The notes under the pieces: model-generated
What the model was told of the DNA's origin: nothing
The model's database searches: none
Seen by the model: only the letters and a program-made list of their open reading frames with translations
In this document: positions 1 to 64,000 of the stretch, piece after piece
How positions within the stretch are numbered: position 1 is the first letter of the stretch
Layout of the letters: each line of letters opens with the position of its first letter
Source: Prosopocoilus inquinatus
Lineage: Eukaryota > Arthropoda > Insecta > Coleoptera > Lucanidae
Direction: 5' to 3'
DNA length: 64,000 nt
NCBI GenBank assembly: GCA_036172665.1
Contig: CM069872.1
Coordinates: 38,302,101-38,366,100 of the forward strand
Translations under genes and position numbers: made by a program

Positions 1-1017
1 TGTAAATTTTATTTGTTATTTTGTTAAATAAAATAAATATTAAATTGCATTGAGTTGAGATTTGTTCGTATGTTTATAACATTGCTTAAGCTTACGTTTA
101 TTGCTTTGCTTTTATGTTTATTCTTCCTGACAAAATTAGTTCTGTTACGCCACTGATGGTCGACTACTATTGGGGTATGTTCTGTTTACTACGTTAGTGT
201 AAGTTTGGTTGCCTAGTTTGGGGTTTCACAGTTTTTACGTAAGGTTTGGACCAGAGACTTAGACGTTCCAAGGGCCAGGGTGAATAACATAACAGATAGT
301 CCGATAGGAGTACTGGTATGAAGGAGCGATAGCTGAAGGCAGGGACGCGAAACACCAATGTCCGAGAGAGACGAGTGTTTACGCCTTCAGCACGAGACAT
401 TCACCGTCTTATTAGTTATTAGCAGGGAAAAGAATTCGGCCCACTTAGTGTTGGACATTTTTTACACCGAATGTACTACTTACTCCTACGGCGGCTCTGA
501 TGCATTTAAATTGCTATTGAGTGGAAGAATTCAAGAATTCAAAATAATTTTGCTTAAAAATTCTTGGTGTTCAGATCAGAAGCGTCAATTTTCATTGTAA
601 AAAAATCCTGCGCCGTCTATTTTAAAAAATGATTTATTTTTGCTGATTTTAAAAAAATTGCGCCAACATGAAATTTGAAAGGCGGACTTTTTTCTGCTAG
701 AGCCTTTTGCTCGTATCTTTTTTGAGGTAGTATTTAAAAGTCGCTTTTTTGCTTAAAAAGAGCATTTCAAAAATCTAAGAAATAATGGATAAGTCAAAAT
801 AATTATTTTAACAAGCAAGTCTTTATGGAATTAATAAGCAAATACCTTTGTGCAATTCAACTTTTCTATAAAGAATTTGTAAATAATTTTTGATGATTAT
901 ACAGGGTGTCGCTAAATTCCGTGGTACATGGCTTAACCACAGATTCCAGACTATGTTAAAATTTTTTTAGAGAGAAACCCTGGATAAGAAACTTTTTCAC
1001 GTGTGTGTAAGTTTTGA

Positions 1018-1107
1018 CATTTCTTAACGTTTACCCACAATATAAAAAAATCTCAATGGCTACATTTCTTAACGTTTACCCACAATATAAAAAAATCTCA
1101 ATGGCTA
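1018..1107. repeat. 45-bp tandem duplication, two copies
   Basis: The unit beginning CATTTCTTAACG and ending CTCAATGGCTA occurs twice in direct succession with no visible mismatch, so it is a recent duplication in otherwise unique AT-rich sequence. Confidence 0.9.
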
Positions 1108-1451
1108 CAGAGTTACTTATTAAAAGCGGGTATACTCGTATTGTAGTGGATTCTCGTGTATAACTAATTTATTTTCAGAAAGAGTCATTCATTAGTAATC
1201 TTTTATATGTCTCTTCAAACTTTGCTATCTGTTACGGTTTAGTTAGGATATAGAAAAAAAACTAATGGGCTTTTTTGCAAAACGTTTTAAATTTATAATT
1301 TGAATTTAGCATACCATAGACAGAAAAACAAAAAGTCTATTACAGTTTATTAATAGGCGACTTTTTCTGAAAATAAATAAATTAAGCACGCAGTCATTTA
1401 CATGTTCTTATTAAAAAAATAATTGTTGCAAATCGTTTCCTTTTTAAATTT

Positions 1452-1585
1452 TCATTATGTTTTGACAGCAAGCATGACCGCTTTGCATAGGTAGCTTATT
1501 ATGTAGCAAACCCGCTTCAATTTATTATCCTACTGCAATGTCAGGTCAAAAAGCTATCGTATGATGTCACTGTTTTATATATTCA
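1452..1585 (+). repeat. fragment of the 315-bp hammerhead (retrozyme-like) repeat, ribozyme part missing
   Basis: The segment TTGACAGCAAGCATG... through CCGCTTCAATTT, CCTACTGCAATG and GGTCAAAAAGC aligns with the non-ribozyme half of the unit at 51240-51380. It is diverged, lacks the hammerhead core and is probably an old truncated insertion. Confidence 0.65.
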
Positions 1586-2859
1586 CCTTATTTTTAAAGT
1601 TTACTATCAAGTGCTCCTTTCTAAAAATTTCTTTATCGTTCTGACCTCGACTGGAAAACTAGAGGCATACCTTACGTGGAAAGCAGATTATTTTTAGGAA
1701 ATTTAGGACTTTCCCCGTTTGCATACAATAGTTGTCCAAAATGTACGGCGACGTTTACAAGTCAGTACCTTTAAAACACTTATCTCAGAAACAACTTATC
1801 TGCTATCAATCACAAATAATAAAAATACCCATTGGTGTTATTTTCTTTTTTATAAAACTACTTTTTAACTTATTTGGTCTCTTCAAAGGTTCCAAATACT
1901 ACGGACTAATCAATTCCGGGAAACCTGCTAGCTCTTCTAAATTTTCGTTCCACATTATATGTGAACATGAACGAAATTATTTTTACAGGTGAAAACGATG
2001 TTTCCCCTAGTTTAATCTTGGCTTAAACAACTATGAGTTGGCATTGAAATTTACTATTAGTTTTATTTAAATTAGTTGTGTTTTCAGTTTGAATGGGATG
2101 CGTTGATAACGCGTTTTTTCTGCTGAGGCATGGGAAACTTGCGAAAAAGTTTTTCCGTCCATTCAAAAATAACAAAAGGGACACGTTAGAGGGTACCAAC
2201 TCCTGGGTAGTTTTGAAGCGTGGGGTAGTTTTTAAACAAACTTCCTGGTGCGAACTAACGAAGGAAAGTAATTAGTCGTTCTTTAGCCTTTCTTTGGACC
2301 CAATTAAGGGCAGTCATGTAACTTCGGTGTCGTGCTTCGTGGGTTTTGTGAACCAAGTGTTCCTTTCTTGATTCCTTGAAGGACGACCAAGTTTCTTCCC
2401 TCTACGTAGTTGGCCACTTTTAGCATTCTACAGCAGAGTGTCAGAGATCGTTTTATGGAGAGCCTCACCACATCAGGTAAGAATATTAATTTGTTCCGTT
2501 TTATTTGTCAATGTTCAAATTAAGGAAATTCCTCACCCAAATCCAACATATTTTATTTTGTCTGGCTATATTTCTAATTGTAACTTAAGTGTTCAATACA
2601 GTCCTTTTTAATATTTTTTGGAATTTTTATTTTTTGCCTATTAAGTCGTTTGTTAATTATTTTTCATTTAATACTTGTACAGTCTCTGGGCCAAGAATTA
2701 ACCATCTCTCGAAAATCCAGCCAATCTGAGTAATTACATGAAAATAGAATACATAATTCAATTTTTTGTCATTCTTGAACAGGCAAATTAAAACTAACGT
2801 CCAGAAAGGCAATTCTTACATTCACGTGAATTCATTGAATGATTAAAGTCGTTTATTTT

Positions 2860-3780
2860 GAACATAACGACTTCTTAGACGCCGTATTGGATTTTAAAAA
2901 TAAAACAACTTCTGGTGAATTTATAAAACACTGAAGATAGAAATCAAAAACAAGTTATTTTTGATTTTAGAAGTTATTTCGGACGATGTGGGTTTATAGT
3001 CTTGCATTTTTATTAGGTGATGTTTTACATTACGTTTTGTACAAAAAAAAACTGCAAGAAGAATGCGACCGTGTCATATCATGATGGAATTTTGGCTTAC
3101 GACGCTCTTCAAGAAATTTCATATTTGGATATGGCAGTTTTGGGTTAGTTTGGTGTTTTCTTGGAGGCTTTACTCAACTAATTTAATTTATTAATTAATT
3201 TAAAATCTATTGGTAAACAGCCTCCTTTACTGATTATATTACGTGGATGCACCAAAGCAACCAAATTTCCCCCAACCACCAAGGGAGGTGATGAGATCCT
3301 GATTGAAGCAGACACGGGCGTTGTTATCCCTATGCGATCAATTCATTATGATCCTCAGTACTGTTACAACCGTGACGCGCAAATAGATCTATTTTTCGCA
3401 CAAGCCACTCCATCTTGCGTCACAGATATTAGGCGCGCCAGTTAGTTAAGTTATAAGTTAGTAAGTGAAGGGTTCGTACCTCGAATAAATAGAAGGTAAA
3501 TTTTGTAGAAGTGTTATTTGATAGACAAGTGCTGCAGCTCATTACTATTGTGTTTTTAATTGTATAAAGCCACAGTTGGTAATTAAAATGTTCTGAAAAT
3601 TAACGACTATAATTTGTGAACCCTCAAATTCAAAAGAATACCATTCCCAGCCAGATGAATTTGGTCCGAACCGCTTTACGGAAGAAGTCAAATATTATCG
3701 TTCTAAACATGCTTTTTTGGATTTCGGTTGTGGTTCTAGGGACAACGAGAAGACTGTTGTGTCACTGGAGATGGATCTGA
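2860..3780 (+). pseudogene. degenerate cytochrome P450 (CYP6/CYP9-like) gene fragment
   Basis: Translated pieces in several frames follow P450 order. They are a helix G/H-like HNDFLDAVLDFKNK (about 2863-2904), a helix I remnant SLAFLLGD (2998), LQEECDRVIS then DGILAYDALQEISYLDMA (3048-3135), and after an intron-like gap PPLLILRGCTKATKFPPTT (wording as in the codons near 3225) and IEADTGVVIPMRSIHYDPQY (about 3304-3360). Last come the PERF-type QPDEFGPNRFTEE (3650) and FLDFGCGSRD (about 3715). Frameshifts and stops separate the pieces, about 280 bp of foreign sequence interrupts the meander region, and the heme-binding Cys after the GSR motif is lost. No functional enzyme is possible. The family assignment rests on recognised motifs; the exact CYP family is uncertain. 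Confidence 0.8.
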
Positions 3781-4479
3781 ACGAACTTACCAAAAGGTAA
3801 GGAAAAGTTCATTGATGAGAAGAAATGGTGGGAAGTCGAGTGACTAACTGGAAAGGCATTATTTATGATTGCTGCTCCAACCGCATCAATAGACAACACA
3901 ACATCATACACAGAATAATGTTTCAAGTGATTAAACGGAAACAACGTTTCAGGTGGTTCACAGAAATTTGAATCATCATCGTTCGAAAGTATTCAGTGGT
4001 ATTTGGTTAAATGTTTGTAAACAGAAGCGAAGAATAAGTTTAATTGCACTATTAAAAAATATGCTTGCAGCCACTGAGAAACGGTAGCAGCAACATTACC
4101 ATGAATGAAACAATCAGGGCTATTTTGTAACATTGATATGCATATCAATTGATATGATCTTCAATACCTGAAGAGAATTGGTTACGATTTCATAACGTTT
4201 CACGTCGATTGCCGACCGCAAATTGAAGAGAGATGCATATTAACTCCTGATCATACTTGAAACGGATTGCAAGTTGTTACGAAACTATTTACAGAAAACA
4301 AATTTTGCAAGGTCACTTGAAACATAGCAATATCAAGTCCATATCAATGTTACAGTATAGACCTCAATATTCTAGATGCAGTTCCTCAGCTGTGAGAAAG
4401 ACAACGGGCTGCAGAAAGTTATCCCGATATTTATCTGCCGTTATAAATCTTGCAATATAAACGAGCTATGTTCTACTCC

Positions 4480-4966
4480 CTATCTCTATTCACCTTGGAA
4501 TTTTTTACATCTTCAATATATCTCAGCTGTTCCTGATTAGCAGACCATCTCCAAAACCAAGTTCTTCTCATATCAGGAGAAAATCCAAATCGCGACTCGT
4601 GGATAAAAGAACTTTACTCAACTAATTTAATTTACTGTTGCTCATTCCAATTTTTCTGATCTGCACATCAAACATTTCGAGCTTTCCGATTGCCAAGAAC
4701 AATTGCTGGACATCTTAATGGACGACGCGAATGAAGAATGGCTCCACGAAATCTGTTCCTGGTAGTTTGACTTGAAACAGTTATATGGTGTGTATTTTCT
4801 AAAGCGCTGACCAAAACAGTTGCATTTATTAAAGAATTTCGTAGTGCTCGTAGCGTCAAAAAACTATCCTCAATTAGAGTTGTAATTCGTGGTTTTCCCG
4901 AATATTGTCCTTCTAGATTTCCAAATTCTTGCAGACGTCGCCACAATCGATGAATTACTCCTCCTG
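4480..4966 (-). pseudogene. Tc1-like transposase remnant
   Basis: On the minus strand a frame reads VIHRLWRRLQEFG, GKPRITTLIEDSFLTLRAL, VSSQTTRNRFRGA and RRPLRCP. This is the usual Tc1 transposase order: HTH region, GRPRxT linker, then S.QTVRNRL. Further down the same strand SSFIHESRFGF corresponds to the FSDESRF block with the first catalytic Asp replaced by His, followed by RTWFWRW. Stop codons and frameshifts break the frame and terminal repeats are not recognisable, so this is a dead, truncated element. Similarity may continue weakly to about 4290. Confidence 0.75.
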
Positions 4967-5099
4967 ACGTCTCGCAGCATTTGTTTGACTTCCACCACCT
5001 TCAATGATTCCAATTGCACGAAACGTTTAATCACGGCTTAAATGACGTTTTATTGAACACTTTGCATCCAATTATACTATACAGGTACAAATGATGCAA

Positions 5100-5865
5100 A
5101 AACTACGAAATTGTCGGCTGTACAAACACCGATACAAATGGTATAAATCAACAGATTCGAGTTAAACAACTGGAGTAAACAGTATTCCATGAAAACATAA
5201 CTTGATATAGTTAGCTAATTACTGTGATCATTATATTCCAAATTTAATTTTATTCTAGAGCTAGAGGCAGTAAATCTACAAATATAATGACAAAACTATC
5301 TTAGATTTATGAGTTTTCTTTTTCCTAATGTTTGACTTTGAAATATTAATTTGTAATAATTTTAGATTTCGAAGTTTCTTCACTTTTAAGATCGTATGCA
5401 AATAAATATGTGTTTACATTAAACGTTTCGGAGTTTCGATTGATCTTTTTTTTATTACTTTAAATACCTGGCGCGCTTCCAGGACAGTTCGATGGACTGT
5501 CCATCCAAAGTGACCGTCACTCAAGGTCAATGCCTACTTTAGCATTTGTTTCTTGTGCTGAATATCTAACCACTTTAGTTCTTGTATCTGAAAAAATGTC
5601 GAACATGACGTCTTTGTACTGGAGTCGCACGGTGAATAATTTTGAAGAGAACAGAAGTTCATGGTTTAGTTTCTTGGATCTGAACAAGTGTCGACAATGA
5701 CAGGTCCGCAACTGACCCGGATTTCTCTGCCAAAAAAATGTTTACCCCTTTTTGTGCAATTAAAATGTGGTTAATCTATTACTTTCAGGTCGCAAGTGGA
5801 ATTGATTTTATTCAAGAATTACTAAACATCTTTTTGCCATTTTGAATATTTTTCAATTTACAATA

Positions 5866-5919
<54 letters not shown>

Positions 5920-6670
5920 ATTTAGAAAACAACTATCGGCACTGTAATTTTAATTCAATTCTTTCTGAAGTAACTGTATATATTCTGTTCTACTTATGAT
6001 GAAACTGTTTTCTGTGCATTGGTTCTGAATACATTTGTGGTTTCTCCCCCCACGTTTTCAAACCAGTTTTCGCGTAAGCGAAGGCGAACTCGTACCTACA
6101 TGGTACCGTCTCCTGGTTTTTGCATTTTTGTGGAAGACATCGAAGTGCATCATTGTCTTCGAAGAAGGTAAGCGAAGCGTTCGTGGAATAAACAACAACA
6201 AACTTGCGTTGCGGTTGGAAAAGTTAATTTCTGAAGCCATTTAAAACGAGTTAGGGACCATGCTCTTTATCGGAATTGTGCTGATTAAAACGGGCGGGCA
6301 AAACAAGAAGGACACAATCTTGATTTCCGAAAAATGATGGTTGCATGTTGGTTTCTTTTACGTACCTAATTATTATCGAGGAAGTCACTGATAGAAGTCA
6401 GTTTCCGTGAATTACAAAGCGCTTTGGAATTTTTCAATCGATCTTGTGGTTTAGTTGGTTTCAGAATTTTTATTGCGTTTTTCTAAAATTATTGGCGAAT
6501 CACTGGATTTAATATGGACACTGTGGTAGTAATATTTCTACTACTTACTTACTTTTATTACCAAGGCTGAGATATAGTTCGGTAAATGGCTTCCATTCTG
6601 TAGAGCGGACTATGATAGCGGTCACTTGGAGTATGCATCTGCTAATACATTGCCTGCTCTACAAAATGAG
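5100..6670. other. intergenic, no gene seen
   Basis: Apart from a (TA)n microsatellite at about 5862-5914 I see no feature. The open frames around 5517-5711 and 6035-6244 show neither domain similarity nor splice or start context. Confidence 0.4.
5862..5914. repeat. (TA)n microsatellite
   Basis: About 26 TA dinucleotides interrupted once by a TG. Confidence 0.95.
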
Positions 6671-6676
6671 TGAGAT

Positions 6677-6819
6677 TATAGGGGCTATTCTGTATCGAGT
6701 ACGTTAAATTTAAAGGGATGTTGCTATGGTAACAACTAATTATAAAGTTTTATGATTGGTTGTTACCCTAGCAACAGACCTTTAAATTTAACGTACTCGA
6801 TACAGAATAGCCCCTATTA
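6677..6819. mobile_element. MITE with about 40-bp terminal inverted repeats
   Basis: The left arm AATAGGGGCTATTCTGTATC continues through GAGTACGTTAAATTTAAA. It is mirrored at the right end up to CCCCTATTA, and GTTGCTATGGTAACAA is an inner palindrome. It has no coding capacity and lies about 400 bp upstream of gene 1. Relatives are at 6894-6997 and 59590-59735. Confidence 0.85.
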
Positions 6820-6893
6820 GACCTTGAAATATGACCCCTATTAGATCTCTAAATATAATAATTACTCGATTCAGAATGGACCCTAACGGGTTC

Positions 6894-6997
6894 TAATAGG
6901 GGCTGTCCTGTATCGAGTACGTTAAATTTAAAAGTATGTTGCTATGGTAACAACCAGTCATAAAGCTTTATGACTCGTTACAGAATAGCCCCTATTA
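6894..6997. mobile_element. second, internally shortened copy of the 6677 MITE
   Basis: Left end AATAGGGGCTGTCCTGTATC and right end TACAGAATAGCCCCTATTA match the neighbouring element, but the right inner arm is deleted. Confidence 0.75.
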
Positions 6998-7219
6998 GCC
7001 GAACTGTCTCTTGGACTTGGTTATTATTAAGGCTTAGTTTATTTTACACAGAGTCTTGAATCACCCCATTTTGCCAAAGTGTTATTAAAATGATTTAAAG
7101 TTAGACTCCTATCATCCACTCCATTTTTTTTTAACCTGAGGAAAAGAAATGAAAATGGTCTTTCGTGTCTATTATTTCTGAGTTTTCTTTCTGGTTTCTA
7201 CTTCCAGTAATTGACTGCA

Positions 7220-8507
7220 ATGCATCGCTGGGCGTTTTTCGTTCTTGTCATCGTAAATCTGCTTCAAGGAGTGTATCACCAAGACAGTCCCAGCTTGATT
7301 TTACAGAGGATACAAGAAGTATTCGGCGATGGAACCCCGACCACGGAATCAACTAAGGAAGTAGAAGTTGTACAAAAAATAAAAGAAATCTTTGGTGATC
7401 TGACCACAACACAACCTCCAACTACGGTTTCGCCGAATAATAAATGCGAATGCGTGCCGTTTTATCTGTGTACGAACGATTCTAAAATTGATACGAGTGG
7501 ATCTTACATCATAGACATAAGGTTAGATCCTCATTGTTTCCATCATCCCCTAGTAGTTACTGAGTGAATGTTAACTTTTTAGGGGCGACGAGTGCGACAA
7601 TTACTTGATGAAATGCTGCGACTTGCCTGTTATCGCAAAGCAACCGGATATTTCGGAACCTACTGGGCAAGGCGAATGTGGAAAGCGAAACCCTCGTGGG
7701 GTTGGTTTCCGGATAACAGGCGATACGGAAAACGAGGCCCAATTTGGAGAATTCCCCTGGATGGTCGCAGTCTTACACGAAACTGAGGTTAATGGATTGA
7801 ATGCCGAGGTGTACCTCTGCGGGGGTGCCCTCATCCATCCGCGGGCTGTGCTCACGTCAGCTCATTGCGTCGTTGACAAGAAAAAGAAATTCCTAATCAG
7901 AGCTGGCGAATGGGATACCCAGACAACGAAAGAAATTTTTCCTCACCAAGACCGTGTTGTCGAATCAGTCACAATCCACCCAGACTATTATTCCGGTGCT
8001 TTACTTAACGACGTCGCTTTCGTCCTCTTGAAAGATCCGTTCAAATTGGGGCCCCACATTGATGTCCTGTGCTTACCCTCGCAGGGTATTACGATTCCAA
8101 GTGGAACGCGTTGCTTGGCGAGTGGATGGGGTACGGACGTGTACGGGCAACTTGGAAAGTACCAGGTCATTATGAAGAAGATTGAACTGCCCATCGTAGG
8201 TAGAAAAGAATGTGAGGCGAACTTAAGGACGACTCACCTGGGGCCGTCCTTCAAACTCGACGAGAGTTTCGTGTGCGCGGGAGGAGAAAAAGGAATGGAT
8301 ACGTGTAATGGAGATGGGGGAAGTCCTTTGGTTTGTCCTATACCGGGCGAGGTGGAACGATACCAACACGTTGGGTTGGTATCGTGGGGCGTTGGGTGTG
8401 GGAAGGATCGCATTCCTGGCTTATACGGAAACGTTCCTTTGTTTAGGATGTGGATCGATGGGCAGATGTTAATTCATAATTTAGATTGGAAAGTATATAC
8501 GTATTGA
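7220..8507 (+). CDS. cSPH gene 1: clip-domain serine protease homolog, PPAF-II-like
   Basis: Exons 7220-7521 and 7583-8507 (61-nt intron, phase 2 in the Arg of IDIR) give 408 aa. The protein has a signal peptide (about 1-20), a spacer with two IFGD-type motifs (IQEVFGD, IKEIFGD; the other genes have one), and a clip domain (Cys 76, 78, 84, 105, 112, 113). The protease-like domain runs from about 141. His195 (TSAHC) and Asp244 (NDVAF) are present but the nucleophile is Gly346 (GDGGSPL), so no peptidase activity is expected. The usual RIVGG activation site is replaced by FRITGD. In beetles and moths such proteins are haemolymph cofactors for prophenoloxidase activation; that role is inferred here. 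A pyrimidine tract and CAG at 7207 suggest a 5' UTR intron ends 13 nt before the ATG. AATAAA lies near 8553. Confidence 0.92.
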
Positions 8508-9428
8508 GAACTATTAAGGCGTGAGCAAATTTTTAAGACTGTCCTTTAATTAATAATAAATTACATATCGACATGTTTTGCTTTTGTTATTCGTACTTCG
8601 TGAGTTGTTAAATAATAAAAAAAAAACTCTATCGAAAAATATTTTATTACAAACTACAAGCAAGTCATTGATCATTCTTATTAATAATCGACACGGATAG
8701 AAATTTTTAAGGTCATTTAAAGATGGTATTACGTTTGAGGCTTCCGAAAAGTAAGTGTTATCGTCCTTGATTGAATAAAAGGTAAACGGCAAATATGTGT
8801 TGATGCTTCAAGTTATCAACAAATTGAAGTCAATCAAAATCAAATTTTGGGTTTTACTGGAAAATCGAATCGAAACTTTTGTTGCAATTACACCTTGTAA
8901 ATAAGACGGTTCTTTTTTGCTTGTGTTATCTTGCGTTCTTTCGTGAAGGCGATTAACTAATGTTGTTCGTAAAATCTAAGCGATCTTTAATTGAGTAGGC
9001 CCAGCAGGTTTTTGGGTGGTTTTTTGTAGACGAAATAAAAATCCCCACCAGAATATGCGTTTTAAAGTCGACTGCCGATGGACTTGACCTGCAGTTGCGA
9101 AGACAATTTTTTCTGTGTTGAGGTGGGCCATAGGTGAGTAACTATTTTTTTTTATAAAAAAAGAACTGTGGTCAGGAATTGCTACTATAGATTTTCGAAA
9201 TTTGTGTGAATTTTCTTAATTTGAAAAAAAAAAAAACTATGAAATCGAGTATTTATTACTTCTGTCGATTTTTTTTGGAAAGAAATAGCAGAGTGGGTAT
9301 AGTAGTTGATGTAAAAAATATTTCAACCAGTTTTGAGAAATTGGTCATTAATGATTTTTGAAACCCAGCCCGTTTCTCACTCATCTGCGAATTTTCCGAA
9401 AAGTCATTAATTTCGATTACAGTAATTA

Positions 9429-9589
9429 CAGTCTTTTTAATTTGGTTCTCCCCTTTTGTCAATTGTGTTTCCCAATTTTTCAAATGTCTTTCCCACTTGA
9501 CATACGGACTGATATTTCCGAAAGTGGAAATTAAATTGGCAAATAGGGAAACACAATTGACAAAAGGGGAAACCAAAAGAAACAGACTG
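9429..9589. mobile_element. TA-flanked MITE, nearly full-length palindrome
   Basis: The arms start CAGTCTTTTTAATTTGG and extend through CCCCTTTTGTCAATTGTG before meeting in the middle. Both sides are flanked by TA, the target duplication of Tc1/mariner-type elements. If the donor at 9134 is used, the element lies in the 5' UTR intron of gene 2. Confidence 0.8.
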
Positions 9590-9720
9590 TAAAACTTAGA
9601 AACATCCTTCGTGACGAATCCGTTTGGCCTAGGAGATTTTCTCCCCACATTCAAACCACTTTTAATTTTAATTTTAATATTTATTTAATTATTATATGTA
9701 TTTCTCTTTTGCTTCTAGTA

Positions 9721-10935
9721 ATGTCTCGTATTGCTTTCCTTCTGGCTATCTCAGCCTTCGCCTTCGTAAATTGCCAACAAGTAGATAAAGGCGTAGTAGA
9801 CGACATTTTCAGTGGTACAGACGCGCCAGTTCTTGAATCGAAGCATGGCGAGTCAACCTCCAACACCTGCGAGTGTGTCCCTCACTATCTCTGCCGCAAT
9901 GATTCGACAATCAACACAAGCGGAGCTGGACTCATCGATATAAGGTACATATTTTAACCTGTTACCATCCAGAGTTCTTTTTTTAAAGAAACCCCTTTTA
10001 GAGTCGATGAAGATGCGCCTTGTAAAAGTTACCTGGAATTCTGCTGTTACCACCCGGATAGGCTACCCCAACCCACCCCGCCTCCTTACGTATGGAAAGG
10101 GTGTGGCAAAAGAAACCCCAACGGTGTAGGTTTTCGAATAACTGGCGATAGTGACAACGAAGCCCAATTTGGTGAGCTTCCCTGGATGGTCGCTCTTCTA
10201 TACGAGTCAGTCGTGCACGGCCACAAAGAAACCTTGAGTGTGTATCAATGTGGAGGAGCTCTTATTCATCCAAAGGTGGTTCTGACGGCCGCTCACTGCG
10301 TGCAAGATTCTAAAAAATATAAAATCAGAGCGGGCGAATGGGACACCCAGACTACGAAGGAGATCTACCCCCATCAAACTCGACTGGTTGAAAGAGTCAT
10401 AATCCATCCTGATTTTCATACTGACTCAGTCTTCAATGATATTGCGCTTTTGATTCTTGAAACGCCCGTTGAATTGGCACCCAATGTTGATATTGTATGT
10501 CTACCAACGCATGATCTTCTGACCAAGGCCACCACGAGGTGCATCGCTAGTGGTTGGGGAAAAGACGTATTTGGACAGCATGGGAAATACCAGGTCATCT
10601 TGAAAAGAATCGATTTGCCAGTTGTGGATAGGCACCCTTGTCAAGAACGATTGCGAACGACTCGATTGGGTAAACACTTCAAGCTGCATAAGAGCTTCAT
10701 GTGCGCAGGGGGAGAGCCGGGCAAGGACACTTGCAAGGGTGACGGAGGTAGCCCTCTAGTTTGCCCAATTCCGGGCCGTCACAACCAGTACTATCAAGCT
10801 GGAATTGTTTCTTGGGGGATAGGATGTGGTGAGAAGCTGATTCCAGGAGTTTATGCCAACGTAGCTCTGTTCAGACATTGGATCGATGCACAGATGGAGT
10901 CTTGTAAACTTGATTATAAAATGTACCAATACTAA
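9721..10935 (+). CDS. cSPH gene 2: clip-domain serine protease homolog
   Basis: Exons 9721-9944 and 10002-10935 (57-nt intron) encode 385 aa. Signal peptide about 1-18, VVDDIFSG motif near 25-32, clip Cys 50, 52, 58, 82, 89, 90. A Pro-rich linker (LPQPTPPPY) precedes the protease-like domain, which begins near 112. His173 and Asp221 are kept; Gly323 replaces the catalytic Ser. The start is the ATG two bases after a CTTCTAG acceptor. A strong donor (ATAG/GTGAGTAA, GT at 9134) about 580 bp upstream could close a non-coding first exon. It is closest in sequence to genes 3 and 4 (VVLTAAHCV, NDIALL). Poly(A) signals AATAAA lie near 11090. Intact. Confidence 0.92.
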
Positions 10936-11183
10936 TTTGACCATTCCTGGAAAGTCCCTTTGAAGGATTAAAACATCGAAATTATTTTTTAAATTTCTTT
11001 GTCGCTGCTCGTTTATAACAGTCAGATTGCAAACTGTTGAACTTCATTATATTATAATTTATGTCAGTTACAAAGGCATATTAGGAATATAAATAAAATA
11101 AAACAAATGTGTGAAAATAACACTGTGTTTTTTTTAATAGTTTAAACAGCGACGCCCTGCGATCGTGATTATCTTTGGTCGAA

Positions 11184-11297
11184 TCGTTTTCGTTTGCAGT
11201 GGAACTCTCGAGCTATGCTTCTGCTGATGAAGTCCCGAATTGAACTGAAACAGTAAGTACAGAGGCTGCTCGACGGATTCACTGCAAACAAAAACGA
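11184..11297 (+). ncRNA. hammerhead ribozyme (type I), diverged solitary copy
   Basis: The core CTGATGA (11224-11230) is canonical. It is followed by stem II (outer pairs AGT/ACT), GAAAC (11247-11251), a 2-bp stem III (AC/GT) with an AGTAA loop, and the cleavage triplet GTA (11257-11259). Stem I pairs CTTCTG with CAGAGG, then TCGAGC with GCTCGA, and closes with CGTTTTCGTTTGCAGTG against CACTGCAAACAAAAACG. The layout matches the four ribozymes at 50.5-51.5 kb, but stem II is partly mismatched, so activity is doubtful. Just upstream (11147-11170) an inverted scrap of the same unit is visible. Confidence 0.75.
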
Positions 11298-12585
11298 TTT
11301 GCAACAAAAAAGTTTTTTTTTTTGTTTCTAATTGACAGTTTTTCTTGAAACTTTGCTGCGGGTATAAGAACGACGTTGGAATTTTATCTACTACTATAAT
11401 AACTACCCAATATTTAATTTCTTCGACTTCTGTTTAATTTCCTCCATATCTGTTATAATGAGGCAGTTAATTGGCCTTTGTTATTTAACTGCCTGCAATA
11501 ATGTGTGTTTACATAGTAGCCAGATAATTCCTTTAAGATTAATTACAAAGAGGTGACTGAGGGTAGATTTCTGAAGTCCACGAGAACATTTTTTTGTTGA
11601 ACGTTATTCTGAATGAATTTTGTGCAAGTTTCCATCTTTCCAAAAACTGTTATTTTTCTATTTTTATATCTTATTAATTTTAACAGTAATAAAACTGGTA
11701 GTAAAATAAGTACAAGCTGACAAGTAAACATTCCAAATAACGGATGTAACAAATATACAGAGTGCGAATCGGGCAACCGCCCGGGACCCGCACCAATATA
11801 CGAATTTTTGAATATTTATCTATTTACAAATAGATGTCCTTAATACTCCCTTAACAAATCGTGCTAGAGAAACAAGATTTTGGAAACAACATTTTCGACC
11901 GGCTCTTATTACTCGAATAACACCTGTTGTAAGAGGACTAGATTTTATGGTCTGCAATAATTTTTTTTAGAGTTTAAGTTTGCCTGTAAACAATCGCATT
12001 TGTTTTTAACTCTCGATATTCTAATAAGTTGGTTAATATTGGTTGATCCCCTTTCAAATTATACCTATTTTTAAAACAGTATGTGCAGATATACTGATTC
12101 AATTTGACTTTATTTCATTTCTTTTTAGTTTAGTTTTTTTTTTAGTTGTAAACCTATCGTATTTTGTCTTTACTTTATTCAATTTGACATTATTTTATAT
12201 TTTATTCATCAGTTTGTTTCCCTATTGTTTTTTATTTAGTACTCTTAATTCGTTTTGACTATTTACTTTCTTCTTATCTTCATCACCTATCGTCTTTTAT
12301 TTCGATTTAATTTAATTTATTTTTATTTTTACTATCAGTTTGTCTTTCATTCGATACGATTTAATATTTTTATTATCAATTGATCCTCTTTTGTCTTTTC
12401 TTATTTACTCGATTTGAGTTTATTTTACATTTTAATGTCTTTAACCGATCGCCATTTTTGTTTTTTCTTTTGTGCGATTTGATTTTCTTCAAGATATAAT
12501 TATTTTTTTAACTTTTTTTTACATTTTAATCTTTAATATCATTTAATTTATTATGGTGCAGTAATAATCGTGCTTAATAAACGAA

Positions 12586-12622
<37 letters not shown>

Positions 12623-13387
12623 TACTGATTGAATTTTTCGTTGTTAATATTTATATTGATTCGACTTGTTCCTTTTTATTTTCGTTCTATCTTCATCAAC
12701 TATCGTCTTTTGTTTTTTTTTTTTTTTTTAAATTTAACGATATTTTATTTTTGTTTTGATTATCAATTAAACGTCTGTGTTTTCAATCCCGAGCATTTTA
12801 ACCTCAGGCTTGGCCATAGCTCGCTACGCCCATGCACGAAGGCCAACAGAATTATGACAGTTCTGAATTCTTAATAATTGTGAATTCTTTAAATTGATCA
12901 AAACTGCAAATCAATTTAAGCAATAAAATAAAGTAAAAGACCAACACAAAATTACAAAATGAAACAAGATGTTTAAAAATAAACAAATTTCAACTGTCAT
13001 GCAATTTTGGTGATTCGAAAACAAATAAAGATAAAGACAAAAGCAAATAAATTAGTTGGTAACTGTTTAATTTTTTATTTTATAAACATTCGTCTGAATT
13101 CCAAATATATATAAAATTGCAAAGTCATACAAGAACGCTTATTCAGCTTAAATTGTTTATTGGGTTGCAATCAAAAACTAACACCACAATAAAAAACTAA
13201 CAGAACAATAAAAAAAAACAATTAACAGTTTGGGGAATGAAAAACAAAGGAAATGGGTACAAAACAAAAGAAAATCAATTTTAATTGAAATGTTTGCAAT
13301 AATGATTATTGTTGACGTTAATAAAGTAAGCAAAAATGCTATACATAAATTTTCCAAAGTGCGAATGGAATATGATTAAGTTTTGTA
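11298..13387. other. AT-rich intergenic with T-rich degenerate repeats
   Basis: No gene. From about 12040 to 12560 the + strand is a pyrimidine-rich, loosely repeated sequence (ATCAGTTTGTCTTT..., CGATTTAAT..., TTATTTTAC...), followed by an (ATT)n microsatellite at 12587-12621 and a T tract at 12713-12729. The long frames here follow from base composition. Confidence 0.5.
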
Positions 13388-14278
13388 CAGGGTGGATTAA
13401 TTTCGATGTCTCTTATGGGCATCTCCGTAACTATAAGAGATAGAAAAAAACTAGTGGCCAAGTCTCGATCTCTTTTCTGGAGATTATGTCAATAGCGTAA
13501 ACAAAAGTTGGCTATCTTCTTTTGTTTTCAAGTTATGGGCAAAAATTGACATTTTCGACTTCTCATTTTTCGGTCATATCTCGTTTGTTTCTAGAGATAT
13601 TAAAAAACTGTTTGATCATTGTTAGGACACTTTTTGGAACACAATTCAGTGGTGTAGTTGCTTTTTTAATATTTACTTAAATTTTCAAGTTATAACATAA
13701 AGTTATATTTTTTTAAATAAATCATAGTAGGCAATGCCCTCATTACATAGAGATTTTTTTCTGTTTTCAAAAATATATACTTTGTTGGGTTTATTTCTTA
13801 TAATTAATAGGAAAAATGCCATTTTTGTTATTAGCCTTGCGTATCCTAGTCTCAGTAGGTTATAGTGCCGACATTTTATTTTGTTTTCATTAAATATTAA
13901 TGAACTTTCAAACCTTTTGGCAGTTTTGGCCACGTACAGAATTTCACATTCACTTTATTTTATAAAATCCCGTTTGAGAAATGTAGCATCCATCGCGACT
14001 GATCTGGCAAAAGCTTTTTTTGTTTTTATTAAATATGAATGCACGCAAATTTAGTTTGATACATGTCCGATTTTGTTTATATTTTACCAGGTATGTGTTT
14101 ATTTTTGTTTTTCGTGTTTTTAATAAAATATAACTCAAGAGAAACAAAAAAAACGAAAGCTTAATTTAGTTCTAATTTAGTTATTATTACCTTTATATTT
14201 ATCCGAACAACTTGTATTTTAGTGTAAAATCGTATTACCTTTTCGCTTCTCTTGACAACTTGTTTGTTTACTTTTTTT

Positions 14279-14313
14279 CACTCCTGACGATAGCGATAGC
14301 GAAACGTAGAGTG
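14279..14313 (+). ncRNA. hammerhead-like motif (minimal, probably degenerate)
   Basis: CACTC-CTGACGA-TAGCGATAGC-GAAAC-GTA-GAGTG has the conserved hammerhead boxes in the right order, with CACTC/GAGTG able to form stem I and a weak GC/GC stem II. Stem III is reduced to the self-complementary ACGT, which could pair only between two molecules. Penelope-like retroelements are known to carry such minimal hammerheads; a link here is speculative. Confidence 0.4.
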
Positions 14314-14473
14314 TTCTTGCGATTTCACAGTGTCCATTTTAAAGTTTAAATACTATTTTTTTTCACATCGAACAAGATTCGACTTCAGTTACAAATTTTT
14401 TATTGAAGTCGTTTCTTGTCCGATGGAAATTGTATAAAAATTGTTTTCAATCTTTAAACGGACACTGAAAATT

Positions 14474-14540
14474 GCACGAACGTTCAACGTTTCTTCCTAA
14501 CGAAGCTATCAACCGATAGTGAAACGTTGAGTATTCGTGC
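14474..14540 (+). ncRNA. second hammerhead-like motif, core mutated
   Basis: CTAACGA stands for CTGANGA (the essential G is A), followed by a good stem II CTATC/GATAG, then GAAAC and GTT. The outer arms GCACGAA/TTCGTGC pair. The mutated core argues against activity. It lies about 200 bp from the motif at 14279 in the same element. Confidence 0.35.
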
Positions 14541-15287
14541 AATTTTGACTGTTTAAAGATTGAAAACAATTTTTCTATAAATTAAATGATAAACTCATTT
14601 TCAATAGAAAGTCAGACGGGAACTCTTATCAGAACGGTCGCTCAAAACGATAAAACGGAAATTTGTAAATTAACGCGTATACGAAATTATTTACGCAGCC
14701 AAAAATTTGAAAATATTTGAAAGCTCGTTAAAATTTAATAAAATAAAAAATCGGCTCCGTTTTGAACCCGGCCTACTGAGACTAGGAAATTTACGCAAGG
14801 ATAATAATAAAAATGACAGTTTTTCTTATTAATTATAAGAAATAATCTCAACAAAGTATATATTTTTGAAAACAAAAAAAATCTCTATTTAATGAGGGCA
14901 TTGTCTACTATAATTTCTATTTAAAAAAATATAACTTTGTTATAACTTGAAAATTTAAGTGAATGTTGAAGAAGTAACTACACCATTGAATTGTATTCCA
15001 AACAGTGTCCTAATAATGATCAAACAGTTTTCTAATATCTCAAAAAATAAACGAGATATGACCGAAAAACGAAAAGTCGAAAATGTCAATTTTTGCCCAC
15101 AACTTGAAAACAAAAGAAGATAGCCAATTATTGTTTACGGTTTTGATTTAATCTCCAAAACAGAGATCGGGACTTGGCCACTACTTTTTTTCTATCACTT
15201 ACAGTTACGGAGATGTCCATAAGAGACATCGAATTTAATCCACCCTGTACAGCAAAGCACCACGCCTCCATTAGAGGCTAGAATGTA

Positions 15288-15525
15288 CAGTCACGAGCAA
15301 TAAATTTCGGTCGTCACTGATTATAAAGGTTGGCACCGAACTTGTATTTTATTAAAAAGACTTGATGATTTAATTTTGAATACTACGAAGAGTCTCTTAA
15401 ATATTTAACTTATTTTCGACACTTTCTTGGTAAAACGTAGGATATTTACTTTATGTTTTTAATTTTTGGAAGTAAACCTGACGTTTTGATAGATAGTGAC
15501 GTCCAAAATTTAATGCTCGCGACTG
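15288..15525. mobile_element. TA-flanked MITE, about 35-bp inverted repeats
   Basis: CAGTCACGAGCAATAAATTT at the left and its diverged complement ending GCTCGCGACTG at the right, flanked by TA on both sides. It inserted 40 bp from the 13388 element. A fragment of its interior (GGTTGGCACCGAACTTGTAT) recurs at about 31616. Confidence 0.85.
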
Positions 15526-17703
15526 TACAAAATTCAGCTGCCCCGAACTGAAAGTGAAGTAAACCAAGTTCAACTTACTTTTATTAACTCCCCCCCCCCC
15601 CTCCAATAAAACATTAAAGGAAAAAAGGTTAAAAGTTAAATAAATTAAAATTAAAGTAAAAATTAAAAAAATCTGAAAGTAAGTAAGAAGAGAAAAGTAA
15701 AGAAATTAAAACGAATTTCTTTTTTGAAAACTGAACCAAACCCGCCTTAAGGTCAATTCAATTTAAGTAAAAAATAAAAGTTAATACTAAAGTATAGCAA
15801 AAATTAAAAATGAATTAAACTTAAGCTTAGCCGATCTCAAGGTCTACCCATTCCAACCGAACACGATCTCATTCCAGTCAACCTAAGGAAAACATTTAAA
15901 TCACAAATAAGAAAAGTAAAATAAAAAATTAAAAACTGAAAAATTATAACCAAACAAAAATTCAAGCCGGCATTAATTCAGCATACAAAAGTTACAAAAA
16001 AAAATTAAAATTAAGCTCAACCAAACTGAGAGTGAAGTCAACCAAACTAAATTCCACACTTATTAATCCCTCCCTCCAAAAAAATTAACAAAAATTAAAA
16101 GAAGTTAAGAATGTTAAGTTAAAAATCAGTTAAAATTAAACTCCATTCTCGAGGTCAATCTGACCCAACTACACTCTAACTTTACGCCTACTTTATTCAA
16201 GCCAAGCAAAAAATAAAAAATTATCAAAAATTAATTGATCAATTAATCTTTAGTTTAAGCACTCCCGGTGAACTCAAGCCAATTTTATTCAATCCAAAAA
16301 AAGCAAAAACCAGAAAATGGAAAATAACTAAAAGTACGAAATTGTTGGAGGTTGATTAAAATTAATCTCAACGAACCTTAGGGTCAATCCAACCTAACTG
16401 AATTCAGTAATCTAACTCTACTCCACTCAAGTAAATTAAGCATTAAAGAAATTAAAAGCAGAAAAAATCTCAAGGTAATAAAAATTAAGTCCGACCAAAC
16501 TCAAGGTCAACCAGAAAAATTTAACCTAACTTTGTCTAATCCGAGCAAGAAGAAAAAATAAAAATAAAAAGGAATCAAAACAGAAACGTAAAAACTGGGG
16601 CGAAAGAGTCAGTTGGAATTAAGTCCAACTTAATCATAATTATAATCTTTAGTTTTTCATAAACCAAAGGTGATAGATTGTTAGTTACAATATTGCGTGG
16701 ATAAAACAAATACGATAAAAATATAAAATAATACATACAAGGAAGATTACCCAAAAAAGCAAGAAACAGATGGAAATAAAAAATGAAAACATTTGTCGCA
16801 GAAGAAAAAAAAGTTAACATCTAAAGCTAGCTGCACACTTGGGAACGAAAACGCGTGAGACAAGATGAGTCTCTTCCTTCTAATTATTTCCTTAAATTAA
16901 TTTACCCATTATGAATTTAATGGCAGTAGCTAAATAAATGAGGCAATTACATTGAAGTAAAACAATAAATAAAATGTGTCATTGCCAACAACCAAATTCT
17001 CAGAGAAAACATTTCGTCACAAAGCCAATGACATCATGGGTAGTAAATGAGTGTTAATTACCTCTTTGGTCAGAAATTTCTCTTCCAAAAACGAACCATA
17101 AATAATGAAATGAAATTCAAGAGAACGGTCCTGTACACAACCATAAACATTAATAACGAATTTCTTGCGAAGAAGGATCGGTTTAAAATGCTCGACGTCC
17201 GAGCCAGTTTTTTCACTCTGTGTTTCCCCCCAACCCGGTGAATTGACCAGCCTTATTAACATATCAAATAAATTAGCAAGTCGCGTTGAGAGCAGGGGGA
17301 ATTTTGCTCTGCACGCAGATCCCGCAGTTGTTTGGTAAACCTCATGTAAACAATACCGAGACCAGAAATCGTCGTCATTAACCTTCGCCGTGTATGAGTA
17401 AGTACCCACCTGTATTTCGATGTTAATTAACATCACGCTCTTACTTCGCTTTCTTTCCAAGAGTAGACGTGCTGAAAACAATTACGCCTCCTTAATTAAA
17501 AATTCCGAGCGTGACAAACACTATCAACCTTGGTGGACTTATCACGTTAGTTTACATCTCGATGAATTCGTATGAATTCGTTAATTAGCATGTGCTTCAC
17601 TGGGAATTTTGTTTTGGAAAGGACCCTGACGAGATGCCTTTTCTTTTAAATGATTAAACAATTTTTTTTTCTGAGGGCATTCGTTTATGTGCAGGGTAGA
17701 AAA
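15526..17703. other. intergenic, degenerate minisatellite-like DNA
   Basis: From about 15600 to 16560 a loose motif recurs at about 100-120 bp spacing: (A)AGGTCAAYC(C)AA, then CTCAA..TT(A)TTCAA, then an A-rich AAAATTAAAAAG tract. A similar block is at 27400-28260. A poly-C tract lies at 15589-15601. The remainder to gene 3 shows no gene; a 154-codon minus-strand frame (17017-17481) has no recognisable similarity. Confidence 0.45.
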
Positions 17704-19538
17704 ATGTGGCGACTGCTTTGTGGCTTTCTCCTCCTCGCTTTGTTCCATGGAACGTATGGGCAAACCAAACCAAAAGTAGATGCGGCTACGATCGATGCCA
17801 TTTTCAACCCACCGGACAATCCGACCATAGAAACGAAAAATCCGGAAGCACCGGACATGCCGAAATGCGAGTGCGTCGACTACTATCTTTGCAACAATGA
17901 TTCTAACATTAACACAAACGGCATGGGGATCATTGATGTAAGGTAAGAATCTTTTATGACGGGCATTTTTTAATGATTTCCAGTTTTGAAAATGTTGCAG
18001 AAATTTTGGGCAGAGAACTCAATTCGAAACTAAGTTTTGCTTTCATGTTTACAATATCTAATTAATTTAAAATGCACGAAAATACATGTTCATTCGGTTG
18101 TTTTATCTACACACATAAAAATTTTTGGGATTAATTCTAATCTGCCTAATCGGTGTTAAATGTGGATAAAGTCTTGCTTGAAAAATTGTTAATCCTTATC
18201 TAATTTGGTGGTATTATTGTCTTTTCCCGACTAAATTGTGTCTAAAAGTGAGTGTTTACTCCAATAAGGATAAGCTCTACTCCAACTTTTACATGGTGAA
18301 CATCGTAACTCCGTCCTTTTTAACTCCACAAACGGATGGACGCAAGGGAACGCCGAAGTGTTCCCTGCCGTCCAAAAAGTGTTAGAATTAACTCCAGATT
18401 TTTGTCAGTGTATTCATGAATAATGTTTGTAGAAATTTTGAAGAAACTTGAAAATATAATCTTGTTAGGGCTCATATGACGCATTTTTGCTCCAAATTGA
18501 AAGTGTAATGTTGACTCGATACTTAATTCTTTGTCAGTTTTTAAAACGAAATTTCTACAAAATCATCTAAACAACTGAATAAAAAAATTCCATTGTTTTA
18601 GGGGTGACGAAAATGAATGCGATAGTTACTTACAATTCTGTTGTTTCCCCCCTCAAATAACAAAAGACCCTATTCGTCCGCCCCCTGTACCTAGAGAAGG
18701 GTGCGGAACAAGGCACCCAGACGGGGTAGGTTTTCGTATAAAAGGCGCTCAGGATAGCGAGGCAGAATTCGGGGAACTCCCTTGGATGACCGCGATTCTC
18801 AGCGAGCAAAGCGTCAAAGGCACCGACAAGGTACTGCACGCTTATAAATGCGGTGGTGCTCTCATTCACCCTCAAGTCGTTTTAACAGCAGCTCACTGCG
18901 TCTCAAATACTAATGAGACGTATAAAATCAGAGCAGGTGAATGGGACACGCAGACCACAAGAGAGATTCTACCCTACCAAGATCGCTCTGTCAAAACCGT
19001 CATAATTCACCCCAAATTTTATGCCCCAGCCGTTCACAACGACGTCGCGCTCCTTATTCTGGAATCACCTGTAGATTTGGCCGGTAACGTCGATGTTATT
19101 TGCTTACCACCCCAGGACTACGTCGTTCCACCAGGGACGAGGTGCTTGGCCAGTGGATGGGGCAAGGACGAATTCGGAAAGGACGGAAAGTATCAGGTGA
19201 TACTGAAGAAAATCGAGCTCCCCATCGTGGAGAGGGACGACTGCCAGGAACGGTTCAGAACGACTCGTTTAGGAAAGTTCTTCATCCTAGATCCCAGTTT
19301 TGTTTGTGCAGGGGGTGAACGGAGCAAAGATACGTGCAAGGGCGACGGGGGCAGTCCCTTGGTGTGTGCTATTCCGGATCACCCGGGGCAGTATCAGCAG
19401 TTTGGGATAGTCGCATGGGGTATTGGATGTGGCGAAGACAAGATTCCCGGTGCGTACGTTAACGTTCCATTGTTTAGAGACTGGATTGACGAGCAATTGA
19501 ATTTGCACAAGTTGGATGTTACAGTATATCAATATTGA
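17704..19538 (+). CDS. cSPH gene 3: clip-domain serine protease homolog
   Basis: Exons 17704-17942 and 18602-19538 encode 391 aa. Signal peptide about 1-19, IDAIFNPP motif at 30-37, clip Cys 55, 57, 63, 86, 93, 94, protease-like domain from about 115. His178 and Asp227 are present; Gly329 replaces Ser (GDGGSPL). The intron is 659 nt against 52-61 nt in every other member, because a 301-bp MITE (18110-18410) and extra sequence sit inside it. Exon borders are unaffected (TAAG/GTAAG, TTTTAG/GG). A GTGCAG acceptor at about 17694 suggests a 5' UTR intron. FRIKGA replaces the family's FRITGD. AATAAA lies at about 19646. Confidence 0.92.
18110..18410. mobile_element. 301-bp MITE inside the intron of gene 3
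   Basis: The left end CACACATAAAAATTTTTGGG pairs with a right end reading CCAGATTTTTGTCAGTG, and GATTAATTCTAA matches inverted TTAGAATTAACTC further in. TA flanks both ends. It has no coding capacity. Confidence 0.75.
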
Positions 19539-19756
19539 GGCAAATCTGGCGGAAACTTTTATGAATGTGATTTCTGAAATAATATACAATCTTAAAAAGA
19601 CTTTCGATGTTTTTACCAAATACCTTTTCCAATTTTGTTTCGAAGAATAAACACTTTTTGCGTCAGAAATAAAACGACTTTTTAACTTTTGTCAGTGAAT
19701 CTTCTTCTATAATTAAAAAAGTAAACTCCTTAAATAGATTACTAAAGCACTTAGGA

Positions 19757-19899
19757 TGGTTGCATAAAAGATTTAAGCCAGGATTAAATTTGATCCTAAG
19801 TTAGAATGTGATAGACAGGCGGATATACAGCATATTGCATCGCAGTCTAGGTTAGGATCAAATCTAATCTTGACTTAAATATTTTATGCAACCCACCCA
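19757..19899. mobile_element. MITE downstream of gene 3
   Basis: Inverted arms of about 45 bp: GGTTGCATAAAAGATTTAAG and GGATTAAATTTGATCCTAA at the left, with matching complements ending ATTTTATGCAACC at the right. A possible half copy (GGGTTGCATAAAAACAACTT) is near 42849. Confidence 0.8.
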
Positions 19900-20246
19900 T
19901 AGAGAAATTTTAAAAGATTTCTTTTTATATAATTTGTAGAGATTCAAAATTTCCTCATTACATGATGGATTCTCAAATATTTGGTTTTGCGTTTCGTAGC
20001 TTTAAACAAAGAAGCTTTTGTGCAGATCTAGATCTTGAACCTTGCTAAACCTTTTGATTATTTTTGTATTTATATCCAAATTACCCCAAAACGGCTCTGA
20101 TACTACTGTACTACGTGAGGTGTTCCTTATTATAAATAGAGAGTTCGAGGTAAGTAAAATTAATAAAGTAGATGGGTCTTCTATTAATTCGATTTCAATT
20201 CTGTTCCCTCACCGACCTTAAACGACCGTGACAGCGAAAATCCCCT

Positions 20247-20405
20247 CTAACCAAAACCAACGAAGCCGATCAGCGCGAATATAATGAGCATCAGTATCCC
20301 CATGCCGATGGGTCTTCGTAGCTGACGTCCAAACTTGATCACCTTCTGCCGAGGAGTGTATGTGAATCGACCTGTAGACACTCGACCGTGGCCTGCATCG
20401 GTAAG
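20247..20405 (-). other. possible terminal coding exon of a small membrane protein
   Basis: On the minus strand a frame ending at TAG (20247-20249) reads GHGRVSTGRFTYTPRQK, then VIKFGRQLRRPIGMGIL, then MLIIFALIGFVGFG. That is a basic segment followed by a single hydrophobic stretch at the very C-terminus, like a tail-anchored protein. GC content is clearly higher than in the surroundings. No convincing acceptor or upstream exon was found (CGATGCAG at about 20393 is possible but lacks a pyrimidine tract), and I recognise no family. Confidence 0.25.
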
Positions 20406-21095
20406 TCAGACGTGCATATTCTTTTATTGAAATGATAATTTCGCATGTGGGAAATTCCCGTTTGGACTCGGCGTCCTTGAAAAGTTTTTCGTTTTTGTTC
20501 AAATTCCAAAACGACTGATAAGAAATGTCCAGAAATACTTGCAAAAAAGTAATTAAAACCATGTTCGTGTCAAACGAAGAAGCTAACTCGTACTGTCGTA
20601 ATCATAAATTAAGTATGCATAACATGTAAATTCATTTGTTTCGTTAGCATAAGTTTTGTAATATGTTTGCAGCGTGTTATTTTAGGAATTTTGTTTTTAA
20701 ACGTACAGGTGCAATTTATTTATTAAAATGTCAATGCCGTCCAGGTACATTACTTTATCGAGCGTTGAAATTACTTGAACAATTAATTGAATGGGCATTG
20801 TTTATTTACGAAAACATTAACCTTACTTGTCCTTTATCCTGTCTCTATAAATTATATTAAAGTCTTGCTTGCAGGCTATTTAGTTCTCCTCTAGAACTAT
20901 TAGAATGAGTTCTAGAGACCAAAAATCCGTTAGTTAATACACGTGACAAAATGATCGGTTTTCTTTTGCTTTTTTTATACTGAACTCCCTCTTTGAAAAT
21001 CTGTTTCCTCGCCTTCAAACTCCACAGTCAATTTTCCAACCAAATTCAACATCAAATCGTCTTCTTTTTAGTTCGTGCATGCCGTAATCTATTTA

Positions 21096-21290
21096 GGGCC
21101 AGTTGTACCAAGTAGGTTGAAACTGACGATCAAGTGAACCAGGTTCAAAGTAAACAAACTCGCATAGGATCTTAAGGGCCTATGGCAATTAACGCATTCA
21201 TAAACAGAATTTGACGCGATTTTGTTAACTTTGAACCTGGTTAAGTCGAACGTCGCAGTCGGTTTAAACCCCTTTGCTACAACTTGCCCT
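21096..21290. mobile_element. MITE upstream of gene 4
   Basis: Inverted arms of about 70 bp: GGGCCAGTTGTACCAA and GAACCAGGTTCAAAGT at the left, GAACCTGG... and CTACAACTTGCCCT at the right. It lies 230 bp from the gene 4 start, so it may sit in the promoter or 5' UTR intron. Confidence 0.8.
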
Positions 21291-21520
21291 CAAAGTTTCA
21301 ATTTCCCAGCTTAAGTTGTTCTACAAGATTCTTTCCAATTCTGTAATAAATCTGCGGAAAAAATTTTGGGCTGTGGTTCCTTTTTTACATTTACTATTTT
21401 GACTCAATTCAATTTCCTCCAGAATTTGAATTGAATTAAATTTGTTCATTTAGATAGTGATGTTAAAAATCTCATTTCTGTTGGTGTTAACAGAAGTTTA
21501 TGTACTCGCAGGTAACCAAA

Positions 21521-22735
21521 ATGTACAGAGCAGTTGTACTTCTTCTACTGTTTGGTTTGTTCACTACAACCTACCAACAACAAGCAGATAAAACCCAAGC
21601 AGTAAAGGATATCTTCGGCGATCCAAATATCGAGACGAAAAACCCTACCGTGCTCGGTTCTGACCAATGTGAATGCGTTCCCTATTATCTATGCAAGAAC
21701 GACTCCACCATCAACAAGAACGGCGAAGGAATCATCGACATTAGGTTCTTATTAAATTACCTTTTTTTTTTAATTGAATCTACGGTTTGTTATTTTAGGG
21801 TAGAAGAAAGTTCGTGTGCTAGTTACTTGGACGTATGTTGTTATCCTGAAGCGAAACAGGATAAGCCGATTCCTCCACCTCCTGTAATCAGAGTCGGTTG
21901 TGGGGCGAGGAATACTTTCGGCGTTGGTTTTCGCATAACAGGCGATAAAGACAATGAAACCCAATTCGGGGAACTACCGTGGATGGTCGCCATAATCCGC
22001 GAGGAAAATGTTGAAGGACACGACGAGCTGTTGAACGTGTACCAGTGTGGAGGGGCCCTCATTCACCCTCAAGTTGTCTTGACAACAGCTCACTGCGCCG
22101 CGGCTAAAGACAAGAAGTATAAAGTCAGAGCAGGAGAATGGGATACGCAGACGACGAAAGAACTATACTCCCATCAAGACCGCGATGTTAAAACTGTAAT
22201 TTTACATCCAAATTATCACGCTGGCGCCTTGCACAATGACGTTGCTCTTCTCTTCTTGGACTCTCCTGTTGAATTAGCTCCTAATGTGGATGTTATTTGC
22301 TTACCCCCGAAAGACATCGTTGTACCACCCGGAACTCGTTGCATTGCCAGCGGGTGGGGTAAAGATGTATTCGGAGCCGAGGGACGCTACCAGGTCATTC
22401 TTAAAAAAATCGACTTGCCCATGGTGGATAGGGACGTGTGTCAGGAAAACTTGAGGAAGACGCGTCTGGGAAAATTCTTCGAATTGGATAAGAGTTTTGT
22501 ATGTGCGGGAGGAGAGTTGGGCAAAGATACATGCAAAGGGGACGGTGGTAGTCCCTTGGTATGCCCCATACCAGGCCAGAATAACAGATACCAACAGATC
22601 GGTATGGTTTCATGGGGTATAGGCTGCGGTGAAAATCAAATTCCAGGCGTCTATGTCAACGTGCCTCTGTTTATTGATTGGATTAATGCGCAGATATCTC
22701 AGCAAAAATTAGATCCCTCCGTAAGTCAGTATTAA
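21521..22735 (+). CDS. cSPH gene 4: clip-domain serine protease homolog
   Basis: Exons 21521-21744 and 21799-22735 encode 386 aa. Signal peptide about 1-20, VKDIFGDP at 28-35, clip Cys 50, 52, 58, 81, 88, 89, Pro-rich linker IPPPPVIR, protease-like domain from about 115. His173 (TTAHCA, unusual Thr), Asp222, Gly324 for Ser. The 54-nt intron is a multiple of three and has no in-frame stop, so an unspliced message would still encode a full protein with 18 extra mostly hydrophobic residues in the clip. Splicing is favoured because the donor and acceptor sit exactly where the other genes have theirs. A CTCGCAG acceptor 11 nt before the ATG marks a likely 5' UTR intron. The 3' end of the gene is repeated just downstream. 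Confidence 0.92.
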   Translation: MYRAVVLLLLFGLFTTTYQQQADKTQAVKDIFGDPNIETKNPTVLGSDQCECVPYYLCKNDSTINKNGEGIIDIRFLLNYLFFLIESTVCYFRVEESSCASYLDVCCYPEAKQDKPIPPPPVIRVGCGARNTFGVGFRITGDKDNETQFGELPWMVAIIREENVEGHDELLNVYQCGGALIHPQVVLTTAHCAAAKDKKYKVRAGEWDTQTTKELYSHQDRDVKTVILHPNYHAGALHNDVALLFLDSPVELAPNVDVICLPPKDIVVPPGTRCIASGWGKDVFGAEGRYQVILKKIDLPMVDRDVCQENLRKTRLGKFFELDKSFVCAGGELGKDTCKGDGGSPLVCPIPGQNNRYQQIGMVSWGIGCGENQIPGVYVNVPLFIDWINAQISQQKLDPSVSQY

Positions 22736-23055
22736 AATATTAATATGTTATAACTCTTATAAATAATAAAAGAGATGGTATAAGGCGAAAGAATATTTTT
22801 TTTTATTTGAGTTACTGGGAAGAACTGTGGAATGTGCGAGTTGGAGAAAGAAGCGTTTGGTCCTTTTGTAAATAGCAAAATCAGCAAAAATTAGATCCTT
22901 CTGTAAGTCAGTATTAAAATATTAATATATAATAATTCTTATAAATAATAAAATAGATGTTTTAAGGCGAAAGAATATTTTTTTATTTGAATTACTTGGA
23001 AGAACTATGGAATGTGCGAGTTGGAGAAAGAAGCGTCTGGTCCTTTTGTAAATAT
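22699..23055 (+). repeat. 180-bp tandem duplication of the gene 4 3' end
   Basis: The first copy (22699-22880) contains the last codons (QQKLDPSVSQY, stop), the 3' UTR and the region around AATAATAAAA. The second (22881-23055) repeats this with a few substitutions and still spells KLDPSVSQY and the stop. The second copy is not joined to a reading frame. Confidence 0.9.
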
Positions 23056-26000
23056 GTGTCTTGAAGTACGATGTTATTATCATCCTATATTTACAATTAG
23101 TAACTGGTAAAACAAGTCAGTAAATTATTTTGACCTTCGCCAGCTTAACTCGTGTGAGACAACGAAGAGATATCCCTCAACAAAACATTAAACAAATTAA
23201 GAAAATTAACTGTAGAATTTACGTGCAGAAACCAACATATTTAATTTTCGCAAAATTATAAAATACGTGGTTTACGAAATTAAACGCATATAAAAAACAA
23301 AGCGAGGTTGAACTTTAAAAGTAGCGTGCTGTTTGCACTCTACATCCTTGTCCAATCTTACAATCTTTTTCCCTTATTGTTAATGAAAGTTTGAATCAAA
23401 AACGATTATTGAAGCGTAAAAATCGTGCAAGAAAGTGAAAATGAAATCATTGTTATTTAACAAAGAATTTCCCGACGAACAATGAGCAAAAGACCTTCAC
23501 GTTAAAATCCGTAGAACCTGCCTATGAAAGCCTCGTGTATTTTAATAGTAAAATTATTAATCCGAAGCTTTGCGTACTATTTATGTCAAGTCAGTTGAAA
23601 TGAAACTGTTTAATTGTGAATTCGTCGTTTGAATTTAAAACAATGATAAATTGGTTCCTAAATGAGCCTAAGAAGGAAGTGGGAATTAGGCAATGTCGGC
23701 GAAGCATTAAATATTAAATTAAAGTTACCGGATAAATTATTTCCTGTGGTTAGATAATACGGTAGAGCACAGTATTTATCAGATTTGTAATGTGAACGAG
23801 TTCGCTTTATTTTGGAAGTTATTTCCAGACGAAACTTTTGTTATTTGCACGAAAAAAATCGTTGGGAAAAAATCACCAAAAGCAGAGCACATTATTTTCA
23901 GTTCACGTGAAGTCACCTTATAATATGAGGCTAATATCACACCGTTAATCGAGTACTATGTGATTTTCTTATTTATCTAAAGTCGTTTTAGCCTAAAAGT
24001 CAAAACTATCTGAAAAGAAGATGTTGAAAATTAACAACAGCATTTCATTCTTCTCTTCAGAGTTTGAAGAAGATTTAGAAAACGCTGGTGCTTTTCGTTT
24101 CATTACAGAAATCAACATAGGAAAACTAATTTGAGCACAAAAGGGCCAATCTCCTCGTCCTTTTTTAAAGCATCTTGTATTTCATGCTATCACATGTCGT
24201 GAGAACAGAAAATCTCAGCTCGTGATGACGTGGTGACATGTAACAACATGTAATATCACGTGAATGCGTGAAGTGACAATAGTGTGACTAAACGCATGTT
24301 ACACTCCTCAATTAATTTTCTTTGAATTCTTGCGGACCTCCTGAAAGGAGATGATGCAGTTATGGAGGTCTGCGGACCACAGATAGTACTGCCAAATTCG
24401 AATATCGCTTATCCTTCCTAATACCAAACGAAATCCTTCAAAAAATTTAAAAATCTTTCAAATATTTTACATCTACTGTAGATTTTACTGACGATATACA
24501 GTGTCTTTCAAAAAGTGTGCTACAAATGGAATTTTTTATTATCGATTTTTATAAAAATTTATTGAGGCGGAACGCTCTTCTACATCCCGTAAAATCAAAT
24601 TCGGAATTATCTTATGCATTTTATCTTGAACGGTATACTAATTATTATTATTATTATTATTATTATTAAACAGCGTGGACACCGAGAAATTAAGACCACT
24701 GAAGAGTAAAGTGCCCTAATTTGAGACGATGTTGGAAAAGTGTCATAAAAATAAGTTGTTTACAATTAAAAGTTATCGCCATATGTGAAATTATAGCCTC
24801 TTATCTCAAAAGTCTAAGTTTTATTGTGAACCACTCTTTATACACGCTACATTAGGAAATACTGGTGGGGTTAAAATGTCCGTTAAAATAATATGAATAT
24901 GAAAACACGAAATTCGTTCTTATTTTTGAATTGTTTCATTTATTTTTGAGTGATTATTTCAATGAGTATCGAAACTTCTTTGTAGCAATCATAATTAACC
25001 GAAATAATCAGTCAGAAGCACATGAAGTAATTGGGAAATAATAACGAATTTCGAGTTTTACTATTCATATTAATTTGGCGGACATCCACCGATCTATTCT
25101 GCTTTTATTTCCTACTGTAGTGCAGGATCGGATCTAGGGTTATCAGAGCTCCTGGCTAAACAATTTTTAGCGCTTTTTTCATATGACTGTAATGTGTACC
25201 ATCAAATTCAAGTTGGTATTATTGCTAACTTTGTTTATGGAAGCGACACGTGCGATTAAATTAGCGAATAAGTAAAAGTGGTATTTTTTACGATGATTGC
25301 AACGATGCAATCGGAAAAACAATTGAACATCGCGTTTACGAGGTAAGGATGAAAAGAGATGGAACACCTGTACATACATATTATTATTTTACTAATCAGT
25401 GGAGAATAAAATTCTTAATTAAAAATAGTCCTTTGCAATTTTTCCGTAAATTAATAAATAAAGAAAACATTTTGGTTCTTTACAAATGCATCAAGAGGCT
25501 TCGTGATTTGGAAACAATCAAAAATAGTCTAAGAAATCATTTTTGGTTATCGAGATTGAGTAAAAAATAAAACACCTAAAGCAAATAAGAGAAACAAATA
25601 ACGACTACTGCAATAAAGAAAAAAAATTGCAACATGTTTGTGGTTATGTAGAGTCACCAAAATAAGACTTCAGAATTCGAGAGACAGGTTTACATCTTCA
25701 ACAAAAAATTGTAAAATTTTGCACTCTTAATATTTTCGGAGAACTTGATTTTTTTGCAATCAACTACTAAGTGAACAAAATAAAAATGAATTTAAGTTTT
25801 ACGCACTCACACTGCACATGAATGCAACAAAAAAATACACAATACATTTTTTTTGTTCGATTTTCTTTTGTTATTTTTGTTCGAATTATATCATTTTCTT
25901 TTTATTGAATTTTCAATGATTTTTCATTTGTTTTTCATTCCTCGCTTTATTTTTGTGCTTATTTTGATTATTATTATTTTTTTCTTTTGTCGCATCTTGC

Positions 26001-29000
26001 AATGCGTTACGCTCCACACAGTTTCTTGTTTCGTACGTGTTGCTGTTTTTTAAAATTATTTTTGCAATTCGACCGGAAAACCGCCGTGTTCTTTGGTTTT
26101 TCTTGTCCACCATTAACTTTGTTCCTTTGTTCTCTTTTGTTTCTTTCTGTCGAAATATTATTTTATGACGTGTGTTCGTTTTAAATTTGACTTTCAGAGG
26201 GTTGCAACTGATAGGCTTAAATCTGAAATATACACCAACAGCATTCTGGACGTCAAATAAAAACACAAGTTATTCCATTGACAATATTTTTAATTTTACT
26301 TTTCTTCTTGGTATTTTTTTAAAAATAATTTTTGGCAGCATTTTCACAATTCGCTGGTCTTCTTTTGTAGTTTTGATAATTTTTGTTTTGTATGCTCGTT
26401 GACGCTTTTTGCAATTTAATTTCTTTGTTTTACTGCCAATTTTTTTATAACTTTGAAACAGTGCTACACGTAAAGGTTATTTTTTTTTGTTATTGCCTTC
26501 ACCTTTCTCGTTCTAATTTTCTTATGAAGTTTACAGTTTTATTATAGCTAGAAATAATATCAATTGGCTCTGCTATTTTTTTGTTCACCCTCAAACTTCT
26601 TCATACATAATACATTAGCAATTACTTATCATCTTAATCATCCTAAATGATCAAAACATGTCGTTATCAATTTTTTTCTTAAACACGTTAAAATACATTT
26701 AGGAAATCGTTAACCATTGGATTTGAAATGCCATCAGAATAGCTTACGACAGAGAAAAATTATGACGATGTACTCAGGTAGAAAGAGACGAACGAAGATA
26801 TACTGTGCCGTAAACTTTAAAAATGTGGTAAAAACATAATCGTTGCATAATACTTATTCGCGGTTTCTACAAACTATAAATAACATCGAAACATTCGAAA
26901 ACCCATTATAAATTTTCTCGAACCTTAATTGCAACCCAAACCGAAATTAATATGCCTTAAGTAACCTTAATCGAAATCGAAACCTTTATTAATTTTTCGG
27001 TTAATTTCGATATCGTTTCTATTTACATACTAACATCGGAGGCGGCCTTAATAGTTGCGGGGCCCTGGAGGCGAGACCTGCCCTTTGGGTTGGGTTGGTT
27101 GACAATCCCCCTGCTCCCCCTGCGATAAGGAAAGATGTTTATATTCTTTGTGTATTATAAAGAGCAGAAAAATACTCCTATTAAATAAATTAAAAAATAA
27201 TAAAAAAGGAAAAATAATTTTTCTGCAACACATCCGTAAATAATATTTGGCACGTTTCAATTTCCAAAATACAGGACCTCTTTAATCCGAATTAATAATT
27301 GCACTGGTTGATCGGGATTTGCGAAATGTTAGGAGTATCTAACGAAAGACAAAATTTCCATTTTCCTCATTACCAGGACCGGAGTAAGGTAAGCTAAGCA
27401 CAAGAGCGCCGATTAAAAGCGATTAAGACGCAAGTCGAACAATTTCAAGGTTAATCAAACTCGATCTTATAACTGGAAAAAAAATTCAAAAATATTCAAT
27501 GTTCACCCAATCCAACTGAAACCGACCTAACTCCATTCAACACAAGAAAAATATATTAAGGAAATTAAAAGTAAAAAAAAAATGAGAAAATGAGGCTGAA
27601 ATCAACCTAACTGCATTCAAACAAAAAATTTAAAATGCAAAAAATTAAAAGTAAAAATTTAAAAAGAAACGATTAAAGCGAGATTCGACCGTTGTTAAGG
27701 TCAACCAAACTCGATCCAACAACTGCTACATTTTGTTCGACCCAAGCAAAAAAAATGAAAACCAAAAAATAATTAAATAAATGGTAATTGAAATTAATAA
27801 TCTCCGCCCACAATAATGTTATATCCCTAGATATGTATTTCGGCAGCTAAACAAATCCCAAGGTCAATCTAAATCAACTGAATTCAATTCAACCTGACTG
27901 TATTCAGTTGAAGCAAAAAATTGAAAGTGTAAAAAAAATTGAAAGTAAAACATTTAAAAAACTTTTAATGAAAAAATATGTCGACGTTAATCCAACCAAT
28001 GGTAAAAAATTTAATACAAATTAAAACGAACCTCAGCGAATATCAAGGTCAACTGACTCTCCCAACTTATACATAACACCACTCCACACAAGTAAAAAAA
28101 ATACTTACTAAAAGATTAAAAATTATTAGAAATTCTAATAGTGAAAGGTTAAAAAATATAAATCAATTAAAATGAAGTTCAACCATTTTCAACCTCAACA
28201 TAACTCAACCTTGTTTTGTTCAGGCAAAGTAAAAATTAAAATAAAATGAAATGAATTAAAAAAGTTCGTTAAATGCCATAAATTAATTTTTCCGTACTTT
28301 ATTGTCACTCACAACAAAATAAAAATTAATTCACTTAATTTGGTCGCTAGTTGCTGTTCTAGAAAAAAATGTAAGCCAAACGGTCACCAGGGTTTATCGT
28401 CCGTTTGGTTATAAATCATCACGGTTGGCAACATTTCCGATTCTGAAATCACATACGCAATGTTTGGAAGAGGGGCCCCAATTATTGTTTACAAGCAAAC
28501 TTAAATTCTACAGAAAGGCAAGAAAAGGCCATAAAACATCTAGTCCTCAAACAACAGATGTTATTCTTGAATAAGAGGAGGTCTGATAAGCAGGGTGTTC
28601 CTTTACTGTGTGCAAATAAAAAAAAACCTCAGTATAAGTACGCGGAATGCTACCTTCTGCGGATATTTTCTGGTGGCTACCATATCATAGCCAAAAAATT
28701 TCGGATGGACCAATTGTTTAGAACCGCTGAAATGTGCGAGAAAAATAGAAAGGTCAATTTCGCATTCCTCTCGGTATGAACACGCCCACCGATACCGCAC
28801 TCGATGTTCAACACAAAGTTTCGTAATAACAATCATTGATATCGTTTATTAATTATTTCATTTAAAATTTTAATTCACTGTGTGAAATAATATGTATACT
28901 AACGACGAATAAATCCGAAAATGTATGCACCAATTTGGCAAGCGTGTTAAAAATGTTCTTCCTTCACCCTTTTAAGCAAATAAACTTTTGACAATGAAAG

Positions 29001-30177
29001 TATTACTACTTACGGTCCTTGGAAACAAAGTAAATGTAAAATTTTTATAAGTCTTTTAAAAATAATATGAAATGAGTAATTACAGTTTGTTTGTACCTCG
29101 CTCTTAATTTGTTCGGGTATTACGAACCGCAGCTTCTTGAATTGTACTCGATTTTAATTTAATACTTAAACTTGTAATTACTTGCAGTGAAGTTAATTTA
29201 AATTGTAAACGCTTTGACAAACCAGCTGATAGTAGCGGCGAGAAATACGTGATTCCTCCTCGAGTTCCGATAAGGCACTGACCCTGACCGATTTCTGCTT
29301 CGAGTAGTAATTCAAGGGGCGGCCGCGTTCCACTTTTAGCTATGCCAGCAGTTCTCAAACGGTTTAGTAAAAATCTGCCACTGCATTTTACTCGAAAACT
29401 ATTACATTTATGTTAAGATATATTGCAGGTTTAAATATTTGCACACAGTAAAATAACACCCTGTATAGTTTCTTTTAAAGTACGATTTGTTAATACTCCC
29501 TTAATAAATCGTACTTTAAGAGAAAGGATATTTCAGAGATCTGATTTATTTTTAGCTGAATAAACTTCTAATATGTTCATCTTTTAGAGATATGTAAATA
29601 CTTCCGGATTTATATGATTTTAGATAATCTGAATTCTGACTAAACTATCATGGGTTTAAAAAATTAAAAAATCACACGTCGTAAATAGCGCGGATGAATA
29701 TTTAAGTTTGAAGAATTGAAAATGTAAAGTTTTGTAATAATGGTATGTTTAAATGTTCACAGATTAATTTATAAAGGCAATTTAATTTGAAGGCTTTTTC
29801 AGATAATTTCGAACGCAAGGAATATTAATATTTATTTTTAAAAATGTCATAATTTTATGTTTGTGTTTAAAAAAAGGGTAGGTTTATTTCGTTATAGTGT
29901 ATTTACTTCTTTTCCTTTTCTTTTTTAAAAGAGTGCACCCCTTGAAAACCTGAAAGAACTCTAACCTAAACCGACAGGAAACCCTAACTGAAACAGTAAC
30001 CGAAATCAGCTTAAAATTATTAAAGCCGAAACCCGAAACTTTAACCCTAACCTTTTAGAACAAGCGTGTACACCTCTGGTTTAGGTACTGATATGGTCAA
30101 TTAAAATGATACCACTCGGCAATTTCGTGACAGTTGCGAGGGGATGGCTGCGATTTACAGTTTCAGGTACTTACCGC
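23056..30177. other. 7 kb gene desert between genes 4 and 5
   Basis: No gene could be supported. It contains (ATT)n at about 24640-24668, a T-rich low-complexity stretch (25845-26180), and a second block of degenerate AAGGTCAACC / AAAATTAAAAG minisatellite (27400-28260). A hairpin lies at 29478-29518 (AAGTACGATTTGTTAAT against ATAAATCGTACTT), with a partial relative at about 11838. The open frames are short and show no similarity. Confidence 0.4.
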
Positions 30178-31459
30178 CAGGGTTGGAAAGTTTAGAACAA
30201 ACTGTTTAAAACGTAGTGTTTAAAATATGTTTCAAACACCGAATTAAAAACATACCGTTTGTTTTAAACAAAATGTTTAAAACATGTTTTTTTGCTAATG
30301 TTTTAAATTATTTTTTTTTAGTTTTAAGCTAAAAAAAAGAACACTTTTGATATAAGTGATTTATTTTTGCAAACGTAATACTGTGTAACCAAAAGCAAAT
30401 TGTTTAGGGTCTGTATTTCACTCACAGATTTACTTTAATCTTTAGTTTATTCCCATATCAATTGTTTTAATAATTGTAGACAATGCGTGGCTGAGCTGAT
30501 GACGTGATGACCACACTGTAGCTTTGATTTGAACTAAATTTGAATTGCATTACATTGACTATAATAAGTTCATTAATTATCACTGATCACTAGAATAATA
30601 CTTATATTAAATTTTAAAATACCTTTCATTATTTCATTAAGATTTGAAACATACTGGGTCCTATGCTTCATACAATGGGCGACGGGATGAGTTATTATGT
30701 AGCAAACTAGTTTCAATTTGTCAATCCTAATGCAATGTTAGGTCAAAAAGCGATCTTAGGATGTCGCTGTTTAAACTATTTATAACGTTATCGTTTCACT
30801 TGTCTTCATTGAATTTCTACCGTGTGTCCCAAGGCCATACATTCGGTAATTTTCAGACATATACCTACTGGACTTTCAGTTTTGCCGGACGTAATATCAA
30901 CTTTGTTATTTTAAATGGAACTATTTTTACATATTTGGAATTTTTGTTTTCCAATCTTGAAAGCCAACAGTCATGTATTATAGTTCTAATGCGATCAAGT
31001 AATTTGAAAACATTACTTCTATGGATTGTATTTGATTTTAGTTTTTCTTGGGAATGTTTTTTCTCAGTATGTTGATAGCAAATACTTCATACTTTCTTTT
31101 AAAACCATTTAAAACACCGCGACTGCAGATCCTAAATAAAACAAGATCTGCCTTAAATGTTTTAAAGTATTATCAAAGTACATACATTATTTTTTTTAAT
31201 TAGAGATCGAATTTGAATAAATCCTTTGTATCTTGTTACACAAATATCAAATAATAATAATAATAATAAGTACCTTTTACGTGAGCTATAAGGGCAATTT
31301 AAACATTTAATAGTGTTTTAAACAGCAGTTTTTTTTGGTTTAAAACATGTTTAATTTAGGCTCAATTTTAAACATGTTTTAAACAAAAAAAAAACTGTTT
31401 AAAATAAAAAAACAAAAGTGTTATTCTTTTAGAAAAAAGAAGTTTCTTTTCCAACCCTG
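30178..31459. mobile_element. non-autonomous hAT element, 1.28 kb
   Basis: The ends are CAGGGTTGGAAAG and CTTTTCCAACCCTG (inverted). The 8-bp flanks CTTACCGC and CTTAACGC differ at one base and look like a target duplication of hAT length. Both subterminal regions are dense in GTTTAAAAC / ACATGTTTTAAAC motifs, typical of transposase-binding repeats. There is no transposase. A fragment of the hammerhead repeat (30690-30785) is nested inside. Confidence 0.85.
30690..30785 (+). repeat. ribozyme-less fragment of the 315-bp hammerhead repeat
   Basis: AGTTTCAATTTGTC, CCTAATGCAATGTTAGGTC and AAAAAGCGATCTTAGGATG align with 51309-51365. It is embedded in the hAT element at 30178. Confidence 0.7.
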
Positions 31460-32991
31460 CTTAACGCTGAAAGTTCATGTAGGGAAGCGTTTCCCAAACT
31501 GTGGGGCGTAATTCTTCCAAGGGAAGCAGAATAAATCTAAAAACAAATGAACGCAAATTGTAATTAATTTATCATATTATTTTGTCCAAGAAATTATACA
31601 TACATTAATTTTATAGGTTGGCACCGAACTTGTATTTGATTAACACTAAGGAGATTCTAATTTCTGGAATTAAGATAACATTTTGTTTGATAGTGAATAT
31701 CTACGAAACGAAATGTATTGATGAGTCTAAAATATTTCAAAAATAAGCATTTTGACAATCATTTAGCATCATTGGGGGGGGGGGGGGGTGAACCTTAATA
31801 CAACTCGAAACGGGGTCGCGATGTAGGGGGATGATAATACGTAAAATGAATTTTACAACCTTTACGGTTGCAAGGCCTGTCCCTTATCACTTGGACCGTT
31901 CAGGCGTTCAATTATTAGATTAAAAATAGTACCTTTCAGTTCGGATCATTTCGACTTTGTTTTAAATAATCACCAAACCAATATTATTTTAGTTTTCTTT
32001 TTTTCAGTGCATTTGATATTTTTTGGATGTGCGGGACTCTGCATTTTTGCAGTAATTAATGATTTCGTTTCCCACAATTTTTGTAAACAGTAAAATCGAT
32101 TACTGTTTATGATGTTCAAGATCATTCAAATACCTGGATATTTGTATACAACTATATGCAAATCAAAACGTTCAGGTAGTTTCCAAGAAAAATTTAAAAT
32201 GCTATCTAGAGAGTCATCACGACGTTCGCACCTGTTCGTGTACATACAAGTATGTGGAACCAGATATCCGACCAGAATGAGACGTTTGGAGAGATTTGAG
32301 CGCAAAATCGAAACAAAAAAGATTGAACAAAATTATATTAAGTCGTTTGTAAAGGTTTCACGATTGCTTTCTGTGACATCGCTGCGAACATGGCTGCGTA
32401 CATGTACGAAAGCCTGGATGCTCTTTAATAAGAATAAAAAGATACTGGAATTCCTTGTAATTAAAAACCTTAAATGGTTACGTTTTATTATCGAAAAAAC
32501 AAGTTTACATTTGAGAACTAATCACGGATGCATACATTAATTGGGCTTGTTTATGTGAGTGGTTAATCCCCTTTGGTGAAAAAGTATTCTTATCGTTTAT
32601 GCAATCTGCATAATAAATGGAGATTGGAGAAAGCGTTAGCCGTAGATTTCGTCATGGGTCTTCCCAAGAGTGAAATATTCTTCTTACCCATTTCAGGAGT
32701 ATGTTTTGCACAGAGAATTTCTTTCGGTGCCGAATTATAGGTAGTATGTAAATAAGTACATACATATTATATGTACTTACCAAATGTACAAAATAAACCA
32801 GCGACGAATTTATACGATAAATCCCCACTATTACAAAATGATATCGTCTTGTAATAATCATTGACGGTGATAAATGTTATTAATGAGCGGACACGATGCC
32901 GTAGTAGGTTACAAGGGACTATTCGGATCAGATTATTATTGCATACTCTCAATACATAGCAAACAGCGAGAAACTTAGAATTAATTCATTC
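31460..32991. other. intergenic, no supported gene
   Basis: It contains a poly-G tract (31775-31788) and a fragment (31613-31660) of the 15288 MITE family. A 143-codon frame (32109-32540) is rich in Arg/Lys and has no recognised domain; I do not call it. Confidence 0.4.
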
Positions 32992-33028
32992 AGTGAGTTT
33001 GTGAGCACGTGCGCACATACAGATTCCG
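32992..33028 (+). promoter_or_regulatory. candidate transcription start and non-coding first exon of gene 5
   Basis: An insect-type initiator (TTCAGTGAG) is followed 36 nt later by a strong donor (ATTCCG/GTGAGTATC, GT at 33029). With the TTTGTTTCAG acceptor at 33999 this would give a 5' UTR exon and a 971-nt intron ahead of the gene 5 ATG. No TATA box is visible. The duplicated block begins at 33035, just inside this intron. Confidence 0.4.
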
Positions 33029-34008
33029 GTGAGTATCATTGGTAATTTAATCAGTTTTGCCGCTCTCCACAGTAATATTTTTAACAAACTCCAGTTTCGG
33101 GTCAAATGTTTAACGCTCTTCAATGTTTTCCTTTTGTATTCGACTTAATTAACATCTTAAAATTAGCTTGAAAATATTTATTCTCCCAGTTAAGTATTTT
33201 CGTTTCATATTTGCCTTTCAACTTGTTTGTCCGTTTGCAATTATTTTTCTTTTCATTTGTCTTTTTAATCTGCAGGCAAAGCCCTGGTTCGCGAAAGAAA
33301 GAATACAGAAGCAGCTCTTGCCTGCCCGTGAATCTTGTTAACCTTCACATAATTTTGTTTGCAGAAACAACGACAGCCGAGTAATAAATTAATGAACATG
33401 ATATGTACCTATTGTTCAATTTATGTGCAAGTACATGTATTTGGAATCTGATAATTATTGATTACAAGCAGGATGTGGTTTTACATGAACTTTTCCTTAG
33501 TTTAATTTTACAGTTATTCTATTTTATTTTATCGCGACGAGCACGTAAAAATGTATTCTTCGGAGATGTAATGAAAATATATATTTTGTATACTCCACAC
33601 GCGAACAAGAAAATAAGAAATACGTATTCTTTAAAACGTTCTCGAAGTACTATCTTGCTGAATAAAATAAAAACGATATCGCGGCCCTACGAACGTTCAG
33701 CTGCAAGCATTTAAAAGAGTGTCAGATCGCATAAGGGCCAGAAAATCACTGAGCGGTACAATTTCAATTGAGCATGAAAATATGCATTTCTGTGCCCTTT
33801 AAATATTGCAGTCAATAGCCTATTGACACTGTCATTGAAGTAGTGACCACGACGCACCCTTTCAAGTTTGACGAAACAGAATCATATCTTGTTATTGTAA
33901 ATTTATCTTGTATTTTCTTTTTCTTTTTCGTTATCTTCGATCTAGAACCAAAAACACAAATGATTTATTGTATCTATAAAAAGAGTCGTTTTGTTTCAGA
34001 TAACCGCC

Positions 34009-35242
34009 ATGCAACGTTCCCTAACGTTTTTCCTTTTGACCATTTTTGCTTCAACCATATGCCAACAGCAAGGTAAAAGCGTCGACGAACTAATCAAAGA
34101 TCTCTTTAAGAATCCAAATATCACTACCACCACAGACACAACAAAGTGTGTCTGCGTTCCTTATTATTTGTGCACGTCCAGCGGATTGTTAAACACCAAA
34201 GGCGAAGGGCTCATAGACATAAGGTAAAGTTAATTCCGGGTTCCTTGTTAAATCTCTCATGTTTCATGCAAATTTTAGAATTGACGAAAATGATTTGGCT
34301 GGAAGAGAATGCGAAAGTTACTTGGACGTCTGTTGCAATTCCGCCAATCTAACACAAACACCCATCGAACCAGAGATACCAAAAAAAACTATTTCTACCG
34401 GGTGCGGGTGGAGGAACGCTGATGGTGTAGGTTTTCGAATAACCGGCGACATCGACAACGAAGCAAAATTCGGCGAATTTCCATGGATGGTAGCTATTTT
34501 GGAGGAGGACGTAATATCGGGATCTAATGAAGTGTTAAACAAATACCAATGCGGTGGCTCACTCATCCACCCCCAGGCTGTCATAACAGCCGCCCACTGC
34601 GTGAGCAACACCACGGTGAAGTACAAAATCCGAGCTGGGGAATGGGACACCCAGACCTCTAAGGAAATATTCCCCCACGAAGATCGTTACGTGAAATCGA
34701 TTACAATCCACCCTCAATACTATGCGGGGGCTGTCTTGAACGACATCGCGTTTCTTCTACTGGAAAGCCCTGTCAATACGACCTCCCAGAATATCGGGGT
34801 GGCTTGTTTACCACCCCAAGACACAGTAGTGCCGTCAGGCACGAGGTGCTTTGCCACAGGCTGGGGGAAAGATAGGTTCGGGCGAGAGGGTAGATACCAG
34901 GTTATTTTAAAGAAAATCGACCTGCCATTTGTGGACCGAAGCACCTGCCAATCAAATTTGAGGACCACGCGTCTGGGTAGATACTTCGAACTGGACAAGA
35001 GCTTCGTGTGCGCCGGTGGTGAGGAAGGGAAGGACACGTGCAAAGGGGACGGCGGGAGTCCGTTGGTGTGTCCGATTCCAGGGCAAAAAGATCGTTACCA
35101 GCAAGCCGGAATAGTTGCATGGGGAATTGGATGTGGGGAGAATAATATACCAGGAGTTTACGTTAACACTGCTTTGTTTAGGGATTGGATAAACGAAGAG
35201 GCCGCTTATAACAACTTAGGAATCACATCTTATGAATATTAA
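34009..35242 (+). CDS. cSPH gene 5: clip-domain serine protease homolog
   Basis: Exons 34009-34223 and 34279-35242 (55-nt intron) encode 392 aa. Signal peptide about 1-18, LIKDLFKNP at 28-36, Thr-rich spacer, clip Cys 47, 49, 55, 83, 90, 91, protease-like domain from about 121. His178 and Asp227 retained, Gly330 in place of Ser. NTT and NIT sequons are visible (for example SNTTVKY after the His). Just before the ATG, GTTTCAG/ATAACCGCC looks like an acceptor matching the pattern of genes 1-4; a TATAAAAAG at 33975 is an alternative promoter reading but sits too close (23 nt) to a TCAG initiator. It is the parent of the dead copy at 38761. Confidence 0.92.
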
Positions 35243-36205
35243 TAATGAGATTTAATTCTTTTTTTTTTTGAAGAAATTAATATATAATTGTGAAAACAAA
35301 GTTTATTTTTTATTTGAATGGAATCAAAGAGTTCAATCGGTCTTTTGGGTAAGGCTTAATTTACGGCAAGTAGAAGTTGGGTTTGAAAGTTCGGGTTGAA
35401 AATAAAACTTCCAACGACTATATTATGGGTACTATGACGCTCAATTTAAATGATACTATTTGATAGTTTCGTAGTCTTTACGCAGAATGTTCCTGAGTTA
35501 AATTCTAACTTTTAAATTAAAGCTAACCATACACGTATATAAGTGCGGAACTTGCTGGTTCGTATCTACCTATGAACCTAATGTGTGTTGTAACTTCTGC
35601 CCCAAAACCAGAAAAACAGGTTTATTTTTAAATATTTATAATTTATGTTCTAATCATTCTCATTTACAAAAAAAATAGGTGCTAAAATCTGCATCTGCTT
35701 TTAAAAAATTATATTTATTAAATTATTCCTAATATAGAAATTCCTTTCTTTACTAATGATTGACTTTGGTCTTTCCAAGTTCTTGTCATCCATGTGAAGA
35801 CTGTATTTATCTGAACTTTAACCTTGGCGGTCAATGGTTTTTACGTTATCTTTAGATATGTCCATATTTGGACCAAATACGGCACTAATTAAACGTTTAA
35901 ATCACTTAAACCCCCACTACATTTCGACGTCTTGGAATTAACGATAAGACTTTATAATAAACAGCACGAGTATAAGCTCAATAAATAATTTGCACAGAAA
36001 AAAGTTATTGTACAGTGCTTTGTTCGTCGTTATCCAAAGTTTACTATAGTAGTCACCTTCCAGTTAGTTTCCAGTAAGCATATTATAAGGTAGATTAATA
36101 CAACTTGTAACGATTTATGAATCACAATCACAAGGATTTGCATTTCAAGTCACGACGTTACAAGCCAACTCTGACCTCTCTTTGAAGTCGGCATTTTTTT
36201 TGTAG

Positions 36206-37476
36206 ATGTTGAAGATGCGCGTATTTCTTTTATTTTCCGCGTGGTTTTGCCTAACTTATCAGCAAGATATCTCAATAAAATCAAAGGTTCAAGAAATATT
36301 TGGGATGCCTGACCTAAGTACCGGAGCTTCAACGACTGCCGTACCTATTCGCGGTGATAACTGCGATTGCCCTTCTGATCTTTCTGCTTTAGGTGCACGT
36401 AACTGCGTCTGTGTATCACATTATCATTGCGTTGATACAAAAGTAGTTGACAGACACGGCAGAGGCATAATAGACATAAGGTAAGCACTCATGTAACTGG
36501 GAACGCAGTGATGATTTATTTACTTATTAAAATTTGTAGGGCAGATGAAGACGAACCGGTGTGCCCTTCCTTACAATGGTGTTGCAGTCTTGATAATATA
36601 ACAGAGACCCCCATTATACCGGATGATATTAAAACTCCAGGTTGTGGATGGCGACAACCAGACGGCGTGGGTTTCCGACTCACTGGTAATACCGACGAAT
36701 CAGAATTCGGAGAATTCCCTTGGATGGTCGCCATCTCTTACACTGAAGAATATGAGGGGCAAGAACTTTTACCTATGTATCAATGTGGAGGTACCTTGAT
36801 TCACCCCCAAGCCGTCATAACCGCCGCTCACTGCGTCCGTAACAGGGAGAAAAAATATTTAATCACAGCGGGTGAATGGGACACCCAATCCAATCGAGAA
36901 ATTTATCCATCGCAAAACCGCAACGTCAAATCGGTCGTTGTTCACCCGGATTATTATGGAGGTGCGTTTTTTAACGACGTTGCTTTCCTCCTGTTGGAAT
37001 CACCGATCGACATGTCCAAGCCCCATATTGGAGTCGCTTGCTTGCCCCAACAAGCTGCAACTTTCGCTGGTGGTACGCAGTGTTTCGCAACCGGTTGGGG
37101 GAAAGACAAGTACGGACAAGAAGGGCAATATCAGGTCATTCTTAAGAAAATCAAATTGCCCATCGTCGAGAAAAATATTTGTGAAAGCAAGTTAAGGAGC
37201 ACGAGACTTTCACCTTATTTCGCGCTTGATAAGAGCTTCATCTGCGCTGGGGGTGAATCGGGGAAGGACACTTGTAAGGGCGACGGTGGTGGCCCATTAT
37301 CGTGTCCCGTTTCCACAATTAAAAATAGATACCAAGTTGCAGGGATTGTATCTTGGGGAGTCGGTTGCGGGGAAGATGGAATCCCTGCTGCATATACTAA
37401 TGTTGCGCTATTTCGAGATTGGATAGATCAACAAGCCCTTAATTATGGTTTGAACTCTTCTACTTATACTTATTAA
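36206..37476 (+). CDS. cSPH gene 6: clip-domain serine protease homolog, extra-Cys subgroup
   Basis: Exons 36206-36480 and 36540-37476 (59-nt intron) encode 403 aa from the first ATG (MLKMRVF); the second ATG (36215) is equally plausible. The first follows directly on a TTTTTTTGTAG acceptor. Signal peptide about 1-18, VQEIFG at 28-33. An added CDCPSDLSALGARN (Cys 53 and 55) precedes the ordinary clip Cys 67, 69, 75, 100, 106, 107. In the protease-like domain His189 and Asp238 (FFNDVAF) are kept, and Gly341 replaces Ser in GDGGGPL. A donor TTCCA/GTAAGCA at 36073 could begin a 132-nt 5' UTR intron. Its tandem twin is gene 7. AATAAA lies at about 37488. Confidence 0.92.
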
Positions 37477-38760
37477 TCTTTTTTTTTAATAAATATATCT
37501 AATGTATAATATGGAATTATTACTTATACGAAGAACTAAACATAGCATTCTTCAATGCACATCGTAAGTATTCGCGATTTGTTGAAGACTGAAGGCAGCA
37601 TTAACTCCCGATTCCCATTTCCTAATAACAATCATTGGTACTTCGTAATAGACCGTGGCCAAATGCATCAGACGCTTCTTTCATTTTATGCCAATTATTC
37701 ACAATAATATTATTAATTGTAATCGCACTGATTGAGATACCGACAGTTTATAAAAATGCAACATCCCCAAGATTATTCCATTCCAGAATCATTGGTAATT
37801 TAATCAGTTTTGCCGCTCTCCACAGTAATATTTTTAACAAACTCCAGTTTCGGGTCAAATGTTTAACGCTCTTCAATGTTTTTCTTTTGTATTCGACTTA
37901 ATTAACATCTTAAAATTAGCTTGAAAATATTTATTCTCCCAGTTAAGTATTTTCGTTTCATATTTGCCTTTCAACTTGTTTGTCCGTACGCAATTATTTT
38001 TCTTTTCATTTGTCTTTTTAATCTGCAGACAAAGCCCTGGTTCGCGAAAGAAAGAATACAGAAGCAGCTCTTGCCTGCTCGTGAATCTTGTTAACCTTCA
38101 CATAATTTTGTTTGCAGAAACAACGACAGCTGAGTAATAAATTATTGAACATGATATGTACCTATTGTTCAATTTATGTGCAAGTACATGTATTTGGAAT
38201 CTGATAATTATTGATTACAAGCAGGATGTGATTTTACATGAACTTTTCCTTAGTTTAATTTTACAGTTATTCTATTTTATTTTATCGCGACGAGCACGTA
38301 AAAATGTATTCTTCGGAGATGTAATGAAAATATATATTTTGTATACTCCACACGCGAACAAGAAAATAAGAAATACGTATTCTTTAAAACGTTCTCGAAG
38401 TACTATCTTGCTGAATAAAATAAAAACGATATCGCGGCCCTACGAACGTTCAGCTGCAAGCATTTAAAAGAGCGTCACATCGCATAAGGGCCACTAAATC
38501 ACTGAGCGGTACCATTTCAATTGAGCATGAAAATATGCATTTCTGTGCCCTTTAAATATTGCAGTCAATAGCCTATTGACACTGTCATTGAAGTAGTGAC
38601 CACGACGCACCCTTTCAAGTTTGACGAAAAAGAATCATATCTTGTTATTGTAAATTTATCTTTTATTTTCTTTTTTTTTTCGTTATCTTCGATCTAGAAC
38701 CAAAAACACAAACGATTTATTGTATCTATAAAAAGAGTCGTTTTGTTTCAGATAACCGCC

Positions 38761-39681
38761 ATGCAACGTTCCCTAACGTTTTTCCTCTTGACCATTTTTG
38801 CTTCAACCATATGCTAACTGCAAGGTAAAAGCGTCGACGAACTAATCAAAGATCTCTTTAAGAATCCAAATACCACTACCACCACAGACACAACAAAGTG
38901 TGTCTGCGTTCCTTATTATTTGTGCACGTCCAGCGGATTGTTAAACACCAAAGGCGAAGGGCTCATAGACATAAGGTAAAGTTAATTCCGGGTTCCTTGT
39001 TAAATCTCTCATGTTTCATGCAATTTTTAGAATTGACGAAAATGATTTGGCTAGGAGAGAATGCGAAAGTTACTTGGACGTGTGTTGCAATTCCGCTAAC
39101 CTAACACAAACACCCATCGAACCAGAGATACCAAGAAAATCTATTTCTACCGGGTGCGGGTGGAGGAACGCTGATGGTGAAGGTTTTCGAATAACCGGCG
39201 ACATCGACAACGAAGCAAAATTCGGCGAATTTCCATGGATGGTAGCTATTTTGGAGGAGGACGTAATATCGGGATCTAATGAAGTGTTAAACAAATACCA
39301 ATGCGGTGGCTCACTCATCCACCACAGGCTGTCATAACAGCCGCCCACTGCGTGAGCAACACCACAGTGAAGTACAAAATCCGAGCTGGGGAATGGGACA
39401 CCCAGACCTCTAAGGAAATATTCCCCCATGAAGATCGCTACGTGAAATCGATTACAATCCACCCTCAATACTATGCGGGGGCTGTCTTGAACGACATCGC
39501 GTTTCTTCTACTGGAAAGCCCTGTCAATACGACCTCCCAGAATATCGGGGTGGCTTGTTTACCACCCCAAGACACAGTAGTGCCGTCAGGCACGAGGTGC
39601 TTTGCCACAGGCTGGGGGAAAGACAGGTTCGGGTGAGAGGGTAGATACCAGGTTATTTTAAAGAAAATCGACCTGCCATTT
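38761..39681 (+). pseudogene. dead copy of cSPH gene 5 (5psi)
   Basis: Compared with gene 5 the copy has a nonsense change early in exon 1 (CAA to TAA at 38815-38817, codon 19, right after the signal peptide). It also has a 1-bp loss in exon 2 near 39322 (CACCCCCAGG became CACCACAGG), a CGA-to-TGA stop at 39634-39636, and loss of the last third of the protease-like domain. The splice sites (AAG/GTAAAG, TTTTTAG/AATTG) and the pre-ATG acceptor survive, and remaining codons are nearly identical to gene 5, so inactivation is recent. It also lacks the presumed gene 5 promoter. Confidence 0.93.
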
Positions 39682-40222
39682 ACATTTACAAAAAAAATAG
39701 GTGCTAAAATCTGCATCTGCTTTTCAAAAATTATATTTATTAAATTATTCCTAATATAGAAATTACTTTCTTTACTAATGATTGACTTTGGGCTTTCCGA
39801 GTTCATGTCATCCATGTGAAGACTGTATTTATCTGAGCTTTAACCTTGGCGGTCAATGGTTTTTACGTTATCTTTAGATATGTCCATATTTGGACCAAAT
39901 ACGGCACTAATTAAACGTTTAAATCACTTAAACCCCCACTACACTTCGACGTCTTGGAATTAACGATAAGACTTTATAATAAACAGCACGAGTTCAATAA
40001 ATAATTTGCACAGAAAAAAGTTATTGTACAGTGCTTTGTTCGTCGTTATCCAAAGTTTACTATAGCAGTCACCTTCCAGTTAGGTTCCAGTAAGCATATT
40101 ATTAGGTATAGATTAATACAACTTGTAACGATTTATGAATCACAATCACAAGGATTTGCATTTCAAGTCACGACGTTACAAGCCAACTCTAACCTCTCTT
40201 TGAAGTCGGCATTTTTTTGTAG

Positions 40223-41493
40223 ATGTTGAAGATGCGCGCATTTCTTTTATTTTCCGCGTGGTTTTGCCTAACTTATCAGCAAGATATCTCAACAAAATCA
40301 AAGGTTCAAGAAATATTTGGGATGCCTGACCTAACTACCGGAGCTCCAACGACTGCCGTACCTATTCGCGGTGATAGCTGTGATTGCCCTTCTGATCTTT
40401 CTGCTTTAGGTGCACGTAACTGCGTCTGTGTATCACATTATCATTGCGTTGATACAAAAGTAGTTGACAAACACGGTAGAGGCATAATAGACATAAGGTA
40501 AGTGCTCATGTAACTGGGAACGCAGTGATGATTTATTTACTTATTAAAATTTGTAGGGCAGATGAAGACGAACCGGTTTGCCCTTCTTTACAATGGTGTT
40601 GCAGTCTTGATAATATAACAGAGACCCCCATTATACCGGATGATATTAAAGCTCCAGGTTGTGGATGGCGACAACCAGACGGCGTGGGTTTCCGACTCAC
40701 TGGTAATACCGACGAATCAGAATTCGGAGAATTCCCTTGGATGGTCGCCATCTCTTACACTGAAGAATATGAGGGGAAAGAACTTTTACCTATGTATCAA
40801 TGTGGAGGTACCTTGATTCACCCCCAAGCCGTCATGACCGCCGCTCACTGCGTCCGTAACAGGGAGAAAAAATATTTAATCACAGCGGGTGAATGGGACA
40901 CCCAATCCAATCGAGAAATTTATCCATCGCAAATTCGCAACGTCAAATCGGTCGTTGTTCACCCGGATTATTATGGAGGTGCGGTTTTAAACAACATTGC
41001 TTTCCTCCTGTTGGAATCACCGATTAACATGTCCCAGCCCCATATTGGAGTCGCTTGCTTGCCCCAACAAGCTGCAACTTTCGTCGGTGGTACGCAGTGT
41101 TTTGCAACCGGTTGGGGGAAAGACAAGTACGGACAAGAAGGGCAATATCAGGTCATTCTTAAGAAAATCAAGTTGCCCATCGTCGAGAAAAATATTTGTC
41201 AAAGCAAGTTAAGGAGCACGAGACTTGATCGTTATTTCACGCTTGATAAGAGCTTCATCTGCGCTGGGGGCGAATCGGGGAAGGACACTTGTGAGGGCGA
41301 CGGTGGTAGCCCATTATCGTGTCCCGTTTCCACAATTAAAAATAGATACCAAGTTGCAGGGATTGTATCTTGGGGAGTCGGTTGCGGGGAAGATGGAATC
41401 CCTGCTGCATATACTAATGTTGCGCTATTTCGAGATTGGATAGATCAACAAGCCCTTAATAATGGTTTGAACACTTCTACTTATACTTATTAA
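40223..41493 (+). CDS. cSPH gene 7: duplicate of gene 6 with Asp and Ser both lost
   Basis: Exons 40223-40497 and 40557-41493 (59-nt intron) encode 403 aa, intact throughout. It differs from gene 6 at about 25 residues. His189 is kept, but the catalytic Asp is Asn238 (VLNNIAF) and the Ser position is Gly341 (CEGDGGSPL, where gene 6 has CKGDGGGPL), leaving one triad residue. The extra CDCPSD... Cys pair is present. Other changes cluster at the surface loop around 236-247, at LDRYFT (gene 6 LSPYFA) and near the C-terminus (NNGLNTS). Upstream lies 5psi; the presumed donor TTCCA/GTAAGCA and the TTTTTTTGTAG acceptor are conserved with gene 6. Confidence 0.92.
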
Positions 41494-41784
41494 TCTTTTT
41501 TTTTTAATAAATATGTCTAATATATAATATGGAATTATTACTTATACGAAGAACTAAACAAAGCATTCTTCAATGCACATCGTAAGTATTCGCGATTTGT
41601 TGAAGACTGAAGGCAGCATTAACTCCAGATTCCCATCTCCTAATAACAATCATTGGTACTTCGTAATAGACCGTGGCCAAATGCATCAGACGCTTCTTTC
41701 ATTTTATGCCAATTATTCACAATAATATTATACCGACAGTTTATAAAAATGCAACATCCCCAAGATCATTCCATTCCAGAATCA

Positions 41785-44216
41785 ATTTTTTGTGCAATTT
41801 GCGAATGACTTAGGGGGACCCGTTTCTTATTTATTTTTATATTGCGTTCCCAGTCGTAAATATTATTCAGGATGTTTAGCTACACGCTGGCCAATGGTAT
41901 GTATATGAGACAAATTGGGATAAGTTTAGGGTAAGTAACTGTCAATAAGTGAAGCTTGTGGAATTCAGAAAATGTTCTGTCCTGCTTAAAAAAAGGTGCT
42001 TTCTTTCACTTATAAATTTGAATCGGGTAGTTTGAATCTGGATTCCGTTATTGCAACAAAATATTTCAGATTTGAGTTATTCATTGACAGTTCACTTGTA
42101 AATAACTGCAAAAGAAACGCGCTCTGGATAATATTTTTTCTCTCACAGGTAATCGATTTTGTGCACTTTCCTTATCATTTCAGCGTCCAAAGTGCTATCG
42201 CAATATATATATATATATAATATGTTTTGAACGCGCCCCTGTAATTAATGCTGCGTTCTTTGCATAGATTGTGTGGCGTGATAAGCTAAGGCAAGAAGTA
42301 CTATTTAATCCTCACTTTACTTATAACGGTTCAGAGAGGATGGTATTGAGCTACTGTTTCAAATGCTTGTCCCTAAATTTCATAAGGGGGCGCTTTGTAT
42401 AGTTTTTATTCAATACACTTACACCCAACCTTCCATAACAATAAGAAAAAGAACAGATATTTTGATTTAATTTGATTTGGGCAAACGCAAATAATCTATT
42501 TAAATGAGGCACTGTATAAATCTTAAAAAACCAGTGTCTAGATGATAATATGTTTTGTAAAGATTGAACTTGACATAAATTTAAAATGTCAGGTAATATT
42601 GTTATAGATTTTAGTTGTATTGTATGGGGAATAATCGCTAAAATAAACTTGTTTTAAGAACTCGTTTTGTGAACTTATTTAAATAAATAAATCGCACTTT
42701 TACTTTTGCTCATTTTAGGAGACAGACAAGCAGAAACCAAGCTAAAACATAAACTATAAAATTAACAACGGCCAGATTCATGACTTTAATGTTTCCTTTA
42801 AATCTAAAGTCATCTTTATGCAGAAATGTTGTTCCATAATGCTAAGGCTGGGTTGCATAAAAACAACTTAAATGTAAACCGCATTTGAGCTAAAATGACC
42901 TTTAAAACGATATTTTGCGACAATTGGTTTCATAGTTGTTATAATATCCGTAGTGAAACACAATTGACTTTTTATTTTCCAAAAAAATTCCGAAATATCT
43001 ACATCATACAATAACATTTCAGAATACCGCAAGTATTGCTCAGTTCTTAATTAATACATGTTAATAATTCATTCGATGAATTTATGCAGGACAATTCGTT
43101 TTAAATTGTAATTAATTAAATTGTTTTTGTTTGTCTCTGATGTACGTATATATATTTACTTATTTTATGTCATTGTTTTGATACTTTTTTTTAGTACAAT
43201 ATTTATTACATGGATTAAAAAATAGGAGTAGATTTAATAAGTGTGTTGGTGGTAATGCCATCGAATTGTTGAACTGGAGGTTAATAACAAACATGTAGAT
43301 TATAATGCCATCGGATTGTTAAACTGGATGTAAATAACAAACATGTAGATTATACAGGGTGTTGAAAAATTCGTTTGCCAAATTTCTAGGGCAAGTAAAG
43401 GCGACCAAAATAAGACTTTTTTGTTATACATATAATATAGGGCCGGAAATTAATAATTACTCTTTAAGACTCTAAAATTTACTTAATATTGCAGAATACT
43501 GAAGAAATAGTTAATACCAAAACGAGGTAATTAAATGAATAAAATTTTTATTGTAAAGGTGTCGTAAAAGTTCCCGGGATTTGTTTACACATAAATTTTT
43601 GATATTTTTTGAGGATTTTAAATTCTAAAAACTGGTAATTGTATTGAAGTTTCAGTTAAATATGAATTTAGAATGTGTTTGTCCAATTTTTTGTTTATTT
43701 TGAGCTAAAAGAACTATGAATCATCAAAATAAACGTGTCACAATTACACAAGATAGGAATGAAGATAATCGACATCGGATTTTCTCAAGCTGTGATAAAT
43801 AGTTCTTGAATGAAATGGAAGGTTAAAAGAAATTTTCTCCTTTTTAATATCTGTGAAAACCTTGAGCTTACAAAATAAAAAAATAATCAGCAGCCTTTTT
43901 TTTCATTTTTATTTACTTAATGCCAACGAAAAATAAAAAAAAATATTAATTCATATATTTTCAAACTTCATTATCCTGTATATTTCCAGAACTAACAAAC
44001 ATGCATTACAGTGATATGAATTAATTAAATCCTCATCAGACGGCTTCAAATGAACAAATAAATGATAAAGTTTTTTTTTTTTTAATAAACAACAACTTTC
44101 CGAGCGCGAACGCAAAGCTAATCATTTTGAATATTTATGTTAAGTTGGTCTTTCCATTCATCCAACAACTTAGTAAATATCAGGACACGATTTGCGATTC
44201 ACCTCAACCGCCGAGA
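41785..44216. other. intergenic between genes 7 and 8
   Basis: No gene seen. It contains a short (AT)n near 42201-42218 and a 50-bp tandem duplication (43253-43352) immediately followed by CAGGGTGTTG, a typical terminus of arthropod DNA transposons whose other end was not found. Confidence 0.45.
43253..43352. repeat. 50-bp tandem duplication, two copies
   Basis: TAATGCCATCGAATTGTTGA and TAATGCCATCGGATTGTTAA start two consecutive 50-bp units that both end AACAAACATGTAGATTA. Confidence 0.85.
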
Positions 44217-45475
44217 ATGCGCCGAGTCGCCACTATATTTTTACTGTTTGCCTGGATTTGCGGTACTTATCAACAGGATGGCATTTTGAGGTCGAAGACT
44301 AAAGAAATTTTTGGAACCAGCCCATATGAGGAGTCCACAGTAAAATCATCTGTCGATGACAGCTGCGAATGCCCCGATGCACTTTATGCATCCGGTGCTC
44401 GAAATTGCGTTTGTGTGTCATACTTCCTTTGCGATGATAAAAATGTGGTGGATACTTCTGGAAGAGGCCTTATAGATATAAGGTAAGTACTTAATCGATT
44501 ATAGCATCAGCATTTATTTGTAATGATTTATTTAAAACATTCAGAGCAGATGAGGATCAACCATGTCCCTCGTTAAGTTGGTGCTGTAGCCTTGACAATG
44601 TGACCAACACACCCATCTTACCGGATGATCGTAAACCTTTGGGCTGCGGGTGGAGAAATCCAAAAGGTATCGGTTTTCAACTCACTGGTAATACCGATGA
44701 AGCAGAATTTGGAGAATTTCCTTGGATGGTCGCTGTATTGAACTATACTGAAGATGGGGGTGATTCTTCACTCAGTTACACATGCGGGGGTACTCTTATT
44801 CACCCCCAGGCCGTCATAACCGGCGCTCATTGTGTCGCTAATACTACGATGAAGTATTTAGTTAGTGTGGGAGAATGGGATACGCAAACTAGTCGAGAAC
44901 CGTACCCTTCACAATATCGCAAAGTGAAGTCCATCATTATTCATCCAGATTTTTCCAGAGAAGACTTATTAAATAATGTCGCTTTCCTCTTGTTAGAGTC
45001 TCCTGTTAACATGACCAATCCTAACGTTGGAGTTGCTTGTCTTCCCCGGCAAGGGGATACGTTTTCGGGTGGTACTCGGTGTTTTGCCACGGGTTGGGGG
45101 AAAGACAAATTCGGGCAGGAAGGGAGATACCAGGTCATCCTCAAGAAAATCGATATGCCCATCGTGGAAAGAGACGTCTGCCTAAATATTTTCAAGGGAA
45201 CTAGACTTGGTAAATATTTTCTATTACACAGGAGCTTTATTTGCGCTGGGGGAGAACCAGACAAAGATACTTGTACGGGTGATGGTGGAGGCCCGTTGGT
45301 ATGCCCTATTCCCGGAACAGAAAATCGATACCAGTTTGCAGGAATTGTGTCGTGGGGTGTTGGTTGCAAGAAAGATGGTATTCCCGGTGCGTACGCAAAT
45401 GTTGCACTTTTTAGAGACTGGATAGACCAACAGGCCGCTAAAAATAATTTGGATATCTCTACTTATACTTATTAA
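44217..45475 (+). CDS. cSPH gene 8: clip-domain serine protease homolog, only His of the triad left
   Basis: Exons 44217-44482 and 44545-45475 (62-nt intron) encode 398 aa. I chose ATG 44217 (MRRVATIFLLFAW) because it begins a clean signal peptide; an upstream in-frame ATG at 44127 would bury it. TKEIFG at 28-33; extra CECPDALYASGARN (Cys 50, 52) before clip Cys 64, 66, 72, 96, 102, 103. His184 (TGAHC), Asn233 for Asp (LLNNVAF), Gly336 for Ser (GDGGGPL). The usually conserved GCGE near the C-terminus is GCKK. It is the nearest relative of genes 6 and 7 and lies outside the duplicated block. AATAAAG lies at about 45585. Confidence 0.92.
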
Positions 45476-45631
45476 TTTTTTATTATAACAAATATGAATA
45501 ATTGTATAAATATCTACTTATACTTTTCTTTTCCGATATTTTTATTAACTCTTCACAAATTATAAGAATCATGTTACCTTGTAAAAAATAAAGTAGATCA
45601 TGTTTCTATACAGCGTTGCCAGGAGGATGTA

Positions 45632-45822
45632 CAACCTCAATCAAAACTAATGAAATGTTCAAAACAGAAACGCTGTAGTCAGAGTGCAAACATGTCGAGT
45701 CAGAGAGAGCGCAACGATCCACGAAACAATCGTTCGCTATAAGTCTTCATCTCACTGGGTACCTTCTCTCTCTCTCTTTCTGACTACCGCGAAGAACGTT
45801 TCATTAGTTTTGATTGAGGTTG
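45632..45822. mobile_element. 191-bp TA-flanked MITE
   Basis: CAACCTCAATCAAAACTAAT / ATTAGTTTTGATTGAGGTTG are perfect terminal inverted repeats, extended by GAAA.GTTC / GAACGTTTC, with TA on both sides. The interior is CT-rich (TCTCTCTCTCTC at about 45765). Confidence 0.9.
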
Positions 45823-47447
45823 TATAAATGTCCTTTATAAATCCTTTTATTTTAGTTTTTGTATTTTACCACAAATTGCGTATAAAATTAGGGAGTCGTC
45901 TCAATTATTAATTTAATTTCGATTAACATATGAGAGAGTAATGAATTACTGAAAAATGACTCCTGGTAAAACAATTTCTCTTTCCCATAAAGTAAAATAA
46001 GGCATCAACCAAGAAGCTAAAGTAATGCACAAAATCACTATTTTATTAATGCATGGTAGTTTTGCGATGTTGAAATTTAGATATGACAACTAAGGGCCCT
46101 GATTTATTGGCGACGTAGTTAGCAATTTGGTAACAAAACGATAAGTGCGAAATAAACGACAATTCTTAATAACTATGATAAATTAATATATGTACAGGGC
46201 TTCTTTCATTTCTAATATTTAAAATATTTCTATGTATTCGAGTATTGAAAGGACTTAATATTCCTAAATATACATACATATTATAGTGATAATTAATAAA
46301 AGTGATTTGACAAATATCAATATCTAACGTTTTACTAATACCTCCATTTTGTACTAACATAATACAAGAGGTGTTCATCTCTTGATGTATGAACAAGATA
46401 TGCTATATGTATGCAGGGTTTGCTACTCAAAGTAGGCATACAACTTCCATTGGCACATATTGCTAACACAGTTAATAAAGTTAATTGTAGTAGATTACAT
46501 TCTGATTTAGATTAACAATTCTATTAGCGATTGAACTACTTCGTGAACGATCATGTGCGCTTACTTGTAGTGACGCACTCGGTATATATTTCTGCCACAA
46601 ATTAAAACTGTTTTATTTTTGTATTTTAGATATACATATTATTAGCTTTTTTGTTGTTCTTTTTTGTCTTGCTTTTAAATCATGATCGTTATTATTATTA
46701 TTATTACCTATTATTAAATATTACGGTGATATTTTTTCGAAATTCAACATCAGTGTTGGTCTCTTTTTTAGATTTGAAATGCAGAAATAATTTAAACAAG
46801 CTTATTAATACTATGAAAATGTCTCTCTTGCAACGAATTTTTAGAAGGTCAAAGATTTTGCTTCTACATATTTTAATTTAAATATTTGTTTTTGAAATAC
46901 TTAAGGCAAATTATCGTTTCAATCAAGCTAAAATTAAGAAATAATCAAATAATTTTGAAATTGTTTGAATTTTCCCGTTTTCCTTTCTCTACAAAATCTT
47001 GTTTTATTTTCGTAATTTCCTTTCTTCAAGTGAATTATTAGAGGATTTATTTTGCCCGATTTTGTTTTTACTAATTCTTTTATTGCTACATTTTCTAAGT
47101 ACATAGATAGATATTTAGATTACTTTTATTTTAGCCAAGGTGTTTTCATTTGTAAAAGACAGAACGTTTTTCTTATCATTTTATGCATTTAAGCAAACTT
47201 ACCGCAACTTTGATACGTTATCATTTTTTAATTAAAAGTTTGGTCAGTCCTTTCGTGATAGCTAGACAAGAAACACCAAACACAAACGAAACCTCAATAA
47301 AATCACTGATTGTGACTTATCGTAAGTAGCTACGCCATTTTTAACTTATTATTATTAAAGATTGTAACAAATAAGAGTTCACGAAATAATTTGAAGATTC
47401 TAATATACTGAACGTTTCATTAAAATATGAAAGAGGGCGAAGCCAGG
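45823..47447. other. intergenic, no gene seen
   Basis: AT-rich with a short (TTA)n at about 46690. No feature other than the 8-bp hAT target duplication at its end (47440-47447). Confidence 0.4.
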
Positions 47448-47850
47448 CAGGCCCGCGCCAACCACTTTTGGCGCCCTAGTGCAGTTTTATATTTGGCGCC
47501 CCAAACATACCAACAGCATGAAAAATCAAATTCTGTATAATAACAGTAGGAAGTAGTTATTGTTAAATAAACCACGTTATTAAAAACAATAAAATAAATT
47601 TTCTTCTTCAATCTTACAGTGAATAATTTATTATTTAAGTTCGAACATACAGAATATTCTTAAAAATAAAAAAATACGCTTATAAACAAAACATTTCAAC
47701 TTTAGCATATACATACATGTAATAGAAATTATTTTTTGCAATCAAAATTTGTGAAACTAACCTACTTGAATTTTTTTACTTACACAAAATAACTAATAAA
47801 TGTATTAGGTGACATTACATTTCAATTAAATATGTGGATCTTTTCGTGCT

Positions 47851-50310
47851 TTAGATTTTGCATTGTTTTATTAAATCTTCGGTATCTAATTCTTTCAATA
47901 AATCTGATTCTATTGATATGCTTGCAAGATTGTTAAGTCGGTTTTGCCCCACAGTTGATCTTAAATAATTTTTGATTATTTTTAATTTCGAAAAAGAACG
48001 TTCTGCCGTAGCAACAGAAACCGGCATTGTTAATAAAATCCGAAGTATTATGGTCGTATTTGGAAATGAATCCGCTAAGCTGTTAGTTATGATAAAATTT
48101 AATGTGTTTTCTGGATATGTTGTAATTTTTTCATCAAAATTTTGTAGAAATTGTAATTCTCTAAGAAGTTCAACAGCAATTATATCTTGTTCATTTCGAG
48201 TTTTGTCACTTAATACATTTTCAACTTTTTGACGCAATTCTAATTGTTCGTTTTCAGTGTAACTTTTAAATTTATCAAGATTCCACAGAAAACTGAAGTT
48301 TTGGGAATAAGAAGACAGAATTTGAAATCTTTCATCAACTGATGTTATTATTACATCTAGAATATTAAAAAAAAAACAATCAACTTTGAACTTTAAAGTT
48401 TCGTTTTTAATTGGTTCATCGTCACACTCATAATCAAATTGTCTTTTTACTTCCCGTGCTTTTAGACCCCTTCGTGTTTTAAATTCGGTTCAACATCTAA
48501 ATTAAATGCTATTTCTTTAGCATCGGCTAATAGATCATTAAAACCTTTATCGGATCGATATGTTTTCAAAAATTTGTTCAAATTATTTAATTGAGTACAA
48601 CACTGAACAACATCGAAATTTGAGTTTTGCATTATTTTGCTGACAATATTAAGTTTACTTAAAATATTATACCATATAATAAGAATGCAAATGAACTCGA
48701 AATTTTGTAATTTTTTGGCCAACGATGTAGCCAGATTCTGTACATTATTATCAAAATTTCCGCTTTTTCGCTTATTTCAAACAGAGCATCGTAAACTTCT
48801 CCAAGTTGATACATTAAGTGTGTTATAGCACCAATCCATCGAGACCATCTAGTATCCGACAAAGGTTTTAAAGTTAAATTTGTTATATGAGATTTTAAAA
48901 CTGACCAGCGGTTAGTAGAAGCCGAAAAAAATACAAACAATTCTTGATTTAACGAAAAGAAATTTATGCTCATAGTATTTGATTTTGCGGCATCATTTAC
49001 GACTAGATTTAAACTGTGATTACAGCAGGGGACAAAAAATGCTCGAGGATTTACATCCAAAATTTTTCTTTGGAGACCGTTATGCTTACCACGCATATTT
49101 GCCCCATTATTATAACCCTGACCCCGTAAGTCATTGATATCTAAGCCATTTGTCACTAAGGCTGACAAAAGAAATTTTCTCAAGCCCTCGCTTTATGTAT
49201 CATCTATAGGGGAAAAAAAATAGGAAATGTTCTTCTGTACTAATTCCTGTGTTTTTAAATTAACAAATCTTATGCAAACTGAAATTTATTCTTGATGACT
49301 AGAGTCAGGAGTACAGTCTAATAATACTGAAAAATATTTCGCCTTTCTAGCTAATTGTAGAATCTTCGATTTGATATTTTCGCCCATCAAATTGATTATT
49401 TCATTTTGTATTTTACCCCGAGTTAATGATGCATATTTTTGTAGTCTTGTGTCTGACATCGCTTTGTGTGTTCTAGCATAGTTGAGTCAAATTTTGAAAT
49501 AATTTCTATGCATTTTAAAAAGTTACCGTTACTTTTTTCGAATAAATTGTTAGTACTGCCACGAAAAGCTAAATTGTGCTCACTTAAAAACTGAATCACA
49601 TAGAAAATTCTTTCGATGACAGCTTGCCAGTATTTAGTTTCCTTGTTTACTAGTTCTTGAGTTTGAAAATCGATTATTGATTTTTTTCTAAACGACTGGA
49701 AAAATCTAGCAATTTTAAAACATTTGCTTTTTTCATGAATATTTAAATGTTCACTTAAGTGTGTCCGGTCGTTGTAGCCAGTTTCATCACTAAGACGAAC
49801 AGATTTGAAATCTGAATCGTTAAAAATTTTGCAACAAAAACAGTAAACGGAATTTTTTGTTTCAGAATATAACAGCCAAAAACGTTCAACTTTCTCCGTG
49901 TTTGGTAAAATTCTAGAAAAATAACTATTGGAAAATTAACGCCCCGAACTATTTCTAGGATAAACGTCCTTTTTGTTTTGGTAATAACTAGGGCCACGTT
50001 CCACCAAATCTAGAACTTCATTTGGATGTAATACTTTTGGCCATTGAGCTGCATCATTAGAAAGTTCTGCCAGCTTTTCTATATTTTCGGTTCGTGTTCT
50101 TGTTATATTTGAAGAACTGGGTTCCTCGTTTTCAGCACAAGCTGAAGTTGATGGCATGTTTTCATTGGTTTCCGGAATATTAATTTCTTGTATACATGCT
50201 TGTGAAGGAAAAAATTGTGTAATTTTGACATTTTTCTCCAGTTCTTCCTCTCTTTTTCTTTTATTCATCAAATTTTGATATCCTGACAACTTTTTCTTTT
50301 TTTCTGCCAT
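47851..50310 (-). pseudogene. hAT transposase, ZMYM1-like, broken
   Basis: Read on the minus strand from ATG at 50310: a Lys-rich start (MAEKKKKLSGYQNLMNKRKR), an acidic/Ser-rich linker, HPNEVLDLVERGPSYYQN, a TTF-type zinc finger region (about 49750-49930), then GQGYNNGANMRGKHNGLQRK and FFVPCCNHSLNLVVNDAAK (RNase H-fold, DUF4371-like; about 48960-49120), DTRWSRW. The C-terminal hAT dimerisation block follows (SVATAERSFSKLKIIKNYLR, about 47960-48020). Stops and frameshifts near 49190, 49450, 48470 and 48240 split it into at least five pieces, so it is inactive. Domain order and motifs are those of ZMYM1-like hAT transposases. Confidence 0.88.
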
Positions 50311-50561
50311 TCGCTAAAAATACACACATAATTAACCACAATTGAAAATATTTTAACACAAAAATAGTAATTTTATTGTGTAAGAAAACATAAATCTTTA
50401 TGAACATATAAAATAGCGACATCTTACTATCGCTTTTTGACCTAACATTGCAGTAGGATAGACAAATTGAAGCGGGATTTGCTCCTAATGAGTCCCCCAT
50501 GCAAGGCGGCCATGCTTGCTGTCAAAGCATAATGAAAGATTTTAGAAAAATTTTGTGCAAA

Positions 50562-50675
50562 TCGTTTTTGATTGCAGTGAGAACCTCGAGCAGCCTCTGG
50601 ACAGCTGTTTCAGCCCTGCTTGGGTCTTCTTCAGCAGAAACGTAGCTCGACATTCCCACTGCAGACCAAAAACGA
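50562..50675 (-). ncRNA. hammerhead ribozyme, array copy a
   Basis: Core on the minus strand, 50634 down to 50600: CTGAAGA, stem II AGACC..GGGCT with one mismatch, GAAA, ACA-GC-TGT stem III, cleavage triplet GTC (cut after the C complementary to 50600). Stem I is TTTCTG/CAGAGG, then TCGAGC/GCTCGA, then the long outer helix ending TCGTTTTTG/CAAAAACGA. Confidence 0.85.
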
Positions 50676-50876
50676 CTTGCCCAATTTATTCGCAAATGCG
50701 ATGTAAGAATGATGAACATATAAAATAGCGACATCTTACTATCGCTTTTTGACCTAACATTGCAGTAGGATAGACAAATTGAAGCGGGATTTGCTCCTAA
50801 TGAGTCCCCCATGCAAGGCGGCCATGCTTGCTGTCAAAGCATAATGAAAGATTTTAGAAAATTTTTTTTGTGCAAA

Positions 50877-50990
50877 TCGTTTTTGATTGCAGTGAGAACC
50901 TCGAGCAGCCTCTGGACAGCTGTTTCAGCCCTGCTTGGGGCTTCTTCAGCAGAAACGTAGCTCGACATTCCCACTGCAGACCAAAAACGA
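50877..50990 (-). ncRNA. hammerhead ribozyme, array copy b
   Basis: As copy a but with a perfect 5-bp stem II AGCCC/GGGCT and a CAAGCA loop. Core 50949 down to 50915; cleavage after the base complementary to 50915, exactly 315 nt from that of copy a. Confidence 0.9.
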
Positions 50991-51101
50991 CTTGCCCAAT
51001 TTATTCGCATTGCGAATAAATTGGGCAAAAAGCGATAGTAAGATGTCGCTATTTTATATGTTCATCATTCTTACATCGTATTTGCGAATAAATTGGGCAA
51101 G

Positions 51102-51215
51102 TCGTTTTTGGTCTGCAGTGGAAATGTCGAGCTACGTTTCTGCTGAAGAAGCCCCAAGCAGGGCTGAAACAGCTGTCCAGAGGCTGCTCGAGGTTCTCAC
51201 TGCAATCAAAAACGA
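51102..51215 (+). ncRNA. hammerhead ribozyme, array copy c
   Basis: CTGAAGA 51143-51149, stem II AGCCC(CAAGCA)GGGCT, GAAA 51166-51169, ACA-GC-TGT, GTC 51175-51177 with cleavage predicted after 51177. Outer stem I CGTTTTTGGTCTGCAGTG pairs with CACTGCAATCAAAAACG. Confidence 0.9.
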
Positions 51216-51416
51216 TTTGCACAAAAAAATTTTTCTAAAATCTTTCATTATGCTTTGACAGCAAGCATGGCCGCCTTGCATGGGGGACTCATTAGGAGCA
51301 AATCCCGCTTCAATTTGTCTATCCTACTGCAATGTTAGGTCAAAAAGCGATAGTAAGATGTCGCTATTTTATATGTTCATCATTCTTACATCGCATTTGC
51401 GAATAAATTGGGCAAG

Positions 51417-51530
51417 TCGTTTTTGGTCTGCAGTGGGAATGTCGAGCTACGTTTCTGCTGAAGAAGCCCCAAGCAGGGCTGAAACAGCTGTCCAGAGGCT
51501 GCTCGAGGTTCTCACTGCAATCAAAAACGA
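51417..51530 (+). ncRNA. hammerhead ribozyme, array copy d
   Basis: Same sequence as copy c except one base in stem I. Core 51458-51492, cleavage predicted after 51492, 315 nt downstream of copy c, so transcription of the + strand would release a 315-nt monomer. Confidence 0.9.
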
Positions 51531-52162
51531 TTTGCACAAAAAAAAATTTTAATAAATCTTTATGTTATTAAGTGTTGCATCTAAAATTTAAAATAGTGAA
51601 CAAACGATAATTTTTAGAATCATTTAATATAAAATTCAAAATCGTAATGAAAAATATATAACTTCAAGATAAATGTGTTTTAGAATTTAATATTTATATA
51701 TAATATTTATATAATAAATTAATAATAATGCTTTATGCTTGATAATATTTCAACTTCAAATACAATGGGTTTTAAGTAATTTAAAAAATTTATTAATTAT
51801 AGCTCTACTTACCTTAGCCGTTTGACCAATACCTAAACAATTTGCACCACACGTCACTAGATAAATACACGACGCTACCCGAAGCAAATATTTATATGCT
51901 TCTTAGGATGCAAGTTCAAACACGAAAATAATTCAGTTTGATCTTGTAACATGATTCAGAATTTAATCCATCATCTAGTCCTGGCATATTTTAGAAAAGA
52001 ACTTCGTAATTATTCGGTTATTACGCTTTTAAATTTTGGAAATCAAACAGCGCCCTTCGGCGCCTCGGGCGCCTTGGCGCCGTCGTGCAACGCACGACTT
52101 TGCACTTATGTACGGCGCGGGTCTGAAGCCAGGACACAGAAAAGAAATGGCTATGCCTATAA

Positions 52163-52498
52163 TAGTACAGGTGCGGCCTTTGAAAACTGGTACACGTTGA
52201 CTTTGTTTCGGCGATGTAAACTGATCCTAAATTTCAAGTTTTTAAGCGTCATTCAAATCATTCAAAGGCCGAGTTAAGTGAGCGGTCAAATGGCACAGAA
52301 TCGTCGAGTCAACGGTCCGACTAAATCCTCAGACCAATCAGCAACTGAGAAAAGTGATCACGTGATTCGGTCTGACCACTTCGACCGTTCACTAACTCCT
52401 GCATGGATCTGTAAAATTTGACACATTACAAAACTAAAAATTTTGGATATTGATGCGAATTCTCAGTGTACCAGTTTTCAAGGGCCACAAGTGTACCA
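52163..52498. mobile_element. MITE-like inverted-repeat element upstream of gene 9
   Basis: TAGTACAGGTGCGGCCTTTG and GAAAACTGGTACAC at the left mirror GTGTACCAGTTTTC and AAGGGCCACAAGTGTACCA at the right. The interior has a second inverted repeat (GAGCGGTCAAATGG against CGACCGTTCAC). It begins 30 bp beyond the hAT target duplication; no clear target duplication of its own. Confidence 0.75.
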
Positions 52499-52622
52499 CC
52501 GCGATCAGAAGAATCTCACCACACTCAAAATAGTTGTTGATTGAAAGGTGCTTTAAAATAAACTTTTTCATTCCGAAATTATTTAATTTTTTTTTTCAAT
52601 TCAATTCTGATTTATATAATTT

Positions 52623-53906
52623 ATGTTGAAGATGCATCGAGTGACGACGGTTCTTTTATTGTATAACTGGCTTTGCGAAGCTTATGTTTATAATTCGTCC
52701 ATCCATGATATACTGATTGAACAGATATTTGGATATGGCCCATTTAATAAGTTAGAATCAACTGAAAACCCTTCGACGTCCATTGTTGATGAAAGTGATA
52801 GATGTACTTGCCCTGATGAGATTTCTGCTCTCGGTGCTCAAAACTGTGTCTGCGTGCCTTACCAAAATTGTGGTAAAACCCAGAAAACCGTAAATAGATA
52901 TGGAGGAGGCATTATAACAATAAAGTAAGCTTTTAATTATTTCAGTTGCATATATCATGAACATTTACTTGTAATATTTAGGATAGATGAAGACCAACCC
53001 TGTTCCCTTTATCTACATTGGTGCTGTAGCCTTGATAATATAACGCTCGAATCCACCCCACCTACCGTTCATAAACCAGTTGGCTGTGGATGGAGAAATC
53101 CAGATGGGGTTGGTGTTAAACTAATTGGTAACTCTGACGTGGCACAATTTGGAGAATTTCCATGGATGGTCGCGTTACTCTCGTACACAGAAGACTCTGC
53201 GCCCTCATACATTTGCGGAGGTGCCCTTATTCATCCCCAGGCTGTCATAACTGCTGCGCATTGTGTTTCTAATAAGACAAAATATTTAATTAGGGCCGGA
53301 GAATGGGACTCGCGGAACAAGCAGGAACTATACCCTTCACAAGATCGCAAAGTAGAATCCGTCGCTATTCATCCTCATTTTTCCGAATGGGTTTTATCAA
53401 ACGATGTCGCCTTCCTCTTGTTGGAGTCTCCGGTGGATATGGTCAATCCGAACGTGGGCCTTGCCTGTTTGCCCCAACAAGGGGAAAGGTTTGCGGGTGG
53501 TACAGAGTGTTTCGCCACTGGTTGGGGGAAAGACAAGTTCGGCCAAGAAGAGCAATATAAAAGCGTCCTTAAAAAAATTAAGTTACCTATCGTGGAAAGA
53601 AGTGCTTGTCAAAGAAAACTGAGGAGAACGCGACTAGGGAAATATTTCGATTTACATATGAGCTTTCTCTGTGCCGAGGGAGAACCGGGAAAAGATACAT
53701 GCCAGGGTGATGGTGGAAGTCCGCTGGTATGCCCTATTCCCGGAAATACAAATCGATATCAACAGGCAGGAATTGTATCCGGGGGGATTGAGTGTGGGAA
53801 AGCTGAAGTTCCTGGCACGTACGCGGACGTTGCACTTGTCCGGGATTGGATAGATCGACAGGCTATTTATAATAACTTAGATACTTCTACTTACACTTTT
53901 CATTAA
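52623..53906 (+). CDS. cSPH gene 9: most diverged member of the extra-Cys subgroup
   Basis: Exons 52623-52924 and 52982-53906 (57-nt intron) encode 408 aa from ATG 52623 (MLKMHRV; a second ATG at 52632). The split codon is Lys (ITIK) rather than Arg. LIEQIFG at 31-37; extra CTCPDEISALGAQN (Cys 61, 63) before clip Cys 75, 77, 83, 108, 115, 116. His194 and Asp242 kept, Gly345 replaces Ser. Unusual: the conserved SWG.GCG near the C-terminus reads SGGIECG, CAGGE is CAEGE, and the protein ends TYTFH instead of TYTY. The frame is intact, so it may be evolving under relaxed constraint or to a new partner. AATAAATT lies at about 53917. Confidence 0.9.
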
Positions 53907-56326
53907 TTATCAGTGTTAATAAATTATAAATAAGTTTAAAAATTATTGCAATTTTTATGTTAATCGTAGCAATCGATACGACATAACTTTAAGATCTGGA
54001 ATAAATAAATCATTAATTAATAACGCGTGTCATCTTTTTCCTTTCCTTGTTTTAATTAATAATTGTGTAGAGCAGCGATTCCCAACATTCCTTTTAACAA
54101 CGACCTCTTCTTCATCGACTTCCTTCCTCCCCCATTTGAAGCTTAATTATTACTGTAGCTCTAGAAACGATATTACAGAAATAATGTTAAAATAATATTT
54201 ATTCGCATTTAGAAATTAGTTTTCAATTCAATTACAGTTAAAAACAAAATGCTTCAACTTGGACAAAAAATTTCAATTACAAACACATTCTCATGTTCAT
54301 CTTGACATAATTTTAGAAGACCACGATGATCAACAGTTTTTCTAATTCTGTATTCCTTGTTCTGACATTAACAAACTACCTCTTGTTTTATCTCATCGTT
54401 ACTACTTTCAGTTCAGGTTGGTTAAAACATTTTCTGATTCCTACAAATGAGCGCGTCATGTTGAGCTCTTGTAAACGCCATCTATTATCCCAAAGTAGAA
54501 ACCAATTTCATCGAATATACATATTAATAATAAGGTTTTGTCTTTATAATCTATATCTAAGTATAAACCTGTTTTAAATTGAATTGAAAATGTTAGATTT
54601 ACGCACATAAGAGTAAGGTTAATGGTTTGTTAAGGTACCGCCAACTTTCTATCTCTCATTCTCTTCTGTCTCTATTAATTTGAGGTTAAATCGCGGTTAC
54701 ATTCATCGCGGACTCTCTAAAATAATAACTAGAACTTCTTATGTGTTTATCTTTTTTCTCCCTTTGCGCCATATAGAGTTCTTTTTTCAGTTTGGGGTAT
54801 GAAAAACGTAGAATGGAATGGCGGAACCTTAAGTAAGGGTCAAGGTAAGAGTCACGCAGAGCGCCATCTGTTGTCCAAGAGAAAACAAAATTGATCGAAT
54901 TTTCTGTAGCAGCATTTCATCCGCCTGGTGATGTGAAATCTTGTCTTCTAATTTTATAATAATTGAAATTTAAAAAATAAAATTGAAAATCAAAAATAAT
55001 CAAAATGTGATAGGATTATTTCCAGCTCTATCTCTTGCCCAAAAGTAAAAGCTCTTCTTTCATTCTTCGGCCAGCTGAACTGATATGGCCAATCCAATTC
55101 GACCAGTAAAGCAAGCCATGGAGTGTCTCCACTAGCTCCCTCTAACATTCATTAATAAGGTGGTACCATGTAGTGGTACAGTAACTATTCAAAGCGCCAT
55201 CTCTTGACCAAATAGGAGAACAATTTTAATCGAATTTTAAGAAATATTTTATGACTGACGTTATTTGCTCTCTAACTTTATTTAAAAAATAGTATTTTTT
55301 TAATTAAATAGAATAATAGAAAATAACTTCTTTGATAGATTTACTACAAGACTGCCCTTGGGTACCCTTGGTTTGGTGAAGGGTATTTATCATCTTTTTC
55401 ATTAATTTTATTTGATTTTTTCACGTAAATTTTTTGTTATTATTACGTAGTTTTCTTTTTAATTGTCTTTCGCATTGTTTCGTTAATTTTAACGGAATTT
55501 TGCAGCCAATGATTGCTCTATTTATTGAAAGAATTGACATTCATCCATGGACTTCATCTGACTTATAGAGAAACAATTATTTTATGGCGCCTTTGAACAT
55601 TTTAAATAGTTCAATTTTTCAAACTTACAGAAAAAAGTCACATTATATCGTAGTCCCATTTTAAATTAGCTTTCATACCCTAGTGCTTGCCGATCTGGGG
55701 CAATAACAAGATTTATAATAAGGCAAGGCTTTAAGGATTCAAGTAAGCTTTCTGATATTTACTATAATTACAATTGCCTTGCCATAAATAACGTTTTAAA
55801 ATGGAAAAAGCTATAAATTTGCAAAGATCTAGGGTTTTGTTTAACAATTCGTTTTGTATGTAAATATTCCAGTCACAGTTTAGTCCGTACATAAACGGTA
55901 TAATTTATCGATAAACTTTGTGAGATACTCAAATTCTTTTCGTAAAAAATTATCATAAATCTGCACTTAAAAGTCATTAATTAGTTCTCTTAATGTTCAG
56001 GATGAGCAAAACTCATTATAGGCATTTATTTAAAATTTTTAATTCGGCTTGATATGACTTTTATCTCACAGAATTTCCGAACTTCTCTTCCTCGAACGTC
56101 TTGCAATCAAAAAGCCTATCCCTACTTCCCAGGCAGAGCCGATAACAAATTCTTCACGCGGATGTTTAGTGTTTACAATTCGGTTTATCAGCGACGTTTT
56201 GTGCTTGTATATTTTGCCTCCAGTTTCTTTAAAATTAGATGTCACGCAAGATACAACACATAGTACAGATAAAATAGTTAAAGACCTGCACGTTATTTCA
56301 AAAACATTTTGAAGAAACGAGTCCTA
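53907..56326. other. intergenic between genes 9 and 10
   Basis: No gene. Three diverged repeats of AACGCCATCTATTATCC / AGCGCCATCTGTTGTCC / AGCGCCATCTCTTGACC, each followed by a TCGAAT-containing stretch, lie at about 54475, 54860 and 55193. Confidence 0.45.
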
Positions 56327-57533
56327 ATGTATAGCTTTAATTTCGTCCTCCTGTTGTTATTACTGGAATCATTTCCCGGCACTGAACAGCAAAAAAGCTT
56401 TGAAGACGCACTCCGGGAGCTTTTTCCGTACACTACAACCGAGGAACCTTTTATTGGTCTTTGTAAGTGCGTACCATATTATCTATGTAGTGAAAACAAC
56501 ACCATAATCGCTGGGGACCGAGGCAGTTTAAACTTAAGGTAAGCGCGTCGTTTTTAGCCTTTTCGCATTAAAATAATATCCAAAATGTAGATTGAACGGA
56601 ACGGAAAGTTCTTGCACTGATTATATGGACTGGTGTTGTCGTCGAGAGAACATACAAACAAGAGCTATTACACCAAACGATACAAAAAAAGAAGGTTGTG
56701 GATGGAGAAACAAAGACGGAGTGGGCTTTCGACTAGTCGGAAATGACCACAAAGAAACTAATTTTGGAGAAATTCCCTGGATGGTCGCCATCTTAGAACA
56801 CGATCAGATTGGAGATATGTCAGAACCATTAACCAGATATCGATGTGGTGGTTCACTCATTCACCCCAAAGCGGTTATAACATCGGCACATTGCGTTAGT
56901 GACCAGACAAAATACTACGTCAGAGTGGGCGAATGGGATTCGCAAACGACAAAGGAGATATACCCTTCGCAAGATCGTGATGTGGTTTCCATTATTATTC
57001 ATCCAAATTACGTTTCCAATGTGCTCTTCAACGACATTGCCTTCCTTGTTCTGAATACTTCGATTGATATGTCCTTTCCTAACGTGGGGCTTTCATGTTT
57101 ACCTTTGCATGGAATTATAGTACCAAGTAACACCCAGTGCTTTGCGACTGGTTGGGGGAAAGATAGTTTTGGTAAAAAAGGAATGTACCAGGTGATTTTG
57201 AAGAAAGTGGACTTGCCCATAGTCGAAAGAACAACGTGCGAAAGAAATCTGAAGCAGACGAGGTTGGGAAAATACTTTGAATTGCATGAGAGTTTCATTT
57301 GCGCGGGAGGAGAAGAAGGCAAGGATACTTGTACTGGGGATGGTGGTAGCCCTTTGATGTGCCCTATTCCAGGACTAAAAGATCGATACCTACAGGTTGG
57401 AATTGTAGCTTGGGGAATTGGTTGTGGAGGCAAAAATGTTCCTGGCGTTTACACAGACGTTGCGATATTTCGAAACTGGATAGACGAACAAATGTTTCGC
57501 TTTAATTTAGACACCAAAACCTATGAGTTTTAA
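56327..57533 (+). CDS. cSPH gene 10: last member of the array
   Basis: Exons 56327-56538 and 56591-57533 (52-nt intron, the shortest) encode 384 aa. The start is the first in-frame ATG (MYSFNFVLLLLLL), giving a strong signal peptide (about 1-19). LRELFPY at 29-35 corresponds to the IFG motif. Clip Cys 46, 48, 54, 79, 86, 87, without the extra Cys pair; the IDIR before the intron is LNLR. Protease-like domain from about 114: His171 (TSAHC), Asp219 (LFNDIAF), Gly322 for Ser (GDGGSPL). VEWDSQ-type GEWDSQTTKE is shared with gene 9. It is separated from gene 9 by 2.4 kb; overall nearest gene 5 in layout. Confidence 0.92.
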
Positions 57534-59589
57534 CTACTCGTCTTAATTGGATAAAGTCGTAGTTTGAATTTAGTAAACGAAGTCCAAATATTAATGTTCA
57601 TTAAATATTCACGCGGTGGCATAATGTTTGATTGCCTAAAACTGAACAGTATTAATTAAAATATCGTGAATGATTTCGTTTAGTTATTGAGACCGTAATA
57701 TAGGTATACACTTTCTTATCTAGCTTTATCCGAAAGAAAAAGCGACAAACAGTGTCAGAGTTTATCATCGATTTCAATATCTTCCAATTACGTAAACAGT
57801 GAATGACTGCTCTCGCTTGATTTCTCCATGACTTTTTTTATCAAACGATTGTTAATTTTATAGACGAAAAGAAACTGCATTTTCATGTATGTACAAGAGT
57901 GTATTAATTGAATGGGCAGGTAAGTCAGGGCCGGACTGATTTGACATATGCATCTCATTGAATTAATTAAGGACGGACAATTTGGAGGTCGATCAAGTTA
58001 ATCAATTCATCTGAGGATGGGAATCTATTTCGTACACTGAGAAAAACGGTCAAGGACTTTTGGTACCGGGCGGACAGGAATTCGCCGAATCGAACGTGAA
58101 TCCATGCGAAACGATTAGTTCTGGGGAGCACAGAGGTTATGTTTAATTAGGAAACTAGCGGAACGGTATAATTACACATGACGCTGCCCGCGAATCCGTA
58201 ACGAAAAACACCTCGATGTTGATGTAACAAAACAAATTAAAACAGGATTTAGTCGTAATAATTATAGGATGTCGTTAATCACTCAACGATTCTTTAATTG
58301 TTCGTTTTTCTGTTTTAAGTAGCGAATGTAATAGGGACAATAAAGTGTGATTCAAATAAACACCCTGTAGTTGTCTTTGCTGACTTATTCGGCGGGTCTA
58401 ATTACCCACTTGATTGGTTACTTCCTATGTTTTAGCTTAGGACAAAGATTTAGAGAATAACAGACACAACATTTTCTAAATTTTAACAACACAGATTAGT
58501 GGTATCTTTGGTAAGGCTGTTGCTGAAATAACTTTGTATCTTCTGTAATCTCATTTGCTTTAATAGTGAGATACAGAAATGCATCCTATATAAATTTTGT
58601 ACCTACTTTGAGCGACGGACCCTGTATATCAGTTAGCATTGGATTAGCATTAGTATTTACCAGGACTTTGTATTAAAACTTGCTCTAAATTAAAAACAAG
58701 TACACAATTCGTTCTAAAATTGATTGATTGCTCCTATGCTTATAGTCCTGTCTTGTTCATCAAACCTTCGGCCATTACATTTTCTTAAATTTAATTTTCG
58801 ATTTTAATCACATTAAGAGCCCTTTTTAAATATTAGGACCTATCCTGACACTCATCGCATCTACTTTAATATAAAGATTCCTATTACTTTGTGTTGCACG
58901 GGATGTTAATTATAATTCATTAATAGCATAGAAATTAAAACAAATAACTTATCTTACGAAAATAAGTTGGTTTTGGTGAGTGAGTATCTTAATTAGGGTC
59001 TGAATGGTGTTGAAAAATGTTGTAATTTTTCAAACTCTCGCTTTACAATAAAGTTCGTTGGTTTGTTGATTCGACCAGCACATTTCGCATACTTTGTTAA
59101 TGCGCAATTAGTTGACTTATACTTAAGTTAAAAATATTAGTTTGATTCCTTTATGGATGCAGAAGATATAGACAAAAAATAATATTTTTAGGGCTTATAC
59201 ATCCCTTGACGATTCACTCTGAAATATCGGGAAACTTTTCTGAATCACGGTGTATAATATACGCAAATACCTGTCGTTATTTCAGCTATTAAACGTGAAC
59301 TGTTTTGGTTAAGGAATTTCTTTGTGAGTAACTTTAAACAAGCCAAAAACCTTTCTATATACTTTTCGTGGAACGTATAAATAAATATTTACGTTCGCTT
59401 TGTGTTTAAATGAATAAGTTAATTACTAATGAATTCATCTTCTTTTAAAAAGGAATGAATTTAAAAAAATATTGCTCGAACGATCTTCTGTAACTTCTAA
59501 TAGGGAGATTGAAAACTGAAAAGTTCTCGGCCTGAAGTGTTTACAGATGAAAGAAAAAAAATTATGCAATTTTTATTTCCAACATGAAG

Positions 59590-59735
59590 TGGTCTATTCT
59601 GTATCAAAACCTTAAATTTAAAAGGGTGTTAAATTTTGTTGCTACGGTAACCACCAATCTGTCAAACAAAAATTTTTAAATTTTAAAGGACTTCTAAATT
59701 TTAACAGTCCGTTAATAAGTTACAGAATCCGCCCC
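59590..59735. mobile_element. diverged copy of the 6677 MITE family
   Basis: GGTCTATTCTGTATC, CTTAAATTTAAAAGG, GTTGCTACGGTAACCACC and the right end TTACAGAATCCGCCCC parallel the elements near 6.7 kb. Confidence 0.7.
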
Positions 59736-60269
59736 AAACTCCTTTTAATTGAAACAGTTTCTCACACCTGAAAATATTCGCCTTCATATCTTCATCGTCT
59801 TCAAACCCGAGAGTCTGTTTTGATGTTACTTTTAATAAAAAGAGTCTCGAGGAGTCAGGTTTGGAATGTAAAGTGAAGAAGGTGCACAATTGAGGAATTG
59901 AAACTTGGCAAAAAAGAAAAGAAAATAAAACCCGGTTTGAACCAGAAGCTCCAGTGAAGAAAGTATTCAATTTTGTAACCTATGCAACAACCAGATAGGA
60001 TGGCTCATGGAATCAAGCATTTTTCAACCCCCCTCGTCCTTAACATATTACTGCAAATTAGTAAATAAATAAAAATCTCTTAAACAATCAGTTTCTAAAC
60101 TACTGTCTCCTCTAACTATTCTCAGTTCTTATAAGATTAGTCTGTGTGTACCTATTAAAGATGGTCGAAAACAATTCGGAAGTAAATTAATCCGGTAAAA
60201 TATATTTTGTTTATTTGTTTAATTGCTAACAGTTTACAGTCTGCCTCATTTATAACTATTATTAGTTCG

Positions 60270-60790
60270 GAAATTAGTCTTGAATTAAAAAAAGATCAGC
60301 TAAATTGTTTATAAGAGTTCATTAATTTCTATTTGTGCTTCATGTTATTCATAAAACTTGAAGACCCCAGTAGTTCTTCTTCATCATTCTTCCTTCATAC
60401 TGATTGTTAAAAACAGCAAAACAACAGAACAAAACGTCCAAAAGTCCGAGAAACGTCTGTAAAACCGTCGCAAAAAAAGAAATAGGGCCTCATCTGAACC
60501 AGATTAAAACCCAATTAAAAAAAGATCTGCAATATTGCGTGTAACAATTTTTATATTTTTGTTTCTTCTTCATGTTATACCGTAACTTGAAAACTTGAAG
60601 ATCTCAGTAGTCCGTCTTCAACATTCTTCCTTCATTATTAAATTACTACTGCTTGTTGATTAATAACAGAAAAAACAACAAAACCGAACAGAACATCAGA
60701 AGTCTGAGGAGCGTTTGTTGGAACGTCTCATAAAAAGAAATTAGGGCCCGATTTGAATCAGAATCTCAGTGAAGATTAAAAAGTGAATTT
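60270..60790. repeat. diverged tandem repeat, two units of about 240 bp
   Basis: Both units contain AAAAAAAGATC.GC, TTCATGTTAT, ACTTGAAGA.C.CAGTAG, ATTCTTCCTTCAT, AACAACA.AAC.GAACA and AGAAAT(A)GGGC. A third, weaker relative may lie at 59740-59960. Confidence 0.65.
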
Positions 60791-61184
60791 TAAAATCAAA
60801 CTATTAAAGTACATCTAATAAAAGTTGAAATTTGTTAACTTATTGGTTCATCGAAGTGAGAGAGACAGGCTATCATAGTTTACGTTCATTGGTTGAATCG
60901 ATACTTTTTTGTCACTGTTCCGAAGAAATTGTAACAAATTTTGATAGATCTAAAATGGCTCAACACATAATTATGTAAAATAAATGGAATCATTAAAAAA
61001 ATGCCTATTCACTGTTAATATTTTAATTTATAATTTTTGAACAAATATGTACAGAAATAATAAAACTTGTTAAATTTATAACTAAAAACTGAGGACTTAT
61101 TTTCGGAGCGATTGTTTTCTACGATTTTGTATAAAAAAAAAACAATGGATGAAATTATTCGATCTATTATTATAGAAAAATATA

Positions 61185-62142
61185 CCGGGTGGGAAAGTTT
61201 CAAACCCGAACATAGCAAACTAGTATTGAAAACTATGTTATGTGAATTGCTGCTCACCAAATTATGGACAATATTATCGTGTTAAAATTATTCCTAAATA
61301 TTAATACTTTCGGAATATAAATTAATTTTTCAAATTTTAAACGAAAAATTTAGTCGCCTATGTCAGATTTGAAACTTTCAGTTCTTTCAGTTAATGGAAA
61401 ATAATTTACACGTCATGCGTCAGTCAAAAAGTATGAATTACTGTACAGAGTAAATAATAGGTAGGTACTCTTGTCGTTTAAGTTATAACAATTCTTTCTT
61501 TCTTTATTAGAATGATAATTGTTTTCTACGTCATTGCAGACAAAAATACAGTTGTTTCTGATACTATCAATAAACTTAACGGGATGCCATGGGCAATCGA
61601 AATCGACACAACATGTCGATACTAAATCAATCTTAAATTCAATTGTACTAAGAATTAAATAAGTTTCACACTGTTCAAGAATACGTAACACACAACTATA
61701 AAGAATATTTAAAAAAAAAACCACATCAATTTCACAAATTCAGTTGACATCAACATTGTCTTGAAATTAACAAGAAAAGTAGAAAGTATTTTGTGAAGTA
61801 ATGCAGGTGGAAATAAATAAATCATAACAGTTTTTGCTACACAGATGAATGGAATTTTATTTTGAATAAGAAGCATATTGTACAAAATTCTGGTTATTGA
61901 ATTGCAAACTTCAAATCTGACATAAGGCGCCTACATTTTTCATTTGAAATTAAAAAATCTAATTTCTATTTCAAAAGTATTAACTCAATAGAAATCATTT
62001 GAACACGATAATATTGGCCTTAATTTTCTCTTTCATTTAATACCACTACCATTTTTGTATCTTTAAATGGCGAGCAGTAATCTGCAGAAACGTAGTTCTC
62101 AATGCAGGTTTACTATGTTCGGGTTTGAAACTTTCCACCCGG
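61185..62142. mobile_element. 958-bp TA-flanked non-autonomous DNA transposon
   Basis: CCGGGTGGGAAAGTTTCAAA and CCCGAACATAG are mirrored perfectly at 62112-62142 and flanked by TA. A second inverted pair (CGCCTATGTCAGATTTGAA at about 61353, TTCAAATCTGACATAAGGCG at about 61911) lies inside. No transposase. Confidence 0.9.
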
Positions 62143-62340
62143 TATAAAAATTCAGGATATTTTTTTCAGAAATGCATTTTTGATTCACTTGCACTGTGTT
62201 GCACTCAGAGTATCTTTATCACGAATTATTTATTATACATAAGGTTAAAAGTTAAAACAACATGCTCTAAGTGCAATCATTAATCGTTGTGGGCATATAA
62301 TTTATTCAATAAATGAATGAACTTTTATCATCGTAAAAAC

Positions 62341-62390
62341 AATGCAAAATCAGGTCAAAAAGCGATTGTAGGATGTTGCTCTTTAAGCTT
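62341..62390 (+). repeat. short fragment of the 315-bp hammerhead repeat
   Basis: AATCAGGTCAAAAAGCGATT and GTAGGATGTTGCT align with 51336-51365; the rest of the unit is absent. Confidence 0.6.
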
Positions 62391-63507
62391 TTCGTAAAAA
62401 CAACACATAAAAAATAACGGAGGGGTGCAGCTGTCTTGACTACGAATGGTTTTCTGGCGAAGTGGCTGATGAGTTGTGAGACTTGGAGAAACGTAGTCCC
62501 TGATTTGTCTCTCTGGTTCGGTTGTAACTCTTCAGAAAGCGGTCGAATCCAAGAGGGTAGAGTTGCCCACGTACTTGACTTGAATGGCTGCGTCTTCTGG
62601 TCTTCGTTGATGACTTAAGTTGCGGTAGACACGTACTAGGCTGGCTGACTGCGTGTGGGAACAGCGTCAGCTGGTGTGTAAGTGTAGAACTGTGGGGTTT
62701 CGTCTGACTACAATAATAGAACGTTGGGCAAATGAATGTACAAAATAACCTGACTACAGTAATAGAGCGCTAGCTATTATGCTTGTGCGGTGTGTTAACG
62801 CCGGACTACAAGAGAGAGCGCGCGACGCAGGTGTGATCCTGTCAGTGTAGGCGCTGGCAAAAAACTGATTCGAATCGGCTCTGCGTCGATATTTATATAC
62901 GTTTGATTTTATTTAATTCTGTATTATTGGATGGACTGTCGTTCGAATCAGCGGTGATTGTAGTCAATCCTTATTGCTTATCCTTATCCTACGGTAGTTG
63001 CCGTAGTGACCAGATGAAATACGCAATACTATTCGCTAGCTAATCAGAAATCGAATGCAATTGCTTCCAAATTTGCTAAATTATTATGTAAATACATAAA
63101 AAAAAATTTACTCTCTATTTTCTACGCTCTCCCAAAACGGTATAGCGTATTTTCAGTCATGCTCTTTCGCTATCACCAAAGGGAAAACCGAACGTACGGA
63201 GATAGAGAGAAGCAATCTGCTCTTGCTGGCTTTTCTACCTCTGTTTTATACAAACACGTTGACATTAGCAGTTCTCGTTTCAATGAGCGGAGTAGCATCG
63301 AGTAGAACAGATCTGCAAGCGTTCTTTTCGTTTAAAGTGAACTGAGCCTTGGCTGTGCTACTCTACCTTCCCCTTACCGCTGAAGCACTGAGAAATTGTA
63401 CGGTCAGTTTCGATTAGTTAGGCGTTTGAGGTTAGGTGCTTAATACGGTCTTTTCGTGTCGGCGATGGGATTAGATCAGTTCAGATCATTTCAAGTTCAG
63501 ATCACTT
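62391..63507. other. GC-richer region, possible promoter of a downstream gene
   Basis: 62430-62900 is less AT-rich than its surroundings but has no long frame; it could be a 5' UTR, a solo LTR or regulatory DNA. At about 63402 GGTCAGTTTCG fits an insect initiator about 105 nt before the ATG at 63508. Confidence 0.3.
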
Positions 63508-63571
63508 ATGAAACGAAAACACCTGTTGTATACTTCGATCTTTTTTTTACTTTTCGTTGTTTTGTGCTCAG
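63508..63571 (+). CDS. candidate first coding exon (signal peptide) of an unidentified gene
   Basis: ATG at 63508 begins MKRKHLLYTSIFFLLFVVLCS, a textbook secretory signal, ending at a CTCAG/GTAACC donor (GT at 63572). The gene would continue past the window or in unrecognised exons. It does not resemble exon 1 of the cSPH genes (no IFG motif or clip half), so identity is open. Confidence 0.35.
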
Positions 63572-63783
63572 GTAACCGGTCTCTTGTCTTGTCTATTTCT
63601 TCTTTTTTTTTATGCATTCAAAGATACACAATTCCACTGCTGATTTCGTGTTTGTATCGACGGTCGTCATCAGGCGTTTATGGAAACTCCAATCCGATTA
63701 CCGATCATTATTACTTTTCTCACTATTACATGTACAAAGTCTTTATGTGTTATTCTCCCTCGCATTTTTACTCGAGTTTTATC

Positions 63784-64000
63784 CGATTTCTTCGACCCCT
63801 CATAAATTTATCTGCCATATAATATCCTAGGGAATCATTATCGACACAATGGTTTCCAGGGATATTACCTGGCTGAGGCCCGATTTCTTCACCTCTTGAT
63901 AAATTTATCTGCTAGTTAAAATCCTCGGAAACTATTATCGATACAATGGTTTCCAAGGAGAATACCTCACAGATAAATTTATCAAAAGGTGAAGAAATCG
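63784..64000. mobile_element. inverted/tandem repeat element cut by the window end
   Basis: A 97-bp unit starting CGATTTCTTC and containing ATAAATTTATCTGC occurs at 63784-63880 and 63881-63977. The last 30 bases (AGATAAATTTATC...GAAGAAATCG) are the inverse of its start, forming a palindromic element. Confidence 0.7.

Follow-up and report, generated by a model that had tools for sequence, protein, structure and literature searches.

The window considered here, i.e., the whole analysed stretch of 64,000 nucleotides of the lucanid beetle Prosopocoilus inquinatus (assembly GCA_036172665.1, contig CM069872.1, positions 38,302,101 to 38,366,100), contains at 7575-57533 a cluster of serine protease homologue genes, one of which, at 21491-22732, matches phenoloxidase-activating factor 2; the named relatives of a serine protease, among the 120 listed of 2,472, are insects. 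Within it, sequence and repeat analysis delimit a single insertion of 1,149 bp (50403-51551), flanked by two copies of ATAAATCTTTATG and composed of two minus-strand and two plus-strand units arranged head to head, with a start-to-start spacing of 315 bp. The left copy of the duplication (50390-50402; 12 bp and one ambiguous base, with AAC just before it) is followed by the left arm (50403-51009, minus strand), antisense to the RNA, whose outer end lies at a site denoted B (about u200, u positions being counted from the predicted cleavage site, u1). The right arm (51023-51551, plus strand) is of RNA sense, with its outer end at site A (about u63), and is followed by the right copy of the duplication (51552-51564). 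Each arm carries two hammerhead cores. The central junction (51005-51028, plus strand) includes a short segment that matches u214-238 and can fold back onto the left arm.

The original prediction had placed a retrozyme-like array with a 315-nt monomer in this very span, which coincides exactly with the insertion between the two duplications; the reading is judged right, and the inverted layout of two minus and two plus units is borne out by the repeat analysis and by the arms, which are 98-100% complementary. The unit is 315 bp long with a GC content of 42.9%, and in one of the three families distinguished the spacing is 312 rather than 315. One predicted monomer, u1-u315, occupies 51178-51492 (plus strand), and at each aligned position it has the base most common among the copies sampled, differences in length of the A/T run near u46-57 being left uncounted; the A run at that place is shorter in many copies than in the window monomer. 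The sole frame of at least 120 aa within the insertion measures 120 aa from stop to stop (50896-51258), and none is long enough for a Penelope-like ORF with reverse transcriptase (RT) and GIY-YIG domains; no RT or endonuclease was found to be encoded by the retrozyme.

The insertion had also been described as nested in a hAT transposon, a claim for which the features covered gave insufficient support. A hAT dimerisation domain (PF05699) is located at 47851-48489 on the minus strand, a second frame, at 48659-49192 (minus), matches no Pfam family, and of the 219 inverted pairs the 25 longest include no evident hAT terminal repeats that would enclose the insertion. A stretch of about 330 bp at 52165-52496, with 31-bp inverted ends (87%), is MITE-like.

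Hammerhead Cores and Predicted Cleavage

The cores at 50909-50955 (minus), 51137-51183 (plus), and 51452-51498 (plus) are identical over 47 nt, and the core at 50594-50640 (minus) differs by one base, which produces a mismatch in stem II. The claim that every conserved element is preserved in four copies is therefore fully correct for three of the four cores. The type I hammerhead geometry, with the conserved elements in order, and the predicted cuts can be read from the sequence as originally described: the latter lie at 50599/50600 and 50914/50915 on the minus strand and at 51177/51178 and 51492/51493 on the plus strand, in both cases 315 nt apart.

In a covariance-model search the minus cores matched Hammerhead_1 with 20.0 bits (50594-50640, E 0.097) and 23.8 bits (50909-50955, E 0.0054), and in the same scan the plus cores were listed solely as Hammerhead_HH9, with 14.5 bits. 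Scanned alone, the core at 51137-51183 reached 23.8 bits with Hammerhead_1 (E 0.00048). These matches, from the kind of covariance check suggested earlier, are all below the Rfam gathering score of 34, which is why the default Rfam scan of the whole window returned no Hammerhead_1 match.

Stem I closes a 114-nt fold whose stability greatly exceeds that of shuffled counterparts (z -6.87, 0 of 200), although in the minimum-energy form of this fold part of the core is paired unlike in an active hammerhead. Stem III consists merely of ACA/UGU around GC. Keeping the conserved loops unpaired costs the model 4.9 kcal/mol relative to the best fold, and stem III remains unformed, so that dimers may be required for cleavage; from the 3-bp stem III together with the palindromic ACAGCUGU, more efficient cleavage in dimers is predicted. 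Between subfamilies the stem I pair 19/260 covaries (C-G 44, T-A 8, T-G 7, and G-G 1). Taken by its sequence, the retrozyme RNA is probably self-cleaving.

Copies in the Genome

The exact 41-nt core occurs 10,729 times (5,315 + 5,414) in the 650-Mb genome of 173 contigs and its reversed control not once, and the cores of the window can therefore not be considered a product of chance. The array is one of thousands of copies, and its inverted layout is the rule. Among 100 listed of the 10,729 cores, neighbours closer than 2 kb were oriented minus-plus in 22 cases, minus-minus in six, plus-plus in three, and plus-minus in none.

The main sample comprised the first 60 loci (places or groups) of the exact-core list on one contig, taken in chromosome order with structure disregarded; it is conditional on an exact core and spans one end of that contig. 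These loci yielded 66 clusters, whose divergence, for clusters longer than 100 nt, lies between 0 and 6.7%, a single cluster reaching 18.8%. Dispersed copies were thus found in the genome, a search of which the original prediction had proposed, and most two-armed insertions have target duplications. The array of the window is an ordinary member of an unusual family.

Older copies are also present in the window itself. In the one at 1420-1585 (85% identity) the left-hand A arm is short and the sense arm terminates at B, and a more diverged one at 11140-11317 (79%) has a CTGATGA core; inspection by eye places a short B-like arm in antisense (GTTTAAACAGCGACGCC) before the latter, for which an alignment test gave no support. 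Two old remnants of the unit, both short and with an end close to site B, lie at 30712-30772, where no second arm was found, and at 62343-62384.

Two Outer Ends, One Template Type

The outer ends of the insertions cluster at two places in the unit, A (mostly u59-68) and B (mostly u197-211), the two bins having been defined after the ends had been seen. Of the 66 clusters, 17 were unclassifiable and were dropped before counting; among the remaining 49, A at one end was opposed to B at the other in 47 (28 with A on the left, 19 with B on the left), two were B/B, and none was A/A, an excess with P = 2e-12 if each end were chosen freely at one half. A second set, picked by similarity, gave 15 A/B and one A/A among 16 classifiable clusters; it comprised 24 clusters, eight of them unclassifiable and one further cut off, and six loci counted as repeats of the same insertion were left out. 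The three exceptions are loci L049 and L052, both B/B, and L030, an A/A case with one end borderline at u72. Short second arms had been overlooked by BLAST in three of the 18 cases tried (L031, L042, and the copy at window position 1446); in the other 15 no hidden arm was found. The first cluster of L053 appears one-armed, yet it has a 12-bp duplication.

In the 53 two-armed insertions examined, that of the window included, A arms measure 61-737 nt and B arms 33-610 nt, and the two lengths within one insertion are weakly related (r 0.19). Of the A arms, 47 of 49 cross the predicted cut, as do 29 of 53 B arms, and a cleaved linear monomer cannot have templated arms that run past it. All 53 junctions are distinct. 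The arms overlap there by at least 2 nt in 33 of 53, two of the overlaps being very long, compared with about 17% in simulation, a figure to be read with care, as the ends are those set by BLAST.

Seven positions are diagnostic. The bases found there in the two opposite arms of an insertion are the same in 204 of 207 comparisons, and those of units on one strand in 69 of 74, versus 7,084 of 12,211 between different insertions; judged by these bases, each insertion stems from one template type. The predicted fold of the circular unit has an energy of -112.1 kcal/mol against -75.5 kcal/mol for shuffled sequences (z -6.9, 100 shuffles). In this fold the A and B windows rank 6 and 12 of 315 for unpairedness (0.76 and 0.74), and the value for B falls to 0.61 in the second subfamily.

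Target Site and Duplications

An exact flanking word of at least 12 bases is shared by the two sides of 43 of 54 two-armed insertions, that of the window included, as compared with about 0.5% of 2,862 mismatched pairs. The duplication is most often 12 bp long (28 cases), followed by 13 bp (12 cases), and its sequence differs between sites. Of 48 insertions sharing a word of at least 11 bases, the 24 whose duplication is exactly 12 bp long give a palindromic target, AAY-NWTAAWWTTAWN-RTT, i.e., AAY-N12-RTT; the site in the window is AAC-ATAAATCTTTAT-GTT if 12 of its 13 shared bases are used. For these 24 insertions, and against a background of 1.9%, GTT stands directly after the inferred nick in 16 of 48 instances, and in all 40 A/B cases, with ambiguous bases unresolved, GTT or AAC stands at the flank in just 9 and 10 of 40, respectively. 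The palindromic site and the 12-bp duplication lead us to infer that both strands are cut with 12-nt 3' overhangs.

A Penelope-Like Element of the Same Genome

A search of the genome for GIY-YIG domains gave 2,232 candidates, of which 150 were scored, mostly with one identical score, with open frames of up to 788 aa. Among these 150, neighbours closer than 10 kb were oriented minus-plus in 47 cases, minus-minus in one, and plus-minus in none, with gaps of 74 to 8,923 bp. One Penelope insertion, L091, has perfect inverted arms of 544 nt, one end being 33 nt longer; its flanks share a 15-base word, ATTATTTTTTTTTAA, which shrinks to 12 bp on the assumption that this copy ends where the others do. 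Three further Penelope insertions (L092-L097), selected for closely spaced GIY-YIG pairs, each combine a short end (CTATTTATT) with a tailed one (TTGCTTTGTGATT), and their duplications read as 11, 12, and 13 bp. The pair of a short and a tailed end was therefore present in all four insertions checked; the AAC/GTT motif was recognised by eye at two of their seven readable half-sites. An element of the L091 type looks, from its sequence, to bear a scar like that of the retrozyme: head to head, with two distinct 3' ends, and between duplications. The two 3' ends are 33 nt apart in Penelope versus 137 nt from A to B in the retrozyme.

In L091 Pfam recognises a GIY-YIG domain, and in L049 there is an RT of Penelope type that matches RVT_1 and may or may not belong to the same family. 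It is also worth mentioning that the RT frame of L049 (1935-3101) lies about 170 bp from a retrozyme copy with two B-like ends. Upstream of the Penelope ends a minimal hammerhead-like sequence (CTGAAGA ... GAAA TACGTA TT) can be read by eye; Rfam applied to L091 1300-1600 found nothing up to E 5. Matches of 41 nt (83%) to the hammerhead-like part of the Penelope copy occur at L049 1099-1139, L011 3196-3236, and L012 2882-2922, L011 and L012 overlapping and representing one place, and in view of them there may be further families of Penelope-like ribozymes.

Between the retrozyme unit and the Penelope 3' region there is no significant similarity, 82 of 500 shuffles being equally good; for a smaller window, picked afterwards, 3 of 1000 shuffles were as good. 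A sequence common to the Penelope 3' end and the retrozyme, TCGAGG..TTCTCACT, was considered and discarded as non-significant overall.

Relation to Known Elements

Animal retrozymes and head-to-head Penelope copies are already known. The metazoan non-LTR retrozymes of Cervera and de la Pena (2020, PMC7229834) share with the family described here the type I hammerhead, tandem units (about 170-400 nt there, 315 here), low GC content, target duplications of more than 4 bp, and the presence of Penelope-like elements in the same genome. Of the features by which metazoan retrozymes are recognised, several are found here: a type I hammerhead in each unit (scoring below the gathering threshold), tandem units of about 150-450 bp, GC below 50%, and dispersed copies with target duplications. 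What sets the copies in P. inquinatus apart is that most of them stand head to head, bounded by two fixed ends and a duplication of 12 bp; neither "inverted" nor "orientation" occurs in the main text of that paper. Similarly, "head-to-head" does not occur in the portion of PMC8490949 on Schistosoma hammerhead satellites considered here.

Penelope-like elements have been named, without a test, as the likely movers of animal retrozymes (PMC7229834 and, in the portion considered, PMC7761336). In endonuclease-containing Penelope-like elements, as far as portrayed in the parts of PMC3846280 drawn upon and in PMC11167929, head-to-head copies, target duplications, AT-rich targets, an optional tail on one end, an internal start of reverse transcription, and a hammerhead occur as in the retrozyme. 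In the former, head-to-head copies with a tail on one end were attributed to self-priming, and the duplications given there measure 8, 9, or 10 bp or are absent. In the latter, the purified Penelope protein cleaved and extended both target strands, starting at internal sites of its RNA; ATT was found at the commonest cut, and the start site did not differ between the strands. No report of a retrozyme with a two-end rule was found in the open-licence literature searched. What appears to be new is the anatomy of the retrozyme insertions and its resemblance to that of a Penelope element residing alongside them in this genome.

Proposed Mechanism and Alternatives

The array of the window is, in our judgement, likely to be a young insertion; it would belong to an animal retrozyme present in high copy number, whose integration proceeds through target-primed reverse transcription at two ends. 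Tandem transcripts would self-cleave at the hammerhead and then circularise or remain multimeric. A Penelope-like enzyme with RT and GIY-YIG activities, probably acting as a dimer, would cut both strands at the AT-rich palindromic site AAY-N12-RTT, and the double cut would leave 12-nt 3' overhangs. Each 3' end would then prime cDNA synthesis on the same RNA, one at A (about u63) and the other at B (about u200), both being single-stranded A/U-rich segments predicted to lie within one multiloop. Each cDNA would extend over a variable distance, at times more than once round, and the two cDNA ends would join where they match over a few bases, so that an antisense arm meets a sense arm head to head and 12-bp duplications flank the pair. 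The original prediction expected complementary monomers from the inverted arrangement; as a purpose of the inversion these are not needed, as the inversion, which is the usual form of these insertions, arises when they are formed and is better explained by integration.

A more specific version, which we are equally ready to accept and to doubt, is that the template is a ribozyme-made RNA circle with two programmed initiation sites held adjacent by its fold, and that an enzyme of Penelope type, acting as a dimer, uses both ends of a single staggered break to copy this one circle, assigning A to one end and B to the other. The same two-ended mechanism could instead use an uncleaved multimeric transcript, the ribozyme being unneeded for integration, which we consider possible but rather unlikely. 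A multimeric linear RNA accounts for the arms, which freely cross the cut site, equally well as a circle, and ribozyme mutants left insertion in vitro unchanged (PMC11167929). Known animal retrozymes, on the other hand, accumulate as circles according to PMC7229834; the inner ends that coincide with u1, three in number, are too few to decide.

It is improbable that the arms are made through twin priming by an L1-like or other LINE in place of a Penelope-like enzyme. The duplications would fit, as would the RNA 3' sides joined to the target at both ends, and other RT-like frames, recognised by motif alone, are present in L041, L050, and L072; the Penelope element of the same genome, with its matching anatomy, speaks for the other enzyme. 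L1 twin priming likewise leaves an inverted upstream part and short matches at the junction. In the retrozyme, in contrast, the second priming site is fixed and the two ends obey one rule, and twin priming is not known for a second start at a fixed place, for palindromic targets, or for duplications narrowly confined to 12 bp.

Self-priming, in which a single cDNA folds back and copies itself, would also give a head-to-head layout, the junction of the window holds a short fold-back piece, and palindromes at Penelope junctions are reported in the part of PMC3846280 drawn upon. The copied arm would, however, share its outer position with the first (A/A or B/B), whereas the ends are A/B in 47 of 49 clusters, and the second arm could not outgrow the first, whereas the lengths are weakly related. 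As the main route it is largely refuted by the A/B rule and very improbable, although small fillers may still arise in this way. Long inverted repeats, internal tandem units, and a fixed-length duplication would suit a foldback-type DNA transposon or MITE, or a rearranged satellite array, with hammerheads as passengers, but the foldback or MITE reading was rejected because the outer termini do not carry the same sequence (A opposite B in 47 of 49), and the unique junctions (53 of 53), duplications that vary by site, and the covarying stem I pair make either version hardly credible.

Two-ended target-primed reverse transcription remains the preferred reading, and the scars left by this family, with their two different fixed ends, one template type, palindromic cut site, and 12-bp stagger, can serve to separate models of integration. 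A family with more than 10,000 exact core copies in one genome makes a test with purified protein directly possible.
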